From positions 1 to 64,000 of the forward strand of contig NZ_JAALJI010000017.1 in NCBI RefSeq assembly GCF_011064595.1: DNA of 64,000 nt. Reading direction: 5' to 3'. The position numbers and the translations under genes were made by a program. Positions 1 through 64,000 of the stretch are shown piece by piece. The notes below the pieces were generated by a model. The model had not been told where the DNA came from. It saw only the letters and a list, made by a program, of their open reading frames with translations, and did not search any database. Every line of letters begins with the position of its first letter. Within the stretch, counting starts at the first letter, position 1. This DNA is from Paludisphaera soli. GTDB lineage: Bacteria > Planctomycetota > Planctomycetia > Isosphaerales > Isosphaeraceae.

Positions 1-224
1 TGCCCTCTGGGGTTTTCCCGGGGCCTCCTTCCCTTGAAGGACGATCGCCGGTCGAGACGCTCCGTGGGTTCCTCCCGCTCTCGCGCACGGACACCGCTCC
101 GCACGACCATCTCGCGGAGCTCGCCGCAGGCGAAGCCCCCGCATCTGTTGTCGTAGGCCGGATGGTCGACCGTGGACATCGGGCTCAGTTCGAGGTCGTC
201 CGCGATCGGCAGGTCGCGTACCAT
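1..224 (-). CDS. Partial hypothetical protein, C-terminus off the left edge
   Basis: A minus-strand frame opens at an ATG at 224 and stays open for 74 codons to the window edge, so the C-terminus is missing. The protein begins MVRDLPIADDLELSP and has a short Cys-containing stretch (NRCGGFACGEL, about residues 27-37). The first 45 codons have G/C-rich third positions like neighbouring genes; the later part is Arg-rich and less convincing. I recognise no family. The call rests on the open frame and codon bias only, and it could be a chance frame in GC-rich DNA. Confidence 0.35.
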   Translation of the reverse strand, partial: MVRDLPIADDLELSPMSTVDHPAYDNRCGGFACGELREMVVRSGVRAREREEPTERLDRRSSFKGRRPRENPRG

Positions 225-345
225 CCGCCGTCCTCGTCTCTCCGGCGAGGAGCCGCGATTCCCTGCCGATCCGCTCAGCGGTCCTAGGCCATCGGACGGA
301 GCCTCCGCCGAGAGTTGCGACGCCGATCGTCCCGAAACTACGGGC

Positions 346-931
346 TTATGGAACCGAGATGACCCGGTGTTCGGCCAGGACTCGCAGCAAGTTCCTGGAG
401 GTATCCGGCCCGAAGGTCCCCAGATCGAGCCAGCCCTCACCCTCGTGGGAGGTGGAGGCCAGCCAGCCCATCCCGTCCCTGCGGTATAACGCGAGATGCT
501 CCGGGAGATTCGGGGAGATCCAGGCGTAGAGCTTGTCGGCCTTGGCAACGATCTCGATCGACGCCTTCGTGATCGTGTAGCAGCGGACTCGAGCCTTGCC
601 GCCCAGGAGCTTGGTCCCGGGCCATTCGTGGGCATGGCGTTCGTAGCAGAGCCAAGGCTGGAGCCGTCGGGCCAGTTCCCGGGCGGCTGTTCGAAATGGA
701 GCTGGTCCCTCCGACCAGGGCGAACGCATGACAGTGCTCCGCCGCGAAGTCGAGGATGGCCCGGTCCGCTTCATCGGCCGGCTCCTTCTCGAACAGGACC
801 AAGCCCGGCGCGGCTTCGCGGTCCGCATGTGCGCTATGGTGAGAGCTGCCCTCGGGGTTGGAGACCATGCGGTCCGTCGCCCGGATGATCGATCTGATCC
901 GAGGCCAACCGGAGTCTTTGGGCTCGAACAC
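346..931 (-). pseudogene. Hypothetical protein gene split by a frameshift near 690
   Basis: Two overlapping minus-strand frames read as one protein. The first opens at a GTG at 931 (MFEPKDSGWPRIRSIIRATD) with coding-like codon use to about position 690 (...HCHAFALVGGTSSISNS). The downstream part continues in a neighbouring frame (ARELARRLQPWLCYERH...) to the stop at 346 and ends LRVLAEHRVISVP. Joined, they give about 194 residues. Codon quality drops in each frame beyond the junction. Either a one-base indel (real or a sequencing error) broke the gene, or it is translated by frameshifting. I recognise no family; the C-terminal half looks like a small globular alpha/beta protein. Confidence 0.55.
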
Positions 932-1076
932 GACTCTCTCCGAGAATCATCCGATCGACAGGCACGGGCATCCGCTCAGCACGGATCATACCGCGTTGAT
1001 CGGCCCGGCACGCCCTGAAGTGGGGTGCCGCCCTCGTGCTGGCTTCGGCCGAGGCTTTTCGGCCGCCCAGGTTCTT

Positions 1077-1817
1077 TCAGCGGGGCCGCCGCCGACGTTT
1101 CCAGACGGCCTGCACGCCTCGGCCGGAAGGGGCGGGGTGGTATTCGAGGATCAGGCGGTCGAGGTCGGGGATCGTCATGAGGCCCTCGCCGGGGAGCCCG
1201 ACGGTGCGGGTGAGCTTCAGCCGGTGGAGCTGGGCGGTCAGGGCGCAGACGACGGCGTCGAGCTGGTGCTCCGAGGCGTCGGGGCGTCGCAAGCCAGGGA
1301 CGAGCGGGCGGAGGGCCCGGTGGATATCGCGCCGGCCCTCGGCCGTGCGCTTGCCGCGCCAGGGGAGGCCCAGCAGCTTGAGGGTGGCGAAGGGGTAGAC
1401 TTCCAGCGGCGTGCAGCCCGATTCGCGGAGGGCGGCGGCGATCCGCTCGCCACGGCGGGCGAGCACCTTGATGAGGGCCGTCGCGAGCGTCGGCACCCGC
1501 ATTCGGGCCAGCTCGCGTTCGAGCTGGCGGCTCCGCGTGCCCGGATCCCGGCGACATGGGCAGTCGTCGTCCAGGCAGCACCGCCCCAGCGGCCGGGTCA
1601 GCGGCGCGTTGACGGCCACCGTCCCGCGCCGCCCCGCGAGCGCCGCCAGCCGGAGGATCTCGGCATCGGTCGACGCCGAGGTCAGCAGCTCCAGCCGTCC
1701 CTCGCGCAGCACCGCCACGCCGGTCTCGCGATGCTCCACCCCCGCCAGGTCGATCCCCACGCAGGCCGGGGCCTTCGACGCGGCCAGGGCCCGGATCTTC
1801 CGCTCCGTCGTCGTCAT
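1077..1817 (-). CDS. DUF429 family protein (predicted RNase H-like nuclease fold)
   Basis: The 246-aa product matches the DUF429 pattern: an N-terminal GIDLAG (residues 21-26) carrying the first acidic residue, a central VAVNAPLTRP strand-loop (67-76), EVYPFATLKLLGLP (139-152), and a C-terminal HQLDAVVCALTA helix (185-196) with another acidic residue. The family is predicted to adopt an RNase H-like fold, but a substrate is not established. A Cys-rich stretch RCCLDDDCPCR (79-89) follows the central loop and could bind metal. The usual Asp of the IDAPL-type motif is Asn70 here, so nuclease activity is uncertain. Start is the ATG at 1817; there is no obvious operon partner. Confidence 0.75.
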   Translation of the reverse strand: MTTTERKIRALAASKAPACVGIDLAGVEHRETGVAVLREGRLELLTSASTDAEILRLAALAGRRGTVAVNAPLTRPLGRCCLDDDCPCRRDPGTRSRQLERELARMRVPTLATALIKVLARRGERIAAALRESGCTPLEVYPFATLKLLGLPWRGKRTAEGRRDIHRALRPLVPGLRRPDASEHQLDAVVCALTAQLHRLKLTRTVGLPGEGLMTIPDLDRLILEYHPAPSGRGVQAVWKRRRRPR

Positions 1818-2363
1818 CCCGTCATTGTTCGGGGCGGCGTCATGGTGGACAAGGGGATAGTTATCGCTTCGACTTCATTCCGGCCGGGGCGGGTCGGGCC
1901 CGACGGCGAGCCAGGGATAACGGGGGGCGCGTTCGTACTTGACGAGAATCGGCTTCAGTAGGCGACCAGCCGCCTGGCGCGGTCGGGCTCCCTGGGCCGG
2001 GCCGCTTGGAAGGACCGGCCCCAAATCCATCGGTCTCGGCGCTCCATCTCCTCGATGCGTCGGCATACTGCGAGCCAACGCTCGCGGGTCCGGTTCTGGG
2101 AGTTCTGTCGAGGTGCAGGCCCGACCCGCAGATGCACGACCGCGTCACCCGGACGATGGCGTCCTGGGGTGCAGGAGCTTCGGCATCGTCTTCTCGTCGA
2201 CGCGGACCCGCAAGGGCCCCCGATCGTTCACGGCCAGGATCGGAGTCGGCGCCTCCCTGGAGTGTCGTCCGGCCGACGGCCTCGGCCCGTCGCGCCCCGC
2301 CCCCGGGAGATCTGCGAACCGAGGGCCGGCCCGCGGCCGAGGCGGGCCGCCGGGGGGGTCTCC
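1818..2363 (-). other. Gene-free stretch with possible decayed coding remnants
   Basis: No intact gene is visible in these 546 bases. On the minus strand, two short pieces have coding-like codon use in different frames: one around 2085-1955 (RERWLAVCRRIEEMERRDRWIWGRSF region) that stops at 1955, and one around 1955-1875 (LLKPILVKYERAPRYPWLAVG region). They could be the ends of one gene broken by a frameshift. A CICGSG string in a third frame near 2140 resembles the start of a metal-binding CxCGSG motif but lacks the second half. I treat the stretch as a probable gene remnant only. Confidence 0.25.
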
Positions 2364-3053
2364 TCAACGCCCCTTGGACCGGGAAGAGGGGGCCTTCTTC
2401 GTCGCGGGCTCGGCCCTTCCCTGCTCGTCGACGATCTCGCCCGTCTTGAGCCTCACGCGGATCGACTTCGCGGGGGCCGCCTCGTCGTCGCCACTTGATG
2501 AGAGGGAGTTGCCGATGTTCAGGATCAGCGTCTCCTGCTTCTCGTCCAAGTGGTGGCCGCGGCCCCACCAGATCGAGCTGACGGAATGGGGCAGGCCCTT
2601 CACCACCTCCGGGGCGAGGAAGTCCTCCAGGCCCATCGAGCGGACGAGCTTGCCGTCGCGGTCGTACACGACGACGACGTTCGAGCCGTACCCCATCGAA
2701 TGCCAGTTGTCCAGCGTCACGACCGATCCATCGTCGGCGACCAGGGCGGACGTCGGGGAAACGTCGTTGGTCAGCGGGCGTTCCCAGACGATCCGGAACT
2801 CTCCGGCCTCGGTCTTCTCCTCAAGCTTCCCCCTCGCCTTCGGGCGGGAGGCCTCGTCCGGATGGTTTTGAAACAGCTGGATGAACGGGTTCCCGTTCGC
2901 GGGCTCCACCGTCAGGCGGTGGCGGCCCTCCTTCGAATCGACCTGGAAAGTCTTCGGGGGCGACCAGGAGTCGGCCCGGGATCGGGTCGGGGCGGCGAGG
3001 GCGAGAGCGATGGTGACGGCCAACAAGGCCGGGATGGGGCGAGGCGTCGGCAT
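2364..3053 (-). CDS. Secreted hypothetical protein
   Basis: The 229-aa product starts at an ATG at 3053 with a Sec-type signal peptide (MPTPRPIPALLAVTIALALAAPTRSRA, cleavage near residue 27), so it is probably exported. The mature part contains beta-rich segments such as TSALVADDGSVVTLDNW (about 101-117) and NVVVVYDRDGKLVRSMG (about 125-141) that resemble beta-propeller blades, and a charged Lys/Ser-rich C-terminus. An upstream extension in the same frame is Arg/Pro-rich non-coding-type sequence and was rejected. I recognise no family. The stop lies in the CCCCCGG-rich spacer before the gene remnant to the left. Confidence 0.75.
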   Translation of the reverse strand: MPTPRPIPALLAVTIALALAAPTRSRADSWSPPKTFQVDSKEGRHRLTVEPANGNPFIQLFQNHPDEASRPKARGKLEEKTEAGEFRIVWERPLTNDVSPTSALVADDGSVVTLDNWHSMGYGSNVVVVYDRDGKLVRSMGLEDFLAPEVVKGLPHSVSSIWWGRGHHLDEKQETLILNIGNSLSSSGDDEAAPAKSIRVRLKTGEIVDEQGRAEPATKKAPSSRSKGR

Positions 3054-3298
3054 GATGTCCTCCAACTCCGGGTCGACGGGACGTCCGCCGGGGCTTCGGG
3101 TCGAGTGGTCGTCGCCCCCGCGGTGCCGGCGGCGAGGTGCCAGGGGGGCGAAACCCGCCGGACGACCCGCCCTTTCCTTCGACCCAGGATCTGCCCAAGG
3201 AGTTCCCTTCAGGATGGACCATCCGGCGAATGCGCCCGTTTCGCGGGCTTGCGCCGGGCCGATTTCGGGGCCGGGCTCGGAGGTCCGGGGCGTCGCCC

Positions 3299-5587
3299 TC
3301 AGGGGGCGGCCGGCTCCAGCTCGGCGACGACCATGGTGTGGACGTCGACGCGGGGGACGAGGACGGCGGAGCCGTCCAGGGGCAGGTCGAGCCCCTCGGG
3401 CTCCTGGCGGACGCGGGCGAGGCGGTAGCCGGGGGCGAAGGCGACGCGGACGTCGCGGATGGGGACGACCTCCTCGCGCAAGGGGACGTCGTCGTCGGGC
3501 TTCGCGTGGTGGGCGGTGGTGTTCAGGTCGTTGAAGAGGTGGACGATCAGGCGGTCGGACCCGCCGTGAGACTGGCGCATGACGGTCGCGTGGACGCACA
3601 TCGGGGCCTCCACGGCCACCGGCGGCGGCGCGGGGGCGACGTGGTCCACGGCGGCCTGCAGCAGCAGGCGCTGGTAGGGGTAGGCGTAGAGGTAGTACGC
3701 GGCGTCGAACCCGGCGGCGAGGTAGACGACCCGCCCCCGGCCGTGCGCCCGGGCGACGACCGCCGGGGTCTCGGGGGCGTCCGGGGCGTCCTTCGGGCGG
3801 ATCAGGCCGGCGACCTGCGCGGCCGGGTCCGTCACCTCGACCCTCACGGCCGGGCCCTTGAACGTCACGGGGCGATCGGCCAGCAGCCGGACCAGGACCG
3901 GTGCGTCCAGGAACGAGCCGGGGGCGGGGCGGAAGTCGAAGACTCCCTTACGCCTCTCCCAGTACTCGGGGCCGACGGCCTTCGCGAAGTTGACGTCGAG
4001 CGCCGTCGGTTCGCCCCCCTTCGCGTCGAGGACGCCCCGGTGCTCGACGCCGAGGACGTCGGCCAGGGCGAGGCGCTCGCGGGGGTCGCCGTACTCGTCG
4101 AACAGCGAGGCGTCGAGGCTGGCGACCAGCCCCCCGCCGCTCCGGACGAAGCCGTCGACGGCCGCGGCCTGGGCGTCGTCCAGGCAGGCGACGTTGGGGA
4201 GGATCAGGACCTTGTACTTCGCCAGGTCGGCCGGGTTCAGGTTCCAGTCGTTGAGGATCGCGAACGGCCGGTGGGTCTCGGCCAGCGCGCGGAAGGCGCC
4301 CAGGACGGCGGCCATCGAGCGCTCCTCGACCAGCCCCGGCGAGCGGCCGTAGAAGTTGCGGGAGTCGTCGCTCAGGACGATCGCCGCCCAGGGCTCGGGC
4401 GACTTGTCGACCAGCCAGGGCCTGCGCCGGCGGACCTCGTCGAGGCAGGCGTAGGCGTCCTGCTGGAGCGGCCCCGGCTGCGAGACGGCCAGGCTGGGGG
4501 CGGCGCCGTAGGTCAGGGCGAGCATCATCCGGCGCGAGATCTCGTGGGGCGGGAACGAGTCCTTGCCGTAGGGGTTGCCGTGGCTCATCAGGTAGGGCTC
4601 GCTGAAGGCGACGCGGTGGTTCGTCGTCGCCCAGATGTACGCGTTGGCGAGGGCCGGGGCGATGGTCGCGCCGCGGTTGGTCTCGTCGAGCCAGAACTCC
4701 TGGTCGGGGGCGTCGAGCAGCAGGTTCATCCGCGAGGGCATGTTGCGCGGGACGCTGAGGAAGTGCCCCCAGCGGCCGGCGTTGGTGGTCCAGGTGACGA
4801 GGGCCGCGTCGGGCTTGATCCCCTTGAGCCGCGTCTGCATGCGGCGGATCAGGCTTTCCATGCGGCGGTCGGCCCAGTGGCGATAGCGGCGGAAGGCGGG
4901 GTCGTCGAGGTTCGCGTCGGGGATCTCGGCGCCGGCGTCGCGGCGGTAGGCGTCCCGGCATTCCTTGCAGTAGCAGACGCCGCCGTCGTGGAGGCCGTCG
5001 AAGCTGAAGGCGTCGACGTCCGGGAACAGGGTCAGGATCTCGGCGAGGACCTCGATGAAGAAGTCGCCGTAGGGTCCCTGCAGGCAGAGCATGCCGCCGT
5101 AGGGGTTCTGCTTGAGGTCGACCGACGGGATCTCGGTCGTGTTGCGGTCGATCCGCCGCCACTCGGGGTGGGCCTCGTAGACCTCGCCCTGGAGGCAAGG
5201 GGGGTAGACGGCCAGCACGCGGACGCCCAGCATCTTGTACTCGGCCAGGTCCTTCTCCAGCCGGTCGGGCGGGACGTGGGGGCTTCGGCGTTTGAGGAGC
5301 TTGCTGTCGTAGTAGGCGTAGAACGGGTCGACGAAGCCCAGCTCGCTGATCGTCACGCCGTGGGCGGCGGCCTCGGCCCGGCCCTTCGAGTCCATGCCGG
5401 ACAGGGTGTAGCCGACGCCCGTCGTCTCGCGGACCCATCGCGGCGGGACGATCGGCCGGAACGGCTCGACGTCGAACGGGGCCTTCGGCAGCGGGTCGCC
5501 CCAGATCCCCTCCTGCGCCCCGGCCGGGGCGACGAACGCCCAGGCCAGGACCAACGACGCCAGCGATCGCGGCGGACGGGCCTTCAT
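3299..5587 (-). CDS. Secreted GHL6/GH42-like glycoside hydrolase
   Basis: The 762-aa product has a Sec signal peptide (residues 1-24, ending APAGA). Residues about 45-340 resemble the hypothetical glycosyl hydrolase 6 (GHL6) TIM barrel, including DVDAFSFDGLHDGG followed by a CYCKEC cluster near 205-212. Residues about 395-640 resemble the beta-galactosidase trimerisation domain (YKVLILPNVACLDDAQAAAV, GRVVYLAAGFD). The C-terminal ~100 residues look like a beta-sandwich. It likely acts on a plant or algal polysaccharide in the periplasm; the substrate cannot be read from the sequence. GAGGA lies seven bases before the ATG at 5587. It diverges from the Bcs1-like gene, sharing a ~180-bp intergenic region. 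Confidence 0.8.
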   Translation of the reverse strand: MKARPPRSLASLVLAWAFVAPAGAQEGIWGDPLPKAPFDVEPFRPIVPPRWVRETTGVGYTLSGMDSKGRAEAAAHGVTISELGFVDPFYAYYDSKLLKRRSPHVPPDRLEKDLAEYKMLGVRVLAVYPPCLQGEVYEAHPEWRRIDRNTTEIPSVDLKQNPYGGMLCLQGPYGDFFIEVLAEILTLFPDVDAFSFDGLHDGGVCYCKECRDAYRRDAGAEIPDANLDDPAFRRYRHWADRRMESLIRRMQTRLKGIKPDAALVTWTTNAGRWGHFLSVPRNMPSRMNLLLDAPDQEFWLDETNRGATIAPALANAYIWATTNHRVAFSEPYLMSHGNPYGKDSFPPHEISRRMMLALTYGAAPSLAVSQPGPLQQDAYACLDEVRRRRPWLVDKSPEPWAAIVLSDDSRNFYGRSPGLVEERSMAAVLGAFRALAETHRPFAILNDWNLNPADLAKYKVLILPNVACLDDAQAAAVDGFVRSGGGLVASLDASLFDEYGDPRERLALADVLGVEHRGVLDAKGGEPTALDVNFAKAVGPEYWERRKGVFDFRPAPGSFLDAPVLVRLLADRPVTFKGPAVRVEVTDPAAQVAGLIRPKDAPDAPETPAVVARAHGRGRVVYLAAGFDAAYYLYAYPYQRLLLQAAVDHVAPAPPPVAVEAPMCVHATVMRQSHGGSDRLIVHLFNDLNTTAHHAKPDDDVPLREEVVPIRDVRVAFAPGYRLARVRQEPEGLDLPLDGSAVLVPRVDVHTMVVAELEPAAP

Positions 5588-5670
5588 CGTGCGATCCTCC
5601 TCGGGGACGGACGCGGAGTCGGCGACGGACGCGGGACCGGGCAGGTTACCACGGCGGGCGGCCGGTCGGG

Positions 5671-5698
5671 TTGGAAATCGTGCGAACCCGAGTACAAT
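5671..5698 (+). promoter_or_regulatory. Predicted sigma70-type promoter of the Bcs1-like gene
   Basis: TTGGAA (5671-5676) and TACAAT (5693-5698) are separated by 16 bases. Transcription would start near 5705, leaving a ~60-base leader that ends in a purine-rich ribosome-binding region before the ATG at 5767. The same TACAAT hexamer recurs upstream of other genes in this window. Confidence 0.5.
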
Positions 5699-5766
5699 CC
5701 CCGGTGACTGATGGCATCGGCGGGCGACGGACCGCGAGGGAGAGGACGAGGGGACCGGGGCGAAAC

Positions 5767-7113
5767 ATGTTCGAATCGTTGAATCAGAACCCGTTCTTCT
5801 CGGGCGGGATCTGGCTGATGCTCGTCGGGGCCGCGGCGGCGATGCTGCGGAACCTGCCGGCGCGGATCTGGGAGTTCGTCCAGCGCTGGTTCTCGATCGC
5901 GGTCGAGGTGCCGGACCGCGACCCGGCCTTCCGCTGGCTGCAGGTCTGGCTGGCCTCGCAGCCGTACGCGGGGAGGGCGCGCGACCTGAGCCTGGCGACG
6001 ACCTGGGTGCCGGCCGACCCCGACGCCGAGGCGGAGGCCGCCGTCTCGTTCGACGACGACGAGTCGACCACGCGGGGCGGGGCGTCGCGGGTGAAGTTCC
6101 TGCTCTCGCCCGCGCCCGGCGTCCACTGGATGATGTACCAGAACCGGCCGGTGATCCTGAACCGGGACCGTCGCGACCTCCAGGCCGGCGGCGCCCGGAC
6201 CTTCCAGGAGACGCTCTCGCTGATGGTCCTGGGCGGGTCGCGGGCCCTGCTGGAAGACCTGCTGGAAGAGGCCCGCGCGCTGGCCTGCCCGAAGTCGCCG
6301 GGGGTGAGCATCCTCACCAGCCGCTATGAGTCGTGGGAGGCCACGTCGTGGCAGCCCCGGCGGCCCCTGGCGTCGCTGGTGCTGGGCGAGGGCGTGCTGG
6401 AGGACGTGCTGGACGACCTGAGGGAGTTCGCCCGGTCGCGCACCTGGTACGTCGAGCGTGGGGTGCCGTATCGCCGGGGATACCTGCTGCACGGGCCGCC
6501 GGGCAACGGCAAGACGACCCTCGTGCTGGCGGCGGCGGGAGAGCTAAACCTGTCGGTCGCGGTCCTCAGCCTGAGCAACCGGATTCTCTCGGACGACTCG
6601 CTGCGCGCCATGGTCGACGCCCTGCCGCCGGCGACGATCCTGCTGATCGAGGACGTCGACTGCGCGTTCAAGACCGAGCGGACGACCGGCGACCAGACCG
6701 GCGTGACCCTCAGCGGCCTGCTCAACGCGCTCGACGGCGTCAGCTCGCGCGAGGGCCGGATCCTGTTCCTGACCACGAACCACCCGGAGCGGCTCGACCC
6801 GGCGCTGGTGCGCCCCGGCCGCGTCGACAAGAAGGTGACGCTCGGCAACGCCACGCGGGGCCAGGCCCGCCGCCTCTACCTGTGGTTCTACCGCGGCTGC
6901 GGCCTGGCCGACGACCGCCTCGAAGCCCTCGCCGAACTCTTCGCCGAGCAGGTCCCCGAGGGGGAGGTCTGCATGGCCGCCGTCCAGGAGCACCTCCTCC
7001 GCCACCGCTCCTCCCCCGAGGCCGCGGCGCACGAGGCGGACTTCGAATCCCCCGCGCCCGACCCGGCCCCGATCGAGCACCCGTCGCATGAACGAGCGAA
7101 CGCCCCGGCTTGA
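5767..7113 (+). CDS. Bcs1-type AAA+ ATPase with N-terminal membrane segment
   Basis: The 448-aa protein has a single hydrophobic segment (about residues 12-28), a BCS1-N-like region (about 40-195), and a C-terminal AAA domain (about 205-400). Motifs: Walker A GPPGNGKTT (243-251), Walker B ILLIED (291-296), the Bcs1-typical LSGLLNALDGV (315-325), sensor-1 TTN (336-338), and arginine-finger RPGR (349-352). Mitochondrial Bcs1 is a ring translocase that moves the folded Rieske protein across the inner membrane; bacterial homologues are little studied. The start is the ATG preceded by a purine-rich stretch; an upstream in-frame extension has no coding character and overlaps the promoter. The next gene overlaps its end by 26 bases. 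Confidence 0.85.
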   Translation: MFESLNQNPFFSGGIWLMLVGAAAAMLRNLPARIWEFVQRWFSIAVEVPDRDPAFRWLQVWLASQPYAGRARDLSLATTWVPADPDAEAEAAVSFDDDESTTRGGASRVKFLLSPAPGVHWMMYQNRPVILNRDRRDLQAGGARTFQETLSLMVLGGSRALLEDLLEEARALACPKSPGVSILTSRYESWEATSWQPRRPLASLVLGEGVLEDVLDDLREFARSRTWYVERGVPYRRGYLLHGPPGNGKTTLVLAAAGELNLSVAVLSLSNRILSDDSLRAMVDALPPATILLIEDVDCAFKTERTTGDQTGVTLSGLLNALDGVSSREGRILFLTTNHPERLDPALVRPGRVDKKVTLGNATRGQARRLYLWFYRGCGLADDRLEALAELFAEQVPEGEVCMAAVQEHLLRHRSSPEAAAHEADFESPAPDPAPIEHPSHERANAPA

Positions 7114-7828
7114 GTTCGTCCGCCTGCTGGCCCGCGCCGCCGAGGCCGGCCGCGTGCGATGGGACCCGCAAGGGCCCGCCGACGATGTGTTCGTCTGCCG
7201 GGCCGTCGCCGACGGTCGCCGGTACGAGTTCCGCTGGATCTGGTGGTACGGCGTGGACGGGACCACGCTCGACCGCCAGGCCGTCGTGGTCGCGTCCGAC
7301 GCCGTCGCCGTCGCCTCGACCTGGGGGACCGAGGCGATGGACCCGGCCCTCCGCCTGCTCGCCACATCGAAGCCCGGCTGGCGCGAGCACGTCCGCCGGA
7401 TGGTCGATCCCGAATTCCAAACTCTCCTCGAAGCCCCGGAGCCGACCATGGCCGAGCCCCCGACCGTCTCCGCATCCTGGCGGGACTACGCCGTCGCGAT
7501 CCGCGACGCCAGCGTCCGCGGGCGGCTCCGCTGGGAGCGTTCGCCCGCGCCCGATGATTGCGAGATATACGTGGCCGAGGTCGACGGGGACCGCTCGCTC
7601 GTCGTCGAGATGCTCCGCCCGGTCGAGGGAGAGGATCGGAGGCCCCACCTGATGGCCGTCCGCGTGATGGGCCTCGGCGGCGCGATCTTCGCCGCCGGGA
7701 CCGAGGGGATGGAATTGATCCGCGAGGCCCTCGCCGCGAGCCTCCCCGACTGGGCCGCGACCCTCGCCGCCGAGCGCGAGGCGCTGGAGGCCGAATGCCG
7801 GTTTCTCCGGGAGCCTTGCGGATCGTAG
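7088..7828 (+). CDS. Hypothetical protein with two copies of one ~95-residue domain
   Basis: The 246-aa product contains an internal duplication. Residues about 8-100 (RLLARAAEAGRVRWDPQG...GTEAMDPALRLLATSKPGW) align with about 130-228 (VAIRDASVRGRLRWERSP...GTEGMELIREALAASLPDW): a helix, then GR(V/L)RW, a beta-rich middle, GTE(A/G)M, a helix and a final DW/GW. I recognise no named family. The gene overlaps the Bcs1-like gene by 26 bases in another frame, which implies co-transcription and coupled translation, so it may be a substrate, adaptor or regulator of the ATPase. That functional link is inference. Confidence 0.7.
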   Translation: MNERTPRLEFVRLLARAAEAGRVRWDPQGPADDVFVCRAVADGRRYEFRWIWWYGVDGTTLDRQAVVVASDAVAVASTWGTEAMDPALRLLATSKPGWREHVRRMVDPEFQTLLEAPEPTMAEPPTVSASWRDYAVAIRDASVRGRLRWERSPAPDDCEIYVAEVDGDRSLVVEMLRPVEGEDRRPHLMAVRVMGLGGAIFAAGTEGMELIREALAASLPDWAATLAAEREALEAECRFLREPCGS

Positions 7829-7846
7829 GCGGAAATCGAGGCGGGC

Positions 7847-8455
7847 TCAGGTTCCCGGCGGCATGGGGACGATGACGAAGGTGTCGTCGGCGTCGAGCTT
7901 GAAGTCCAGGCGGTAGCGGTCGAGGATCGTCCAGAGGATCTCCTGGAAGTGCAGGTCGTCCTTCGCGTTGCGGGCGACCTCGACCTTCAGGTCCTTCAGG
8001 GCCGGGTCGAGCTTCAGGCGGCGCGGGCCCGAGATGGGCGTGCCCCGCTGGAGGTCGATGTACCACTCCAGCGAGGTGCCCGGGCCCAGGCTGTTGGGGC
8101 CGATGCGGGTCGGCTTGCCGAAGCCCGCGACGACGGCGGCGGCGAAGAAGCGGGCTTCGCGAGAGGCCTCGGGGCCGCCGTCGCGGGCGAACTCGGCGAG
8201 GAAGTCGCGGGCCGCATCCGATCGGCCGCCCAGCCCGTCGAGCCGCGCCAGGATCGCGACCTTCTCGTCGCGGGGGGCGTCCCCGACGTCGCGCAGCAGG
8301 GCCTTGATCCGGGCGAGGTCGGCCGCCGGGTCGGCCTTCTTCTTCGGGGCTTGCTTGCTCGCGGGCTCCTCGGTCGCGAGGAGCGGGCCGGCCACCGGCG
8401 AGGCGAGGGCCGCGAGGATGAGGAGGGGGGCGAGGCGACGCGGGCGGGGCTTCAT
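7847..8455 (-). CDS. Secreted hypothetical protein
   Basis: The 202-aa product begins with a Sec signal peptide (residues 1-27, ending PLLA) followed by a Lys/Ala-rich linker (EEPASKQAPKKKADPAADL, 29-47). The mature part is helical to about residue 115 and then beta-rich, with WYIDLQRG, DLHFQEILWTILDRYRLDF and a final DDTFVIVPMP strand. GGAGG lies six bases before the ATG at 8455. It converges on the duplicated-domain gene, with 18 bases between the stops. I recognise no family. Confidence 0.7.
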   Translation of the reverse strand: MKPRPRRLAPLLILAALASPVAGPLLATEEPASKQAPKKKADPAADLARIKALLRDVGDAPRDEKVAILARLDGLGGRSDAARDFLAEFARDGGPEASREARFFAAAVVAGFGKPTRIGPNSLGPGTSLEWYIDLQRGTPISGPRRLKLDPALKDLKVEVARNAKDDLHFQEILWTILDRYRLDFKLDADDTFVIVPMPPGT

Positions 8456-8496
8456 GGCAGGCCTCCTGGGTGGGGCGTCGCGGGTCTGCTCGTCTT

Positions 8497-8558
8497 CCCT
8501 TCCCCCCCGGTGGGGGAAGGTGGCCCGGAGGGCCGGATGAGGGGGACCATCAAGGCGG
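8497..8558 (+). repeat. Dispersed double-hairpin repeat, copy 1 (plus orientation)
   Basis: It has the family layout: a G/C hairpin (CCTTCCCCCC..GGGGGAAGG), TGGCCCGGAGGGCC, GGATGAGGGGG and the tail ACCATCAAGGCGGA. It lies between two minus-strand secreted-protein genes. Confidence 0.8.
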
Positions 8559-8589
8559 ACTTCACGAATGAGCGACGGCTTTCCGAACC

Positions 8590-8640
8590 GCCCCCCTCAT
8601 CCGGCCTTCGGCCACCTTCCCTCAGGGGGGAAGGACGATT
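8590..8640 (-). repeat. Dispersed double-hairpin repeat, copy 2 (minus orientation)
   Basis: The inverted copy reads CCCCCTCATCCGGCC..GGCCACCTTCCC and ends GGAAGGACGATT. Together with copy 1 it makes a large inverted repeat. A further partial copy (TCTTCCCCCTCATCCGGCC) begins at about 8684, just before the next gene's stop. Confidence 0.75.
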
Positions 8641-8719
8641 CGCGACGGTCGGGCCGCCCGTTTCTCCGTCGCATTCCCTGCTCGTCTTCCCCCTCATCCG
8701 GCCGCCTTACCTCAGAGCG

Positions 8720-10786
8720 TCAGGGCCGGGGGTCCTCGGCGCGGGGGATCCAGGATTCGTCGAAGAAGCCGGCCTGGACGATCTTGCGGGGCTCGCGCTG
8801 GGTGGTGGGGGCGGTCACGTCGACGACGGCGAAGTCGGGGAGCTTGGGGGTCTGGCGGGCGTTGTTGAGGTCGTCGAACTCGCGGTAGGTGAAGCCGCTG
8901 TTGAGGACGACGTAGCGCGCCGGGTTGAGCGGGTTGGGGAAGATCAGGATCGGCGCGTGCGTTTTCGCGTCGTGAGATTCGCCGGCGATCTCGACGCGGT
9001 CGGCGGTCCACTTCACGGGGAGCCCGTCCAGGACCTTCGCCAGCACGGCGTTGCTCCCCGGATCGCCCCAGAGGATCAGGTTGGACGAGGCGACGTCGGC
9101 CTCGGTCACGTCCCGGTCGTCCTTCACCGGGGCCCGGCCGCGGAACTGCTTCCGCCAGCGGTCGAGGGCGAGGGAAAGCTCGGCCTGCGCCCAGGCGCCG
9201 ACCTGTTCGTTCCGAGCCGGGCCGGTGGGGCGGACCATCAGGAAGGAGTCGTAGAAGGCGTCGTCGATCGGCCCCTGGAGCCCGTGACGCTTGGCGAGGC
9301 CGCCGTCCTCCTCCTGGCCGGCGAGGGTCCAGTGGCCGTCGGCCCGGCGGAAGCTCGCGGTCCACGAGCGGTCGGAGAGGGGCCTGGGGGCCGCGACCTC
9401 GTCGCCGTCGATCCGGACCCGGACCGGCTTGCGGACGTCGAACGGGCAGCGGCCGGGGGGTAGCGACAGGGTCAGCGCGGCGACGTTCCGGGTCTGCAGC
9501 TCGGGGCCGATCTCGCCGGGGAGCATGACGCCCCCCTCGTGGAAGGCGTACAGCTCGGCCTCGACGCTCGCCTGCTCCCAGTGCCGCCCCAGGGCGTCGA
9601 GCCGGACCCAGGCGGAGCGGTCGTAGCGGAGCGTGAAGGTCGTGAAGAGGACCCGGTCGGGCAGGGGGTCGCGGCCGACGCGGGCGATCGCGTCGAGGCG
9701 GCGGTCGATCTCGGCCTTCGCCTCGGGCGTGTACTTGTGGCCGGCCCCGACGCCGATGACGTGCACCAGGTCGATCCCCTCGTCGGCCAGCGCGCGGGCC
9801 ATGAAGTCGGCGGCCTGCTTCTGGCCGTCCTTCTCGCCGCTGTAGGCGACGGTCGGCACGTTGAACAGGTTGGCGGCGTAGCCGGTGCTGTCGTAGAGCC
9901 GCCAGAGGGCCTGCTCGTACCAGGGCGGGGGGGGCGGCGCGCCCGGGCGGAAGATCCCCAGGAAGTCGGCCGATTCCGAGAACCCCGCGCCGGGGGCCGC
10001 CGCCGCCCAGACGCCGGGGAAGTGGGTCGCGAACTGCCAGGCGGCCGCGCCCCCCATCGAGAACCCGCGCAGGATCAGGCGGTCCTCGTCGATGGGGTAG
10101 TGGGCCTTCACGTCGTCGAGGGCCTCGAACAGGTCGACCTCGCCGGCGAACTTGTTGGCGTTGCAGAACCGGCCGTAGGGGTGCAGCACGAAGGCGTCGG
10201 CCGGCGCGAACTCGCCGACGGACGTCATCCGCTGGCGCAGGAAGTTCAGCTCGCTCAGGGTCTCGCCCCGGCCGTGGCACCAGACGTCGAGCCGGGACCG
10301 GTGCGGCGAGCCGTCGCGGTACGACTCGGGCACCACCAGGCCGTAGGGCTGGACCGAGCCGTCGATCTTCGAGACGTAGCCGCGGACGACCAGGCCGGTG
10401 GCCGCGTCCCAGGGGGCCTCGCCTCGCTCCAGGGCCCCGGCGCGGTCGGCGCCTTGCTGTAGCAGTTCGCGGGCCCAGCCGACCTCCTTCAGGTCGAAGA
10501 ACTCGCCGTGCCGCAGGGCCGAGCCGACGGCCTCGCGGAAGATCTCGACGTCGGGGAGGAGGGCGAGGAGCTTCGGCCGGTCCTTGAGCGACTCGCGGAG
10601 GGCGTCGATCCGCCGGCCCAGGGCGTCGGCCCCGGCCCGCAGCTCGTCGCGGTCGGCGTCGGGCAGGGCGACGCCGGGCGGGGGGATCGGCCGGAGCTTC
10701 TCGCCCGGGCCCTGGGCCCGCGACGGGGGGGCCGCGGCGAGCGCGATCGCGAGGCAGAATGCGGCGACGGAGAGGAGGCGCGGCAT
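8720..10786 (-). CDS. Secreted alpha/beta-hydrolase, prolyl oligopeptidase/esterase-like
   Basis: The 688-aa product has a Sec signal peptide (residues 1-24, ending PSRA). An alpha/beta-hydrolase core spans about 140-380: GLVVPESYRDG, LDVWCHGRGETLSE (oxyanion side), the nucleophile elbow ILRGFSMGGAAAW with its Ser near residue 245, and a late GVGAGHKYTPE that could supply the catalytic His. The C-terminal ~270 residues carry beta-sandwich-like segments and a strand-rich region common in planctomycete exported peptidases and esterases. It probably hydrolyses peptides or esters outside the cytoplasm; the substrate is unknown. The gene is long for a simple esterase. Confidence 0.75.
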   Translation of the reverse strand: MPRLLSVAAFCLAIALAAAPPSRAQGPGEKLRPIPPPGVALPDADRDELRAGADALGRRIDALRESLKDRPKLLALLPDVEIFREAVGSALRHGEFFDLKEVGWARELLQQGADRAGALERGEAPWDAATGLVVRGYVSKIDGSVQPYGLVVPESYRDGSPHRSRLDVWCHGRGETLSELNFLRQRMTSVGEFAPADAFVLHPYGRFCNANKFAGEVDLFEALDDVKAHYPIDEDRLILRGFSMGGAAAWQFATHFPGVWAAAAPGAGFSESADFLGIFRPGAPPPPPWYEQALWRLYDSTGYAANLFNVPTVAYSGEKDGQKQAADFMARALADEGIDLVHVIGVGAGHKYTPEAKAEIDRRLDAIARVGRDPLPDRVLFTTFTLRYDRSAWVRLDALGRHWEQASVEAELYAFHEGGVMLPGEIGPELQTRNVAALTLSLPPGRCPFDVRKPVRVRIDGDEVAAPRPLSDRSWTASFRRADGHWTLAGQEEDGGLAKRHGLQGPIDDAFYDSFLMVRPTGPARNEQVGAWAQAELSLALDRWRKQFRGRAPVKDDRDVTEADVASSNLILWGDPGSNAVLAKVLDGLPVKWTADRVEIAGESHDAKTHAPILIFPNPLNPARYVVLNSGFTYREFDDLNNARQTPKLPDFAVVDVTAPTTQREPRKIVQAGFFDESWIPRAEDPRP

Positions 10787-11037
10787 CGGCGGTTCGTCCT
10801 TCCCCGGATCGAGGCGCGTCGATCCGGCCCGGGGGTCATCGAGGTTCGCCCGGCCCGGCGGAGGGCCGCGACCGTCCCGCCCCCGATCATACGGGGAGCG
10901 CCCGGCCCCGTCACCAGGGCGTCGGGGCGGTCGCCGACTCCGGCTCGCAATGGCCGGCGTAGATGCTAGGATGGGTCCGTTCCGCGAGCGTCCGGGCGAT
11001 CGCGGCTTCCTGGTTCCGTCGGGGGTCCGCTTCGCTT

Positions 11038-11697
11038 ATGGTCGAGCAATACGGCGTCTACATCATGCTGGCGGGGCTGGCCCTGATGGTCGTCGGCTGG
11101 CTCTGGCTGACCGTCAAGGCGTTCCGCGACCGCACGGCCTGGGGGGTGGCGGTCCTGCTGTTCCCGCCCCTGGCCCCGGCGTACGCGCTGGCGAAGGGGG
11201 GGGCGGCCTGGGCTCCGGCGGCCGTGCTGGCGGCGGGGGTGGGGCTCACGGCCTTCCCGCCGCTCTACACCCGGTACGTCCCGGTGGACCTGGGCCCGTA
11301 CGAGCGGATCGTCGACGGCGAGCGCCACCTCACGCTGACCGGCTGGGACCGCGAGGACTACGCGATCCTGGGGTCGAAGTCCGACGCCGTGGTGCTCCAG
11401 ATGGCCAACCCCGACGTCACCGACGCCACCCTTCGGAACCTGAAGGGCTTCGACCGGCTCCGCGAGCTGGACCTGAACGAAACGCAGGTCGGCGACGAGG
11501 GGCTGAAGGCCCTGGCCGACCTCCCCGCCCTGGCGAGCCTGCGGCTCAAGGGGACGAAGATCACCGACGCCGGGTTCCGGGCGACGCTCCTGAACAAGGA
11601 GTCGCTGCGGCGGCTTGACTTGACGGGCACGGCCGTCGATCGTGAGACGGTGGAGGCGTGGCGGGACGCGCAGCCGGGCCGGCGCGCGATGCAATAA
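11038..11697 (+). CDS. Membrane protein with short leucine-rich repeat domain
   Basis: The 219-aa product has about three hydrophobic segments (residues 6-27, 36-53, 57-76) and then a soluble part with 23-24-residue leucine-rich repeats: LRNLKGFDRLRELDLNETQV, LKALADLPALASLRLKGTKI and ESLRRLDLTGTAV. LRRs of this kind mediate protein-protein contact. The chosen ATG (11038) starts directly before the first membrane helix; an in-frame codon 75 bases upstream gives an Arg/Ser-rich extension and overlaps a TAGGAT (10967-10972) that could be the -10 box. It leads a run of five plus-strand genes. Confidence 0.7.
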   Translation: MVEQYGVYIMLAGLALMVVGWLWLTVKAFRDRTAWGVAVLLFPPLAPAYALAKGGAAWAPAAVLAAGVGLTAFPPLYTRYVPVDLGPYERIVDGERHLTLTGWDREDYAILGSKSDAVVLQMANPDVTDATLRNLKGFDRLRELDLNETQVGDEGLKALADLPALASLRLKGTKITDAGFRATLLNKESLRRLDLTGTAVDRETVEAWRDAQPGRRAMQ

Positions 11698-11763
11698 CAG
11701 CCGCCCGCCTCCGCACCGCGACGATCGGGCGACGGGGTCTGTCTCTTCGGGGGGGTCGCAATC

Positions 11764-12633
11764 GTGTCCACCAAGCTCGACGTCTCGCAGCACGGCAGCC
11801 CCCGGAACGCCCTCCTGCTGGGCGAGGCCTGCTCGCTGGCCTACCTGGCCGAGCCCCAGGCCGCGCAGGGCTTCCGCGAGAATCTCGGCCTGGAAGCCCG
11901 CCTGATCGCCGCCGACAACACCCAGGTGTATGTGGCGCAGAGCCCCGAGGTGGTCCTGGTGGCGTTCCGGGGGTCGGAGTGCCCGACGAGCCTCGACGGC
12001 TTCAAGGATTGGCTGCTGACGAACGCGAACAACTACCTGATCCTCCCCGAGGGCCGGATCGGCACCGACTTCGTGGCGGCGGGGGTGGGGGCGCGGTTCC
12101 ACCGGGGGTTCATGGGGGCGCTCGACGAGATCTGGACCCCCCTGTACGCGGCCGTGGACGAGGAGCTGCGCCGGGCCGAGCGGCCGCTCTGGGTGACCGG
12201 CCACAGCCTCGGCGGGGCGCTCGCACTGCTGGCCGCCTGGCGGTTCGAGCGCAACTTCCTGACGGTCGACGAGGTCGTCACCTTCGGCGCGCCGATGATC
12301 GGCAACGAGGCGGCCGCCGCGGCGTTCGAGAAGCAGTTCGCGAAGAAGATCTCGCGGTACGTCAACCTGGAAGACCCGGTGCCGCTGCTCCCCTCGGTCA
12401 GCCTGCTGACCAACACCTACGTCCACTGCCCCACCGAGGTCTCGCTCGCCGACGCGGCCGCCGCCGGCTCCGCGCTCGACGCCCTCAAGCAGAAGGCCGG
12501 CGCCGCCGCCGACGCGGTCCTCAGCGCCAGCCTGGCCGACGAGGTCTGGGCCGCCGTCCAGGGCCGGATCGCCGCCCATTTCATCGACCGCTACCTCGAC
12601 CGCATCCGCAAGCGGGCCGACGAGACGGCCTGA
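11764..12633 (+). CDS. Class 3 lipase family protein
   Basis: The 289-aa product matches the fungal-type class 3 lipase fold: VVLVAFRGSE (63-72) provides the oxyanion region, WVTGHSLGGALA (143-154) holds the nucleophile Ser148, YVNLEDPVPLLP (199-210) the catalytic Asp204, and YVHCP the likely His221. The family hydrolyses acylglycerols or related esters. No signal peptide is visible, so it is likely cytoplasmic or non-classically exported. It sits 66 bases after the LRR gene and 55 bases before the next, consistent with one transcript. Confidence 0.85.
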   Translation: MSTKLDVSQHGSPRNALLLGEACSLAYLAEPQAAQGFRENLGLEARLIAADNTQVYVAQSPEVVLVAFRGSECPTSLDGFKDWLLTNANNYLILPEGRIGTDFVAAGVGARFHRGFMGALDEIWTPLYAAVDEELRRAERPLWVTGHSLGGALALLAAWRFERNFLTVDEVVTFGAPMIGNEAAAAAFEKQFAKKISRYVNLEDPVPLLPSVSLLTNTYVHCPTEVSLADAAAAGSALDALKQKAGAAADAVLSASLADEVWAAVQGRIAAHFIDRYLDRIRKRADETA

Positions 12634-12688
12634 GGGCGAAGGCGCGAGGTCGAACGTCGCGAGGGCTCGACCGAGGGAGAGACCAGGC

Positions 12689-13114
12689 ATGCCCTATCAA
12701 TTCGCGGGATTCTTCGCCCGCCCCGCCGTCCCGAAACCGGCGGATCCCCCGCCGGACGCGGTCTGGCGCGACGTGGCCTCGCCCTTCGTCGGCGTCGGCG
12801 TGCTGCTGCCGGAGTGGATCGGCCGCACCCCCGCGCCGGGGCGCGTCCGCGCGCTCGCCCGTCGCCTCGGGCTGGATGCGGCCGAGGGCTGGCTGGACCT
12901 CACCTACAGCTGCTGGGGCGGCGACGTCGACTTCGTCTACGGCCTCGGCGTGCGTGCGGGCGAGGCGTTCGGGCCGATCGAGGTGAAGGAAATCGGACGG
13001 GCGGAGGCCGCCTACCTCGACCTGATGGGACGGTTCGGGATCTCGGCCGAGGACGCCTTGCGGTTCGAGCCGTTCACGCGGGGCTATTGGGGCGTCCACC
13101 GCGACATGGGCTGA
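12689..13114 (+). CDS. Hypothetical protein
   Basis: The 141-aa acidic/aromatic product begins MPYQFAGFFARPAVPKP. A central segment (LDLTYSCWGGDVDFVYGLGV, about 69-88) and the C-terminal FEPFTRGYWGVHRDMG are distinctive but match no family I know. Codon use is like its neighbours. GGGAGAG before the ATG serves as ribosome-binding site. It lies between the lipase and the HEAT-repeat gene on the same strand. It could be an immunity- or SMI1-like small protein, but no motif proves this. Confidence 0.6.
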   Translation: MPYQFAGFFARPAVPKPADPPPDAVWRDVASPFVGVGVLLPEWIGRTPAPGRVRALARRLGLDAAEGWLDLTYSCWGGDVDFVYGLGVRAGEAFGPIEVKEIGRAEAAYLDLMGRFGISAEDALRFEPFTRGYWGVHRDMG

Positions 13115-13243
13115 CCCGCCCTTCGCCGCCTTGGATGCGCCGGCATGGTTCTTGCACTGGATTCCCCGACACGGCGCTCAATCCCGGTCGATGGCGACTC
13201 GCGGGCGACCGCGATTCAGGCGTTGTTGAAGGCGGAATCCCTC

Positions 13244-16200
13244 ATGGACCTGGTCATCACCTACTTCCCCAGGCTGGAGCACGTCCACACGTCCTGGCTC
13301 CTGCTGGGCATGCTCGTCGGGGCGGCGGCGCTGGCCGGCATCCTGTTCCAGATCGGGCTGGTCGGGTGGGTGTTGCAGATCTTCGGAGCCGTCGCCCGGA
13401 CGAGCATCCGGGGGGGCTTCCGCACCTGGGAGGCCCTGCTCGGGTGGGCGTCGTGGGAGCAGTACCTGGCGGTCACCCTGGGGCTGCTGGCGGTCGGCGG
13501 GATGCTGGGGAGCTGGTTCCCGCCGCTGCGGATCTTCTGCGGCACGGCGACGATCGTCATGGGAGCGTCGGCCTGCCTGGCTTACATGTTCATCGACCTG
13601 GAGCGCAACGAGGTCGAGCGCGGCTACAAGGCGGTGCACAACCCGCTCAAGGGGCAGCAGCCGGCCGAGAACCTGCGCAAGCACGGCAAGCAGGTGACGG
13701 TGCCGCTCTTGATCTCGGCCACCGTCGCCACCATCGGCGGGTTCGCGCTCCTGAACCAGGGGCTCTATGAGACCGTGGCGTCGAGCTGGTACGCGGTGTC
13801 GGACGACCTGGAGGCGCCGGCCTACGTCGACTTCCTGGCCTTCTCGCTGACGCGGGTCCTCCGGCTGGTGGACGTGCTGGACCTGGCGAAGTCGCACCAC
13901 ATCCTCGGGGCGGAGTCGGTCCGCGCGGCGGCCTGGCCGGCGTCGAGCCTGGCGGCGGCCTTCCGGATCTTCTTCACCGTGGTCCTGCTGCACCAGGTCT
14001 TCGCCTCGCTCCGCCAGGGGAAGATGCTGGCCGAGACGATCGCCGACTTCTGGAGCCCGCACGAGCCGATCCACGTCCGGGCCCGCAACGCCCTGCCGGT
14101 GTACGGGATCGTGGCGATCGGCCCCCTGCTGCGGTCGCTGCGGTCGGTCGAGTCGCTGACCAAGGAGCAGCGCGAGCAGCTGCCGATCGTGCTGGAGTCG
14201 ATGGGGCCGTCGATCATCCCGGCCCTGGACCGGCACCTGTTCGACTCCCACGAGTACGTGCGGGCGATCTCGGCGTCCGCCCTCGGGCGGCTGCACGCGG
14301 CCGACTCGGTCTCGGCCCTGGTGGCCCTGGCCGGCGACGAGAGCCCGGCCGTGCGGCAGAGCGTGGCCGAGGCCCTGGGGCGGATCGGCGGCGAGCCGGC
14401 GGGCAAGGCGCGGAAGGGGCTCTTCTTCCGGGGCCGGCCGGGCGGCCGGAGGCGCTGGACGCGCTGGCTCCGCTGGCGGCGTCGCGGCGTGGTGGTCCCG
14501 GCCTCGCCCACGGCCGACCCGATCGAGCTGGCGGTGAAGACCCTGGAAGGGGCCCTGGAGGACGAGTCGTCGACGGTCCGGGCCGAGGCGGTCGAGGCCC
14601 TGGGGCGGATCGGCCCGGCGGCGGCCCCGGTCGCCCCCCGGCTGATCGCGCTGGCGAAGGAGGAGGACGAGAGCCTGCGCTGCCAGGTGGCGCGCTCGCT
14701 GGGGGCCGTGGGCGGCGACCCGGGGCCCACGGTGGAGGCGCTCGTGGCGCTCCTGGGCGACGCCGGGCCGACGGTGAAGGCGGCGGCGGCGGCCTCGCTG
14801 GGGGCGATGAAGGCCCAGGCGGCGCCGGCGGTCTCGGCCCTCTCGACGCTCCTGCAGGACCGCGAGGAGTCGGTGCGGACGGCGGCCGCCGAGGCGATCG
14901 CGCAGGTCGGCCCGCTCGACGTGGCCGCCACCGAGACCCTGGTCGAAGGCCTGGCCAGCGAGGACACCGTGGTCCGCGCGCAGACCGCCGAGGCGCTGGG
15001 GACCATCGGCGCGGCGGCCGAGGAGGCCGCGCCGGCCCTGGTCGAGGCGATGGGCGACGAGAACGACCGGGTCCGCGCCGAGGCCGTCGAGGCGCTGGGC
15101 AAGATCGGCGCGAAGGCGGCGGACGTCGCCGTGCCGGCCCTGGTCCGGGCCCTGGACGACGGGGACGACGCGGTCGCCGCGCTGGCCGCCGAGGCCCTCG
15201 GCCGAATGGGCCCGGCGGCCGCCCCGGCCGCGCCCGCCCTGGTCGCCGCGCTCGGCCACCTCAGCCCCCGCGTCCGCCACGACGCCGCCGAGGCCCTGGG
15301 CGAGCTGGGCCCGGCCGCGGCGGCCGACCGCCCCGAAGTCCGCGAGGCCCTGGAGGCCGCCGCCCGCGACGAGGACGGCGGCGTCCGCGGCCGCGCCCTC
15401 CACGCCCTGGGCGAGATCGGCGACCCCTCGCCCGCCGCCCGCCGCCTGATCCTCGACGCCTTCGACGACGAGGACCCGCTCGTCCGCTCGGCCGCCGCCG
15501 CCACGGCCGGCCTCTGGGGCGACCCCTACGCGGCCGTCGTCCGCGGCCTGCTCGACCTGCTCGACGATCCCAACGACCAGGTCAAGGTCGAGGCCGCCCG
15601 CGTCCTCCCCCGCCTCGCCGGCGCCACGCCGGAGGTGGTCGAGGGCCTCTGCCGCCAGCTCCTGGAGGACGACAGCGACACCGTCCAGGCCCACGCCGCG
15701 CTCGCCCTGGGCAAGCTCGGCCCCGAGGCCGCCGCCGCCGGCGAGCCGCTCCTCCGCGCGGCCCGGACCGGCGAGGTCGGCGTCCGCGAGCAGGCGATGC
15801 GCGCCATCGCCATGATCCAGCCCCCCGAGGCCGTCGAGGCCTTCGCCGTCGGCCTCAAGGACGCCTCCGTCGAGGTCCGCACCCTGGCCTCGGCCGGCTG
15901 GATGAACGCCGAGGCCGTCCCCCCCGAGGCCGCCCCCGCCCTGGTGGAGGCCCTGCGCGACCCCGAGTCCCGCGTGCGAGCCAACGCCGCCCAGGCGATC
16001 GCCAAGCTCGACGCCGTGCCGACCGACGCCGTGCCGCTCCTGGTCGAGTGCGCCGCCGAGCCCAACGACGCGCTCCGCCTCGCCGCCGCCACCGCCCTGA
16101 AGTCCGCCCCGGCCGAGGCCGTCGCCGAGGTGATGGAGCACCTGACCGAGGACCCCAACCCCCGCGTCCGCCTCGCCGCCGCCGGCGCGATCCTCTCCGT

Positions 16201-16441
16201 CGACCCCGACGACCACCAGGCCGCCGCCGTCCTCCTCGACGCCCTCGCCGACCCCACCACCCGCGTCCGCGAGACGGCGTTGGAAGTCTTCGAATCCCTC
16301 GGCGAGGAGGCCTCCAAGGCCCTCGACGCCGTCCTCCGCGAGCAGGGCGTCGCCATGCCCACCGAGCCGGAACCGGAGCCGGAAGCCACGCCCGAACCCG
16401 AGCCCGGCCCCGGCGCGACGCCGGCCGTGACCGCGCCCTGA
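13244..16441 (+). CDS. Large HEAT-repeat protein with N-terminal membrane domain
   Basis: The 1065-aa product has five or six hydrophobic helices in the first ~290 residues and then about 20 HEAT/PBS-type repeats (about 310-1030). Typical repeat units are VRAEAVEALGRIGPAAAP, VRAQTAEALGTIGAAAEEA and VRAEAVEALGKIGAKAAD. HEAT arrays are scaffolds for protein interaction. The C-terminus is a Glu/Pro-rich tail (EPEPEPEATPEPEPGPG). GAAGGCGG lies about eight bases before the ATG at 13244; an in-frame ATG at 13145 adds 33 residues without hydrophobic character. Between the third and fourth HEAT units an Arg-rich insert (about 390-415) interrupts the array. The partner is unknown. Confidence 0.8.
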   Translation: MDLVITYFPRLEHVHTSWLLLGMLVGAAALAGILFQIGLVGWVLQIFGAVARTSIRGGFRTWEALLGWASWEQYLAVTLGLLAVGGMLGSWFPPLRIFCGTATIVMGASACLAYMFIDLERNEVERGYKAVHNPLKGQQPAENLRKHGKQVTVPLLISATVATIGGFALLNQGLYETVASSWYAVSDDLEAPAYVDFLAFSLTRVLRLVDVLDLAKSHHILGAESVRAAAWPASSLAAAFRIFFTVVLLHQVFASLRQGKMLAETIADFWSPHEPIHVRARNALPVYGIVAIGPLLRSLRSVESLTKEQREQLPIVLESMGPSIIPALDRHLFDSHEYVRAISASALGRLHAADSVSALVALAGDESPAVRQSVAEALGRIGGEPAGKARKGLFFRGRPGGRRRWTRWLRWRRRGVVVPASPTADPIELAVKTLEGALEDESSTVRAEAVEALGRIGPAAAPVAPRLIALAKEEDESLRCQVARSLGAVGGDPGPTVEALVALLGDAGPTVKAAAAASLGAMKAQAAPAVSALSTLLQDREESVRTAAAEAIAQVGPLDVAATETLVEGLASEDTVVRAQTAEALGTIGAAAEEAAPALVEAMGDENDRVRAEAVEALGKIGAKAADVAVPALVRALDDGDDAVAALAAEALGRMGPAAAPAAPALVAALGHLSPRVRHDAAEALGELGPAAAADRPEVREALEAAARDEDGGVRGRALHALGEIGDPSPAARRLILDAFDDEDPLVRSAAAATAGLWGDPYAAVVRGLLDLLDDPNDQVKVEAARVLPRLAGATPEVVEGLCRQLLEDDSDTVQAHAALALGKLGPEAAAAGEPLLRAARTGEVGVREQAMRAIAMIQPPEAVEAFAVGLKDASVEVRTLASAGWMNAEAVPPEAAPALVEALRDPESRVRANAAQAIAKLDAVPTDAVPLLVECAAEPNDALRLAAATALKSAPAEAVAEVMEHLTEDPNPRVRLAAAGAILSVDPDDHQAAAVLLDALADPTTRVRETALEVFESLGEEASKALDAVLREQGVAMPTEPEPEPEATPEPEPGPGATPAVTAP

Positions 16442-16461
16442 GCCGACCGATCGAGGACCAA

Positions 16462-16986
16462 GTGACCGACCGTGAAGCCCTCCACCGCCGCTTCGCCGAG
16501 CGGTTTCACGCCGGCAAGCGGATCCGCCCGGCCGCCGAGTCGCAGGTCGACGCGGCCGAGGCCGTGCTCGGCGTCCTCTGGCCCGAATCGTACCGCCGCG
16601 TCGCCCTCGCCTGCGGCGTGCTTTCCACGGGGTCGCTCCTCCGCCTGATCGCCGAGCGCGATCCGGGATTCTCGGACGTGCAGGAGTTCCTCACCCCTCG
16701 CCAGGTGGTCGTCGAGACGCGGCGCTCGGGCCTGGAGCCCGCCGGGGCGTGGGTCGTCATCGCCACCGACTGCTCGGGCAACCTCTTCGCGTTCCGGGAT
16801 GTGCCCTCGTCGCCCCCCGGGCCCGACGACGCGCCGGTGTGGCTGTTCGACCACGATGAAGACTCGATAGCCGTCGAGGCCCCGTCCTTCGACGCGTGGC
16901 TCGCCCGCTTCCTGGCTTATGTGAAAGCGTCCGACGCCCGCGGAGCCCCCTGCAGCCGGCCGTCCGGCGGGAGGCTCGCGGGGTGA
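16462..16986 (+). CDS. SMI1/KNR4 (SUKH) family protein
   Basis: The 174-aa product starts at a GTG (16462) with GAGG just upstream. The pattern is SUKH-like: an N-terminal helix (VDAAEAVLGVLWPESYRRVALACG), then SDVQEFLTPRQVVVETRRSG, the core strand pair AWVVIATDCSGNLFAFRD, and the end pair PVWLFDHDEDSIAVEAPSFDAWLARFL. SUKH proteins often act as immunity proteins against bacterial toxins but also occur alone; no toxin gene is adjacent. It lies 20 bases after the HEAT-repeat gene and converges on the oxidoreductase. Confidence 0.7.
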   Translation: MTDREALHRRFAERFHAGKRIRPAAESQVDAAEAVLGVLWPESYRRVALACGVLSTGSLLRLIAERDPGFSDVQEFLTPRQVVVETRRSGLEPAGAWVVIATDCSGNLFAFRDVPSSPPGPDDAPVWLFDHDEDSIAVEAPSFDAWLARFLAYVKASDARGAPCSRPSGGRLAG

Positions 16987-16998
16987 CGTTTCGTCGGC

Positions 16999-18114
16999 TC
17001 AGCCCAGGCTCTCCATCGTCGCGACCGACTTCGAGTCGACCGAGGCGCGGACGAGGAGGCAGGCCAGGACGGCGGCGCGGCCGTGTTCGACGGTGCAGAC
17101 CGGCTCGCTGCGGGTCTGGACCGACTTCACGAAGGCCTGCAGGGCCAGCAGCGTGTTGTTGGTGACCGGGCCGCCGAGGACCTGGTCGGGCTTCTTGGAG
17201 TCGGGACGGTACGAGAAGGTGCCCGAATTGAAGTCGACGCCGCCGGCCTTGCCGATCAGGCGGGTGTACTCCTCGTTGAACTTGTTGGGCGCGACCCAGC
17301 TGTGGACGATGTTCACGAAGACGTTCCCGGGGTACTCGACGACCCCCGCGTAGTAGTCGTGCACGTCGCGGTCGGGCTGCTTGTCGCGGAAGAGGTCGTC
17401 GCGGCCCATCGCCATCGCCCGCACCGGCGCGGCGCCGACGGCCCAGTTCAGGACGTCCCAGTTGTGGACGGCCTGCTCGACGATCCAGTCGCCCGAGCGC
17501 TCGCGCTTGCCGAACCAGTCGTAGAGCGGGCCCCACGAGTTCGACCAGAGGATGCGGCCCTCGACCAGGTCGCCGATCTCGCCCTGGTGCACCGCGGCGA
17601 TGGGCTCGATGAAGTGGGGGTCGGCCCGGCGCTGGTGGCCGATCTGGACGATCTGCTTGCTCCCCCTCGCGGCGTCGACCACGGCGTCGAGGTCGGCCCG
17701 GCTGAGGCACATCGGCTTCTCGCCGTACAGGTCCTTGCCGGCCGCGATCGCGTCGAGGTAGCAGCGGGCGTGCAGGTCGCACGGGATCGCGCTGACGATC
17801 GCGTCGATCCCGTCCTGCGCCAGGATCTCCTTCCACGAGCCGTCGGTCGACCCGGCGGGCCGCTTCTGGCCGGCGGCCTCGACCGTCTTGAGACCGCGCT
17901 CCAGGTGCTCGGCGTCCACGTCGCAGATGGCGCGGACCTCGACGCCCGGGATCTGCAGGAGGTTCTGGAGCAGCGCCGAGCCCCGGTTGCCGGCGCCGAT
18001 CAGGCCGATCCCCAGCTTCTCGTTCGCCCCTTTCGTCCCGGCGGCCAGCAGGGGGGCCGAGGCCAGGGCCCCGGCCGTCGCGCCCAGGAAGGTTCGTCTC
18101 GGCATGCTCTTCAT
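16999..18114 (-). CDS. Gfo/Idh/MocA family oxidoreductase, Tat-exported
   Basis: The 371-aa product has a Tat leader (MKSMPRRTFLGATAGALASA), a Rossmann NAD(P) domain opening with IGIGLIGAGNRGSAL (about 34-49), and the family EKPMCLSRADLD motif (about 135-146) whose Lys contacts cofactor and substrate. A DWIVEQAVHNWDVLNW segment (about 205-220) carries the conserved His of the C-terminal domain. Family members oxidise or reduce sugars and polyols; planctomycetes keep many exported paralogues. GGAGG seven bases upstream supports the ATG at 18114; longer in-frame extensions lack coding character. Confidence 0.85.
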   Translation of the reverse strand: MKSMPRRTFLGATAGALASAPLLAAGTKGANEKLGIGLIGAGNRGSALLQNLLQIPGVEVRAICDVDAEHLERGLKTVEAAGQKRPAGSTDGSWKEILAQDGIDAIVSAIPCDLHARCYLDAIAAGKDLYGEKPMCLSRADLDAVVDAARGSKQIVQIGHQRRADPHFIEPIAAVHQGEIGDLVEGRILWSNSWGPLYDWFGKRERSGDWIVEQAVHNWDVLNWAVGAAPVRAMAMGRDDLFRDKQPDRDVHDYYAGVVEYPGNVFVNIVHSWVAPNKFNEEYTRLIGKAGGVDFNSGTFSYRPDSKKPDQVLGGPVTNNTLLALQAFVKSVQTRSEPVCTVEHGRAAVLACLLVRASVDSKSVATMESLG

Positions 18115-18375
18115 CGCAGGACCTCCGGCCGGGACGGCCCGGACGCTCGGCCCGCCCACCCGAGGGACGGCCCGTCGGCGCTCGCCCGACCGCCGTATTC
18201 GACCCGATCCGCCGGCGCGTCGCAAGCCACCGCCGGCGGGCGGGGTGCCTCGATCCGCATCGCTTCCGCCCCCGGATGGCCCGGGGTTTGCACTCTCAGG
18301 ACGGCCGTGATTCGAGGCCCGCGAAGGCGAGTCCTCGAGGCCCGTTGGATTCCCCATTCGATGAAGGATGATCCC

Positions 18376-18582
18376 ATGAAGACCCGGACCACCAAGCTCG
18401 CCGCGCTGGCCCTGTTCGTCTCCCCGGTCCTCTTCCTCGCCACCGGCTGCGAGTCCCAGGGCCCGGCCGAGCGCGCCGGCGAGAGCCTCGACCGCGCCGC
18501 CGACAACGTCAAGGACGCCGTCGACCCCCGCGGCCCGGCCGAGAAGGCGGGCGCGGCCGTCGATAACGCCGTCAACAAATGA
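18376..18582 (+). CDS. Very small lipoprotein with internal repeat
   Basis: The 68-aa product has a lipoprotein signal (MKTRTTKLAALALFVSPVLFLATGC): lipobox LATGC with the acylated Cys at residue 25. The mature 44 residues contain two related units, GPAERAGESLDRAADNVKDA and GPAEKAGAAVDNAVN, predicted helical and amphipathic. AGGA lies seven bases before the ATG at 18376; an ATG at 18361 without such a site is less likely. A strong intrinsic terminator follows 33 bases after the stop. It probably sits on the periplasmic side of a membrane; function is unknown. Confidence 0.8.
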   Translation: MKTRTTKLAALALFVSPVLFLATGCESQGPAERAGESLDRAADNVKDAVDPRGPAEKAGAAVDNAVNK

Positions 18583-18615
18583 TCGACGACCGTCGACCCT
18601 TTTGACGAGACACGA

Positions 18616-18645
18616 GAGGCCGTCCCTCCAGGGACGGCCTCTTTC
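18616..18645 (+). terminator. Intrinsic terminator after the small lipoprotein gene
   Basis: GAGGCCGTCCCT (18616-18627) and AGGGACGGCCTC (18630-18641) form a perfect 12-bp stem, followed directly by TTT. It ends the plus-strand lipoprotein transcript and faces the M56 gene, which ends at 18728. Confidence 0.85.
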
Positions 18646-18727
18646 GTCGCGCGGCGACGCCCATCCCAACCAACCAGACTCGCCCGTGCTTCGTCCGCCC
18701 AGTCCGTCCCGTTTCCGGCCGGGCCGT

Positions 18728-21700
18728 TCAGTCGATCCCCGGCCCGTCGTGGTTCACGTCGCCCACGTCGTGGGTCTCGCCGCTCGCGATGACGAGGTCC
18801 TTCACCAACGCCACACGCCGCGCTTGTGGATATTGCTTCATGCTGGGATCGGGCTTCCAGACGTGGAACGTGTATTTGCGGCCGGGGATGAGCCCCTCCA
18901 TGCGGAAGCGGCCGTCCGGGCCGGTCTTCAACTGCCCTGGGCGCGGGACTTCGTCGGGCCGGCCGCTGATCCATAGGGTGGCGGGCTCGATCTCCCAGTT
19001 GGGGACGGGCCGGCCTTCGGCGTCGACGAGTCGGCCGGCCACTTGGCCGTGCTGCTCCAGCTTCAGGACGACTGGCCCGGCCTCGCCGAACGCGACCTTG
19101 ACGGTCCCGATGAGCTTCTTCTCCGGCAGGAACGCCGTCACGTTTCGAGGCGCGTTCGGCACGAGCTTCTCCACGACGAACTCGGCCGACGCCTCCGGCT
19201 CTCCCGACCCGGCCAGCAGATAGTCGCGCGCCCCCAGGATGACCGCCCCCGCCAGCGGCTCGCCGTCCGGCCCGACGACCCGGCCCTTCACCGTCGGGCT
19301 CCGCTCCACGAAAAGCGTGCACGTCGCCTCCGCCTCGCCCGGCTTCGGGTCGATCCCCGCGACGGCCTGGTAGTCGTAGGGCCGGAACCAGTCGGTCAGG
19401 GTGTCGACGAGCCCGGATTGGACGTTCTTCCACTTCAGGCCCGGGATCGCGTCCACGCCCGCCCCCCGGCGGTAGGGCATGCCCTCGCCGTCGTAGACGA
19501 AGCGCTTGCCGTGGACCTGCGCGGCGAGGGCGCCGGGGCCGAGGCGGGCGATCAGCTCGAAGTTCCCGTCGTCGTCGGTCGTCGGGCCGCCGGGATGCGA
19601 CGACCGGGAGGTGGCCTCCTGGGTCATGTAGGGATTGCCCGCCAAAACGAAGTAGGAGACGATCGAGCGCACTCCCCGGCCGGTCTCCTTGTCGACGACC
19701 CGCCCTTTGACCCGGACCCCGCGACGCAGTTGGAGGTCCACGACGGTCGGCTTCGATCGGTCCCCCTCCCCGATCGGCGTCGTCCCCCACAGGTACGGGG
19801 CCCCCGCCATGCGGGCGGCGCCGACCGCGTCGACTCCGGGGGTGAAGGGGCGGTCCTGGGCCGGGAGGCCGACGAGCCTGTAGCGACCCTGGGCGTCGGT
19901 GACGGCCTCCATGTCGTAGTCCATGAGCGTCGATTGGCGGACGGGCCACACGGTCGCGCCGGGCACGGGCTCGCCGGTGTCCACGTCGGTGATCGTGCCG
20001 ACGACCTCGCGCCCTGGCGGTGCGGCGTACTCGAACGTCGCGCCTCGGTAGATCTCCTTCGGGCCGTCCGTGCGGCCCGGGACCAGGAGATTCTCGACGG
20101 TCGGCATCTCGCGGGTGGCGACCTGCACCGAGGTCGTCTCGATCCCCTCGCCGGCGATCCGCAGCGTGACCAGCCGCTCGCGGCCGACCCCCCGGAGCGT
20201 GAACCGCCCATCCCGATCGGCTACGGCCGGGGGCACGATCGGCGTCCGCGAGAGGTCGGACCTCCAGTGGCGAGGGGCGTCGGCGGCCTGGGGCCCGGGG
20301 GAGAGCTCCAGGGGCGGGGCCGCGGCCGGCCCGGGGCCCGACTCGCCGGATCCGAGAGGCGTCACGGTGGTCACGGTCGTCACGGCCTGCGTCGGCCGGA
20401 ACGCCGCGATCAGCCGGTCCAGGTCGCCGCTCGGGTTCCAGGCGATCGCGTGGACCCGGACCGAGGCCCCGACGACGGGACGGCCCTGGGCGTCGACGAC
20501 GCGGCCCCAGATCGGCACGTCGTCGCGGACGAGCTTCAGGAGCATCTCCCCCGACACCGGCCGGTCGACGAAGCCGGGGCCGAGACCCTCGGCCGTCGCG
20601 ACGATCTCGGCGTTCGGGTCGGGGAGTCGGATCGATCCGTCCGGGCCCGAGTCGCCGATCGGGGCCGGGGCGACCGGGGGGGCGCCGTGGAAGGGCGTCG
20701 TCGCGTAGACCTTCGCGCCGATCATGGGCCGACCGTCGGGGTCGAGGACGCGGGCCTCGACGCCGGCGCCCGGCTGGATCTTGGCGGGGACCTGCGGCGC
20801 GGGGTCGTCGGCCACGGCGATCGGGCGGAGGGTGAGGAGCGAGGCGGCCGCCACGGCCGAGGCGGTGACGAGGCGGGCGGCCAGACGCCATCGGGCGGGG
20901 CAGGTGGTCTCGAACCGGGTCTTGCCGTCGATCAGCATGGCGATCCTTCGCTTGATCTGGGAGGGCCTTTCGAACAGCGCGACGGAGCCCCCCGCCGCGC
21001 CCCAGAGCCGTTCCGGCTCGCCCCGGGACCAGGCGAGCAGGGCCTCGGCGTAGGCCAGCCGCCCGGAGGAGCCGGCCGCCGAGGCGTCGGCGAGCATCTC
21101 CTGGTCGAGGCGGACGCGGCGGCGGAGCCACCAGTAGAGCGGGTGGGCGTAGAGGGCCGGCAGCAAAAACCGCGAGAGCGCGATCAGCCCGAGGTCGCCG
21201 TGGCGGACGTGGGCCCACTCGTGGGCCAGGGCCGCGCGCAGGCGGGCCTCCGGCTCGTCCAGAAACCGCGAGGGGAGGAGGATCGTCGGCCGCAGCAGGC
21301 CGGCGGCGACCGGCTGCCGGAGCGCGTCGCTGACGAGCAGGGCGGGGGGCTCGGCGCCCTCGCTCACCTCCGCGAGCAGCGCCTCCACCCCCGCCGGGGC
21401 CGGTCGCGAGCCCCGCCGCACGACGGCCAGCCGCCACGACCCGATCGCCAGCCAGGCGAGCATCAGCCCGGACCCCGCGAGGAACGCCCCGACGACGATC
21501 GCGGCGAGGCTCGGGGGTGACGCGGCGATCGGCCGGTCGGGGATCCCGGCGATCGGTCGGGCGGGCGTGAGAGGGGCCGGCGCGGCGAGGGCGACCGCGG
21601 CGGGGCGCCCGGCCGCTTCGGCCGGTCGGGGCGTCGGGGCCGTCCTCGGGGCCGGGTCGACGGCCGCGATCGTGGCGGCGGCCTCGCGACGGCCGTCGCG

Positions 21701-21904
21701 GCCCAGCCCGACGCGCGGCCAGCCGGGGAGCGAGACGAGGACCAAAAGCGCCAGCAGGCCCGCGAACGCGCAGCGGCAGGCGACCAGGCGACGCGCCGGC
21801 TGCCCCATCGCCAGCAGGATCGGGACGGTCGCCAGCAGGAGGCCGGTCGCCAGGGCGTAGTAGTCGGCCAGCCAGTACGCGAGCCTTCCGGCGTCGGTCG
21901 TCAT
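18728..21904 (-). CDS. BlaR1-like M56 peptidase with carboxypeptidase-regulatory repeats
   Basis: The 1058-aa product has four or five N-terminal membrane segments enclosing a peptidase M56 domain: zinc site HEWAHVRHGD (HExxH) with a downstream RLDQEMLADASA that supplies the likely third ligand. From about residue 380 it carries some six carboxypeptidase-regulatory-like beta-sandwich units, each opening with a G-x-V-x-D-x-x-G-x-P pattern (for example IWGRVVDAQGRPVVGA and VKGRVVGPDGEPLAGA). M56 proteins cleave BlaI-type repressors after sensing a signal; here the usual penicillin-binding sensor is replaced by the repeats. Its ATG overlaps the BlaI stop (ATGA at 21904-21901), so translation is coupled. 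Confidence 0.85.
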   Translation of the reverse strand: MTTDAGRLAYWLADYYALATGLLLATVPILLAMGQPARRLVACRCAFAGLLALLVLVSLPGWPRVGLGRDGRREAAATIAAVDPAPRTAPTPRPAEAAGRPAAVALAAPAPLTPARPIAGIPDRPIAASPPSLAAIVVGAFLAGSGLMLAWLAIGSWRLAVVRRGSRPAPAGVEALLAEVSEGAEPPALLVSDALRQPVAAGLLRPTILLPSRFLDEPEARLRAALAHEWAHVRHGDLGLIALSRFLLPALYAHPLYWWLRRRVRLDQEMLADASAAGSSGRLAYAEALLAWSRGEPERLWGAAGGSVALFERPSQIKRRIAMLIDGKTRFETTCPARWRLAARLVTASAVAAASLLTLRPIAVADDPAPQVPAKIQPGAGVEARVLDPDGRPMIGAKVYATTPFHGAPPVAPAPIGDSGPDGSIRLPDPNAEIVATAEGLGPGFVDRPVSGEMLLKLVRDDVPIWGRVVDAQGRPVVGASVRVHAIAWNPSGDLDRLIAAFRPTQAVTTVTTVTPLGSGESGPGPAAAPPLELSPGPQAADAPRHWRSDLSRTPIVPPAVADRDGRFTLRGVGRERLVTLRIAGEGIETTSVQVATREMPTVENLLVPGRTDGPKEIYRGATFEYAAPPGREVVGTITDVDTGEPVPGATVWPVRQSTLMDYDMEAVTDAQGRYRLVGLPAQDRPFTPGVDAVGAARMAGAPYLWGTTPIGEGDRSKPTVVDLQLRRGVRVKGRVVDKETGRGVRSIVSYFVLAGNPYMTQEATSRSSHPGGPTTDDDGNFELIARLGPGALAAQVHGKRFVYDGEGMPYRRGAGVDAIPGLKWKNVQSGLVDTLTDWFRPYDYQAVAGIDPKPGEAEATCTLFVERSPTVKGRVVGPDGEPLAGAVILGARDYLLAGSGEPEASAEFVVEKLVPNAPRNVTAFLPEKKLIGTVKVAFGEAGPVVLKLEQHGQVAGRLVDAEGRPVPNWEIEPATLWISGRPDEVPRPGQLKTGPDGRFRMEGLIPGRKYTFHVWKPDPSMKQYPQARRVALVKDLVIASGETHDVGDVNHDGPGID

Positions 21905-22317
21905 CGGCTCCCCCCCTTCCCGTCGTCGCGGGCGCGGGCCTGCGCCTTCGCCTCGGCGATCATGGCCTCGATCTCCTCCAGCTCGGCCAGGCTGGGCTTG
22001 CGCGACTGGAGCGCGCGGGCGACGTACTCGCCCATCGCGCCGTCGAAGACCTGGTCGAGGAAGCCGCCGGCGAGCTTGCGGAAGACGCCGTCGCGGCGGG
22101 CCTTGGCGAAGTAGGCGTAGGACTTGCCGGCCGGCTCGTGGCCCACGAACCCCTTCCGCTCCATCGTCTGCAGCAGGCTGAGGACCGTGGTGTAGGCCAG
22201 CTCCCCCTCGGCGGGGCGCGGCATCTCGGCGTGGACCTCCCGCACGGTCGAGGGGCCCCGCCGCCAGAGGACCTTGAGGGCCTCCAGCTCGCGGGGGGAC
22301 GGGGCGACGTCGGCCAT
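21901..22317 (-). CDS. BlaI/MecI/CopY family transcriptional repressor
   Basis: The 138-aa product has the family winged-helix domain: PSPRELEALKVLWRRGPSTVREVHAEM (about 6-32), then LAYTTVLSLLQTMERKGFVGHE (about 40-61) and SYAYFAKARRD. The C-terminal part (about 75-125) would be the dimerisation helix bundle. The partner M56 protein is expected to cleave it. AGGAG lies seven bases before the ATG at 22317. It leads a two-gene operon and probably represses its own promoter, which overlaps a dyad (see 22361-22388). Confidence 0.9.
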   Translation of the reverse strand: MADVAPSPRELEALKVLWRRGPSTVREVHAEMPRPAEGELAYTTVLSLLQTMERKGFVGHEPAGKSYAYFAKARRDGVFRKLAGGFLDQVFDGAMGEYVARALQSRKPSLAELEEIEAMIAEAKAQARARDDGKGGSR

Positions 22318-22360
22318 CTCCGGTCTCCTACGTACGTGTCGGGCAGTCGTTACGGGCTGA

Positions 22361-22388
22361 ATGGTACTAGATGGACAGTAGATGTCAA
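22361..22388 (-). promoter_or_regulatory. Promoter and putative BlaI operator of the blaI-M56 operon
   Basis: On the minus strand, a perfect -35 TTGACA (22388-22383) is separated by 16 bases from TACCAT (22366-22361). The start point would be about 40 bases before the blaI ATG. A dyad GACA-n5-TGTC (22374-22386) overlaps the -35 box, and CATCTA occurs twice in the spacer; binding there would block RNA polymerase. A second palindrome, ACGTACGT (22330-22337), lies in the leader and is another candidate site. Confidence 0.65.
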
Positions 22389-22580
22389 GACGGCGGCGAG
22401 ACGCATCGGCCCGCCCGGGGCCGGCGGGAGGACTTCGAGCGCGGTCGGGCCCCGCGGGCCGACGCGTTGTCGGGGGCCTCGGGCGCGGCTTAAGATGTTA
22501 CGGGCCGCGAGAGGGGGGCGCGCGTCGGGGCGTGCTCGGGCCGGGCTGGAGACTCCTTGCGTCGGGGCGGGATCCGTTTC

Positions 22581-25082
22581 ATGAAGAACGAGGATTTCGA
22601 GAGGCTCGGGGTCTTTTATCTGGGCCGGGAGTACGACGTGAAGGCGCGGCGGGCGACGCCGGGCCTCCTGCTGTACGACTCGAAGCAGCTCACGACCCAC
22701 GCGGTCTGCGTGGGGATGACCGGCAGCGGCAAGACGGGCCTCTGCATCGCGATGCTGGAGGAGGCCGCGATCGACGGCATCCCGGTCATCGCGGTCGACC
22801 CCAAGGGGGACCTCGGCAACCTGCTGCTGGACTTCCCCGAGCTTCGCGGCGAGGACTTCCTCCCCTGGGTCGACCCCGACGAGGCCGCGCGCAAGGGGAT
22901 GGACCGCGAGGCCTTCGCCGAGAAGACCGCCGAGACCTGGCGCGAGGGGCTGGCGGAGTGGGGCCAGGACGGGGCCCGCATCCGGCGGCTCAGGGACTCG
23001 GCCGACATGGCGATCTACACGCCCGGCAGCTCCGCCGGGCTGCCGCTGACCGTCCTCCGGTCGTTCGCCGCGCCGACGGCCGCGCTGATCGAGCAGGGGG
23101 AGGCGTATCGCGAACGGGTGGCCTCGGCCGTGTCGGGACTGCTGGCGCTCCTGGGCGTGGACGCCGACCCGATGACCAGCCGCGAGCACATCCTGCTGGC
23201 GAACCTCCTGGACGCCTCGTGGCGCGAGGGCCGCGACCTCGACCTGACCGACCTGATCCACGGCATCCAGTCGCCGTCGTTCGACAAGGTCGGCGTGATC
23301 GACCTGGAGACCTTCTACCCGGCCAAGGATCGGTTCGCCCTGGCCATGCGGCTGAACAACCTGATCGCCTCGCCCGGCTTCGCCGCCTGGATGGAGGGGG
23401 AGGCGCTCGACGTCGGCGCGCTGCTCTCCACGCCCGAGGGGAAGCCCCGGATCTCGATCCTCTCGATCGCCCACCTGGGCGACGCCGAGCGGATGTTCTT
23501 CGTCACGATCCTGCTGAACGAGGTCCTCTCGTGGGTCCGCGCCCAGCCCGGGACGTCGAGCCTGCGGGCGATCCTCTACATGGACGAGATCTACGGCTAC
23601 TTCCCCCCCACCGCCAACCCGCCGTCGAAGAAGCCGATGCTCACGCTGCTCAAGCAGGCGAGGGCGTTCGGCGTGGGGGTCGTGCTGGCCACCCAGAACC
23701 CGGTGGACCTGGACTACAAGGGGCTCTCCAACTGCGGCTCGTGGTTCCTGGGCCGGCTCCAGACCAAGCGCGACAAGGAGCGGGTGCTGGAGGGGCTGGA
23801 AGGGGCGTCGAACGCCGCCGGCCACGGCTTCGACCGCGACGAGATGGACAAGGTCCTGTCGTCCCTGGGCCAGCGGGTGTTCGTCCTGAACAACGTTCAC
23901 GAGGACCGGCCGATCGTCTTCGAGAGCCGATGGGCCCTCAGCTACCTGCGCGGGCCGCTCAACCGCGAGCAGATCCAGACGCTGATGGCCCCGAAGAAGA
24001 AGGCCAGGGCCGCCGCGCCCGCCCCGGCCCCGGACCCCGCCGCCAAGCTCCCCCCCGCCCGGCCCGCCCTCGTCCCGGCCGACCCCGATCCCGACCCCGC
24101 GCCGGCCGCGATTCCGGCGTCCCGGTCGTCGGCCGCGCCCTCGACGGGACGGCGGCCGGTGCTGCCGCCCGACGTCCCCGAGTTCTTCGTGGCCGACGCC
24201 CCGTCGGCGTCGGCGAGCCCCCCGGCGTATCGGCCGGCGCTCCTGGGGGTGGCCCGGCTGCACTACGTCGAGAAGAAGGCGGGGGTCGACTACTGGGAGA
24301 CCCTGGCCGTCCTCCGGCCGATCGGCGGCGAGGTCCCGGCCGACGTCTGGGAGGGGGGGAAGAACCTCACCGGGCGGATCCCCGTGATGGACAAGACCCC
24401 GGAGCCGGGCGCGACGTTCGCCGAGCTTCCCGCCGCCATGGCCCGGGGCAAGAGCTACGCCGAGTGGACCAGGTCGCTGAAGAACCACCTGTATCGCGAC
24501 CGCCGGCTGACCATCTGGACGTGCCCCGAGCTGAAGGCCTACGGCCGCCCCGAGGAGACCGCCCGGGACTTCCGCGCCCGGCTCGCCCAGGCCGCCCGCG
24601 AGCGCCGCGACGCCGAGGTCGAGAAGCTCCGCGCCGAGTTCGGCCCCCGCCGCGCCGCGCTGGAGGCCAAGCTCCGCGGCGCGCACGAGGCGCTCCAGAA
24701 GGAGCAGGAGCGGGCGTCGCGGTCGGGGTGGGACGCCGCCGTGTCGTTCGGCACGTCGATGCTCGACGCCTTCACCGGCCGCAAGACCTGGACCAAGACC
24801 AAGGTCACCAAGGTCGGCTCGGCCGCCAAGGCCGCCACCAAGGCCATGCGCGAGCGCGAGCAGGTCGGCACGGCCCAGGAGCGGGTCGACGCCCTCAACC
24901 GCGACTACGTCGACCTGGAGACCGAGTTCCAGACCGAGCTGGAGCACATCAAGGCCACCCGCAGCCCCGAGCTGCTCAAGCTCGTCCCGATGGAGCTCAC
25001 CCCGCGCAAGGCCGACGTCACCGTCGACCAGGTGGTCCTCGCCTGGACCGCCGGCCCCGTCGAGGCGAGCGACGGGGCCTGA
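22581..25082 (+). CDS. HerA/FtsK-like P-loop ATPase
   Basis: The 833-aa product starts with a short beta-rich segment, then Walker A GMTGSGKT (45-52), the HerA-typical VIAVDPKGDLGNLLL, and Walker B ILYMDEIYGYFPP (near 333-345). LATQNPVDLDYKGLSNCGSWF follows as the sensor region. A Pro/Ala-rich linker (about 470-535) leads to a second domain with LHYVEKKAGVDYWETL and a long charged coiled coil (about 665-730). HerA-type ATPases pump DNA, usually with NurA nuclease; no nuclease gene is adjacent, so this is a lone member. The ATG at 22581 is chosen over one eight codons upstream because the added residues are Arg-rich. Confidence 0.8.
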   Translation: MKNEDFERLGVFYLGREYDVKARRATPGLLLYDSKQLTTHAVCVGMTGSGKTGLCIAMLEEAAIDGIPVIAVDPKGDLGNLLLDFPELRGEDFLPWVDPDEAARKGMDREAFAEKTAETWREGLAEWGQDGARIRRLRDSADMAIYTPGSSAGLPLTVLRSFAAPTAALIEQGEAYRERVASAVSGLLALLGVDADPMTSREHILLANLLDASWREGRDLDLTDLIHGIQSPSFDKVGVIDLETFYPAKDRFALAMRLNNLIASPGFAAWMEGEALDVGALLSTPEGKPRISILSIAHLGDAERMFFVTILLNEVLSWVRAQPGTSSLRAILYMDEIYGYFPPTANPPSKKPMLTLLKQARAFGVGVVLATQNPVDLDYKGLSNCGSWFLGRLQTKRDKERVLEGLEGASNAAGHGFDRDEMDKVLSSLGQRVFVLNNVHEDRPIVFESRWALSYLRGPLNREQIQTLMAPKKKARAAAPAPAPDPAAKLPPARPALVPADPDPDPAPAAIPASRSSAAPSTGRRPVLPPDVPEFFVADAPSASASPPAYRPALLGVARLHYVEKKAGVDYWETLAVLRPIGGEVPADVWEGGKNLTGRIPVMDKTPEPGATFAELPAAMARGKSYAEWTRSLKNHLYRDRRLTIWTCPELKAYGRPEETARDFRARLAQAARERRDAEVEKLRAEFGPRRAALEAKLRGAHEALQKEQERASRSGWDAAVSFGTSMLDAFTGRKTWTKTKVTKVGSAAKAATKAMREREQVGTAQERVDALNRDYVDLETEFQTELEHIKATRSPELLKLVPMELTPRKADVTVDQVVLAWTAGPVEASDGA

Positions 25083-25104
25083 CGGCCTCGGGTCGTCGGT
25101 TCGA

Positions 25105-28062
25105 TCATGGGATGTAGACGACGCCCCGGGAGTTCGTCAGGTCGACGTTCCCCCGGGCGTTGCCGACGATCGTGGAGTTCCGCACGACGGTGCCGGCGGA
25201 GTCCCCCTCGGCGTAGAGGCCGTAGCCCTGGTTGGAGAGGATCTCGACGCCCTGCACGGCGTTGTTCCTCGAGGACCGGACGGCCAGGCCGTCGCCGCCG
25301 TTGCCGGCGATCCTGACGAAGAAGGGCGAGGCGTCGCCGCCGATCCGGGTCCCCTTGGTCCCGGGTCCCAGCAGCACGCCGCCGAGCCGGTTGCCCAGGA
25401 TGCCGAGGCCCTCGGCGTCGGTGCCGACGTAGGTGTGGAAGATCGCGTTGTCGCGGGCCTGCTCGACGACCTCGATCCCGTAGCCGCCGTTGGCCGAGAC
25501 GGTCACCCGAGGCTCCACCGAGGGCTGGAAGCCGCCGATCGCGTTGCCCCGGGCGCGGCCGGCGATCCGGATGCCGCTGCCGCCGTTGGGGATGGCCGTC
25601 TGGATGTTGGTGTTGGTGCCGATCGACGTGTCGGTGATCTGCACGCCGGTCGCCTTGCCGCTCAGCTCGATCCCGTCGCCCAGGTTGCCCGAGACGATGC
25701 TCGTGCGGACCAGGTTGTCCCCGCCGCTCGACGTGATCAGGATGCCGTCGCCCCGGTTCGGCGCCGCGCCGGCGAACGCGAAGATGCCGGCGAACGTGTT
25801 GAACGAGATGAAGCCGCTGGCCTTGTCGCGGACCTCGATGCCGTTGCGGTCGTTGCCCGAGATCACGTTCCCCAGCGGGATCACGCCGCCGACCTGGGTG
25901 TTCCGCGAGCTTCCCGAGATCAAGAGGCCGTTGCCGCCGTTGGCGACGATCGTGGCGTTGTCGGCCCCGGCGCCCAGGAAGTTCGCCTGGACGACCGTGT
26001 CGTTGGAGTTGGTCACCCGCAGGCCGTTGCCGCCGTTGCCGCTGAGCACGTTGTAGAAGACGAACGGGCTCTGCCGGAACGTGGTGCCGAGGAGCTGGTT
26101 GCCGTTCGCGCGGTCGATCGCCACGCCGTCCAGCCGGTTCCCCAGCGCGGCGACGCCGGAGGCGGTCGTCCCCACGAAGTTGCCGGCCAGGACGTTCCGC
26201 GAGGCCCCGCCGTTCAGGAGCACGCCGTTGCCCCGGTTGCCGGAGATCAAATTGCCCTGCGGGGGCCGGACGAACACGCCCCCCGTGGGATTATTGCCGC
26301 CGGTCGCCTCGCCGCCGATCAGGTTCCGCGAGGCCCCCTTCGTCACCAGCACGCCGCTGCCGCGATTGCCCCGGGCCGAGGTCCCGGAGGCGTCGGTGCC
26401 GATGTAGTTCATCCCCAGGACGTTGTCGTCCGAGCCGTAGATCCCCACGCCGTTGCCGCAGTTGCCGGCGATCACGTTGGAGAGCTGGAAGCCGACGTTG
26501 ATCGTCGCCTGGTACGAGAAGACCCCCGTGTCCGCCAGCACGATGCCGACCACCTGATTGCCGACCACCGAGTCCGACGTGACCGAAGCGTCCACGCCGG
26601 GGTACGACAGGTCCACCCAGGCCGCCTCGCCGAAGCTGCCGTCGGTGTTGCGGCGGACGGTCGCGACCGAGCCGAGCTCGAAGGTGCTCGTCCCGGTCAG
26701 GCTCGACCCCGCGCTTAGCGTGTAGACCCCATTCTCGACGCTGCTGATCCCCTCGAAGTGGGTGACGAACTCCAGGCCCGCCGGCGATTGCGGGTGCTCG
26801 TAGGACTTCCAGTTCGTGAACGCGCCGGTGGCCGAGTCGTAGTCGACGATGTAGCCCTCGCCGATCGGCCGGTGCTGGTCGTCCAGGTTGTTCACCGGGG
26901 TCTGGGCGTAGCCGCCGACGATGGTGTAGCTCGTCCCGCCGTTGTACCAGATGCCGTAGGCGGTGTTGCTCAGCGAGCCGGGGAAGGTGATGTCGGTGAC
27001 GAACGACGCCGTCGCCACGTCGTAGAGGAAGGCGCGGCCGGGGCCGATCGGCTCGCCGTTCTGGGTCGGGCCGTCGTAGTTGCCGACGGCCAGGCCCCCC
27101 ATCGTGCTGTGGACGTAGTTGAACTTCGCGTCGGGCTTGGCGATCGTCCGGTAGTTGGCCGCGTTCGTCAGGTCGGCGGTCGTCCCCTCGAAGACGAAGC
27201 CGTTGACCACCCCCTCGCCGGTCCGGTAGCTGCCGACCAGGCGGACGCGGTCGCCGTCGAGGTTGTCCGGGCCGTAGACGCTGGTGGTCGTCGCGCCGGG
27301 GTAGTTGACCGCGTAGCTGGTCCCCCCCGCGCCCGAGATCGGCCCGACGTAGAGCAGCCCGGCGCTGTTGGAGGTGCCGCTGATGAGGTACTGGCCGGCG
27401 GAGTCGGCCTGGCGGATCCCCTGCCAGCCCGAGACCGGCTGCATGCTCACGGCGTCGGCGTTGTAGTAGGTGATGCTCGAAACCGGGTCCTCGCGGCCGA
27501 TCAAGTTGCCGTGCGAGGAGCCGTTGATCCGCACGCCGTCGCCCCGGTTGGCGGCGACGGTGGAGCCGTCGGCGAGCAGGCCGATGTAGTTCCCCTGCAC
27601 GGTGATCCGCGAGGCGTTCAGGGTCACGCCGTCGTTCCCCGCCCGCACGATCGCCAGCGACGAGAGCGTGGAGCCGTCGCTGCCGCGATCGAACCGGAAG
27701 CCCTTCGAGTTCTGGAAGTCCACCGTGACGACCGGCGCGCCGGCGAAGCCCGGAGCCGAGCCGCCGTCGATCGTCACCGCGTCGGTGATCGCCGGCAGCG
27801 ACCGCCGGCCGACCCCGATCGTCCCGGAGACCGCGAAGTCGATCGTGTCGGGCCCGGGCCTGGCGTTCGACTCGACGATCGCCCACCGCAGCGAGCCCTG
27901 ACCGTTGGGTGCGAGGCTGTCCACCGTGAAGGTCGACAGGAGCTGTCGCTCCTCCAGCGACTCCAGGGCCAGCTTGGGCCGGACGGTCGCGCGCCGGCCG
28001 CCACGCGGCGAGCCGATCCGGGAGGGGGATGCGGGGCGATGGTCGGGGCGGGAAACCGTCAT
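25105..28062 (-). CDS. Large surface beta-helix protein with LEPR-XLL-like motif
   Basis: The 985-aa product begins with a basic region and LALESLEERQLLS (31-43), which resembles the planctomycete LEPR-XLL N-terminal motif of large cell-surface proteins. Residues about 45-192 and 526-985 are right-handed parallel beta-helix, with recurring GNGGNGL, GNRGDGV and N-x-I-x-G turns. About residues 193-525 are different in style (YVGPISGAGGTSYAV, GRAFLYDVATASF, YTIVGGYAQTP), like a beta-propeller inserted into the helix. GAGGATCC precedes the ATG at 28062; the upstream extension runs into a dispersed repeat and was rejected. Likely an exported structural or carbohydrate-binding protein. Confidence 0.8.
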   Translation of the reverse strand: MTVSRPDHRPASPSRIGSPRGGRRATVRPKLALESLEERQLLSTFTVDSLAPNGQGSLRWAIVESNARPGPDTIDFAVSGTIGVGRRSLPAITDAVTIDGGSAPGFAGAPVVTVDFQNSKGFRFDRGSDGSTLSSLAIVRAGNDGVTLNASRITVQGNYIGLLADGSTVAANRGDGVRINGSSHGNLIGREDPVSSITYYNADAVSMQPVSGWQGIRQADSAGQYLISGTSNSAGLLYVGPISGAGGTSYAVNYPGATTTSVYGPDNLDGDRVRLVGSYRTGEGVVNGFVFEGTTADLTNAANYRTIAKPDAKFNYVHSTMGGLAVGNYDGPTQNGEPIGPGRAFLYDVATASFVTDITFPGSLSNTAYGIWYNGGTSYTIVGGYAQTPVNNLDDQHRPIGEGYIVDYDSATGAFTNWKSYEHPQSPAGLEFVTHFEGISSVENGVYTLSAGSSLTGTSTFELGSVATVRRNTDGSFGEAAWVDLSYPGVDASVTSDSVVGNQVVGIVLADTGVFSYQATINVGFQLSNVIAGNCGNGVGIYGSDDNVLGMNYIGTDASGTSARGNRGSGVLVTKGASRNLIGGEATGGNNPTGGVFVRPPQGNLISGNRGNGVLLNGGASRNVLAGNFVGTTASGVAALGNRLDGVAIDRANGNQLLGTTFRQSPFVFYNVLSGNGGNGLRVTNSNDTVVQANFLGAGADNATIVANGGNGLLISGSSRNTQVGGVIPLGNVISGNDRNGIEVRDKASGFISFNTFAGIFAFAGAAPNRGDGILITSSGGDNLVRTSIVSGNLGDGIELSGKATGVQITDTSIGTNTNIQTAIPNGGSGIRIAGRARGNAIGGFQPSVEPRVTVSANGGYGIEVVEQARDNAIFHTYVGTDAEGLGILGNRLGGVLLGPGTKGTRIGGDASPFFVRIAGNGGDGLAVRSSRNNAVQGVEILSNQGYGLYAEGDSAGTVVRNSTIVGNARGNVDLTNSRGVVYIP

Positions 28063-28254
28063 GGTGGGATCCTCAGAGGGTGCGTGAGACGACGGGGGCC
28101 TCTGCGTAGGGCCCCGGAAAGACGATCGCCGGCGACGTCGCCGCAAGCGCGGTGCGCGGCCAGGGCGTCGGGGATTTTGAAAGGAATCTAGGACACGAAA
28201 GGGGAAGTAGCGCGGACAAACAGGTGGGGGCGAGATTCGAAGGAGGCCCAATAT

Positions 28255-28312
28255 CCTTCCCCCCTCGCGGGGGAAGGTGGCCGAAGGCCGGATGAGGGGG
28301 AAGACAAGCACG
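28255..28312 (+). repeat. Dispersed double-hairpin repeat (plus orientation)
   Basis: CCTTCCCCCCTCGCGGGGGAAGG hairpin split by CTCGC, followed by TGGCCGAAGGCC and GGATGAGGGGG. It lies upstream of the beta-helix gene, 42 bases before the first inverted-repeat-ended element. Confidence 0.8.
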
Positions 28313-28352
28313 AACGCCGTCGCGGTCTCGTCGGGCCCGACCGCCTCGTGAT

Positions 28353-28432
28353 CCACCCCCGACAGTGCTGCGAGTTGCTATGCAGCTGCCCCGAGTCTCA
28401 CACTGGGAGCGGACTCGTTTGAAGGGGGCAGG
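28353..28432 (+). repeat. ~80-bp element A with terminal inverted repeats
   Basis: The element runs from CCACCCCC to GGGGGCAGG and shares about three quarters of its bases, with one indel, with element B at 30902-30981. Shared blocks include ACAGTGCT, GTTGCTATG, GCGGACTCGT and GAAGGGGGCAGG. The two copies are in direct orientation and bracket the 28.4-30.9 kb segment. Size and ends suggest a MITE-like element. Confidence 0.6.
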
Positions 28433-28514
28433 TCACCGCCGACCCCCGCCAAGGCGTCGCTGATGGCCCCGTCGTCGATGTCAGCCCCCTGAGGGGGGCG
28501 TTGCTGATCGCTAG

Positions 28515-29162
28515 GGACCTGACGGTTCCCGTCGCCTCCTAAGCCCGCTCGCCCGCCCCGCCTCGCTGGGCCGCCCCGACGTCGTCGCGGACCTCGCCCC
28601 ACGAATCGCCACCCAGAAGCCTGCTTTGCTCAATCTCCGAGACCCTGAGACGGGCCAATACATCGTCTACAGCCGGACGAACTACTCACTCCCCAACACG
28701 ACCCGCTTCGTGGTCAACGACCCCGGCAAGCGGGCTTCCCCGACGGCCTCGAAGGACGCGTCGGCGACGCCTTGAAGCGGGGCGTAACCTCGAACTGCTA
28801 CCGGGGTGGGCGCTCGTCCCGCTCGATGCGATGGGTCCCCGGACGCGGGGCCTGGAACTGGCGACCCGTTCCGTCCTGGCCACCTCCTTGCCCGCGTCGC
28901 CCCCCGAATTCACGGACGTCCTCCGCGGCAAGTCCGCCGTCGGCCTCCTCGGCGTCCGCTTCGCGAGCATCAACGGCCGACATCAACTGGCGAGCATTAC
29001 GACGAAGACGTCGGCCACGGCGGCGGGATGGATCGCGGACGGGGATCCGGCCCCCAAGGCTCCCCGATCGTCGAGGACCCGGGCGGCGGGACGAAGACGC
29101 TCGCGGTGTCGAGGATCGTCGAGCGGAAAGTTTGGAATTCGAACGACGACGACTTGGGGTAG
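28515..29162 (+). pseudogene. Decayed gene with several frame changes
   Basis: The plus strand carries coding-like pieces in successive frames. About 28536-28735 reads LGRPDVVADLAPRIATQKPA then LRDPETGQYIVYSRTNYS and TTRFVVNDPGKR, stopping at 28773. A short piece FPDGLEGRVGDALKRG follows in a second frame. About 28810-28990 reads LVPLDAMGPRTRGLELATRS then FTDVLRGKSAVGLLGVRFAS in a third frame. The end (about 29000-29162) returns to the first frame with PGGGTKTLAVSRIVERKVWN. No start codon is obvious. At least three frame changes show a dead gene; I do not recognise its family. Confidence 0.5.
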
Positions 29163-29214
29163 ACCCAACAGTCGTGTCGCCAGCCGCCATTAGGCGACGG
29201 CACCCTCGGTCCGA

Positions 29215-30660
29215 TCACGAGGCATCACCACATCCGGCGCTCGGTCCTTCCCGGTCACCCGCCAGCAGCTGTGCGAGGATCGTTTCCAAATCACGCACAC
29301 GCTGTAGGAGTTGCTCGCTGCTCGGGGGCGGTCCTGAGGGGGCCAGCGACTCCCGACGGATCTCGTTCAACCGGGCTGCCGCCTCGGCCGCGATCGAATT
29401 CGTCTCCGAAAAGCGAGGCGGGGCGGGAGGCGTGGAGGTGCACATCATCCTGGCGACAGTTCGGTGATATTGGTTTTGCAGCCGGCCACTGAAAGGGAAA
29501 GAGAAATTAAAAATGTTGTGGTCACAAATAAGTTTAGAACCAAGATCGTAGTCGTCGCGGGTGCCTGCTTTAATCGCGACTTGCTCGTTCTGGGCGAAGA
29601 AATTCCTGTCAACGATGCAGGATTGCGCCGGGCACCCACGCACCAGCACCCCGCTCGACACCCCGCCCCTTGGATTGCCGTTGCTCTGCGGAATCCCTGG
29701 CATCCAAACCGAATTATTCATAAATACGTTGCAGTGAATATAAATATACTGGCTCGTCCGATTGGGCAGTTCGGTGCACCGGTTGACTACGCGGTCGGGA
29801 GTCGGAAACGCCAATTCGATGGAGGCTTCTATGTCGTCTTCATCGTCCTGATCCGAGCCGTCGATCACGGTTCCCGTTTGGTTGAGGTGGACGTCGAAGG
29901 CGCTTCCGTGAGGGTCGTCGATAAAGTTTCCCCTCGCCTCGTAGCCGGTTTCGAACTCCCCGTTCGACGCTACGCCATGCCAGTTGTCCTGGAAATAATT
30001 CCCCTCGACCAGGATGAACGTCGGTTGGGTTCCGACGAAAATTGGGTAGGCCCGATCTAGGCCGCGGGGAATGCCTAGAGCGGGATTTTCATTGAATCTT
30101 TTGAAACTTACAAACGAACAGTTTCTCACGACGGAATCGATGCTTCGACCGAACCCCACTCCCGTCCCGGGCACGCTCCGGAAGTCGCAGCTCTCGATAG
30201 TGCAACGGTTAGCGTCGACTACCGCAACCATGTTCGCGCGAATGCCGAGTACGTTCACATCGGGGCCTGAAATTCGAACGCCGACCAATCGGGCGTCGTC
30301 GCCGGACAAGCGGATGAACGACGAATACACCCCGGTGGGATTGCCGTCTGAATCTGTCGCGTGTCCGCCACCTGCGACGTTGTCGTAGGTGACGAAGAGC
30401 TTTGCGCCCTGTGAGTAGGAAAAACGCCCCCGGGGGTCTCTGATGAATTTACCCCTGCCACTCGCCAGCGTAACGCCTGCCTTTATGACAAGTTCCCTGG
30501 TGGTCCCGTCGTCGAAGACGTCTGTTCCTTCGTCGCACCGGATCTCCAACGCATCATCCACATAGACGATATCTCCCGGTAGGGCCCGGTCCAGCAGGCC
30601 CCTCAATTCGTGGTAGTTTGTGTTGTTGCTTCCAGATTCGCCTAGAACGTACATGGTCAT
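29215..30660 (-). CDS. Lower-GC right-handed beta-helix protein
   Basis: The 481-aa product is a pectate-lyase-like parallel beta-helix (about residues 20-400): LPGDIVYVDDALEI, ARLVGVRISGPDVNVLGIRAN, TIESCDFRSVPGTGVGFG, ILVEGNYFQDNWHGVASN and SCIVDRNFFAQNEQVAIKAG are successive coils. The last ~60 residues (ETNSIAAEAAARLNEIRRES, then LLQRVRDLETILAQLLAG) form a helix or coiled coil. No signal peptide is visible, unlike the other beta-helix proteins here. Base composition is clearly lower in GC and richer in Asn and Ile than the neighbours, suggesting transfer. The function is unknown; polysaccharide binding or cleavage is the common role of such folds. Confidence 0.75.
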   Translation of the reverse strand: MTMYVLGESGSNNTNYHELRGLLDRALPGDIVYVDDALEIRCDEGTDVFDDGTTRELVIKAGVTLASGRGKFIRDPRGRFSYSQGAKLFVTYDNVAGGGHATDSDGNPTGVYSSFIRLSGDDARLVGVRISGPDVNVLGIRANMVAVVDANRCTIESCDFRSVPGTGVGFGRSIDSVVRNCSFVSFKRFNENPALGIPRGLDRAYPIFVGTQPTFILVEGNYFQDNWHGVASNGEFETGYEARGNFIDDPHGSAFDVHLNQTGTVIDGSDQDDEDDIEASIELAFPTPDRVVNRCTELPNRTSQYIYIHCNVFMNNSVWMPGIPQSNGNPRGGVSSGVLVRGCPAQSCIVDRNFFAQNEQVAIKAGTRDDYDLGSKLICDHNIFNFSFPFSGRLQNQYHRTVARMMCTSTPPAPPRFSETNSIAAEAAARLNEIRRESLAPSGPPPSSEQLLQRVRDLETILAQLLAGDREGPSAGCGDAS

Positions 30661-31030
30661 TCTGCAACGTACCTTCTGTGAACGGGCGATTTGGGGATCC
30701 AGCAGTCAGTGCCACAATACTCCATCAAGTCCGAGTTTTGCGGTCAAGAATCCAGTGCCACCAAACTGCACTTTCCGGAACTTTGTTCGTTCGACCGAAG
30801 TCAGGCGTTCTGAGCGAGGGATCGCCTGAGGAATAGGTCCCCGGTGTGATCCTCCCGACACATTCCCCGAACTTCCGGGGGTCGAGTCTGGCGAAGACTG
30901 ACCTGCCCCCCACAGTGCTTCCGGTTGCTATGTTAGTGCCACGTGCGAGAAACGGGGGCGGACTCGTCGGAAGGGGGCAGGCGGCTACCGGATTCGAAAG
31001 ACTCCGGCCGCCGTGACCGGTCGCCCGCGA
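30661..31030. other. Spacer between beta-helix gene and oxidoreductase gene
   Basis: Lower-GC sequence upstream of the beta-helix start (30661-30840) probably holds its promoter, but no convincing -35/-10 pair stands out. Element B occupies 30902-30981. No gene is seen. Confidence 0.5.
30902..30981 (+). repeat. ~80-bp element B with terminal inverted repeats
   Basis: The ends CCTGCCCCC (30902-30910) and GGGGGCAGG (30973-30981) are perfect inverted repeats. The interior matches element A. No transposase is present, so it would be non-autonomous. Confidence 0.6.
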
Positions 31031-32125
31031 TCAATCGAGCCGTACGGTCTTCCCCTCGGCGGCGGAGCGGCGGGCGGCGTCGAGGATCTCGACGACGAGG
31101 AGGTTGTTGCGCAGGGAGGAGGGGCCGGAGGGCTCGATCTCGCGGCGGACGACGGCGGCGAAGTAGCGGAGGAAGTCGTCCTCAGGGGCGGACAGGGGGG
31201 CGGCGCGGCGGGTTTCTTCGGGCCGGCCTTCGAGGCGGACGCGGACGCCGTCCTGGGCGACGGTGAGGACCTGGCCGGTCCGGCCGTAGACCTCCATGTC
31301 CTTGCGGTCGAAGGGCCAGTTCCACGAGGCCTGGATGATCGCCTGGGCGGTGGGGTACTCCAGGATGATGGTGGCCTCGTCGTCGACGCGGGGGTAGACC
31401 TCGGGCTTGAACCGCCGGGTGACGGCGGTGACGGACAGGGGGCGGGCGTCGTCCATCAGCCAGGTCATGAGGTTGGCGCCGTAGCAGCCGAAGTCGAACA
31501 GGGCCCCCGCGCCGTTGCGGTCGGGGTCGGTGAGCCAGTCCAGGAACTCGGGCTGGACGCCGATCTCCTTCGGCCCCCCGTGGCCGTCGTGGAAGACGAC
31601 CTTGCAGATCGCGCCCAGGGCCTTCGCGGTCTTCGCCAGGGCGTAGGCGGCGTGGTTGGACGGGTGCCAGGTCGTCTCGTAGTTCACCAGGACCGGGACG
31701 CCCCCCTCGGCCGCCGCCTTCTCGATGGCGCGGGCCTGCTCGACCGAGACGGCCAGCGGCTTCTCCATCATCACCGGGATCTTGCGGCGGGCGCAGGCCT
31801 CGACGACGGCCAGGTGGTCGACGGTGCTGGTGAAGGCGACGACGGCCTCGGGCTTCGCGCGGTCGAGCATCGCGTCGAGCGAGCCGTGGACCCGCGCCGG
31901 GTCGAGCCGGGAGCGCTCGACGTAGCGCGCCGCGACGGCGCGGTCGGGCTCGGAGACGCCGACGAGGTCGACCTCCCGGGAGTCGCGATAGCGGCCCAGG
32001 AACCCGGCCGCGTGGCCGTGAACCAGCCCGGCCATCCCCAACCGCAGGGGCGCCGCCGCCGCCGGGGCCGGGGCCGTCGCGACCAGGGCCCCGGCCGTCG
32101 TCCCCAGGAACGTCCTTCGCTTCAT
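31031..32125 (-). CDS. Gfo/Idh/MocA family oxidoreductase, Tat-exported
   Basis: The 364-aa product begins with a Tat leader (MKRRTFLGTTAGALVATAPA). The Rossmann domain opens LRLGMAGLVHGHAAGF (about 27-42), with a His in place of the usual Gly-rich continuation. The family motif MMEKPLAVSVEQA (about 118-130) is intact. The C-terminal domain has GALFDFGCYGANLMTWL (about 209-225), where the family normally carries D-x-G-x-H; Tyr/Asn here replaces the His, so the catalysed reaction may differ. Substrate is likely a sugar or polyol derivative. The gene is alone on this strand segment, 100 bases after the flavin oxidoreductase start side. Confidence 0.8.
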   Translation of the reverse strand: MKRRTFLGTTAGALVATAPAPAAAAPLRLGMAGLVHGHAAGFLGRYRDSREVDLVGVSEPDRAVAARYVERSRLDPARVHGSLDAMLDRAKPEAVVAFTSTVDHLAVVEACARRKIPVMMEKPLAVSVEQARAIEKAAAEGGVPVLVNYETTWHPSNHAAYALAKTAKALGAICKVVFHDGHGGPKEIGVQPEFLDWLTDPDRNGAGALFDFGCYGANLMTWLMDDARPLSVTAVTRRFKPEVYPRVDDEATIILEYPTAQAIIQASWNWPFDRKDMEVYGRTGQVLTVAQDGVRVRLEGRPEETRRAAPLSAPEDDFLRYFAAVVRREIEPSGPSSLRNNLLVVEILDAARRSAAEGKTVRLD

Positions 32126-32225
32126 CGTCGCACCCCCCTCGCCAGGTCGACCGCCGGACAGGCCGCGACTCGATCCTGACGCGCCCCCGGGCCCGACGCC
32201 AGCCCCGGCCGCCGGGCCGCCGCGA

Positions 32226-33185
32226 TCAGCGGAGCTGGGGCAGCACGCGGCCGGCGAAGGTCTCGATGAAGGCGTCCTGGTTGCGGCCGAGGTTGTGCAG
32301 GTAGATGCGCTCGAAGCCGAGTTCGGCGTCGCGGGCGAGCCAGTCGACGAACCGGGAGGGGTCGCTGGAGACCCGCAGGCGGTCGCGGATCATCTCGGGC
32401 GTCACGGCGCGGGCGGCCTCGGCGAAGGCCTCGGGGGAGGGGAGGTCGGCGAGCCGTCCGGGGTCCAGGCCGGCCTGGCGCCATTCGCGGTGGGCGGCGC
32501 GGAGGGCCTCGTCGTCGGTCTCGGCGTAGGAGAGGGCGACCTGGAGGAACAGGGGCTTGCCCTCGCCGCCCCCCTCGCGGAAGGCGTCGATCCGCTTGCG
32601 GAGGGGGTCGGGCTCGCCGGCGACGGTGATGAGGGCGTCGGCCCAGCCGCCGGCCCAGCGGGCGGTCTCCTCGGTGAGCGCCGCGCCGACGACGAGCGGC
32701 GGCGTCTCGGGGGTCGTATAGAGCCGGGCGTCCTTCACGGTCACCAGCCCCTCGTGGTCGACCGTCTCGCCCCGCCAGAGGGCGCGTATGGCCTCGACGC
32801 ATTCGAGGGGCCGGGCGTGGCGGGCGGGCTTCGGCGGCCAGGGGGCGCCGGTGACGTGCTCGTTCAGGGCCTCGCCGCTGGCGACCGAGAGCCAGAACCG
32901 GCCGGGGAACATCTGGCCGAGGGTCGCCGCCGCCTGGGCGACGATCGCCGGGTGGTAGCGGTCGCCGGGCGCGCAGACGGTCCCGAACGAGAGCCCGGTC
33001 GCCTGCATCGCCGCGCCGAGCCAGGCGAACGAGAAGCCGGACTGGCCCTGCTCGGGGAGCCAGGGGTGGAAGTGGTCCGAGCACATCCCCGCGCCGAAGC
33101 CCGAGGCCTCGGCGAGCCGGGCGAGCCGGAGCAATTCGGACGGGGCGTGCTGCTCGTGGGCGCAGTGGAATCCGATGGTCGCCAT
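32226..33185 (-). CDS. LLM-class flavin oxidoreductase (TIGR03885/TIGR03557-like)
   Basis: The 319-aa product is a luciferase-like TIM barrel: ATIGFHCAHEQHAPSELL at the start, SGFGAGMCSDHFHPWLPEQG (about 34-53), LSFGTVCAPGDRYHPA, FWLSVASGEALNEH (about 102-115), PPLVVGAALTEETARWAGGW and a C-terminal GFERIYLHNLGRNQDAFIE. The set fits the probable non-F420 flavinoid oxidoreductase group, which uses FMN or a related flavin; the substrate is unknown. ATG at 33185 is preferred over the one five codons upstream because AGGCGA precedes it. The next gene upstream on the same strand encodes an acyltransferase. Confidence 0.8.
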   Translation of the reverse strand: MATIGFHCAHEQHAPSELLRLARLAEASGFGAGMCSDHFHPWLPEQGQSGFSFAWLGAAMQATGLSFGTVCAPGDRYHPAIVAQAAATLGQMFPGRFWLSVASGEALNEHVTGAPWPPKPARHARPLECVEAIRALWRGETVDHEGLVTVKDARLYTTPETPPLVVGAALTEETARWAGGWADALITVAGEPDPLRKRIDAFREGGGEGKPLFLQVALSYAETDDEALRAAHREWRQAGLDPGRLADLPSPEAFAEAARAVTPEMIRDRLRVSSDPSRFVDWLARDAELGFERIYLHNLGRNQDAFIETFAGRVLPQLR

Positions 33186-33277
33186 GCTTCGCCTGGGCAT
33201 CCGATGGGCGTCGTGGGTCCGGGGACGTCCCCGGGCGAAGCTGCAAGACGCGCGCCGAGCGGCCTCGAACCCGACGG

Positions 33278-34417
33278 TCAGGGCGTCGTCGCGTCCCCCT
33301 TCGCCGTCGAGACGGTCGCCGCCGTCCGCGTCGCCGGGTCGCCCATCGGGAAGTGGGGCGCCGGGGGCGGGCGTCGCGTCGTCGGCGTCCGGCGGGCCAG
33401 CCGCAGGGCCGGGCGTTCGACCAGCCGGAGGCTCAGGAAGGCGCAGGCCCCGGCGATCGCCCAGGCGGACAGGAACAGCGAATACGGCCCCAGTTGCGGG
33501 CGATACGCGGTGACCAGCATGACCTGGATCGGATAGGCGTACAGGTAGAGCCCGTACGAGTAGTCGCCCAGCCAGGCCAGCCGCGCCGCGAGCCCGCGCG
33601 GGCGGAGGGCCGCGAACAGCAGCGCGTAGGTCCCGAAGATCGGGAACGCCGGCGACATCACGCGGTACGGCCAGAACCAGTACGGCGCCCAGCCGGCGGC
33701 GAACCAGGCCAGGCCGGCCGTCGACGCGGCGAACCACGCCCACGAGAGCGGGATCCGGTCGCGGTAGGCGTGGCAGGCCGCCCCGGCCAGGAAGCCGGTC
33801 AGGAAGCGGGGGTGCTGGTCCTCGATCCCGCCCTCCACGCCGGAGACGAACCAGGCCGCGTACACGGCCCACGAGGCCGCCGCCATCGCCAGGATCGGCC
33901 AGCGCCGGGCGAACAGCCCGGCCGACCCGACCAGGCCGATGAACAGGTAGTAATAGAAGTCGTAGCGGATCGTCCAGAGCGAGCCGTTCATCGCCAGCTC
34001 GCGGTAGTCGAGCATCAAGGCCGGCAGGAGGAAGCCGCTCCAGAACGGCAGGTCCGGCCTCGCCTGGCCTCGGGCCGCGAGCCACGGCCCGGCCGCGTAG
34101 CTGGTGAAGACGACCGCCGCGAGGAAGCCGGGATAGACCCGAAGCGCCCGCCGGGTCAGGAAGTCGGCCCAGCCCCGAGAGCTTTCCCAGCTCCGCGCGA
34201 CCAGGAAGCCGCTGAGGACGAAGAACGCGTCGACCGCGATCCTCCCCACCGTGTACTGGCCGCAGGTCAGCCGCACCAGCGGGTCGCAGTCGAGCGACGC
34301 GACGTAGAAGTAGAACGAGTGCGAGAGGATGACGAGGCTCGTGAGCACGAACCGCAGCAGGCCGACGGCGTTCTCGCGATCGCCCGGGGGACGATCCAGG
34401 GTTGGGCGGTTTTTCAT
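33278..34417 (-). CDS. Acyltransferase 3 family membrane protein
   Basis: The 379-aa product has about ten membrane helices and the family signatures: LLRFVLTSLVILSHSFYFY with the catalytic His near residue 33, VGRIAVDAFFVLSGFLVARSW (about 57-77), DFLTRRALRVYPGFLAAVVF (about 85-104) and GDYSYGLYLYAYPIQVMLV near 305. Such integral membrane enzymes transfer acyl groups to exported glycans or lipids, for example O-acetylation of polysaccharide. The C-terminal ~35 residues are a Pro/Thr-rich cytoplasmic tail. Target and donor cannot be read from sequence. Confidence 0.85.
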   Translation of the reverse strand: MKNRPTLDRPPGDRENAVGLLRFVLTSLVILSHSFYFYVASLDCDPLVRLTCGQYTVGRIAVDAFFVLSGFLVARSWESSRGWADFLTRRALRVYPGFLAAVVFTSYAAGPWLAARGQARPDLPFWSGFLLPALMLDYRELAMNGSLWTIRYDFYYYLFIGLVGSAGLFARRWPILAMAAASWAVYAAWFVSGVEGGIEDQHPRFLTGFLAGAACHAYRDRIPLSWAWFAASTAGLAWFAAGWAPYWFWPYRVMSPAFPIFGTYALLFAALRPRGLAARLAWLGDYSYGLYLYAYPIQVMLVTAYRPQLGPYSLFLSAWAIAGACAFLSLRLVERPALRLARRTPTTRRPPPAPHFPMGDPATRTAATVSTAKGDATTP

Positions 34418-34622
34418 GACGGCGTCGATCGTCGGAGAGGCCTGGGCAGCCTCCGGTTGACGGAGAGAGGGCCCGCGTCCTTGCGGAAGCCGCGCGCCGC
34501 GATGCGCCGGCCTCCCCCGGGAGGGTCGGCGTCGGACGCGCGACCGCCCGCGTTCTCCGGTTATCGACCGGAGGTCGGAGGATTCTCCACCCCCGACCCC
34601 GGCGATCGCGGAACCGGCCCGA

Positions 34623-35525
34623 TCAGGCGTCCGGCTCGGCTTCGAGCTGCGCGCGGGCCTCCTCGATGGCCGCCAGCTTGTCGGGCGTGACCTCGGGGTA
34701 CTTCAGGTCCAGGTCTTCGAGGGCCTCGGCGATGGTGTGCGCGACGATGGCGCGGGCGACCCACTTGTGGTCGGCCGGCACGACGTGCCAGGGCGCCCAC
34801 TCGGTGCTGGTGGCGGCGATCGCCTCTTGATAGGCCTTCATGTAGTCGTCCCACCGGCCCCGCTCGGAGAGGTCGGACGCCGAGAACTTCCAGTGCCGCG
34901 ACGGGTCGTTCAGCCGCTTGAGGAACCGCTTGCGCTGCTCGTCGCGGGAGAGGTTGAGGAAGAACTTGAGCACCTTGGTCCCGTTGCGGGCCAGGTGGCG
35001 CTCCAGGTTGTTGATGTCCTCGAATCGGTCGGACCAGAACGAGCCGTCGATCTTCGCGTCCGGGATCCGCTCGGCCTGCACCAACTCGGGGCGGACGCGG
35101 ACCACGAGGACTTCCTCATAATACGACCGGTTGAAGATGCCGATCCGCCCCCGCTCGGGGAGGGCCTTGGTGTACCGCCAGAGGAAGTTGTGGTCCAGCT
35201 CCTCGCTGGAGGGCTGCTTGAAGCTGAAGACCTGGCAGCCCTGGGGGTTGACGCCCGACATGACGTGCTTGATGGTGCCGTCCTTGCCGGCCGCGTCCAT
35301 CGCCTGGAGGACCACCAGCACGGACCAGGCGTCGGACGCGTAGAGCCGCTCCTGGGACTCGGCCAGCTCGGCCACGCTTTGGGCCAGGATCTTCTCGGCG
35401 AACTTCTTCCGCTTGGGCTTGGGGACGTCCTCGTCGCCGGCCCACGAGGGGTCGTGGTCCTTGAGCCGGAACTTCTTGCCGTGGGCGACCCGGCACTTGG
35501 CGACGACGTCTTCGAGCTTCAGCAT
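34623..35525 (-). CDS. ppk2: Polyphosphate kinase 2 family protein
   Basis: The 300-aa product matches the PPK2 single-domain family (polyphosphate:nucleotide phosphotransferase type): Walker A-like AMDAAGKDGTIKHVMSGV (75-92), QVFSFKQPSSEELDHNFLWR (98-117), IGIFNRSYYEEVLVVRV (128-144) and a lid region with KFFLNLSRDEQRKRFLKRL. It moves phosphate between polyphosphate and AMP/ADP. The IFNRSYYE form fits the branch annotated as polyphosphate:AMP/ADP phosphotransferase. GAGGAG lies seven bases before the ATG at 35525. It is divergent from the sulfatase gene, with ~190 bases between. Confidence 0.9.
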   Translation of the reverse strand: MLKLEDVVAKCRVAHGKKFRLKDHDPSWAGDEDVPKPKRKKFAEKILAQSVAELAESQERLYASDAWSVLVVLQAMDAAGKDGTIKHVMSGVNPQGCQVFSFKQPSSEELDHNFLWRYTKALPERGRIGIFNRSYYEEVLVVRVRPELVQAERIPDAKIDGSFWSDRFEDINNLERHLARNGTKVLKFFLNLSRDEQRKRFLKRLNDPSRHWKFSASDLSERGRWDDYMKAYQEAIAATSTEWAPWHVVPADHKWVARAIVAHTIAEALEDLDLKYPEVTPDKLAAIEEARAQLEAEPDA

Positions 35526-35718
35526 GGACGGGCTCCTCGGTGCGGCGTGGCGTGGCGGGGCGGGCGTCGTCGGCCCCTCGCGGGCTTCGGCGTCCGGGAA
35601 CCTCCGTTTTACGAGGTCCCGAGGCGCGCGTCGACGCCCCGCCGCGGCGGGCCCGGCCGTTTGCAATCCCGGCCGGAGGCCCCCAGAATGGACCCCCACC
35701 CATCCCCCGGAGGCCCCC

Positions 35719-37131
35719 ATGATCCCGACCCGACGGCGACTCCTCGGCTTCCTCCCGGCGCTCCTCCTGGCCGCGGCCCCGACGGCGGCCGACGAGCCGC
35801 GCCGGCCCAACGTCCTGTTCCTCTACAGCGACGACCACCGGGCCGACGCGATCGGAGCCCTCGGCAACCCGGCCGTGCGCACGCCGAACCTCGACGCGCT
35901 GGTCCGGCAGGGGACGGTCCTGACGCGTGCCTACTGCAACGGCTCGATGCAGGGGGCCGTCTGCGTCCCCTCGCGGGCCATGCTGCTGACCGGGCGCGGG
36001 CTCTTCCGCGTGCACGAGAAGATGGAAGGGCAGGGGACCTGGCCCGAGGCCTTCGGCGCGGCCGGCTACGAGACCTTCGCGACCGGCAAGTGGCACAACG
36101 GGCCGGAGTCGCTCCGCCGGTCGTTCCGGAAGGCCGAGGCCGTCTTCCTCGGCGGCATGGGCGACCCCTACGCGCTGCCGCTCCGCGACCTCCTCCCCGA
36201 CGGCTCGCTCGGCGACCCGCGCCCCAGCGGCCGGCACTCGGTCGAGGTCTTCGCCGACGCCGCCTCGCGGTTCATCAAGGGCCGCAAGCAGGGGGACCCG
36301 CCGTTCCTCGCCTACGTCGCCTTCAACGCCCCGCACGACCCCCGCGTCGCCCCGGCCGAGTACCGGGCGAAGTACCGCGACGAGGCCGTGCCGCTCCCGG
36401 CGAACTTCCTCCCCGAGCACCCCTTCGACGACGGCGAGATGCTGATCCGCGACGAGCGGCTCGCCCCCTGGCCGCGCACGCCCGAGGTCGTCCGACGCCA
36501 CCTGGCCGACTACTACGCCGCGATCGAGCACCTCGACGCCCAGGTCGGCCGGATCCTCGACGCCCTCCGGGACGCGGGGCGGCTGGACGACACCCTGGTC
36601 GTCTTCGCGGGCGACCACGGCCTGGCGATCGGGAGCCACGGCCTCTTCGGCAAGCAGAACCTTTACGAGCACTCGATGCGGTCGCCCGTCGTCCTGGCCG
36701 GCCCCGGCGTCCCGGCCGGGCGGACGGTCGACGCGCTCGCCTACCTCCACGACCTCTTCCCCACCCTCGGCGAGCTGGCGGGCGTCGCCGGCCCCGAGGG
36801 GAGCGAGGGCCTGAGCCTCGTCCCCGTCTTCGAGGGCCGCGAGCCCTCCCGCCGGGCCGACCTCCTCACCGCCTACCGCGACGTCCAGCGCGCGATCCGC
36901 GACGGCCGCCGGAAGCTGATCGCCTACCCTCGCATCAACAAGGTCCAGCTCTTCGACCTCCGCGACGACCCCGACGAACTCCGCGACCTCGCCGCCGACC
37001 CCGCGTCCGCCGCCGAGGTCGACCGCCTCACGGTCCTCCTCCGCCGCCGCCAGGCCGAGGCCGGCGACGACCTCCCGCTCCGCTCCGAGAAGCCCCGGCC
37101 CGAGGCGTTCGAATTCCCCCGGGTGAAATAG
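35719..37131 (+). CDS. Secreted sulfatase
   Basis: The 470-aa product has a signal peptide (MIPTRRRLLGFLPALLLAAAPTAA), then PNVLFLYSDDHRADAIGALG (about 30-49) with metal-binding Asp residues, and the Cys-type maturation motif VCVPSRAMLLTGRG (about 80-93) whose Cys becomes formylglycine. GKWHNGP (near 122) and VVFAGDHGLAIGSHGLFGKQ (about 295-314) complete the active site. It removes sulfate from carbohydrate sulfate esters outside the cytoplasm. GGAGG lies five bases before the ATG at 35719. An anaerobic-type or FGE maturation enzyme must be encoded elsewhere. Confidence 0.9.
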   Translation: MIPTRRRLLGFLPALLLAAAPTAADEPRRPNVLFLYSDDHRADAIGALGNPAVRTPNLDALVRQGTVLTRAYCNGSMQGAVCVPSRAMLLTGRGLFRVHEKMEGQGTWPEAFGAAGYETFATGKWHNGPESLRRSFRKAEAVFLGGMGDPYALPLRDLLPDGSLGDPRPSGRHSVEVFADAASRFIKGRKQGDPPFLAYVAFNAPHDPRVAPAEYRAKYRDEAVPLPANFLPEHPFDDGEMLIRDERLAPWPRTPEVVRRHLADYYAAIEHLDAQVGRILDALRDAGRLDDTLVVFAGDHGLAIGSHGLFGKQNLYEHSMRSPVVLAGPGVPAGRTVDALAYLHDLFPTLGELAGVAGPEGSEGLSLVPVFEGREPSRRADLLTAYRDVQRAIRDGRRKLIAYPRINKVQLFDLRDDPDELRDLAADPASAAEVDRLTVLLRRRQAEAGDDLPLRSEKPRPEAFEFPRVK

Positions 37132-37195
37132 GGAGGAGGAATCCGAAGGGTCTCGGGGCGGGCGGGTCGGATTCGCCTCCGCCGCGGGCCGGCGG

Positions 37196-37201
37196 TAGAA
37201 T
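37196..37201 (+). promoter_or_regulatory. Possible -10 box of the histidine kinase gene
   Basis: TAGAAT lies 61 bases before the ATG at 37263, with a weak TTCGCC 18 bases upstream. It resembles the TACAAT boxes seen before other genes. Confidence 0.3.
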
Positions 37202-37262
37202 GTCCGGGCGGCGGCGAGGGCGCCGTCGACGCGAGCATCGTGAGGAGCGCCGGGCGCCCGCC

Positions 37263-38444
37263 ATGAGAGAGATCATCGAAGACGAAGTCGGGGCCGTCGG
37301 CCGGATCGAGGCCGTCTCCCGCATCCTGGAGGTCGTCTGCCGCACGACCGGGCTGGGCTTCTCCGCCGTCGCGCGCGTGACCGAGTCTCGCTGGCTGGCC
37401 TGCGCGGTCCGCGACGAGATCGCGTTCGGCCTGGCGCCCGGCGGCGAGCTGGTCCTGGAATCGACCCTCTGCGACGAGGTCCGGCGCCACGGCGAGATGA
37501 TCGTGATCGAGGACGTCGAGGCCGACGAGCGGTACGACCGCCACCCGGTCCCCCGGATATACGGCTTCCGGAGCTACATCTCCGTCCCCATCATCCTGGC
37601 CGACGGCCGGTTCTTCGGCACGCTCTGCGCCATCGACCCCAGCCCCGCGCCCTTGAAGAAGCCCGAGACGGTCGAGATGTTCCGGCTGTTCGCCGAGTTG
37701 ATCGCGTTCCACCTGGACTCCCAGATCCGCCTGACGGCCAGCGAGAAGGCCCTGCTGGACGAGCGCGAGGCGTCGCAGCTCCGCGAGCAGTTCATCGCCG
37801 TGCTGGGCCACGACCTGCGCAACCCGCTGGGGGCGGTCCGGTCGGGCCTGCTCCTGCTGGGCCGGCTGCCGAAGGGGGCCGAGTCGGAGAAGGTGCTGGC
37901 GATGGTCGAGCGGAGCGTCCTGCGGATGACCGGGCTGATCGACGACGTGCTGGACTTCGCCCGCGGCCGGCTCGGCGCCGGCCTCTCCTTCGACCGCGAG
38001 CCCGAGTCGAACCTGGACGGCCTGCTGGAGCAGGTGGTCCGCGAGCTGGAATCCGCCCGGCCGGGCCGCACGGTGGATCGCGAGATCCGGATCGACCGGG
38101 TCGTCTTCTGCGACGGCCGCCGGCTGGCGCAGATGCTCTCGAACCTGCTGGGCAACGCCCTCACCCACGGCGACCCGGACGGCCCGGTCCGGGTCCGGGC
38201 CCTGGTCTCGGCCGACGCCCTGGAGATCGCGGTCGAGAACCGGGGGCCGACGATCCCGCCGGAGGTCCTCGCCCGCCTCTTCCAGCCCTTCTCCCGGGGC
38301 GACGCCAGCCCCGGCGGCCAGGGCCTCGGCCTGGGGCTCTACATCGCCTCGGAGATCGCCCGCGCCCACCGGGGCCGGCTGGACGTCGAGTCGGCGGCGG
38401 GCGAGACCCGCTTCACCTTCCGGATGCCGCTCGACCCGCCGTGA
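37263..38444 (+). CDS. GAF-domain cytoplasmic sensor histidine kinase
   Basis: The 393-aa product has a GAF domain (about 15-155; SYISVPIILADGRFFGTLCA at 104-123), then HisKA with H-box FIAVLGHDLRNPLGA (177-191; phosphorylated His183), and an HATPase domain with N-box LSNLLGNALTHGD (292-304) and G-box GQGLGLGLYIASEIARAH (352-369). No membrane segment is present, so it senses an internal signal, often a small ligand, redox state or light in GAF proteins. No response regulator gene is adjacent, so its partner is elsewhere. Confidence 0.9.
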   Translation: MREIIEDEVGAVGRIEAVSRILEVVCRTTGLGFSAVARVTESRWLACAVRDEIAFGLAPGGELVLESTLCDEVRRHGEMIVIEDVEADERYDRHPVPRIYGFRSYISVPIILADGRFFGTLCAIDPSPAPLKKPETVEMFRLFAELIAFHLDSQIRLTASEKALLDEREASQLREQFIAVLGHDLRNPLGAVRSGLLLLGRLPKGAESEKVLAMVERSVLRMTGLIDDVLDFARGRLGAGLSFDREPESNLDGLLEQVVRELESARPGRTVDREIRIDRVVFCDGRRLAQMLSNLLGNALTHGDPDGPVRVRALVSADALEIAVENRGPTIPPEVLARLFQPFSRGDASPGGQGLGLGLYIASEIARAHRGRLDVESAAGETRFTFRMPLDPP

Positions 38445-38473
38445 CCGGCCCGGCCGGCCCCCGGATTCGCGAC

Positions 38474-38502
38474 TTGGCCGGGCGATCTCCAGGCCCTACA
38501 AT
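38474..38502 (+). promoter_or_regulatory. Predicted promoter of the rlmN operon
   Basis: TTGGCC (38474-38479) and TACAAT (38497-38502) are 17 bases apart. The expected start point is about 38509, exactly at an in-frame GTG, so translation is more likely from the ATG at 38557. Downstream genes rlmN, sigma factor, comF and hemC lie on the same strand. Confidence 0.5.
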
Positions 38503-38556
38503 GGAGGCGTGGAGCCGGGTGCGGGGCGGTGGCACGACGGGACGATCGGGGCGCGC

Positions 38557-39696
38557 ATGCAGGGCGAGGGGCCGGTGGGGATCGAGGGCGGGGTCGCGGT
38601 CGAGGCCGCGTCGAGGCGTCCGCTGTTCGCGGCGTCGGCCGACGAGCTGCGCGCCTGGGTCGCGGCGAGCGGGCACAAGCCCTACCGCGTCAAGCAGATC
38701 CAGCAGTGGGCCCTGCACCGCCGGGCGCGGTCGTTCGCCGACATGAGCGACGTCCCGCTCGACCTCCGCAAGAAGCTCGACGCCGAGTGGACCCTGTTCG
38801 CGACCGAGCTGGCCTACCGGGGCGTCGCCGACGACGGCACCGACAAGCTCCTGCTCCGCTGCCGGGACGGCCGCAACATCGAGTGCGTCCTGATGGGCGA
38901 GCCCGGCGGGACGCGGCGGACCGTCTGCATCAGCACCCAGGTCGGCTGCGGCATGGGCTGCGTCTTCTGCGCCAGCGGCCTGAAGGGGGTCGAGCGCAAC
39001 CTGACCTCGGCCGAGATCTTCGACCAGGTCTTGCAGGCCCAGAACCTGCTGCCGCCGGGGGAGTCGGTCTCGCACATCGTCGTCATGGGGATGGGCGAGA
39101 GCCTGGCGAACCTGGACGCCCTGCTCGTCGCGCTCGACCGGGTCTGCTCGCCGGCCGACGGCCTGGGGATGAGCCAGCGTCGGGTGACGATCTCGACCGT
39201 CGGCCTGCCCGAGAAGATCCGCAAGCTCGCGGCCCAGGACCGCCAGTACCACCTGGCCGTCTCGCTGCACGCGCCGACCGAGGCGCTCCGCGACGAGCTG
39301 GTCCCGGTGAACGAGAAGATCGGCCTGGCCGCCGTGCTGGAGGCCGCCGACGACTACTTCCGGATCACCGGCCGCCAGGTGACCTATGAATACGTGCTGC
39401 TCGGCGGCGTGAACGACCGCCGCGAGCACGCCCGGGCGCTGGGCAAGCTCTTGAAGGGCCGCAAGTCGCACGTCAACCTGATCCCGTACAACCCAGTCGC
39501 CGGCCTGCCGTTCCGCCGTCCCGAGCCGGAGGACGTCCGGCGGTTCGTCGCCGACGTGGAGAGCTACGGCGTGTCGCTCACCATCCGCCGCACCAAGGGG
39601 CGGTCGATCGACGCGGCCTGCGGCCAGCTCCGCCGCCGGTTCGAGGACCGGGCCCGGGACGAGACCGAGCCCGTCGCGATCGGCGGGCCGTCGTGA
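38557..39696 (+). CDS. rlmN: 23S rRNA (adenine(2503)-C(2))-methyltransferase RlmN
   Basis: The 379-aa radical-SAM enzyme methylates A2503 of 23S rRNA (and often A37 of some tRNAs). It has the N-terminal helical domain (HKPYRVKQIQQWALHRRARSF), the iron-sulfur motif CGMGCVFC (Cys 131, 135, 138), MGMGESLANLDAL, and RVTISTVGLPEKIRKLA. The C-terminal SIDAACGQL holds the Cys that resolves the methyl intermediate; the other catalytic Cys is in the VLMGEPGGTRRTVCIS area. An upstream GTG at 38509 coincides with the predicted transcription start, so the ATG at 38557 is preferred. The sigma factor follows 58 bases later. Confidence 0.92.
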   Translation: MQGEGPVGIEGGVAVEAASRRPLFAASADELRAWVAASGHKPYRVKQIQQWALHRRARSFADMSDVPLDLRKKLDAEWTLFATELAYRGVADDGTDKLLLRCRDGRNIECVLMGEPGGTRRTVCISTQVGCGMGCVFCASGLKGVERNLTSAEIFDQVLQAQNLLPPGESVSHIVVMGMGESLANLDALLVALDRVCSPADGLGMSQRRVTISTVGLPEKIRKLAAQDRQYHLAVSLHAPTEALRDELVPVNEKIGLAAVLEAADDYFRITGRQVTYEYVLLGGVNDRREHARALGKLLKGRKSHVNLIPYNPVAGLPFRRPEPEDVRRFVADVESYGVSLTIRRTKGRSIDAACGQLRRRFEDRARDETEPVAIGGPS

Positions 39697-39754
39697 AGCG
39701 GGCGGCGACGCCGGCCGGGACCGACCTCCGAGTTCGAGGCTGAAAGGAGCGCCC

Positions 39755-40429
39755 GTGAGCCGTGGAGAACTCGACGCGCTGGAGCGCCAGCTGGAGGCGC
39801 GCGACCCGGACGTCCGGCTGATGCTCCAGATCCGCGACGACGTCCCCGGGGCGTTCGAGGCGATGGTCTCGCGGTATCAGGACCGGCTGGTCGGCGTCCT
39901 CTTCCACATCGTGGGCAACCTGGACGAGGCCGAGGACCTCTCGCAGGACGTCTTCCTGCGGGTCTACAAGGCGCGCCGGGGGTACCGGCCCAAGGCGAAG
40001 TTCTCCACCTGGCTGTTCACGATCGCCAACAACCTGGCGATGAACCACGCGCGGACCAGGGGGCGGAAGCCGGCCGGCTCGCTCGGCTCGGCGCCCGACG
40101 ATTCGCGGGCGGAGAGCCCCGCCTACGGCGTGCCCGGCCGCGAGACGACCGCCTCGGCCCAGATGCGCAAGGTCGAGCTGTCCGAGATCGTCCGCGACGC
40201 CTTGCAGGTCCTGAACGAGGACCAGAAGATGGCCGTCCTCCTGAACAAGTTCGAGGAGATGAGCTACGCCGAGATCGCCCAGGTGATGAACCGATCGCCG
40301 GCCGCGGTGAAGTCGCTCCTGGCGCGGGCCCGCAACGAGCTTCGCGAGCGGCTGGAGCCCTACCTGGAGCTGGACGCGGCCCCGCCCCCCCCCCCGCCGT
40401 CTTCCCGGCCCCGCGCCGCGGGGGGCTGA
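39755..40429 (+). CDS. ECF-type sigma-70 family RNA polymerase sigma factor
   Basis: The 224-aa product has region 2 (FEAMVSRYQDRLVGVLFHIVGNLDEAEDLSQDVFLRVYKAR, with the classic DLxQDVFLR) and region 4 (ALQVLNEDQKMAVLLNKFEEMSYAEIAQVMNRSPAAVKSLLARAR). Linker and tail are basic and Pro-rich (PPPPPPSSRPRAAGG). GTG start at 39755 has an ideal AAGGAG five bases away. No anti-sigma gene is adjacent, so regulation is not obvious. It lies between rlmN and comF on the same strand, one base before comF. Confidence 0.9.
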   Translation: MSRGELDALERQLEARDPDVRLMLQIRDDVPGAFEAMVSRYQDRLVGVLFHIVGNLDEAEDLSQDVFLRVYKARRGYRPKAKFSTWLFTIANNLAMNHARTRGRKPAGSLGSAPDDSRAESPAYGVPGRETTASAQMRKVELSEIVRDALQVLNEDQKMAVLLNKFEEMSYAEIAQVMNRSPAAVKSLLARARNELRERLEPYLELDAAPPPPPPSSRPRAAGG

Positions 40430-40430
40430 C

Positions 40431-41213
40431 GTGACGATCGCCGGCCGCCTCGGCCTCGGCCCCGCGAGGCTCGCCTTCGCCTGCCGGGCCGCCGGGAAGG
40501 CCCTGGGGGACCTCCTCTTCCCCTGGCGTTGCCTGCTCTGCGACGAGGCCGGGCCGGGGCTCGCCGCCCCCTTCTGCGAGCCCTGCCGCGCCGGGCTGTT
40601 GGGCCTGGCCGCGACCTACCGGGCGGCCTCCTGCCCGCGCTGCGCGTCCCCCGTGGGGCCGTTCGCCGACCTGCGGGGGGGCTGCTCCGGGTGCCGCCGC
40701 CGCCCCCTGGGGTTCGACGCCGCCGTCGCCCTGGGCCCGCACGAGGCCCCCTGGCGCGACTTCGTCCTGGGGCTGAAGCGCGAGCGCGGGGCGTTCCTGG
40801 CCCCGGCGTTGGCGTCCCTGATGGTCGAGGCCCGCCGCGAGGCCCTGGACGCGATCCCCGCCGACGCGCCGGTCGTGCCGATCCCCCAGCACTGGCTCCG
40901 GCGGCTGGGGAAGCGATACAATCAGGCCGAGGCCCTGGCCCACGCGCTGGCCGAGGCGACCGGCCGCGAGGCCCGCGACGCCCTGCGGCGGGTCAAGCCC
41001 ACGCCCCACCTCGTCGGCCGGGGCCGGCAGGCCCGCGCCCTGGCGCTCCGGGGGGCGTTCGCCGCCCGACGGGGCGTCGACCTGAAGGGCCGCACCGTCC
41101 TCCTCGTCGACGACGTGCTGACCACCGGTGCCACCCTCGGCTCGGCCGCCCGCGCCCTGAAACGGGCCGGAGCCCGCCGCGTCGTGGCCGTCGTCGTCTC
41201 GCGGGAGAAATGA
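40431..41213 (+). CDS. comF: ComF family phosphoribosyltransferase-like protein
   Basis: The 260-aa product has an N-terminal double zinc finger (CLLCDEAG..FCEPC, then SCPRCASP..GCSGCRRR, about residues 34-88) and a C-terminal PRTase domain with VPIPQHWLRRLGKRYNQAEAL (about 148-168) and the PRPP-binding VLLVDDVLTTGATLGSAARAL (about 222-242). ComF proteins take part in DNA uptake and possibly repair. It starts at a GTG one base after the sigma factor stop, with a G-rich site formed by the end of that gene, so the two are co-translated. Confidence 0.88.
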   Translation: MTIAGRLGLGPARLAFACRAAGKALGDLLFPWRCLLCDEAGPGLAAPFCEPCRAGLLGLAATYRAASCPRCASPVGPFADLRGGCSGCRRRPLGFDAAVALGPHEAPWRDFVLGLKRERGAFLAPALASLMVEARREALDAIPADAPVVPIPQHWLRRLGKRYNQAEALAHALAEATGREARDALRRVKPTPHLVGRGRQARALALRGAFAARRGVDLKGRTVLLVDDVLTTGATLGSAARALKRAGARRVVAVVVSREK

Positions 41214-41252
41214 GAAGCTATTGCAGAAGATGACGTTCGACCCGGACGACGG

Positions 41253-41302
41253 CCTTCCCCCCTGGCGGGGGAAGGTGGCCCGAAGGGCCGGATGAGGGGG
41301 GG
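41253..41302 (+). repeat. Dispersed double-hairpin repeat (plus orientation)
   Basis: CCTTCCCCCC..GGGGGAAGG, TGGCCCGAAGGGCC, GGATGAGGGGG: a full copy just after comF. Confidence 0.8.
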
Positions 41303-41396
41303 GGCGAGCGAGAAGGCCCTCGGAGTTTCAGCAAGGCATCCCGAGGCCGTCGGCCGCGCAGGCGGGGCTGCGAAATCCAAAGCTCCCCGCGAGCGT

Positions 41397-41451
41397 CCCC
41401 CCCCCATCCGACCCCTGCGGGGTCTGCCTTCCCCCGCCAGGGGGGGAAGGC
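41397..41451 (-). repeat. Dispersed double-hairpin repeat (minus orientation)
   Basis: CCCCCCCCATCCGACCCC..GGGGTCTGCC then CCTTCCCCC..GGGGGGAAGG: an inverted, slightly diverged copy facing the one at 41253. Confidence 0.7.
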
Positions 41452-41529
41452 GTCGAAAGGCCCGCCTTGTGACTTTCAGGAATAGTCCTTGAGCTCGCCC
41501 CCTCTTCTTTTGACCCGAGTCTCGCCGCC

Positions 41530-42483
41530 ATGACCTCGCCCTCCCCGACCACCCCCGACCGCATCCGAATCGGCACCCGAGGGAGCCGCCTGGCGCGCTG
41601 GCAGGCCGAGTGGGTGGCCGCCGCCCTGCGCGAGCGCCGCCCCGGCCTCGTCGTCGAGCTGATCGAGATCAGGACCCACGGCGACCGCGACCGCAACTCG
41701 CCGCTGTCGGCCATCGGCGGCACCGGGCTGTTCACCAAGGAGATCCAGCGCGCCGTGCTCGACGGCGCGGTCGACGTCGCCGTGCACAGCCTCAAGGACC
41801 TCCCGACGTTCGGCCCCGAGGAACTCGTCCTGGGCGCCGTGCCGGGCCGCGAGGACGTGGCCGACGCCCTGATCGCCCCGACGCACCAGACCCTGGAGGC
41901 GCTCCCCCCCGGGGCGCACGTCGGCACGGGCTCGCACCGCCGCCGGGCCCAGGTCCTCCACGCCCGGCCCGACCTGATCGTCTCGGCCGTGCGCGGGAAC
42001 GTCGAGACCCGGATGAACCTGGCGCTCGACGGCAAGCTCGACGCCGTGATCCTCGCCTGGGCCGGCCTGCACCGGCTGGGCCTGCACGACCGCGTCACCC
42101 AGCGGCTGGAGCCCCCCGCGGTGCTCCCCGCCGTGGGGCAGGGGGCCCTGGGGATCGAGTGCCGCCGCGACGACCCGGCCACCCTCGCCCTGCTGGGCCT
42201 GCTGGACGAGCCGAACTCCCACCGCGCCGTCGTCGCCGAGCGCCGGGCCCTGGCCGAGCTGGAGGGGGGCTGCATGATCCCGATGGCCGCCTGGGGCCGG
42301 ACCTCGCCCGAAGGCCGACTCCTCCTCGACGCCGCCGTCTTCGACCCCGACGGCCGCACCCGCGTCGGCACCTCCCTCGAAGGCCCCGCCGACGACCCAG
42401 ACGCCCTCGGCCTCCGCGCCGCCGAAGCCCTCCGCGCCCAGGGCGCCGACGCCATCCTCGACGCCTTCCGGGCCGGCCGCTGA
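41530..42483 (+). CDS. hemC: Hydroxymethylbilane synthase
   Basis: The 317-aa enzyme polymerises four porphobilinogen molecules into hydroxymethylbilane in haem biosynthesis. It has IGTRGSRLARWQAEWV (14-29), VHSLKDLP with catalytic Asp90, GTGSHRRRAQ (132-141), the PAVGQGALGIECR stretch (200-212), and EGGCMIPMAAW with the dipyrromethane-binding Cys248. The length matches the family. The ATG at 41530 follows directly on the repeat-containing spacer. No other haem gene is visible nearby. Confidence 0.95.
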   Translation: MTSPSPTTPDRIRIGTRGSRLARWQAEWVAAALRERRPGLVVELIEIRTHGDRDRNSPLSAIGGTGLFTKEIQRAVLDGAVDVAVHSLKDLPTFGPEELVLGAVPGREDVADALIAPTHQTLEALPPGAHVGTGSHRRRAQVLHARPDLIVSAVRGNVETRMNLALDGKLDAVILAWAGLHRLGLHDRVTQRLEPPAVLPAVGQGALGIECRRDDPATLALLGLLDEPNSHRAVVAERRALAELEGGCMIPMAAWGRTSPEGRLLLDAAVFDPDGRTRVGTSLEGPADDPDALGLRAAEALRAQGADAILDAFRAGR

Positions 42484-42504
42484 GCCGGCCCTCGACATTC
42501 CGGA

Positions 42505-42510
42505 TACAAT
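42505..42510 (+). promoter_or_regulatory. -10 box of a probably leaderless gene
   Basis: TACAAT occupies positions -12 to -7 relative to the ATG at 42517. No ribosome-binding site fits between them, so transcription and translation would start at the same base. No good -35 box is seen; GGA precedes the hexamer. Confidence 0.5.
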
Positions 42511-42516
42511 AGCCCG

Positions 42517-43080
42517 ATGGACGGACTCCTGATCAAATCGACCGGCGAACCCGCGACGCGCGACCCTTCTTTCTGGAAGTACTTCAAGCCGATCCGCGGG
42601 AACCTCGACCGCCTGGCCTGGTGCTTCCGGGATCGACCCTGGTGGGGCGAGCCGGCGGATTTCCGAGACGATCACGCGGCGATGATGGACTTCGACGGGG
42701 GCTCCATGACGAGCCTCCAGCTCTGGAGCCCCGGGTCCCTCTCCCGCTACGCCGACCGCTTCAGCGAGGAATCCATCGAGATGTGGGGCGTCGACCCCGA
42801 CCGGCACGACCCTCCTGCGGTCGCGGCCCTCTACACCGCGGCCCCCTGGAACGAAGCCGACGAGGTCATTCGGCGTCATGCGTCGGTCTGGATGAGGTAC
42901 ACCGACGGGGCGTGCTGGGAGATCTACGCGGAGGGGCGAGACCTGCCGGACTTCCTGGCCCGGCAGCTCCGCCGCAGGCCCGACGTGGAGGCCCACCCGT
43001 CCCGCTGCGACGCGCGTGAGGAAGCCTTCCGCGCGGCCGGCCTCGACGCGACCTGGGAGGCCCTCGAAGGGCGAGGCTGA
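42517..43080 (+). CDS. Hypothetical protein, probably from a leaderless mRNA
   Basis: The 187-aa product is rich in Trp and Asp (DPSFWKYFKPIRGNLDRLAW, FRDRPWWGEPADF, SVWMRYTDGACWEIYAEGRD). I recognise no family. The overall pattern, a soluble alpha/beta protein with a WEIYAEGRDLPDFLARQL end, resembles small orphan or immunity-like proteins, but this is only an impression. It follows hemC by 33 bases but has its own -10 box at exactly leaderless distance. Codon use matches its neighbours. Confidence 0.7.
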   Translation: MDGLLIKSTGEPATRDPSFWKYFKPIRGNLDRLAWCFRDRPWWGEPADFRDDHAAMMDFDGGSMTSLQLWSPGSLSRYADRFSEESIEMWGVDPDRHDPPAVAALYTAAPWNEADEVIRRHASVWMRYTDGACWEIYAEGRDLPDFLARQLRRRPDVEAHPSRCDAREEAFRAAGLDATWEALEGRG

Positions 43081-43245
43081 CGCCCCGACGATTCGTTCGG
43101 ACTCCGCGCCTCGCCGCCCGACTCGCGCCGCACGTCGAGGGGACGCCTTGATGCGACGGGCTTGCAGCGCGAGGGGCCTCGCCCCGCGAGGACGTCCGCG
43201 ACTTGTTCGAGGCGAGGGCCGTGGGGCGGGTCCGGCCCCTCGCCC

Positions 43246-44028
43246 TCAGGCGGTCCGCCGCTTTCGATTGTAGGCGAACCACGTGTAGCCGCACTCGACG
43301 TCGAACCCCAGGGCCTCCAGGTTCGCCTTGAGATCCGCCGGACCTCGGCCCGGGACCGGATGGATCTCCATGGCGATCTGATCGATCCGGTCCGCGATCT
43401 CCGGCGAGAGCGACTGGAAGATGCCGTACTCGCTCCCCTCGCAGTCGACCTTCAGGAGATGGATCCGGTCGATCCGGCTCTCCGCCATCAGCGTCTCCAG
43501 CGAAACGCAAGGGATCGCCAGAGAGACCTGATCGACGCCGTCGCGGTTCCCCATGTGCGCCGTGGACAGGGCCGATTTGCGGGACACCATCAGCTCCAGG
43601 ATCCCATCCGCCGCATCGACGGCCTGGCATCGGCATTCGACGTTGTCCAGGCCGTTCAGCGCCACGTTCGCTTTCAACCTCTCGAAAGTCTCGGGGACGG
43701 GTTCGCAGGCGATGACCCGCCCGCTCGGCCCGGCGACGGAGGCCGCGAGTATCGAAAACGTGCCGATGTTCGCGCCGATGTCCACGACGGTGTCGCCGGG
43801 CTTCAGCGCGATCTCGCCGCCCAGGTAATCGCGACGGACCAGATTCTCGTAGAAGGTGAAGCTCTCGCCGACGCTCGGCCTGATCGCCAGCTTGAGGCCG
43901 TCCCTGGACACGGCGACGAAGCCGGTGCGCTTCAGCCTCAAGGCGTCCATCGACAGCGCGATCGGCGTGCTGGAATGGATGAAGAAGGACGAGATCTGCC
44001 GGATCTTATCCGAGATGTGAGGCAGCAT
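43246..44028 (-). CDS. FkbM family SAM-dependent methyltransferase
   Basis: The 260-aa product has motif I DTVVDIGANIGTFSILAAS (about 79-97), GRVIACEPVPETFERLKANV (about 103-122) and LLKVDCEGSEYGIFQSL (about 190-206), all typical of FkbM enzymes, which O-methylate sugars or lipids. The first ~40 residues form a helical lead with SSFFIHSSTPIALSM. The last residues (YTWFAYNRKRRTA) are basic. Target glycan unknown. It stands alone on the minus strand, converging on the leaderless gene. Confidence 0.85.
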   Translation of the reverse strand: MLPHISDKIRQISSFFIHSSTPIALSMDALRLKRTGFVAVSRDGLKLAIRPSVGESFTFYENLVRRDYLGGEIALKPGDTVVDIGANIGTFSILAASVAGPSGRVIACEPVPETFERLKANVALNGLDNVECRCQAVDAADGILELMVSRKSALSTAHMGNRDGVDQVSLAIPCVSLETLMAESRIDRIHLLKVDCEGSEYGIFQSLSPEIADRIDQIAMEIHPVPGRGPADLKANLEALGFDVECGYTWFAYNRKRRTA

Positions 44029-44441
44029 TGTGTTGGGTGTCCGGCGATAATCGAGGGGACTCGCTCAAAGCGGAACGCTTTGGCAGACAAGTTTGATGAG
44101 GGTAAATTCAGGAGAGAATGGAATCAAGGGGTTGTCGCATCAAATCGACGCGCGGAGATTTTTCGATGACCGCAGACCGAGATCGGGGGGGGCGTATCCC
44201 GCTCGACGCGACGTCACCGAGATCCCGACCTGATCGCGTGAGGGGGCCGGCTGATCGACCCTGGAAGCCCCCGCGTGATCGCCCGGCCTTCGCTCCACCT
44301 CGCTGTTCGGCCTGGATCGATCCACGGCCTTCGGCCCGCCCTCGCCGCGACGAGGACGATCGCCCGCTGCGGCGGGGGGCGCCGGCTGGGGGACGCATGA
44401 TCCCGATGGCCGCCGGGGGGGGAAGGGCGTCCCGGCGGATC
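44029..44441. other. Spacer without recognised gene
   Basis: The first ~90 bases are lower in GC and should hold the FkbM-gene promoter. The rest is GC-rich with a minus-strand Arg/Ser-rich open frame (44398-44108) whose codon use is not gene-like. I see no supported feature. Confidence 0.4.
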
Positions 44442-45281
44442 TCAGCAGCAGGCCTGGTGGCGTTCGAGGCAGGTGCGCAGGACCTCGTCGGGGGGGCGTT
44501 TCCACCAGTCCTCGGCGGAGAAGATCTCGACCTCGTGGAAGCCGTCGTAGCCCTGGGCCTCGACGGCGGCGCGGAGGGCGCGGACGTCGATGACGCCGTC
44601 GCCCATCATGCCGCGGTCGAGCAGCAGGTCGCGGGTGGGGACGAGCCAGTCGCAGACGTGGAAGGCCAGCAGCCGCTTCCGGCCGGCGCGGGCGACCTGG
44701 GCGGGGAGGTCCGGGTCCCACCAGACGTGGTAGACGTCCAGCGCGATCCCCAGGCCGTCGTCCCCCAGCTCGTCGCAGAGGTCGTTGGCCTGGGCCGTCG
44801 TGTTGACGCACGCGCGGTCGGCGGCGTACATCGGGTGCAAGGGCTCGATCGCCAGCGGCATCCCGCGCGGGCGGGCGTAATCGAGCAGCTCGCCGATCCC
44901 GTCGCGGACCTGCCCCCGCGCGCCGGCGAGGTCCTTCGACCCCTTCGGCAGCCCGCCGACGACCAGAACGAGGCACCGCGCGCCGAGCGCCAGCGCCTCG
45001 TCGACCGCCCGCCGGTTGTCGTCGCGCGCGGCCAGCCGCTCGGCCGGCGTCGCCCCCGGGAACATGCCGCCGCGACAGTAGCCCGTCACGGTGAAGCCGT
45101 GCTCGCGGACCTTCGCCGCGGCCTCTTGTAGGCCCATCGCCTGAACCTGGTCGCGCCAGGGGGAGACCCCCCGGATGCCGTGCCGCGCGCAGCCGTCGAG
45201 GATTTCTCCCAGGCCCCAGAGGGCCCGGACGGTCGCCGTGTTGATCGAGAGCCGGCCGGAGTCGGGGGCGGCGATGTTCAC
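44442..45281 (-). CDS. Sugar phosphate isomerase/epimerase-like TIM barrel
   Basis: The 279-aa product fits the AP-endonuclease-2/xylose-isomerase-like TIM barrel: GIRGVSPWRDQVQAMG, FTVTGYCRGGMFPGAT, the first metal ligand in PLAIEPLHPMYAAD (Glu near 144), LGIALDVYHVWWDPDL (about 176-191), LLAFHVCDWLVP and the final GFHEVEIFSAEDWW with a Glu ligand. It probably isomerises a keto-sugar or sugar acid. Its ATG overlaps the stop of the DUF993 gene by four bases (ATGA), so both are translated from one message. Confidence 0.85.
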   Translation of the reverse strand: MNIAAPDSGRLSINTATVRALWGLGEILDGCARHGIRGVSPWRDQVQAMGLQEAAAKVREHGFTVTGYCRGGMFPGATPAERLAARDDNRRAVDEALALGARCLVLVVGGLPKGSKDLAGARGQVRDGIGELLDYARPRGMPLAIEPLHPMYAADRACVNTTAQANDLCDELGDDGLGIALDVYHVWWDPDLPAQVARAGRKRLLAFHVCDWLVPTRDLLLDRGMMGDGVIDVRALRAAVEAQGYDGFHEVEIFSAEDWWKRPPDEVLRTCLERHQACC

Positions 45282-46444
45282 TGGTCGATCCCCTGGACCG
45301 TCAGGAAGGCCCGCATCCGCGAGGCCGCGCGGTCGGGGTCGTCGAGCAGGCCGGCGGCGTCGGCCAGGCGGAACAGCTCGGCGTAGTGCAGGGCGCTGCG
45401 GGCGCTCTGCTGGCCGCCGACCATGACGAAGTGGCTCTGCCAGCCGTTCAGCCAGGTCAGGAAGACCACGCCCGACTTGTAGAACCGCGTGGGCGCCGCG
45501 AAGACGTGCCGCGAGAGGGGCACGGTCGGCGCCAGGATCCGACGGTACTCGGCCGCGTTCCCCGCCCCCAGCGCCTGGAGCGCGGCCGAGGCCGCCGGCG
45601 CGATCGCGTCGAAAATCCCCAGCAGGGCGTGCGAGAACCCCCGGTCGTCCCCCTCGATCAGCTCCGGGTAGTGGAAGTCGTCGCCCGTGTACATCTTCAC
45701 GCCTTCGGGAAGGCGGCGACGCATGGCGATCTCCTTGTCCTTGTCGAGCAGGGAGATTTTGATCCCGTCGACCTTCGGCGCGTGGGCGTGGATGATCCGC
45801 AGGCAGACGTCCATCGCCTCGTCGAGGTCCTCGGAGCCCCAGTAGCCGGCCAGCGCCGGGTCGAACATGGGGCCGAGCCAGTGGAGGATGACGGGCTCGC
45901 GGACCTGGGACAGGATGGCCCCATAGGCGTGCTCATAGTCCTCGGGCGACCGCGCGGCGGCGGCCAGCGCGCGGCTGGCCATGAGGATGATCCGACCGCC
46001 GACCCCCTCGACGGCCGCCGCCTGCTCCTCGTACGCGGCGATCACGTCGGCCGTCGTCAGGCCGGGACGCGGGGCGAGCTGGTCGGTCCCCACGCCCGAG
46101 GCGACGAGCCCCCCCGGCCGTCCCTTCGCCATCTCGACCGTCCGCTTGATGAGCTCCAGGGCCGTCGGCCAGTCCAGCCCCATCCCGCGCTGGGCGGTGT
46201 CCATGGCCTCGGCCACGCCCAGGCCGAGGGAGAGCAGGTGCTCGCGATACCGGAGCGTCGCGTCCCAGTCGATCGCCGCGCCGACCCAGGGGTCGACGGG
46301 GCTGCGGGCGTCGGCCACGACGTGCGCCGCCGAGAAGGCGACGCGGTTGAAGGCGGGCTTCGCGGGAGGGGTCCAGGAGCGGACGCCCTTGGTTTCATAG
46401 GCTTCGACCGATCCGTCGGCGATCGGCAGGTTGACGCGGGGCAT
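45278..46444 (-). CDS. DUF993 dihydrodipicolinate synthase-like protein
   Basis: The 388-aa product resembles the DUF993 branch of DapA-type aldolases: an N-terminal VNLPIADGSVEAYET, IDWDATLRYREHLLSLGLGVAEAMDTAQRG (about 58-87), VILHWLGPMFDPALAGYWG (about 193-211), and VDGIKISLLDKDKEI (about 233-247), where the Lys in GIKIS is the likely Schiff-base residue. Such proteins cleave or form keto-acids, but this branch has no firm reaction. It is the first gene of the isomerase pair. A same-strand oxidoreductase gene begins further upstream, across a small orphan gene. Confidence 0.85.
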   Translation of the reverse strand: MPRVNLPIADGSVEAYETKGVRSWTPPAKPAFNRVAFSAAHVVADARSPVDPWVGAAIDWDATLRYREHLLSLGLGVAEAMDTAQRGMGLDWPTALELIKRTVEMAKGRPGGLVASGVGTDQLAPRPGLTTADVIAAYEEQAAAVEGVGGRIILMASRALAAAARSPEDYEHAYGAILSQVREPVILHWLGPMFDPALAGYWGSEDLDEAMDVCLRIIHAHAPKVDGIKISLLDKDKEIAMRRRLPEGVKMYTGDDFHYPELIEGDDRGFSHALLGIFDAIAPAASAALQALGAGNAAEYRRILAPTVPLSRHVFAAPTRFYKSGVVFLTWLNGWQSHFVMVGGQQSARSALHYAELFRLADAAGLLDDPDRAASRMRAFLTVQGIDQ

Positions 46445-46490
46445 CGAGGATCCTCGTACCAGGGTCGAACGATCGGGCGTGGCGAATCGT

Positions 46491-46536
46491 CCTTCCCCCC
46501 TCGTGGGAGAAGGTGGCCGCAGGCCGGACGAGGGCG
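46491..46536 (+). repeat. Dispersed double-hairpin repeat (plus orientation)
   Basis: CCTTCCCCCCTCGTGGGAGAAGG, TGGCCGCAGGCC and GGACGAGGG: a diverged copy upstream of the DUF993 gene and one flank of the 88-aa orphan gene. The hairpin is split as CCTTCCCCC / TCGTG / GGAGAAGG. Confidence 0.7.
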
Positions 46537-46627
46537 GAGGAGCACGTAGGCCGTCGGATCTTCGAGATCGGTCCTCTTCGCACAGGCCGCGATGATTGTG
46601 GAAAATGCGTGCGACTCCCGTCGATCT

Positions 46628-46894
46628 TCAAGGTCCGAAAGTCGACGCCGGATGGCCGCCATGTTCCACGAACGCCAGCACCTCCTCCGCCGTCAGGAAT
46701 CGGTGCCGCTCGTCCCGAGTATAGGCATGCTCATCGAACTGTCGCCCGTCCTGGCACGCTTCCCACGTCAGGACGAAGGCCCCATCGTGGGCCCACGCTG
46801 AGATCAGCCCCGATTGCCCGCCTTCTTGGTAGATGCAGTTCACGGACTTGCCCGAACGCAGCCGTCGAAGGAAGCCTTCCGAGGTCATCGCCAT
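46628..46894 (-). CDS. Small orphan protein between inverted repeats
   Basis: The 88-aa product begins MAMTSEGFLRRLRSGKSVNC and continues IYQEGGQSGLISAWAHDGAF, with a HRFLTAEEVLAFVEHGG helix near the end. Codon use is fairly typical but third positions are less G/C-biased than the flanking genes. I recognise no family; size and composition resemble small immunity-like or regulatory proteins. It lies between two oppositely oriented hairpin repeats (46491 and 47026) and inside an otherwise same-strand carbohydrate cluster, so it looks inserted. Confidence 0.65.
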   Translation of the reverse strand: MAMTSEGFLRRLRSGKSVNCIYQEGGQSGLISAWAHDGAFVLTWEACQDGRQFDEHAYTRDERHRFLTAEEVLAFVEHGGHPASTFGP

Positions 46895-47025
46895 TTCGGG
46901 CCTCGCTTTCCGACCCTTATTCAGAGCGGTCCTGATCCGCGTTCCTTCGTCCCGCCAGGTTCCTACTCTCGATCGGACGGCACCGGAAGCTCGGCCTGAT
47001 TTCCCAGAGCTTCTTGGTGCGTCGA

Positions 47026-47075
47026 CCCCTCATCCGCCCATGCGGGGCACCTTCTCCCTCAAGGGGAGAAGGGGA
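47026..47075 (-). repeat. Dispersed double-hairpin repeat (minus orientation)
   Basis: CCCCTCATCCGCCC..GGGGCACCTTCTCCC..GGGGAGAAGG: an inverted copy facing the one at 46491. It lies just after the oxidoreductase stop at 47082 (minus strand). Confidence 0.7.
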
Positions 47076-47081
47076 GTTCAC

Positions 47082-48236
47082 TTATACGTCCTCCAGCTCC
47101 GGCACGTCGACCCATCGCCGTTCGCGCCAGGATTGCAGGCCCAACTCGACGAGTTGGACCCCCTTGGCGCCTTCGACGAGGTTCCAGGGGAAGTCGCCCT
47201 CGCCGTGGACGTGCTTGAGGAACAGCTCCCACTGGGCCTTGAAGGCGTTGTCGTAGGGGACCGTGTCGGGGACGAGGGCCCAGTCGGCCAGGAAGTCGTG
47301 GGTGTTGCGGACGTCGGGGTTCCAGACGGGCTTGGGGGTGTTCACGCGCGACTGGGTCCGGCAGTCGGTCAGGCCGGCGACGGCCGAGCCGAGCACGCCG
47401 TCGACCTGCAACGTCAGCAGGTCGTCGCGGCGGACCCGAACGGTCCACGAGCTGTTGATGTGGACGATCACGCCGTTCGCCAGCTCGAACGTGGCGTAGG
47501 CGGCGTCGTCGGCCGTGGCGTCGTAGCGCTCCCCGCGCTCGTCCCAACGCTCGGGGATGTGGGTCGCGCCCAGGCACGAGACGCTCTTGACGGGCCCGAA
47601 GACGTGGTCGATCAGGTAGCGCCAGTGGCAGAGCATGTCGAGGATGATGCCGCCGCCGTCCTCGGCCCGGTAGTTCCACGAAGGGCGTTGGGCGGGCTGC
47701 AGGTCTCCCTCGAAGACCCAGTAGCCAAACTCGCCGCGGACGGAGAGCATGCGGCCGAAGAACCCGGCGTCGCGCAGTTGCTTGAGCTTGCGGACGCCCG
47801 GCAGCCAGAGCTTGTCCTGGACGACGCCGTGCTTGACCCCCGCGGCGCGGGCCTCGCGGACGAGGTCGAGGGCCGAGGCCAGGTCGGTCGCGACCGGCTT
47901 CTCGCAGTAGACGTGCTTGCCGGCGGCGATGGCGCGGCGGAGGACCCCGGGCCGGCCCTGGGTGGTCGCGGCGTCGAAGAAGACCGCGTCGTTGGGGTCG
48001 GCCAGGGCCGCGTCCAGGTCGGTCGACCAGCGCGGCACGCCGACCCGGCGGGCCAGCGCCGCGACCTTCTCGGCGTCGCGGCCCACGAGCAAGGGGTCGG
48101 GCACGAGCCGGTCGCCGTCCGCCAGGGCCACGCCCCCCTGGTCGCGGATGGCGGCGATCGAGCGGATCAGGTGCTGGTTCATGCCCATCCGGCCGGTCAC
48201 GCCGTGCATGACGACGCCGATGCGATGCTCTGCCAT
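47082..48236 (-). CDS. Gfo/Idh/MocA family oxidoreductase (cytoplasmic)
   Basis: The 384-aa product lacks a leader and begins HRIGVVMHGVTGRMGMNQHL. It has the Rossmann region and the family YCEKPVATDLASALDLV motif (about 109-125). DGGGIILDMLCHWRYLIDHVFGPV (about 194-217) carries the conserved Asp/His of the substrate site. It likely oxidises a sugar or cyclitol. With the DUF993 and TIM-barrel genes downstream on the same strand it forms a plausible three-step catabolic set: dehydrogenation, isomerisation and aldol cleavage. That pathway is inference. Confidence 0.85.
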   Translation of the reverse strand: MAEHRIGVVMHGVTGRMGMNQHLIRSIAAIRDQGGVALADGDRLVPDPLLVGRDAEKVAALARRVGVPRWSTDLDAALADPNDAVFFDAATTQGRPGVLRRAIAAGKHVYCEKPVATDLASALDLVREARAAGVKHGVVQDKLWLPGVRKLKQLRDAGFFGRMLSVRGEFGYWVFEGDLQPAQRPSWNYRAEDGGGIILDMLCHWRYLIDHVFGPVKSVSCLGATHIPERWDERGERYDATADDAAYATFELANGVIVHINSSWTVRVRRDDLLTLQVDGVLGSAVAGLTDCRTQSRVNTPKPVWNPDVRNTHDFLADWALVPDTVPYDNAFKAQWELFLKHVHGEGDFPWNLVEGAKGVQLVELGLQSWRERRWVDVPELEDV

Positions 48237-48301
48237 CTTGGTGCTACGTCCTCTTCGTCGGCGGGGTTTCGGTCCGTGGATGCGAGGCGGCCCGGCTCCG
48301 T

Positions 48302-49030
48302 TCAGGGCCGCTCGCCCGAGAGCGCGCGGGCGAAGGCGGAGGCCGCGCGGCGGGCGGGGGGGCGGGGGGCCTGGGGGTCGTCGCGGAAGCCGCGTTCGAG
48401 CCGCGCGAGGAACTCGTCGCGGGGGATCTCGCGGGCGCCGAAGCGGAGGAGGTGCTCGCTCTTGACCTGGCAGTCGAGCATCTCCACCCCCTCGGCCTCC
48501 AGGCGCTCGACCAGCGCGACGAGGGCCGCCTTGGAGGCGTCGGTCTCGGTGTGGAACATGGACTCGCCGGAGAAGCAGCGGCCGGCGAGCACGCCGTAGA
48601 CGCCCCCCACCAGCTCGCCGTCGCGCCAGGCCTCGACGCTGCGGGCGACGCCCAGCTCGTGCAGGCGGGCGTAGGCGGCCTGCATCTCGGGGGTGATCCA
48701 GGTGCCGTCCTCGTGGTCGCGCGGGGTCTCGGCGCAGGCGCGGACGACCCGGGCGAAGGCGGTGTCGCGGCGGATCTCGAACCGGCCCGAGCGGAGGGTC
48801 CGGCGGAGCCGCCGCGAGACCCGCAGCTCGGCCGGGAAGAGGACGAGCCGCGGGTCGGGCGACCACCAGAGGATCGGCCCGCCGGGCTCGTACCAGGGGA
48901 AGACGCCGCGGCGGTAGGCGGCGATCAGGCGGTCGGCCGACAGGTCGCCGCCGATCGCCAGCAGCCCCTCCGGCTCGGCCAGGTGGGGGGGCGGGAAGAT
49001 CGGGTCGGGGCCGAGTCGGTAGAGCGCCAT
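48302..49030 (-). CDS. aat: Leucyl/phenylalanyl-tRNA-protein transferase
   Basis: The 242-aa product transfers Leu or Phe from tRNA to N-terminal Lys/Arg of proteins, marking them for ClpS/ClpAP. It has the family landmarks FPPPHLAEPEGLLAIGGDLS (about 12-31), YRRGVFPWYEPGGPILWWSPDPR (about 39-61), DGTWITPEMQAAYARLHELG, GGVYGVLAGRCFSGESMFH (about 140-158) and DCQVKSEHLLRFGAREI. The C-terminus adds an Ala/Arg-rich tail. The ATG at 49030 matches the usual N-terminus; longer frames run into the kinase gene. It lies 65 bases after that gene. Confidence 0.93.
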   Translation of the reverse strand: MALYRLGPDPIFPPPHLAEPEGLLAIGGDLSADRLIAAYRRGVFPWYEPGGPILWWSPDPRLVLFPAELRVSRRLRRTLRSGRFEIRRDTAFARVVRACAETPRDHEDGTWITPEMQAAYARLHELGVARSVEAWRDGELVGGVYGVLAGRCFSGESMFHTETDASKAALVALVERLEAEGVEMLDCQVKSEHLLRFGAREIPRDEFLARLERGFRDDPQAPRPPARRAASAFARALSGERP

Positions 49031-49095
49031 GAAGCCTGCTCTCGATGCGCCGAGCGTCCGATCGCGCCGCCCCTCGCGGCCTCGCCTCGGGCCGA

Positions 49096-50067
49096 TCAGG
49101 CCTTGGCGGCGGCCCGCAGGGCTTCCAGCTCCTCGGCCGGGCCGAAGTTCGCCCGGTACCGCGCGATGAACTCGTCGAGCGAATACGCGTGTTCCTGCGG
49201 TCCAGGATGCTCGATCGCATAGACCGCCGTCAAGGAGGCCATCCGGCCGACCACCGGCCACGGCAGCCCCAGGCTCATCCCCGCCACGAACCCGCCGCGG
49301 AACGCGTCGCCGGCGCCGGTGGGGTCGACGACCTTCCCCGGCTTCGCCGGCGGGATCTCGTACTCCGTCCCCTCGACGGTGATCAGCGCGCCCTTCTCGC
49401 CCAGGGTCATCACGGTGATCGGCACGCTCTTGCGCAGCTCGGCCTCGGTCACGCCCAGCTTCTCGGCCATCATGCCGAACTCGTAGTCGTTGCCGGCGAG
49501 GATCTTGGCCCCCTTGCGGCCCTCCTCCAGCTCGGCCTTGTCCATCCGCGGCAGCTGCATCGACGGGTCGTACAGGTAGGGGACGCCGGCCACCGTGCAC
49601 TCGGCGGCGTAGCGGCCCATCGCGGCCGGGTCGTTGGGGGCGATCACCACGAGGTCGTCGGCCGTCGCGCCCAGGTCCTTCGGCGAGACCGTCGAGGCCT
49701 TCGACATCGCGCCGGGGTAGAACGCGATGATCTGGTTGTCCGCCAGGTCCGTGTTGACGAAGCAGCTGGCCGTGTGCTCGTCCTTGATGACCTTCACGCC
49801 GGAGTCGTCCACCCCCCGGGCCGTCAGGTGCTTGCGGTAGTCCTCGAAGTCCTCGCCCACCGTCCCCACCAGGGTCGGCGTCCCGCCCAGCAGGGCCAGG
49901 TTGTAGGCGATGTTCGCCCCCGTGCCGCCGCGACGGCGGGTCAGCGAGTCGACCAGGAACGACACGCTCAGGACGTGGACCTTGTCGGCCAGGATGTGGT
50001 CCTGGAACTTCCCGGGGAAGACCATGATGTAGTCGTACGCGATCGAGCCGGTGACGAAGATCCGCAT
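49096..50067 (-). CDS. PfkB family carbohydrate/nucleoside kinase
   Basis: The 323-aa product is a ribokinase-fold kinase: RIFVTGSIAYDYIMVFPGKF at the start, GGTGANIAYNLALLGG (47-62) as the substrate lid loop, GAKILAGNDYEFGMM (186-200), and VVDPTGAGDAFRGGF (246-260) with catalytic Asp254. The N-terminal pattern and GNDYEF are closest to adenosine kinase-like or fructokinase-like members, so the substrate is uncertain. It precedes aat on the same strand. A partial hairpin repeat lies 40 bases upstream of the start. Confidence 0.85.
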   Translation of the reverse strand: MRIFVTGSIAYDYIMVFPGKFQDHILADKVHVLSVSFLVDSLTRRRGGTGANIAYNLALLGGTPTLVGTVGEDFEDYRKHLTARGVDDSGVKVIKDEHTASCFVNTDLADNQIIAFYPGAMSKASTVSPKDLGATADDLVVIAPNDPAAMGRYAAECTVAGVPYLYDPSMQLPRMDKAELEEGRKGAKILAGNDYEFGMMAEKLGVTEAELRKSVPITVMTLGEKGALITVEGTEYEIPPAKPGKVVDPTGAGDAFRGGFVAGMSLGLPWPVVGRMASLTAVYAIEHPGPQEHAYSLDEFIARYRANFGPAEELEALRAAAKA

Positions 50068-50106
50068 GAGCTGGGGAGATCCTGGGGTTGGAGGGACGGG
50101 GCGTCG

Positions 50107-50147
50107 GCGGCCCGCAGGGCCGGATGAGGGTGACCATCAAGGCGGAT
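50107..50147 (+). repeat. Partial dispersed hairpin repeat (plus orientation)
   Basis: The second half of the family unit only: GGCGGCCCGCAGGGCC, GGATGAGGGTG, ACCATCAAGGCGGATGAA. It sits directly before the full copy. Confidence 0.65.
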
Positions 50148-50170
50148 GAATCAACGGACGAACGTTCTCT

Positions 50171-50232
50171 CCTTCCCCCCTAGTGGGGGAAGGTGGCCCG
50201 AAGGGCCGGATGAGGGGGATCATCAAGGCTGG
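50171..50232 (+). repeat. Dispersed double-hairpin repeat (plus orientation)
   Basis: CCTTCCCCCC..GGGGGAAGG, TGGCCCGAAGGGCC, GGATGAGGGGG and ATCATCAAGGCTGG: a full copy forming one flank of the 93-aa orphan gene. Confidence 0.8.
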
Positions 50233-50291
50233 TCAAGGAAGCAGGTGGGAATGATTTAATGGATTGTAGTGGTGCCGCGGATCGGCGAGAA

Positions 50292-50573
50292 CTACTCCAA
50301 TTCCGTAACCGTAACCGCACCGAACCGTCTGACCAAACGGGTCACCACTTCACCCAAGTAACGATTACCCGACCCGCCGTAAACACAGAAGTAGGCACCG
50401 TCCGGTTCGAGTTGCATCGAGGCATCTGGCATTCCGCCGCCGATTTCCTGGTCTCGAAGTTCAAAAGTGCAGTCGTCGTGTGCTGACCTACGGAAGGCGG
50501 CCATACTTTCGAGAAGTTCGATGACGACCGCTAGGCCAGGGGAAGTGAACCGCAGCTTATACTCCATCCCCAT
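50292..50573 (-). CDS. Small lower-GC orphan protein between inverted repeats
   Basis: The 93-aa product is MGMEYKLRFTSPGLAVVIEL followed by LESMAAFRRSAHDDCTFELR, then DGAYFCVYGGSGNRYLGEVV and a final TRLVRRFGAVTVTELE. A beta-alpha-beta pattern is likely. Third positions are clearly less G/C-rich than in neighbouring genes, a sign of recent arrival. I recognise no family. It lies between oppositely oriented hairpin repeats (50171 and 50693), as the gene at 46628 does. Confidence 0.65.
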   Translation of the reverse strand: MGMEYKLRFTSPGLAVVIELLESMAAFRRSAHDDCTFELRDQEIGGGMPDASMQLEPDGAYFCVYGGSGNRYLGEVVTRLVRRFGAVTVTELE

Positions 50574-50692
50574 ACGAACACTTCCCTATTCTTTGGGGGT
50601 GTCGTTTCTCCAGGTCATTCGTGCGCCTCCTAAGCGAGCCGCCAACCGCGTAGCGAACCGCTTGTTTCTCCGAGCGGCTTCCGTGTTCGTCT

Positions 50693-50744
50693 TCCCCCTC
50701 ATCCGGCCTCCGGCCACCTTCCCCCGCCAGGGGGGAAGGACGAT
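50693..50744 (-). repeat. Dispersed double-hairpin repeat (minus orientation)
   Basis: TCCCCCTCATCCGGCC, GGCCACCTTCCCCC..GGGGGGAAGG and ACGATTGCGAAG: an inverted copy between the 93-aa gene and the gltX stop. Confidence 0.8.
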
Positions 50745-50796
50745 TGCGAAGTCCGCTTCCATCACGAGGCGGGCGCGGATCGGCGGCGGCCCGGGC

Positions 50797-52284
50797 TCAG
50801 GCGCCCGCTTCGAGCATCGCGATCGCCTGGGCGATGCGGGCGCGGCAGGCTTCGCGGCCGACGAGGACGAGGCAGTCGTAGAGGCCCGGGCCCACGCCCT
50901 GGCCGGTGGTCGCCACCCGCAGGGGGTTGACCACGTCGCCCATCTTCCGGCCGGTCTTCTCGGCGTAGTCGTGGACGGCCTTCTCCAGCGTCGCCAGGTC
51001 GTACGGCTCGGTCTCGGCCAAAAGCGCGTCCAGCTCGCGGAGCATCTCGGGGACGCCCGGCTTGCGGAGCCGCTTCTTGACCGCGTCGGGGTCGAAGGCG
51101 ACCTCGTCGGCGAAGAAGAAGCGGCCCATCTTGACCACGTCGGAGAAGACCTTCATCCGGTCGCCCAGGGCCAGGATCACGGCCTCCAGCTTGGACCGGG
51201 TCGCGTCGTCGAGCGGGTCGGAGGCCAGCCCCTCGGCGACGAGGAACGGCAGGGCGCCGGCGACCTTGTCGGCCAGGGGCGTCTCCTTCATCCACTCCCC
51301 CTCGATCCAGAACAGCTTGTCCGGGTCGAGGCTGGCGGGCGAGCTGTTGACGCGTTCGAGCGAGAACTTCTCGATCAGCTCGGCCCGCTTGAACAGCTCC
51401 TGGGAGTCGTCGTAGCTCCAGCCCAGCCGCGAGAGGTAGTTCACCAGGGCGTCCGGCAGGTAGCCCTTCTGGACGTACTGGTGGAGGAAGACCAGCACCC
51501 CGCGCTTCTCATATTCCTCGGTCTTCCGCTTGGACATCTTCGCGTGCGAGCCCGGCTCGGCCACGTACGGGATGTGTGCGAAGGCCGGGGCCTCGGCCCC
51601 CAGGGCCTCCAGGACGAGGATCTGCGGGAAGGTGTTCGACAGGTGCTCCTCGGCGCGGACGACGTGGGTGATCTTCATATCCACGTCGTCGACCACGCTG
51701 GCGAAGTTGTACAGCGGCTGGCCGCCGGGCCGGACGATCACGAAGTCGCCGATCTCGTCGGTGGCGAACGTGACCTCCCCCTTGACCAGGTCGTTCAGGA
51801 CGAGCGTCCGGCCGGACGGCACCTCGAACCGCAGGGCGTACGGCCGGCCCTCGGCTTCGAACCGGGCGAGGTCGGCGTCGGAGTACTCGATCCGCCGGAA
51901 GCGGTAGGCCCGCTTGTCCTTCTTGGCGGCGTCGCGGTCGACGTTGCGCTCGGCGTCGGTGCTGTAGTCGCGGTAGACCTTGCCGTCGGCGACCAGCTTG
52001 TCGATCGCGGCCCGGTAGCGGTCCTGGCGCTGCGACTGGTAGTACGGCCCGCAGGGGCCGCCGACCTCGGGCCCTTCGTCCCAGTTCAGGCCCAGCCAGC
52101 GGAAGCCGTCGAGGATCTTCTGCACCGCCTCGTCGACGTGCCGCTCCTGGTCGGTGTCGTCGATCCGGAGGATGAACTGGCCGCCGTGCTTCCGGGCGAG
52201 CAGCCAGTTGAAGAGCGCCGTGCGGACGCCGCCGATGTGCAGGTGGCCGGTGGGACTGGGCGCGAATCGGGTGCGTACGCTCAT
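50797..52284 (-). CDS. gltX: Glutamate-tRNA ligase
   Basis: The 495-aa class I synthetase charges tRNA-Glu. It has the HIGH-type motif FAPSPTGHLHIGGVRTALF (7-25), the zinc-type insertion replaced by a Cys-poor loop, LNWDEGP (66-72), GQPLYNFASVVDDVDMKITHV (188-208) and KMSKR (249-253). The anticodon-binding helical domain fills residues about 320-495. The ATG at 52284 matches the usual MxVRTRFAPSPTG start; an in-frame extension of ~46 codons upstream overlaps the predicted promoter. A single GluRS like this may also serve tRNA-Gln in bacteria with GatCAB. Confidence 0.95.
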   Translation of the reverse strand: MSVRTRFAPSPTGHLHIGGVRTALFNWLLARKHGGQFILRIDDTDQERHVDEAVQKILDGFRWLGLNWDEGPEVGGPCGPYYQSQRQDRYRAAIDKLVADGKVYRDYSTDAERNVDRDAAKKDKRAYRFRRIEYSDADLARFEAEGRPYALRFEVPSGRTLVLNDLVKGEVTFATDEIGDFVIVRPGGQPLYNFASVVDDVDMKITHVVRAEEHLSNTFPQILVLEALGAEAPAFAHIPYVAEPGSHAKMSKRKTEEYEKRGVLVFLHQYVQKGYLPDALVNYLSRLGWSYDDSQELFKRAELIEKFSLERVNSSPASLDPDKLFWIEGEWMKETPLADKVAGALPFLVAEGLASDPLDDATRSKLEAVILALGDRMKVFSDVVKMGRFFFADEVAFDPDAVKKRLRKPGVPEMLRELDALLAETEPYDLATLEKAVHDYAEKTGRKMGDVVNPLRVATTGQGVGPGLYDCLVLVGREACRARIAQAIAMLEAGA

Positions 52285-52595
52285 GAGTCTCGATCGATCG
52301 ATGGGAGGCCACGGGACGGCGAGGCGGCCGCCGCGGCGCTCCCTCGGCCCCGACGATCGCTCGAACGGCTTGGACGCGAACGAATTGGGGTCAACGATAG
52401 GATCTCCGCCCCCGGCTGTCAACGGCCGCCGTCGCCCCCCGGCGGCGGCGGCCTCGCGGTGGAAATCCCGCCCTTCGACATTCCCTTTGGATTTTTCAGC
52501 CTGCGCCGATTACCCTCCGGGGGCGCCGGGCCCGCTCGTCGATCGCTCCGATCCGATCCGAGGCGCCGGCCGACCTCAGGGAGCTTGAGCACGCG
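52285..52595. other. Divergent intergenic region gltX / DoxX
   Basis: The gltX promoter is predicted at 52394-52422. On the plus side an AT-richer patch (TTTGGATTTTTC, about 52486-52497) may contribute to the DoxX promoter, but no clear hexamer pair is visible. No gene is seen. Confidence 0.45.
52394..52422 (-). promoter_or_regulatory. Predicted promoter of gltX
   Basis: On the minus strand a perfect TTGACA (52422-52417) is 17 bases from TATCGT (52399-52394). The leader would be about 105 bases to the ATG at 52284. Confidence 0.55.
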
Positions 52596-53021
52596 ATGGA
52601 CAAGCGCAAGATCGCCTATTGGGCGGCGACCGGGATCACCGCCTTCGTGTTCCTGGCCGGCGGCGCGGCCGACCTGATCCGCCCCGCCGAGGTCGTGAAG
52701 GGCATGGCCGAACTCGGCTACCCCGCCTACTTCCTGCTCATCCTTGGCGTCTGGAAGGTGCTCGGCGGCCTCGTCGTCCTGGCCCCCGGGACGCCCTTGC
52801 TGAAGGAGTGGGCCTACGCCGGCATGATCTTCGACCTCACCGGCGCGTCGGCCTCCCACGCCGCCGTCGGCGACCCGACGGCGAAGGCCGTCATCCCGCT
52901 CGTCATCGCCGCCGTCGTCATGGCCTCGTGGGCCCTCCGCCCCGCGAGCCGCCGGCTCCCCGGCGTGCCGTTCGCGCGAACCGCGACGACGGTCGAGCCC
53001 GCCCTGGAGGCCGCCCGCTGA
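52596..53021 (+). CDS. DoxX family membrane protein
   Basis: The 141-aa product has four membrane helices (about residues 8-26, 46-64, 72-90, 98-114) in the DoxX arrangement: WAATGITAFVFLAGGAADL, VKGMAELGYPAYFLLILGVWKVLGGLVVLAP, EWAYAGMIFDLTGASASH and VIPLVIAAVVMASWAL. DoxX-like proteins are small membrane proteins linked to redox or quinone processes, with unclear roles. The C-terminal ~25 residues are soluble. GAGC and an A/G-rich stretch precede the ATG. It is followed 43 bases later by the DUF4132 gene. Confidence 0.8.
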   Translation: MDKRKIAYWAATGITAFVFLAGGAADLIRPAEVVKGMAELGYPAYFLLILGVWKVLGGLVVLAPGTPLLKEWAYAGMIFDLTGASASHAAVGDPTAKAVIPLVIAAVVMASWALRPASRRLPGVPFARTATTVEPALEAAR

Positions 53022-53064
53022 ACCAGGGGGCCGAAGGAGCCCGACCGCCGGGGAGTCGTCGAGC

Positions 53065-55488
53065 ATGGCGAAGGCGAGGAAGGCCCGGGACGATCCCGGC
53101 GAGACGGTGGCCCGGCTCGTCCGGGAGCTGGCCGAGGTCGACGCCCGGTCGGCCCCCGGCCCGGCCGTGGGCACGCCCGAATACGCGTTCAACCTGATGC
53201 GGGGGCGGGGACCCCTCTGGGAGCCGCTCCGCACGGAGCTGCGGCGGGCCCCCGCCCTCCCGGACGCCACGCTGCTCGCCCTGCTGCGGTGGCTGGCGAC
53301 GACCGAGGCGGGGCACTCCGACTGGCCCGGCATGGCGGTCCTCGCCCTGGGCCCGCTGGGACGCCGGGCCGAGGCGGCCCCGCTCGACGACGACTTGACG
53401 GCCGCCCTGCGGGCCCTGCGCGACCGCCTGGCGTCGCGACCGGCGTGGGACGGCCGCGACCGCAAGGCGAGCGATCGCCTCGACGAGCGGCTCGCGGCCC
53501 TGATGAGGGAGGACGACGCGATGAAGCTCATCCCCGGCGAGGCCTGGTCCGACGCGGCGATCGCCGACCTGGAGGCGATGGAGCCGGCCCGTCGCGCCGC
53601 CTGGCGGGCGCTGTTCGCCTCGTGCCAGGAGGCCGGGGCCGGCGGCGGGAAGCCGACGGCCCGCTGGCTCAAGGCGGCGGCCCCCCTGGTCGACGCCGTG
53701 GGCCGCGACGAATTCCGGGCGAGGTTCCTGGCCTGGGCCCCGCTGGTCGACCGACCCCGGACGGGGAAGATCCCCGCCAGGCATCGCTGGGCGACCGAGG
53801 ACTGGGCCCCCGAGGCCCATCAGCAGATCCCCATCCCGCCCCACGTCGACCTGCTCAAGGGGCTCGCCTGGTGCGCCGCCGTCGGGGCCGACGCCGAGGT
53901 GACGCGGGCGCTCGCGGCGCTGGCGGAGTCGTCGTTCCGGAAGCTCCCCGGGTTCGGGCCGAGGTCCATCGCCCTGGGCAACGCGGCCGCCGTCGCGCTC
54001 GGGATGACGCCCGGCCTGGAGGCGGCCGCCCTGCTCGCCGTCCTCCGCAAGAAGCTCAAGGGCGCCACGCCGCGGAAGGCCCTCGACAAGGCCCTGGCGG
54101 CCATCGCGGCCCGCAACGGCCTCGCCCGCGACGAGGTCGAGGACCGGGCCGTCCCCACCTTCGGGCTGGTCGACGGGGTCCGCCGCGAGACCCTGGGCGA
54201 ACACGTCGCCGAGCTGGCCGTCGACGGCCCCCACGCCTCCCTGCGCTGGAGCAAGGGGGGCAAGGCGATCAAGTCCGTCCCCGCGATCGTCAAGCAGGAG
54301 CACGGCGACCGGCTCCGGGCGCTCCGCGCCGAGGCGAAGGAGGCCGGCGCCCTGCTCGCCGCCCACCGCCAGAGGCTCGAGGCGTCTTACCTGGCCCGGC
54401 GCACCTGGAACTTCCCGGCCTGGCGGGAGCACGTCCTCGACCACCCCCTCGTCGGCGCGATCGCCCGCCGCCTGATCTGGACGTTCGACGCCGACGGCCG
54501 GGCCGTCGCCGGCGCCTGGCTCGACGACCGGATCATCGGCGTCGACGACGCGCCGCTGGAGGGGCTCGGCGAGGCGACGAAGGTCGCGCTCTGGCACCCG
54601 ATCGACCGCCCCGTCAACGAGGTGACGGCCTGGCGCGACCGGTTCGACCGCCACCGGGTCCGCCAGCCGTTCAAGCAGGCGCACCGCGAGGTCTACGTCC
54701 TGACCGACGCCGAGCGGGCCACCCGCGTCTACTCCAACCGGTTCGCCGCCCACGTCCTCCGGCAGCACCAGTTCCACGCGCTCGCCGAGGACAGGGGCTG
54801 GGCCGACCGCCTGCGGGTGAACGCCGACGTGGACCAGCCGCCGACCCGCCTCGCGATCCCCGAATGGAACCTCCGCGCCGAGTTCTGGGTCGACCCCACG
54901 GGCGACCTGGCCGCGTCCGGCGTCTTCCTCCACCTCGCCGCCGACCAGGTCCGCTTCTACGACCTGGACGCCGGGGAGCGAGCCCAGCCGATCCCCCTCG
55001 ACCGGATCCCGCCTTTGGTGCTGAGCGAGGTCTTCCGCGACGTCGACCTCTTCGTCGGCGTGGCGAGCGTGGGCAACGACCCCAGCTGGGCCGACGGCGG
55101 CCCCGAGGGCCGGTTCGTCGACTACTGGCAAAGCTACAGCTTCGGCGACCTCTCGGCCAACGGCAGGACCCGCAAGGCGGTGCTCGAACGCCTGATCCCG
55201 CGCCTGAAGATCGCCCCCCGCTGCTCGTTCGCCGACAGGTTTCTGGTGGTGCGCGGCGATCTGCGGACGTACAAGATCCACCTGGGGAGCGGCAACATCC
55301 TGATGGAGCCGAACGACCAGTACCTCTGCATCGTCCCGAAGCGCGGGGGCGAGCCGACGGGCGACGGCGTCTTCCTCCCCTTCGAGGGGGACGCGACGCT
55401 CTCGATCATCCTCAGCAAGGCCCTGATGCTCGCCGACGACCGCAAGATCAGCGACTCGACCATCACCAGCCAGATCCGCCGGGGGTGA
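53065..55488 (+). CDS. DUF4132 domain protein
   Basis: The 807-aa product has a long helical N-terminal part (HEAT-like, about residues 1-360) and then the DUF4132 region (about 480-760). Diagnostic stretches are LWHPIDRPVNEVTAWRDRF, PFKQAHREVYVLTDAE (about 553-568), and TRVYSNRFAAHVLRQHQFHAL. It ends with VGVASVGNDPSWADGG and a strand-rich tail containing GSGNILMEPNDQYLCIVP. In other bacteria the domain occurs in stand-alone large cytoplasmic proteins, sometimes with WGR; its function is unknown. It converges on the Ser/Thr kinase gene with only six bases between the stops. Confidence 0.8.
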   Translation: MAKARKARDDPGETVARLVRELAEVDARSAPGPAVGTPEYAFNLMRGRGPLWEPLRTELRRAPALPDATLLALLRWLATTEAGHSDWPGMAVLALGPLGRRAEAAPLDDDLTAALRALRDRLASRPAWDGRDRKASDRLDERLAALMREDDAMKLIPGEAWSDAAIADLEAMEPARRAAWRALFASCQEAGAGGGKPTARWLKAAAPLVDAVGRDEFRARFLAWAPLVDRPRTGKIPARHRWATEDWAPEAHQQIPIPPHVDLLKGLAWCAAVGADAEVTRALAALAESSFRKLPGFGPRSIALGNAAAVALGMTPGLEAAALLAVLRKKLKGATPRKALDKALAAIAARNGLARDEVEDRAVPTFGLVDGVRRETLGEHVAELAVDGPHASLRWSKGGKAIKSVPAIVKQEHGDRLRALRAEAKEAGALLAAHRQRLEASYLARRTWNFPAWREHVLDHPLVGAIARRLIWTFDADGRAVAGAWLDDRIIGVDDAPLEGLGEATKVALWHPIDRPVNEVTAWRDRFDRHRVRQPFKQAHREVYVLTDAERATRVYSNRFAAHVLRQHQFHALAEDRGWADRLRVNADVDQPPTRLAIPEWNLRAEFWVDPTGDLAASGVFLHLAADQVRFYDLDAGERAQPIPLDRIPPLVLSEVFRDVDLFVGVASVGNDPSWADGGPEGRFVDYWQSYSFGDLSANGRTRKAVLERLIPRLKIAPRCSFADRFLVVRGDLRTYKIHLGSGNILMEPNDQYLCIVPKRGGEPTGDGVFLPFEGDATLSIILSKALMLADDRKISDSTITSQIRRG

Positions 55489-55494
55489 GGCGGT

Positions 55495-57165
55495 TCAGGC
55501 GATCGGGGCCAGCTCGGCGAGGGCTTCCTGGACGTCCTTGAGCTTCACGGGCTTGGAGAGGACGACCTGCTTGTCGGCGGGGGGCAGCTTGGCCTCGAGG
55601 GCGCCCTGGCGGGGGCCGAGGAGGACCAGGACGCGGAAGGGGACGCCGTCTTCCTCGGCCTTGGCGCGCATGTCGGCCAGGTGGCGGAGGGCGCCGGGCC
55701 CCTGGCCGTCGAGGTCGAAGATCACGGCCTCGGTGGGCCCTTCGCGGTAGCGGTCGGCGGCGCGTTCGGCGTCGGCGATCAGGAGCACGCGGTAGCCCTT
55801 GCGGGTCAGGTTCTTGCGCAGGGCGTCCTGGATCTCGGCCTGGGACTCGACGCAGAGCAGGGTGTGGGGGACGACCGCCGGGGCCGCCTCCGGAGGGGGG
55901 GCCGGCTCGGGTTCGGGCTCGGCCTCGGGGGTCGGCTCGGGGGCGAAGCCCAGGAGTTCGCCCAGCGAGTCGGCGTCGCCCGACCCGACGTTGGCTTCGA
56001 AGGTCGAGAGGTCGAGCGCCAGGGCCTCCTCGGCCGACGGCGCGGCGTCGGGGTCGTTGCTGTGGCTGAGGAACGGGTTCTGGAAGATCGAGGAGCCCAG
56101 CTCCAGGTCGAGTTCCAGCTCGTCGTCGGACTTCGGCGCGGCGGTCGAGGCCCCCCCCTTGCGGGCCTCCTGATAGGCCTGCAGGTCGGCGGCGACCTCG
56201 GCCATGGCCTGGTAGCGGGCCTTGACGTCCATCTTCATCATCTTCTCGACGATCCGGCTCAGGCCCGGGTCGGGGGCGTAGGGGTGCTCGCTCAGGGGGC
56301 GGATGCCGCCGAACGACCGCTTGAGCATCTTCTTGAGCGGGTCCTTGCTCTCGGAGTCCTCCAGCGGGACCTGGCCGGTGAGCATGTTGTAGAAGACGCA
56401 GCCGAGGAAGAAGACGTCGGACCGGGGGTCCCCCTTGGGGCTGCCGCAGGAGCGCTCCAGGGCCGAGTAGTCGACGGTGCGCTGGCTCTTCATCGCCTGG
56501 CCGGACTCGGCCTGGATGGTGGCCAGGCCGAAGTCCACGAGCTTGGCGACGCCGGAGTTGGCGATCAGGATGTTGGTGGCCTTGATGTCGCGGTGGGTCA
56601 CGCCGTGCTCGTGCGAGTACTCCAGGCCCTCGGCCAGGCCGACCATCAGGGGGAGGGCCTCGTCCCCCTTCAGCCGGCCCCGGAGGCGGAGGAACTCGCG
56701 GAGGTTCATCCCCTCGACGTACTCCATCGCCATGTAATGCTTGTCTTCCTGGCGGCCCGAATCCAGGATGTGCACGATGTTGTCGTGCTTCAGCCGCATG
56801 CCGGCCTCGGCCTCCTTGTGGAACGACTCCACCGCCTCGGGCAGGGCCGCGAACCGGCCCCGCAGGACCTTGATCGCGATCGGCTCGCCGGTGCCGGACC
56901 GCTCGCCCCGATAGACCCGCGCGAAGGTCCCCTCGGCCAGGTGGAAGAGCGCCCGGTAGGGCCCGAAGAAGAAGTGCGAGGCGTCCCCCTTCTTCAGCCG
57001 CTCCACCTGCCAGCTGGTGATCCACCCCTTGCGCAGGCAGGCGCGGAGGACGGCCTCGGGCGAGCCGTCCTCGGCCTCGGCCTTGGCCTCGCGATACTGG
57101 TCGCGGGAGAGCAGGCCGATGAGCGGGAGCTGCCCCACGAGGGTCTCGGCGTCGAGTTCCGGCAT
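55495..57165 (-). CDS. Ser/Thr protein kinase fused to a receiver-like domain
   Basis: The 556-aa product has an N-terminal module common in planctomycete kinases (LLSRDQYREAKAEAEDGSPE, 18-37; LRKGWITSWQVERLKKGD), then a Hanks kinase domain (about 70-335): G-loop AEGTFARVYRGE, ATP-anchoring Lys99 (IAIKVL), HRDIKATN (191-198) and DFGLA (211-215). An acidic low-complexity linker (about 345-432) leads to a response-regulator-like domain (433-552) with VIFDLDGQGPG (phosphoacceptor candidate Asp484) and VVLSKPVKL (Lys538). No membrane segment is seen. The fusion would join Ser/Thr and His-Asp signalling in one protein. Confidence 0.88.
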   Translation of the reverse strand: MPELDAETLVGQLPLIGLLSRDQYREAKAEAEDGSPEAVLRACLRKGWITSWQVERLKKGDASHFFFGPYRALFHLAEGTFARVYRGERSGTGEPIAIKVLRGRFAALPEAVESFHKEAEAGMRLKHDNIVHILDSGRQEDKHYMAMEYVEGMNLREFLRLRGRLKGDEALPLMVGLAEGLEYSHEHGVTHRDIKATNILIANSGVAKLVDFGLATIQAESGQAMKSQRTVDYSALERSCGSPKGDPRSDVFFLGCVFYNMLTGQVPLEDSESKDPLKKMLKRSFGGIRPLSEHPYAPDPGLSRIVEKMMKMDVKARYQAMAEVAADLQAYQEARKGGASTAAPKSDDELELDLELGSSIFQNPFLSHSNDPDAAPSAEEALALDLSTFEANVGSGDADSLGELLGFAPEPTPEAEPEPEPAPPPEAAPAVVPHTLLCVESQAEIQDALRKNLTRKGYRVLLIADAERAADRYREGPTEAVIFDLDGQGPGALRHLADMRAKAEEDGVPFRVLVLLGPRQGALEAKLPPADKQVVLSKPVKLKDVQEALAELAPIA

Positions 57166-57571
57166 GTGTCGTGTCCTGACCGGGATGGGGGAGGTCGGGT
57201 CGTCCGTGAGGTCCGGGTCGAAATCGGCGGCGAACCAATCAACCCTTACGGCGCCCCCGCCCCCTCGTGACGCCCCCTCGCGGAAAAGTCCGGAAGTCGC
57301 CCGAAACGGCGGGGGCGCCGAAAAATGCGGTCCGGTTGTCCGGGTTCGTCGGCGCGGCGTCGTAGGTTCCAGGATGAAGGCCGCGGGGGACGTCGCGAGG
57401 CCGAAACGCCACGCGACGCCCATGGGCGATGATCGCAGGCCACGACGACGGTCGGCGGACCCCCGCGGCGGCCAGCCCGCGACAAGGGATCCCTGAGGAG
57501 CACCTAGGATGTACGAGGCGACCGGACGATCGCAGGCGGCCCCGCTCGGGAAGACGACGAGGACCCCCATC
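57166..57571. other. Divergent intergenic region kinase / small protein
   Basis: A TAGGAT at 57505-57510 could be a -10 box for the small plus-strand gene. It overlaps an ATG at 57509, which argues for the start at 57572. No gene is seen in the rest. Confidence 0.4.
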
Positions 57572-57898
57572 ATGGCGAAGGCGAAGACCACGGAAGCGAA
57601 CCCGCCCTCGCCCGCCCACGCCGTCTCCCCCCCGGCCGAGCCCGCCGAATGGCTGAATCGACGCGCCAGCGAGCAGGCCAGCCGCGCCGCCCTGGCCCGC
57701 CACGCCAGCGGCCGGAGGCGGTTCGTCGACCCCACCACCTGCGAACGCGACTACTCCGAGGCCGAGATGGAGTTCATGCTCGCCATGAACGCCTACAAGC
57801 AGCGCAGCGGCCGGATGTTCCCCACCTGGAGCGAGGTCCTGGAGGTCCTCCAGAGCCTCGGCTACGAGAAGCCCGCCGAGGAGCGGCTGGCCGACTGA
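57572..57898 (+). CDS. Small conserved-type protein
   Basis: The 108-aa product begins [20 protein letters not shown], a flexible region, then [20 protein letters not shown], and ends in a compact domain [48 protein letters not shown]. The C-terminal helix pair looks like a small DNA- or protein-binding fold, and I have the impression of many planctomycete relatives. GAGGA lies nine bases before the ATG at 57572. Function unknown. Confidence 0.7.
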
Positions 57899-58006
57899 CC
57901 GCCCGCACGGACCCGAGCAGGCCCCCGGCCGTCGACGACGAAGTCGGCCCTCGGTCTCCCCCCGGAGCGGGGGGGAGGCGGCCGGCGGGCCCTCGGCCCC
58001 GCGCCG

Positions 58007-58423
58007 TCAGTCTTCGGCCCCGTCCTCGCCCTCGGCCTCGCCTTCGGGCTTCGGCCTCGGCCCCTCTTCGTTCCGGCCCGGCCCCTCGATCGGGGCGGCG
58101 AGGCGGGCGAGGGTGCGGCCCCACTTGCGGGGGACCTTGGGGCGGCCGAAGTCGGGGAGCCGGGGCTCGAACTGGTTCCAGGTCAGGACGGTCAGGCAGG
58201 CCCCGTCCTGGAGCACGGCGACGAGCGTCTTGCCCCGCGAGAGGGCCAGGACCGCGATCGCGCCGTTGGCCGGATTCCGGCCCAGCCGGCGGGTGCGGCC
58301 GAGCGCCTGGCGGAGCAGGGGCTCGGCCTCGTCGGGCCCGGCGCCGAACCGCTCGACGAACCGCTCCAGCGCGTGCCGCGAGAGCCGGATCGAGCCGTAG
58401 TCGCGCTGGCCCGGCGGGGTCAT
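58007..58423 (-). CDS. Hypothetical protein, coupled to the C45 hydrolase gene
   Basis: The 138-aa product starts MTPPGQRDYGSIRLSRHALERFVERFG; the SxHALERFxERF pattern resembles small DUF4258-like or toxin-type proteins that begin with a conserved His. The middle (ALSRGKTLVAVLQDGACLTVLTW, about 62-84) would be a beta sheet. The tail is Glu/Pro-rich (EGPRPKPEGEAEGEDGAED). Its ATG overlaps the stop of the C45 gene by four bases, so translation is coupled. The family assignment is weak. Confidence 0.65.
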   Translation of the reverse strand: MTPPGQRDYGSIRLSRHALERFVERFGAGPDEAEPLLRQALGRTRRLGRNPANGAIAVLALSRGKTLVAVLQDGACLTVLTWNQFEPRLPDFGRPKVPRKWGRTLARLAAPIEGPGRNEEGPRPKPEGEAEGEDGAED

Positions 58424-59640
58424 CGCACCGCCGCGGGCCCCTCGGCCCGCGCGGCCCGTCGCGGGGCGTCGAGGGTCGCCGCCGACTCGTCGGGGCGGCT
58501 CGCCAGCAGGCCCGGCAGGTCGAACGCGTGGTACGGCTGGTCGGCGGCCGGGTTGCCGGCCTCGTCGGCGTTGGCCACCCAGAACCGGCCGGTGTCGGTC
58601 TCGAACAGGACGTTGTGCAGGTTCGACTTCATGGCGACCGGGCGGTCCATCAGCTTCCGCGCCGAGTCGGCGTCGAACCGGCCCGCGCCCGCCTTCACGC
58701 GGCGGGCCAGCTCCGCGTAGCGGTCGCCCGCCGAGAGCACCACGGCGTCGGCGATCGCCTCGGGGAGCTTGGGGTGCGACTCGCCCATGGCGATCACGCT
58801 GAAGACGTCCCACGAGGCCTCCATGCCGACCGCCTCGCCGGTCTCGCCGTCGGCGACCACGAAGTAGTACTCGCAGGTCCGGGGGTTGTCGCGGAAGATC
58901 GCCACGGCGTCGTCCAGCGACTTCGCGTCCTCCAGCACCATGCGCATCAGGAACGACATCGGCACGCCGTCCCAGCGGCCCAGGCCCTTGCCCCCCATCT
59001 CGCCGATCGACACCTTCTCGGCGTTCATGCCGGTCACCGAGCCGACGAACCCGGCGTAGGTCACGTTCACGAACGGCGTCCGCCCCTCCGGCTCGGCGAC
59101 GGTCAGGATCGCGTGCTCCTGCAGCTTCCAGTCGCAGCCGTAGTCCAGCACCCGGCCGTGATAGACCCGGCCGTCCTTCGTCGTCGACCGCCCCAGGGCG
59201 AAGCCCGAGCAGTGGAACAGCTCGGGGATGAAGTTGGCGACGACCACGTCCTGCGGGTCAAGCCCCGCGCCGTCGGCGACGCCCCGCATCTCCTCGAAGA
59301 AGCGATCCGGGACGTGCTTGCGCTGCTGGCCGACGATCCCGGCGATCACCCGCTTGGGGTCCAGCAGGTTCAGCCCGGCGACCTCGATCTTCAGCTCCTT
59401 CCCCTTCACCTCGAACAGGTAGCGGATGTTCTCGCGGATGTCCTCGCGGAGCAGGGCCCCCTGCTGGAAGCCCATCTCATAGGGCGTCCCCTTGACGTGC
59501 AGGACGCGGTAGCCGTCGACTTCCTCCAGGAACCCCTCGCCGCAGCGGGCGATCGTCTTCGTCCCGGCGAGGGCCGTGGACAGCGACAGGGCCAGCATCA
59601 GGCCGGACAGCAAGGCGAGTCGGGTAGGCCGGGCGGTCAT
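58420..59640 (-). CDS. C45 family acyltransferase/hydrolase, secreted
   Basis: The 406-aa product has a Sec signal peptide (residues 1-25, ending TALA). The Ntn-hydrolase pattern of the C45 / acyl-CoA:6-APA acyltransferase-like group follows: HVKGTPYEMGFQQGALL (48-64), VADGAGLDPQDVVVANFIPELFHCSGFA (121-148), with nucleophile candidate Cys144, then GRVYHGRVLDYGCDW and NVTYAGFVGSVTGMN. Such enzymes cleave amide bonds of acylated compounds; some resemble phospholipase B. AAGGA lies eight bases before the ATG at 59640. It is first in a two-gene unit with the gene at 58007. Confidence 0.83.
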   Translation of the reverse strand: MTARPTRLALLSGLMLALSLSTALAGTKTIARCGEGFLEEVDGYRVLHVKGTPYEMGFQQGALLREDIRENIRYLFEVKGKELKIEVAGLNLLDPKRVIAGIVGQQRKHVPDRFFEEMRGVADGAGLDPQDVVVANFIPELFHCSGFALGRSTTKDGRVYHGRVLDYGCDWKLQEHAILTVAEPEGRTPFVNVTYAGFVGSVTGMNAEKVSIGEMGGKGLGRWDGVPMSFLMRMVLEDAKSLDDAVAIFRDNPRTCEYYFVVADGETGEAVGMEASWDVFSVIAMGESHPKLPEAIADAVVLSAGDRYAELARRVKAGAGRFDADSARKLMDRPVAMKSNLHNVLFETDTGRFWVANADEAGNPAADQPYHAFDLPGLLASRPDESAATLDAPRRAARAEGPAAVR

Positions 59641-59758
59641 GCGGGGCGTCCTTTCGTCTCGTACGGCGAAGGGGAAAGGCGACGGACCGACGCGAAGGCG
59701 GATCGACGTGGGCGGATTCCACTGTACTTGATGCGTCGGGGCGTTCCAACGGGCCGGT

Positions 59759-60889
59759 TCAGGGCGCCGGCTTCGCGCGCGGGTCGGGGTGTTTGGGGTC
59801 GAGGCGGAAGTCCCCGTTCGCGGCGTCGACGAAATGGGGCTCCACCCCATACACGCCGCCGGCCTCCGGGACGGGGAGCTTCGGGCGGCCGCGGTCGGGG
59901 GCGTCCTGGGCGTACCAGGCGTTGCCGGAGAGCACGAACGTCTCCGGGGCCGTGGCGTCGCCCACGTTGACGACCTCTCGCAGTTCGTCGCCGCGGTAGA
60001 CGATCAGGTTGCCCTCGAACCGGCCGTTCCGACACGGGACGAAGCCCGGCTCGCGGGTCTCCTGGAGGATCCGAAAGACCCAGGATCGCGGGCGGACGAT
60101 CGTGTTCCGCCGAACGATCGAGCCGTCGGCCCCCACGAAAGCCACGGCCGCGCCCGAGCCGAGGATCAGGCAGTCCTCGACCACGAGGTCCTTCGCCTCG
60201 AACCCCTCGGGGCGGGGGCGGAAGAACGCCAGGCCGGTGCTGCCGCCGAGGTTGATCGCGCGCTGGCCGGCATGCTCGAACCGGCAGCCCCGGATCGTCA
60301 CGTCGCGCGTCCCCCCCTTGCCCTGGACGCCGTTGGAGCCGACCGCGTCGCCGTGGCGGAACGTGCAGCCGACGATCAGGCCGTCCCGGCAGCCCACCAT
60401 GTCGATCCCCGACCCGCCGGCCCCCCAGCGCTCCACGGTGCAGCCCTCGACCCGGAAGTCGGCCAGGCCGGAGAGCTTGATCCCGTCCTGGTTGCCCCCG
60501 GCGCCGACGTCGCGGACCTTCAGCCCTTGCAGGACGACGTGGTGCGAGGGGTTCTCCAGGTCGCCCCCGTCGTCGACGTTGATCCCGTTGTTCGAAGCCT
60601 TCTCCACCGTCAGGTCGCGCAGCTCGACGTGGGCGACCCGGGACATCTGGAACCCGAACGAGGACCCCTCGAAGACCGGCGGCCGCTTCGGGTCGGCCCC
60701 CCGGATCACGATCGGGGCCCCGGGCTCGCCGCGGAGGCGCTCGAAGTACAGCCCCCCCGCGTAACGACCGGGCGCGACCCGGATCGTCGTCCCCGGCCTC
60801 GCCTCGGCGACCGCCCGACGGAGCTGGGCCGGGGTCGAGACGTCGACGTCGGCGGCCAGGCAGGTCAGCAGGGAGAGGAGCAGTCGCAT
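59759..60889 (-). CDS. Secreted right-handed beta-helix protein
   Basis: The 376-aa product has a short signal peptide (MRLLLSLLTCLAA) and a beta-helix of the chondroitinase/pectate-lyase type: LRRAVAEARPGTTIRVAPGRY (about 23-43), HVELRDLTVEKASNNGINVD, VVLQGLKVRDVGAGGNQDGIKL, FRVEGCTVERWGAGGSGIDM and VTIRGCRFEHAGQRAINLGG are successive coils. The C-terminal NGDFRLDPKHPD motif is common at the end of such planctomycete proteins. It likely binds or cleaves polysaccharide. GGAGGC lies before the ATG. It is upstream of the C45 gene on the same strand. Confidence 0.83.
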   Translation of the reverse strand: MRLLLSLLTCLAADVDVSTPAQLRRAVAEARPGTTIRVAPGRYAGGLYFERLRGEPGAPIVIRGADPKRPPVFEGSSFGFQMSRVAHVELRDLTVEKASNNGINVDDGGDLENPSHHVVLQGLKVRDVGAGGNQDGIKLSGLADFRVEGCTVERWGAGGSGIDMVGCRDGLIVGCTFRHGDAVGSNGVQGKGGTRDVTIRGCRFEHAGQRAINLGGSTGLAFFRPRPEGFEAKDLVVEDCLILGSGAAVAFVGADGSIVRRNTIVRPRSWVFRILQETREPGFVPCRNGRFEGNLIVYRGDELREVVNVGDATAPETFVLSGNAWYAQDAPDRGRPKLPVPEAGGVYGVEPHFVDAANGDFRLDPKHPDPRAKPAP

Positions 60890-60932
60890 CGGGGCCTCCG
60901 TCCGGGGAAGGGGGAACGTCGGTCGGATCGAA

Positions 60933-61337
60933 TCAGGCGAACGGCAGGTTGAGCTGCCACGAGACGCCGAAGCGATCGTTGACCCAGGCGAACCGGGCGC
61001 TGAAGCCGTACTCGCCCAGGGGCATCAGGTCCATCCCCCCCTCGACGAGCCGGGCGTGGGCCGCCTCCAGCTCCTCGCGGCTCTCGCAGTCGACGAACAG
61101 GCTGACGGCCGGCGTGAACCCGAACTGGTGCTCGGTCGGGCTGTCGATCGCCGCGAACTCCCGCCCGGCGATCGTGAACCTCGCGAGCTTCACCGTCCCC
61201 TCCGCCCCCATCTCGCTCGGGCCGTAATGCATCATGTCGAGGATCTCGGAGTTGGGGAAGAGGCTGACGTAGAACCGCATCGCCTCCTCCGCCTTGCCCC
61301 CCTCGAACATCAGGAACGTCGTGACCTTCTTCGCCAT
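60933..61337 (-). CDS. VOC family protein (PhnB/glyoxalase-like)
   Basis: The 134-aa product has the vicinal-oxygen-chelate repeat fold: KVTTFLMFEGGKAEEAMRFYVSLFPNSEIL (4-33) as the first module and VSLFVDCESREELEAAHARLVEGG..WVNDRFGVSWQLNLP (about 79-131) as the second. The FYVSLFPNSE and FGVSWQ strings are typical of the PhnB-like or 3-demethylubiquinone-methyltransferase-type group, whose activities are mostly unproven. AAGGAGG lies six bases before the ATG at 61337. Confidence 0.85.
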   Translation of the reverse strand: MAKKVTTFLMFEGGKAEEAMRFYVSLFPNSEILDMMHYGPSEMGAEGTVKLARFTIAGREFAAIDSPTEHQFGFTPAVSLFVDCESREELEAAHARLVEGGMDLMPLGEYGFSARFAWVNDRFGVSWQLNLPFA

Positions 61338-61679
61338 CCTCGGCCTCCTTCCTTCGGGTGAAACGTCGATCCGAGCTTCCGACCCGGGGCAGGATGCGCC
61401 ATGAGATGGTTCTGGTCAAGTGTTCACTGTTTGGAAATCGGCTTCCTTTCTCGCGGAATTGGCTTCGTTTGCGCCGGCCGAGAAACGAAGCCGATCGTCG
61501 CAAGATTCGTTAGGGTATTGGTTTGCATCGAAAGATCGGCCTCGGGGATTGGCTTCGTTCGGCGCGCTTCGGCCGCGTCGGAATCTTCGCGGCGGACGTC
61601 GGGGACCTCCGAGGGCTCGGCGGTCCGGGAGCGTCCCGTCATGGGATGATGGTCCGCGTTGCGGGGATGGCGACGGGAT
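61338..61679. repeat. Short repeats encoding KPIP-like strings; no gene
   Basis: ATTGGCTTCGTT recurs at about 61459 and 61549, with a related AATCGGCTTCCTT at 61437 and an inverted CGAAACGAAGCCGAT near 61482-61496. Read on the minus strand these give TKPIP, TKPIPRERKPIS strings in a 72-codon open frame (61642-61424), which I regard as repeat-derived and not a gene. Confidence 0.55.
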
Positions 61680-62921
61680 TCAGCCCCAAAGTTCCCGGAT
61701 GACGCGGCCCTCGCTGAGCTTGATGGGGCGGCCGGTGAGGGGGGCGACGTTCTCGCGCGCGGGGTCGAGGCCGAGGGCGGTCAGGACGGTGGCGTGGACG
61801 TCCTCGACGCGGGCGGGGCGGACGGGGTCCTTTGCCCCTTCGGGGTCGGTCTCGCCCACGGCGAGTCCCGAGCGCAGGCCGCCGCCGGCGAGGGCCATGC
61901 TGAAGCCGTTGGTCCAGTGGTCGCGGCCGCCGAACGGGTTGATCCGGGGCGTGCGGCCGAACTCGCCGCCGCAGATCACGATCGTCTTGCCGAGCAGGTC
62001 CCGGCGCTTGAGGTCGCGGATCAGGGCGGCGAACGCCGGGTCGAGCTGCGCGGCCAGGCCGCGGTGGATCTCGTGGTTGGCGACGTGCGAGTCCCAGCCG
62101 TCGAGCGTGACCTCCACGCACCGCACGCCGACCTCGATCAGCCGCCGCGCGGCCAGGCAGCCCCGGCCGAAGGGGGAGTCGCCGTACTCGGCCTGGGTCG
62201 CGGCCGGCTCCTGCGAGACGTCGAACGCCTTCAACTGCTCCGACGACATCATCGCCCGCGCCGAGGCGATCGCCCGGCGGTGGAGCGTGGCCTCCAGCCT
62301 CGCGGCGCGGCGGCGGCCGAAGGCGCGGTCGACCACGTCCAGGTCCAGGGCGCGGCGGGCGTCGCGTTCGAGCGGGACGGGTGCGGAGACGTCCGGGAGC
62401 TTCCCCTTGGGGTCGTCGACCTGGAACGCGTCGTACTCGCCGCCGAGGAAGCCCCCCCGGCCCGGCCACTGGCCTGCCAGGATCGAGACGTGGCGGGGGA
62501 CGTCGGTCGGCCCCACGGGCAGCTCGTGGCAGCAGATCGCGCCGATGGACGGGTGGACGACCGTCGGGTCGGGCCGATACCCCGTCTTGACCATGTACGT
62601 CCCGCGCTCGTGGTCCCCCTCCTTGCTGGTCATCGACCGCACGAGGGCCACCGACCCCATCTCCTCCGCCAGCCGCTCGTACCCCGCCGCCAGCCGGACC
62701 CCCTTCGCGGCCGTCTCGATCGCCTTCGTCCCCCCGGCCGTCGCCGCGTCCGGGTGCGGGTCGAACGTCTCCAACTGACTGGGCCCCCCCGCGAGCCAGA
62801 GCAGGATGATCGACCCCGCCGGCCCGTCGGCCTTCTCCGCCTGCCGCGCCAGCAGCTGCGCCGTCGGCGTGAGCCAGCTCAGCCCGGCGAGCGTCAGGAA
62901 TCCGCGACGATCGAGATGCAT
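61680..62921 (-). CDS. DUF1501 domain protein, Tat-exported
   Basis: The 413-aa product begins with a Tat-like leader (MHLDRRGFLTLAGLSWLTPT). It has the DUF1501 pattern, a sulfatase/alkaline-phosphatase-like fold: IILLWLAGGPSQLETFDPHP (about 38-57), GSVALVRSMTSKEGDHERGTY (about 88-108), SIGAICCHELP, VEVTLDGWDSHVANHE (about 264-279) and IVICGGEFGRTPRINPFGGRDHW (about 306-328). Planctomycetes encode many, usually beside DUF1549/DUF1553 (PSD) genes; none is adjacent here. GAGC precedes the ATG at 62921. Role unknown, proposed to be in exported carbohydrate or sulfate metabolism. Confidence 0.9.
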   Translation of the reverse strand: MHLDRRGFLTLAGLSWLTPTAQLLARQAEKADGPAGSIILLWLAGGPSQLETFDPHPDAATAGGTKAIETAAKGVRLAAGYERLAEEMGSVALVRSMTSKEGDHERGTYMVKTGYRPDPTVVHPSIGAICCHELPVGPTDVPRHVSILAGQWPGRGGFLGGEYDAFQVDDPKGKLPDVSAPVPLERDARRALDLDVVDRAFGRRRAARLEATLHRRAIASARAMMSSEQLKAFDVSQEPAATQAEYGDSPFGRGCLAARRLIEVGVRCVEVTLDGWDSHVANHEIHRGLAAQLDPAFAALIRDLKRRDLLGKTIVICGGEFGRTPRINPFGGRDHWTNGFSMALAGGGLRSGLAVGETDPEGAKDPVRPARVEDVHATVLTALGLDPARENVAPLTGRPIKLSEGRVIRELWG

Positions 62922-62956
62922 GGCGAGGCTCCGTGGGGTGGACCGGTACGTTCTCT

Positions 62957-63017
62957 CCTTCCCCCCTGGTGGGGGAAGGACCGCGAAGCGGTCGATGAGG
63001 GGGACCATCAAGGCGGA
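62957..63017 (+). repeat. Dispersed double-hairpin repeat (plus orientation)
   Basis: CCTTCCCCCC..GGGGGAAGG, then ACCGCGAAGCGGT in place of the usual GGCC hairpin, GATGAGGGGG and ACCATCAAGGCGGA. It lies upstream of the DUF1501 gene. Confidence 0.75.
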
Positions 63018-63090
63018 CGAGGTCAGGAAGCGATGTCGTTCGAGGCCGCTGCTGGATCCGGAGTCTGGTAGCTTCGACCCGGGCGTGGAG

Positions 63091-63114
63091 GGCGGTGCCC
63101 ACCCTGCCAGACTT
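63091..63114 (-). repeat. Second repeat family, left copy (inverted)
   Basis: GGCGGTGCCCACCC..CCAGACTT is the reverse complement of the copy at 63584-63607, with 22 of 24 bases matching. The two copies face each other around a lower-GC gene. Confidence 0.7.
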
Positions 63115-63172
63115 TATAGCCAGGCTGGAACACGCCAAACATATCGTTGAAATATTGTTTAATAAAATGAAA

Positions 63173-63568
63173 TCATTCTCGCCAGAATGTATTTACAAAA
63201 TAACCATGGTCATCCCACGCACCCTTTCCATCGCTTCCCCAGCAGTCTTCGCCTGAATCCAAAATCTGATCTATTGTGGAAATCAGATCATCTTGCGTTA
63301 TACAAACCCGAATGTAATGCTCAGTCCCATGCATTCGGACAACCTCGGCTGCTTGTTCGATGTTTATGGATCCGTTATGCAGGTCGTCGAGAATTTTCTC
63401 GTATAACTCTTTGTTGTCATTCGAGATGCCATATAACCGCCTGCGACTCAGCCTATGTGCCTTGGGGTGGCTCGGGTCAGGTGAGTCGACGAAGATGACG
63501 CCTCCTCGAAAATTCGCCGGCAAGGTGTCTTTAATCCATCGAGTCGCGAATTCGCTTTGTTCCCTCAC
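63173..63568 (-). CDS. Lower-GC orphan protein between inverted repeats
   Basis: The 131-aa product (VREQSEFATRWIKDTLPANF at the start) contains GGVIFVDSPDPSHPKAHRLS, then NDNKELYEKILDDLHNGSIN and IEQAAEVVRMHGTEHYIRVC, ending WDDHGYFVNTFWRE. The GTG at 63568 has AGGGG seven bases upstream; a longer frame from 63682 runs through the repeat and gives the repeat-type string VGTAHHA. Base composition is much less GC-rich than the neighbours (AT-rich third positions), so it is probably transferred. I recognise no family; an immunity-like or regulatory role is a guess. Confidence 0.65.
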   Translation of the reverse strand: MREQSEFATRWIKDTLPANFRGGVIFVDSPDPSHPKAHRLSRRRLYGISNDNKELYEKILDDLHNGSINIEQAAEVVRMHGTEHYIRVCITQDDLISTIDQILDSGEDCWGSDGKGAWDDHGYFVNTFWRE

Positions 63569-63583
63569 TTCAGTTCCCCTGCG

Positions 63584-63650
63584 AAGTCTGGTAAGGTGGG
63601 CACCGCCCACCTGTTCGATCCGCGCATGGTGGGCGGTGCCCACCCTACGC
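63584..63650 (+). repeat. Second repeat family, right copy with palindromes
   Basis: AAGTCTGGTAAGGTGGGC (63584-63601) continues into two facing palindromes, GGTGGGCACCGCCCACC (63595-63611) and GGTGGGCGGTGCCCACC (63629-63645). The layout suggests a foldback RNA or DNA structure. Confidence 0.7.
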
Positions 63651-63752
63651 AAACTCGTCGACGTAATCGATCTCGATCGCATCGCTCACGACGCCCCCGC
63701 CCGTCTCGTCGGCCCCTGCGGCCTGCTGCGATAGCTTTGCCCACGTGGCACC

Positions 63753-64000
63753 TCAATCCTGCCCGCCCTGCCCGGACTCCTCGAACGGCGTGAACGACAA
63801 GACGGAGCCGGGCAGGGAGTCACACCGGCGGCACAGGCCCAGGATCCGGTCCACGTGATCGACGGCCCCGGGATCCAGCAGGCCGTCTCTGATGCGTTCC
63901 AGCTCCCGGGCCAGTTCCGGCATGTCCGATCGCGCGAAGCAGTTGTAGCTGCAGGCGTCGACCTCGGAAAGCCTGGGGAAGTCGGGGGCGTCCCGGCAGA
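63753..64000 (-). CDS. Partial hypothetical protein, N-terminus off the right edge
   Basis: The open minus-strand frame enters from the right edge and stops at 63753, giving 81 residues of the C-terminus: CRDAPDFPRLSEVDACSYNC, FARSDMPELARELERIRDGL, VDHVDRILGLCRRCDSLPGS and a final FTPFEESGQGGQD. It has coding-like codon use and a long amphipathic helix in the middle. Five Cys residues (including CRRC) hint at metal binding. I recognise no family. Confidence 0.65.
   Translation of the reverse strand, partial: CRDAPDFPRLSEVDACSYNCFARSDMPELARELERIRDGLLDPGAVDHVDRILGLCRRCDSLPGSVLSFTPFEESGQGGQD

Follow-up and report, generated by a model that had tools for sequence, protein, structure and literature searches.

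Bacterial MITEs are short, non-coding elements whose terminal inverted repeats are in common with those of a parent IS. For miniatures derived from Tn3, pairs were shown to move the intervening DNA, with 5-bp duplications left on proven transposition; these are TIME-COMP1 (2469 bp) and TIME-COMP2 (3892 bp, with the miniatures in the same orientation) (PMC4133298). Within the IS3 family, transposition of IS2 is reported to be a two-step process that passes through a minicircle (PMC3299598). Among titles and the opening parts of abstracts we found no report of IS3-derived MITEs in planctomycetes, a level at which their absence is not proven.

The window analyzed here, i.e., the whole stretch of 64,000 nucleotides (G000:C79:1-64000), belongs to a genome of 7.97 Mb in 197 contigs. 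It carries two IS3-derived miniature elements, A (positions 28349-28435, minus strand, 87 bp) and B (30899-30984, minus strand, 86 bp), which are spaced about 2.55 kb apart and give an A-to-B size of 2.6 kb. The initial annotation had placed two direct copies at 28353-28432 and 30902-30981. BLAST of the own genome confirmed that they are such copies (75% identity over 77 bases, E 3e-7), and their true termini were found 3-4 bases outside these coordinates. The likeness between A and B is confined to the elements themselves: inside them 33/45 and 25/33 positions agree vs. 27/100 (left) and 34/100 (right) in the 100-bp flanks compared in register. No further full-length copy was detected by BLAST in the own genome, where the division into 197 contigs means that a copy could escape; the remaining 15 matches at E values up to 10 covered 14-27 bases each. 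Arithmetic from the genome size puts the chance of two independent random insertions this close at about 6 in 10,000. With no more than two copies, at a distance of 2.55 kb from each other, A and B are likely to be linked in some way.

On the minus strand both elements are read as an IS left end, about 20 bases and an IS right end. The termini of B form the perfect pair CCTGCCCCC/GGGGGCAGG, as had been annotated, and A is imperfect at its left terminus in window coordinates. When the minus strand of A is followed, the left end comes before the right end, the decayed terminus of which appears as TGATCCACCCCC on the plus strand. On the minus strand of B the right-end terminus is intact (GGGGGCAGGTCA), and the outer bases of the left end are mutated, with CCG for TGA. 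Transposase genes are absent from A and B, the total length being only 86-87 bp.

The two halves of B match the two ends of a complete 1282-bp IS with orfA and orfB in Isosphaeraceae bacterium KatS3mg108 (G004). Analysis of this parent element assigned orfA to PF01527 and OrfB to rve, rve_3, and HTH_21, with a match of OrfB to the NCBIfam model transpos_IS3 NF033516 (E 3e-65, 220.8 bits vs. a cut-off of 160). It has both features of the IS3 family, an orfA with HTH and an orfB with a DDE integrase core, and its right end contains the orfB stop codon. Compared with the G004 IS, the left ends of A and B agree at 24/26 and 19/26 positions, and the right ends at 28/42 and 34/42. For a 2476-bp copy in G011 the respective values are 25/26 and 20/26 (left), and 27/42 and 33/42 (right); in none of these comparisons with G004 and G011 did any of 5000 shuffles give an equal score. 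Against six copies from G060, the left ends agree at 18-22/26 (at most 1/5000 shuffles equal) and the right end of B at 24-25/42 (0/5000), while the match of the right end of A is weak (19/42, with 25-32/5000 shuffles equal). The inner 25-26 nt of the left end of A are identical in G029, G011, and G040.

Two of the genomes with these ends showed further arrangements. The 2476-bp copy in G011 seems to contain a second IS3 gene; GGCC sequences flanking the copy were discounted as a target duplication, being palindromic and having that second gene between them. In G040, two IS left ends were observed in opposite orientation, 20 bp apart (G040:C6:82466-82539).

Judged by their sequence, A and B are miniature derivatives of an IS3-family IS with TGACCTGCCCCC ends that have lost orfA and orfB. 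Since left and right ends match one IS and the transposase genes are absent, the initial description of the elements as MITE-like was correct, and an IS3-family parent with both ends can now be assigned to them. These matches bear also on a different reading, according to which A and B are attC-like recombination sites or structured RNAs that bracket a gene cassette. It draws on the size of about 80 bp, the palindromic ends, the position of one element per side of the enclosed genes, and the minus strand of B, which folds better than most shuffles (8/200 equal). Yet both ends of A and B match a specific IS, no Rfam family reached its gathering score in 27000-33500, and folding of the element strands as single-stranded DNA was otherwise unremarkable (z -0.33 to -1.74). 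The attC core motif was not visible by eye at the element ends either, and we regard recombination sites or structured RNAs as extremely improbable.

A flanking target duplication had been proposed in the initial annotation as a check for acquisition by transposition. None was detected around A, B, or the A-B interval, but the parent lineage shows this to be a weak test. We examined the best-scoring 80 named OrfB loci of at least 524 relatives; both ends were recognized at 54 of these best 80, the left end only at 9, the right end only at 13, and neither at 4. After six two-ended loci had been dropped for short flanks, a 4-bp duplication was present at 3 of the 48 that were left and a 2-bp match at two more. 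A recount that applied a different pairing rule and took complete 14-nt flanks comprised 55 copies (49 of the best 80 OrfB loci and the six G060 copies), and 4-bp duplications were again seen in three, with 0.21 expected by chance. No duplication was found in the seven single-length copies, namely the one from G004 and the six from G060, the latter representing two sets of three. As duplications are rare in the parent lineage (3/55), the missing duplication at A, B, or A-B says little.

We also followed the elements and their IS lineage through related genomes. At E values up to 0.001, BLAST with B gave matches in 4/45 family genomes including the own, and these were of half an element only in G004, G011, and G031. 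With B or A as query, no full-length element was found in the 44 other family genomes, which returned partial matches only. The exact joint pattern of left and right ends was present in 1/397 class genomes, i.e., the own genome, and there in B only, as the pattern misses A. OrfB relatives (E up to 1e-20) occurred in 18/44 related genomes including the own, many of them being other IS3 elements of about 40% identity. Traces of the lineage in the genus comprise left-end fragments in G029 and G028 (27-nt left-end match) and right-end fragments in G031. The own genome encodes four OrfB relatives that are 42-44% identical. Two own-genome OrfB loci were scanned for the end motif, of which one was devoid of it and the other had related but different ends; an autonomous copy with exactly the ends of A and B was not found in the 197 contigs.

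In G031, an IS3 right end stands directly behind a DDE_3 transposase gene (L020/L026), which we take to be of the IS630 type; the arrangement is probably nested insertion debris. The IS3 lineage with TGACCTGCCCCC ends (L103-L182, L066, L068, L081-L084) was encountered in MAGs labeled as many phyla.

The interval between the elements had been annotated as holding one gene with several frame changes and one beta-helix gene of lower GC, and both observations stood. The broken gene is a relic (28543-29155, plus strand) that corresponds to the first half of a major capsid gene from a phage, with 82% DNA identity to G031:C5:9222-9847. By tblastn its pieces lie in frames +1, +3, +2, and +1, and the relic ends near residue ~180 of the 372-aa protein of the G031 relative. 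This protein was recognized by PF05065 Phage_capsid (E 1.9e-16), presumably the HK97-type capsid, and by phrog_617 major head protein (E 3.6e-24). Pfam detected no family in three open frames taken from the relic, the GC content of which is 69%. The G031 relative resides on a small contig (L087, G031:C5, 12514 bp), in which a gene for a D5-type primase/helicase (PF08706) accompanies the phage capsid gene. One frame continues across the ends of this contig, giving 665 aa vs. 551, which suggests that G031:C5 is circular, although no overlap joins its ends; it could be a capsid-encoding satellite or a phage-plasmid.

Immediately after the capsid break we identified the end of a second, unrelated repeat (29156-29199, plus strand). 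At E values up to 0.001 it had matches in 5/45 family genomes including the own, in which whole-genome BLAST gave no further copy beyond 29156-29199. In G003, the same end is present as an inverted pair that spans about 254 bp and resembles a miniature element.

The low-GC gene (29215-30660, minus strand) encodes a right-handed beta-helix protein of 481 aa, whose match to PF13229 (E 1.8e-5, 24.8 bits) is just below the Pfam cut-off of 25.9. Its GC3 is 0.672 vs. 0.956-0.976 in six neighboring frames, the limits of which were partly chosen by us. Searches for relatives were negative in the 44 other family genomes, including the five congeners (E up to 1e-10), in 391 other genomes of the phylum (E up to 1e-6), in phages and plasmids (E up to 1e-3), in the PDB (E up to 0.1), and in viral contigs and genome contigs. 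The structure predicted for the protein was uninformative (mean pLDDT 36.0). We consider the beta-helix gene to be probably foreign. The initial annotation is supported in that the enclosed genes appear foreign or relict, one with its 82% match to the G031 phage capsid and the other with no relatives in the searches above and a low GC3. The initial annotation had further stated that its proposal would fall if other copies were missing from related genomes and both internal genes were vertically conserved. The outcome is mixed: no full-length copies were found in relatives, yet these do carry the IS ends, and vertical conservation does not hold for the inner genes.

The GC content of 29201-30900 is 57%, compared to 71% for the window. 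A sharp change in composition at the matching ends, as initially described, could be seen at B, with which the GC shift coincides. At A there is no change; on this side the shift starts at about 29.2-29.5 kb, inside the interval.

To place the locus among its congeners, we used the genes on both sides. The gene left of A is present in 6/6 genus genomes including the own, in two of them in pieces, but synteny on the right side too was found only in G031 among the five congeners (12.5-13.5 kb upstream of the left gene were compared). The stretch 28195-33270, which includes A, the relics, B, and two genes beyond B, is without counterpart at this place in G031. There, about 174 unaligned bases stand instead, and homology resumes at window position 33271; the left edge is marked by a shared 13-nt motif at 28182-28194, which is weak alone (E 0.13). 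Beyond B stand genes for an oxidoreductase and for a luciferase-like protein; the second name was assigned by eye. A single-element empty site, which the initial annotation had suggested looking for, is absent from G031, the sole congener syntenic on both sides. The only match to part of B in the gap-side sequence of G031 (16/19 bases, E 1.6) was taken as chance. Because the edges of the G031 gap are not A and B, no single-element empty site exists in it, and the GC change lies inside the interval, the proposal that A, the island, and B arrived as one unit is not supported.

These data weigh also on the possibility of a decayed composite transposon, non-autonomous and TIME-COMP-like, with A and B as arms that moved the enclosed DNA as a unit. 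The two elements are in direct orientation, span 2.6 kb, constitute the sole full-length pair in the genome, and enclose foreign DNA, and composites of this kind have a demonstrated precedent in TIME-COMP1 and TIME-COMP2 (PMC4133298). Of what marks a composite, two miniatures flanking a cargo were found, while an outer duplication or a matching empty site was not. The larger stretch missing from G031 has edges other than A and B, the GC content changes within the interval and not at A, A and B diverge by about 25%, and the A-B interval is without a flanking duplication, although duplications are rare in the parent lineage (3/55). We therefore find such a composite unlikely. A more specific form, an IS3-family counterpart of TIME-COMP in which two miniature ends mobilized foreign DNA as a single non-autonomous unit, within a lineage whose insertions rarely carry target duplications, is doubtful and rather improbable.

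The absence of the stretch from G031 could in principle reflect a loss, if the region were ancestral and had been deleted in G031 or its lineage, with A and B as incidental insertions. Consistent with this, the oxidoreductase gene adjoining B has orthologs in G029 and G030 (2/5 congeners, 81-82%) and a native GC3 of 0.973. However, these orthologs are found in other surroundings: the 19-kb stretches around them align with window 15001-48000 in that gene only, bar dispersed repeats in G030. For the beta-helix gene, in turn, none of the five congeners gave a relative (E up to 1e-10), and we judge a deletion in G031 to be very unlikely. Dispersed repeats of about 47-70 bp were observed at window 28255-28301 and near 41252, 46491, 47025, 50171, and 50675, and are common to G029 and G030.

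In the light of these data, A and B are probably IS3 miniature relics in a genome-specific patch of mobile-DNA debris. As the alignments indicate, each miniature retains about 26 nt of the left end and about 40 nt of the right end, with orfA and orfB lost. A related IS3 transposase may have moved the miniatures in trans via their ends, which are now worn, so that A and B look immobile at present. The intergenic patch would have gathered mobile DNA, namely the capsid relic, the end of the second repeat, and the low-GC beta-helix gene. Joint movement of A and B is not needed for this, since one miniature re-inserting near the other, or foreign DNA captured between them, could give the same picture.

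Two otherwise anonymous palindromic repeats have thereby received a named parent, and an Isosphaeraceae genome is shown to contain IS3-type miniature relics. Should A and B have moved jointly at some time, genes could be carried by miniature IS3 ends that have no transposase of their own; on present evidence, the locus looks like ordinary mobile-DNA debris. With the IS3-family IS of G004, A and B have the left end, the right end, and the TGACC...GGTCA termini in common, but that IS possesses orfA and orfB, whereas the 86-87-bp elements have neither. The minicircle route reported for IS2 is presumed for the parent IS from its family membership. Two copies only were found and no target duplication was seen, which is unlike bacterial MITEs; like these, A and B are short, non-coding, and provided with the terminal inverted repeats of a parent IS. 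In TIME-COMP the ends are those of Tn3, transposition is proven, and 5-bp duplications are left, while A and B have IS3 ends and show neither of the other two. What the locus shares with TIME-COMP is the placement of two miniatures around unrelated DNA, for which the same orientation is possible.
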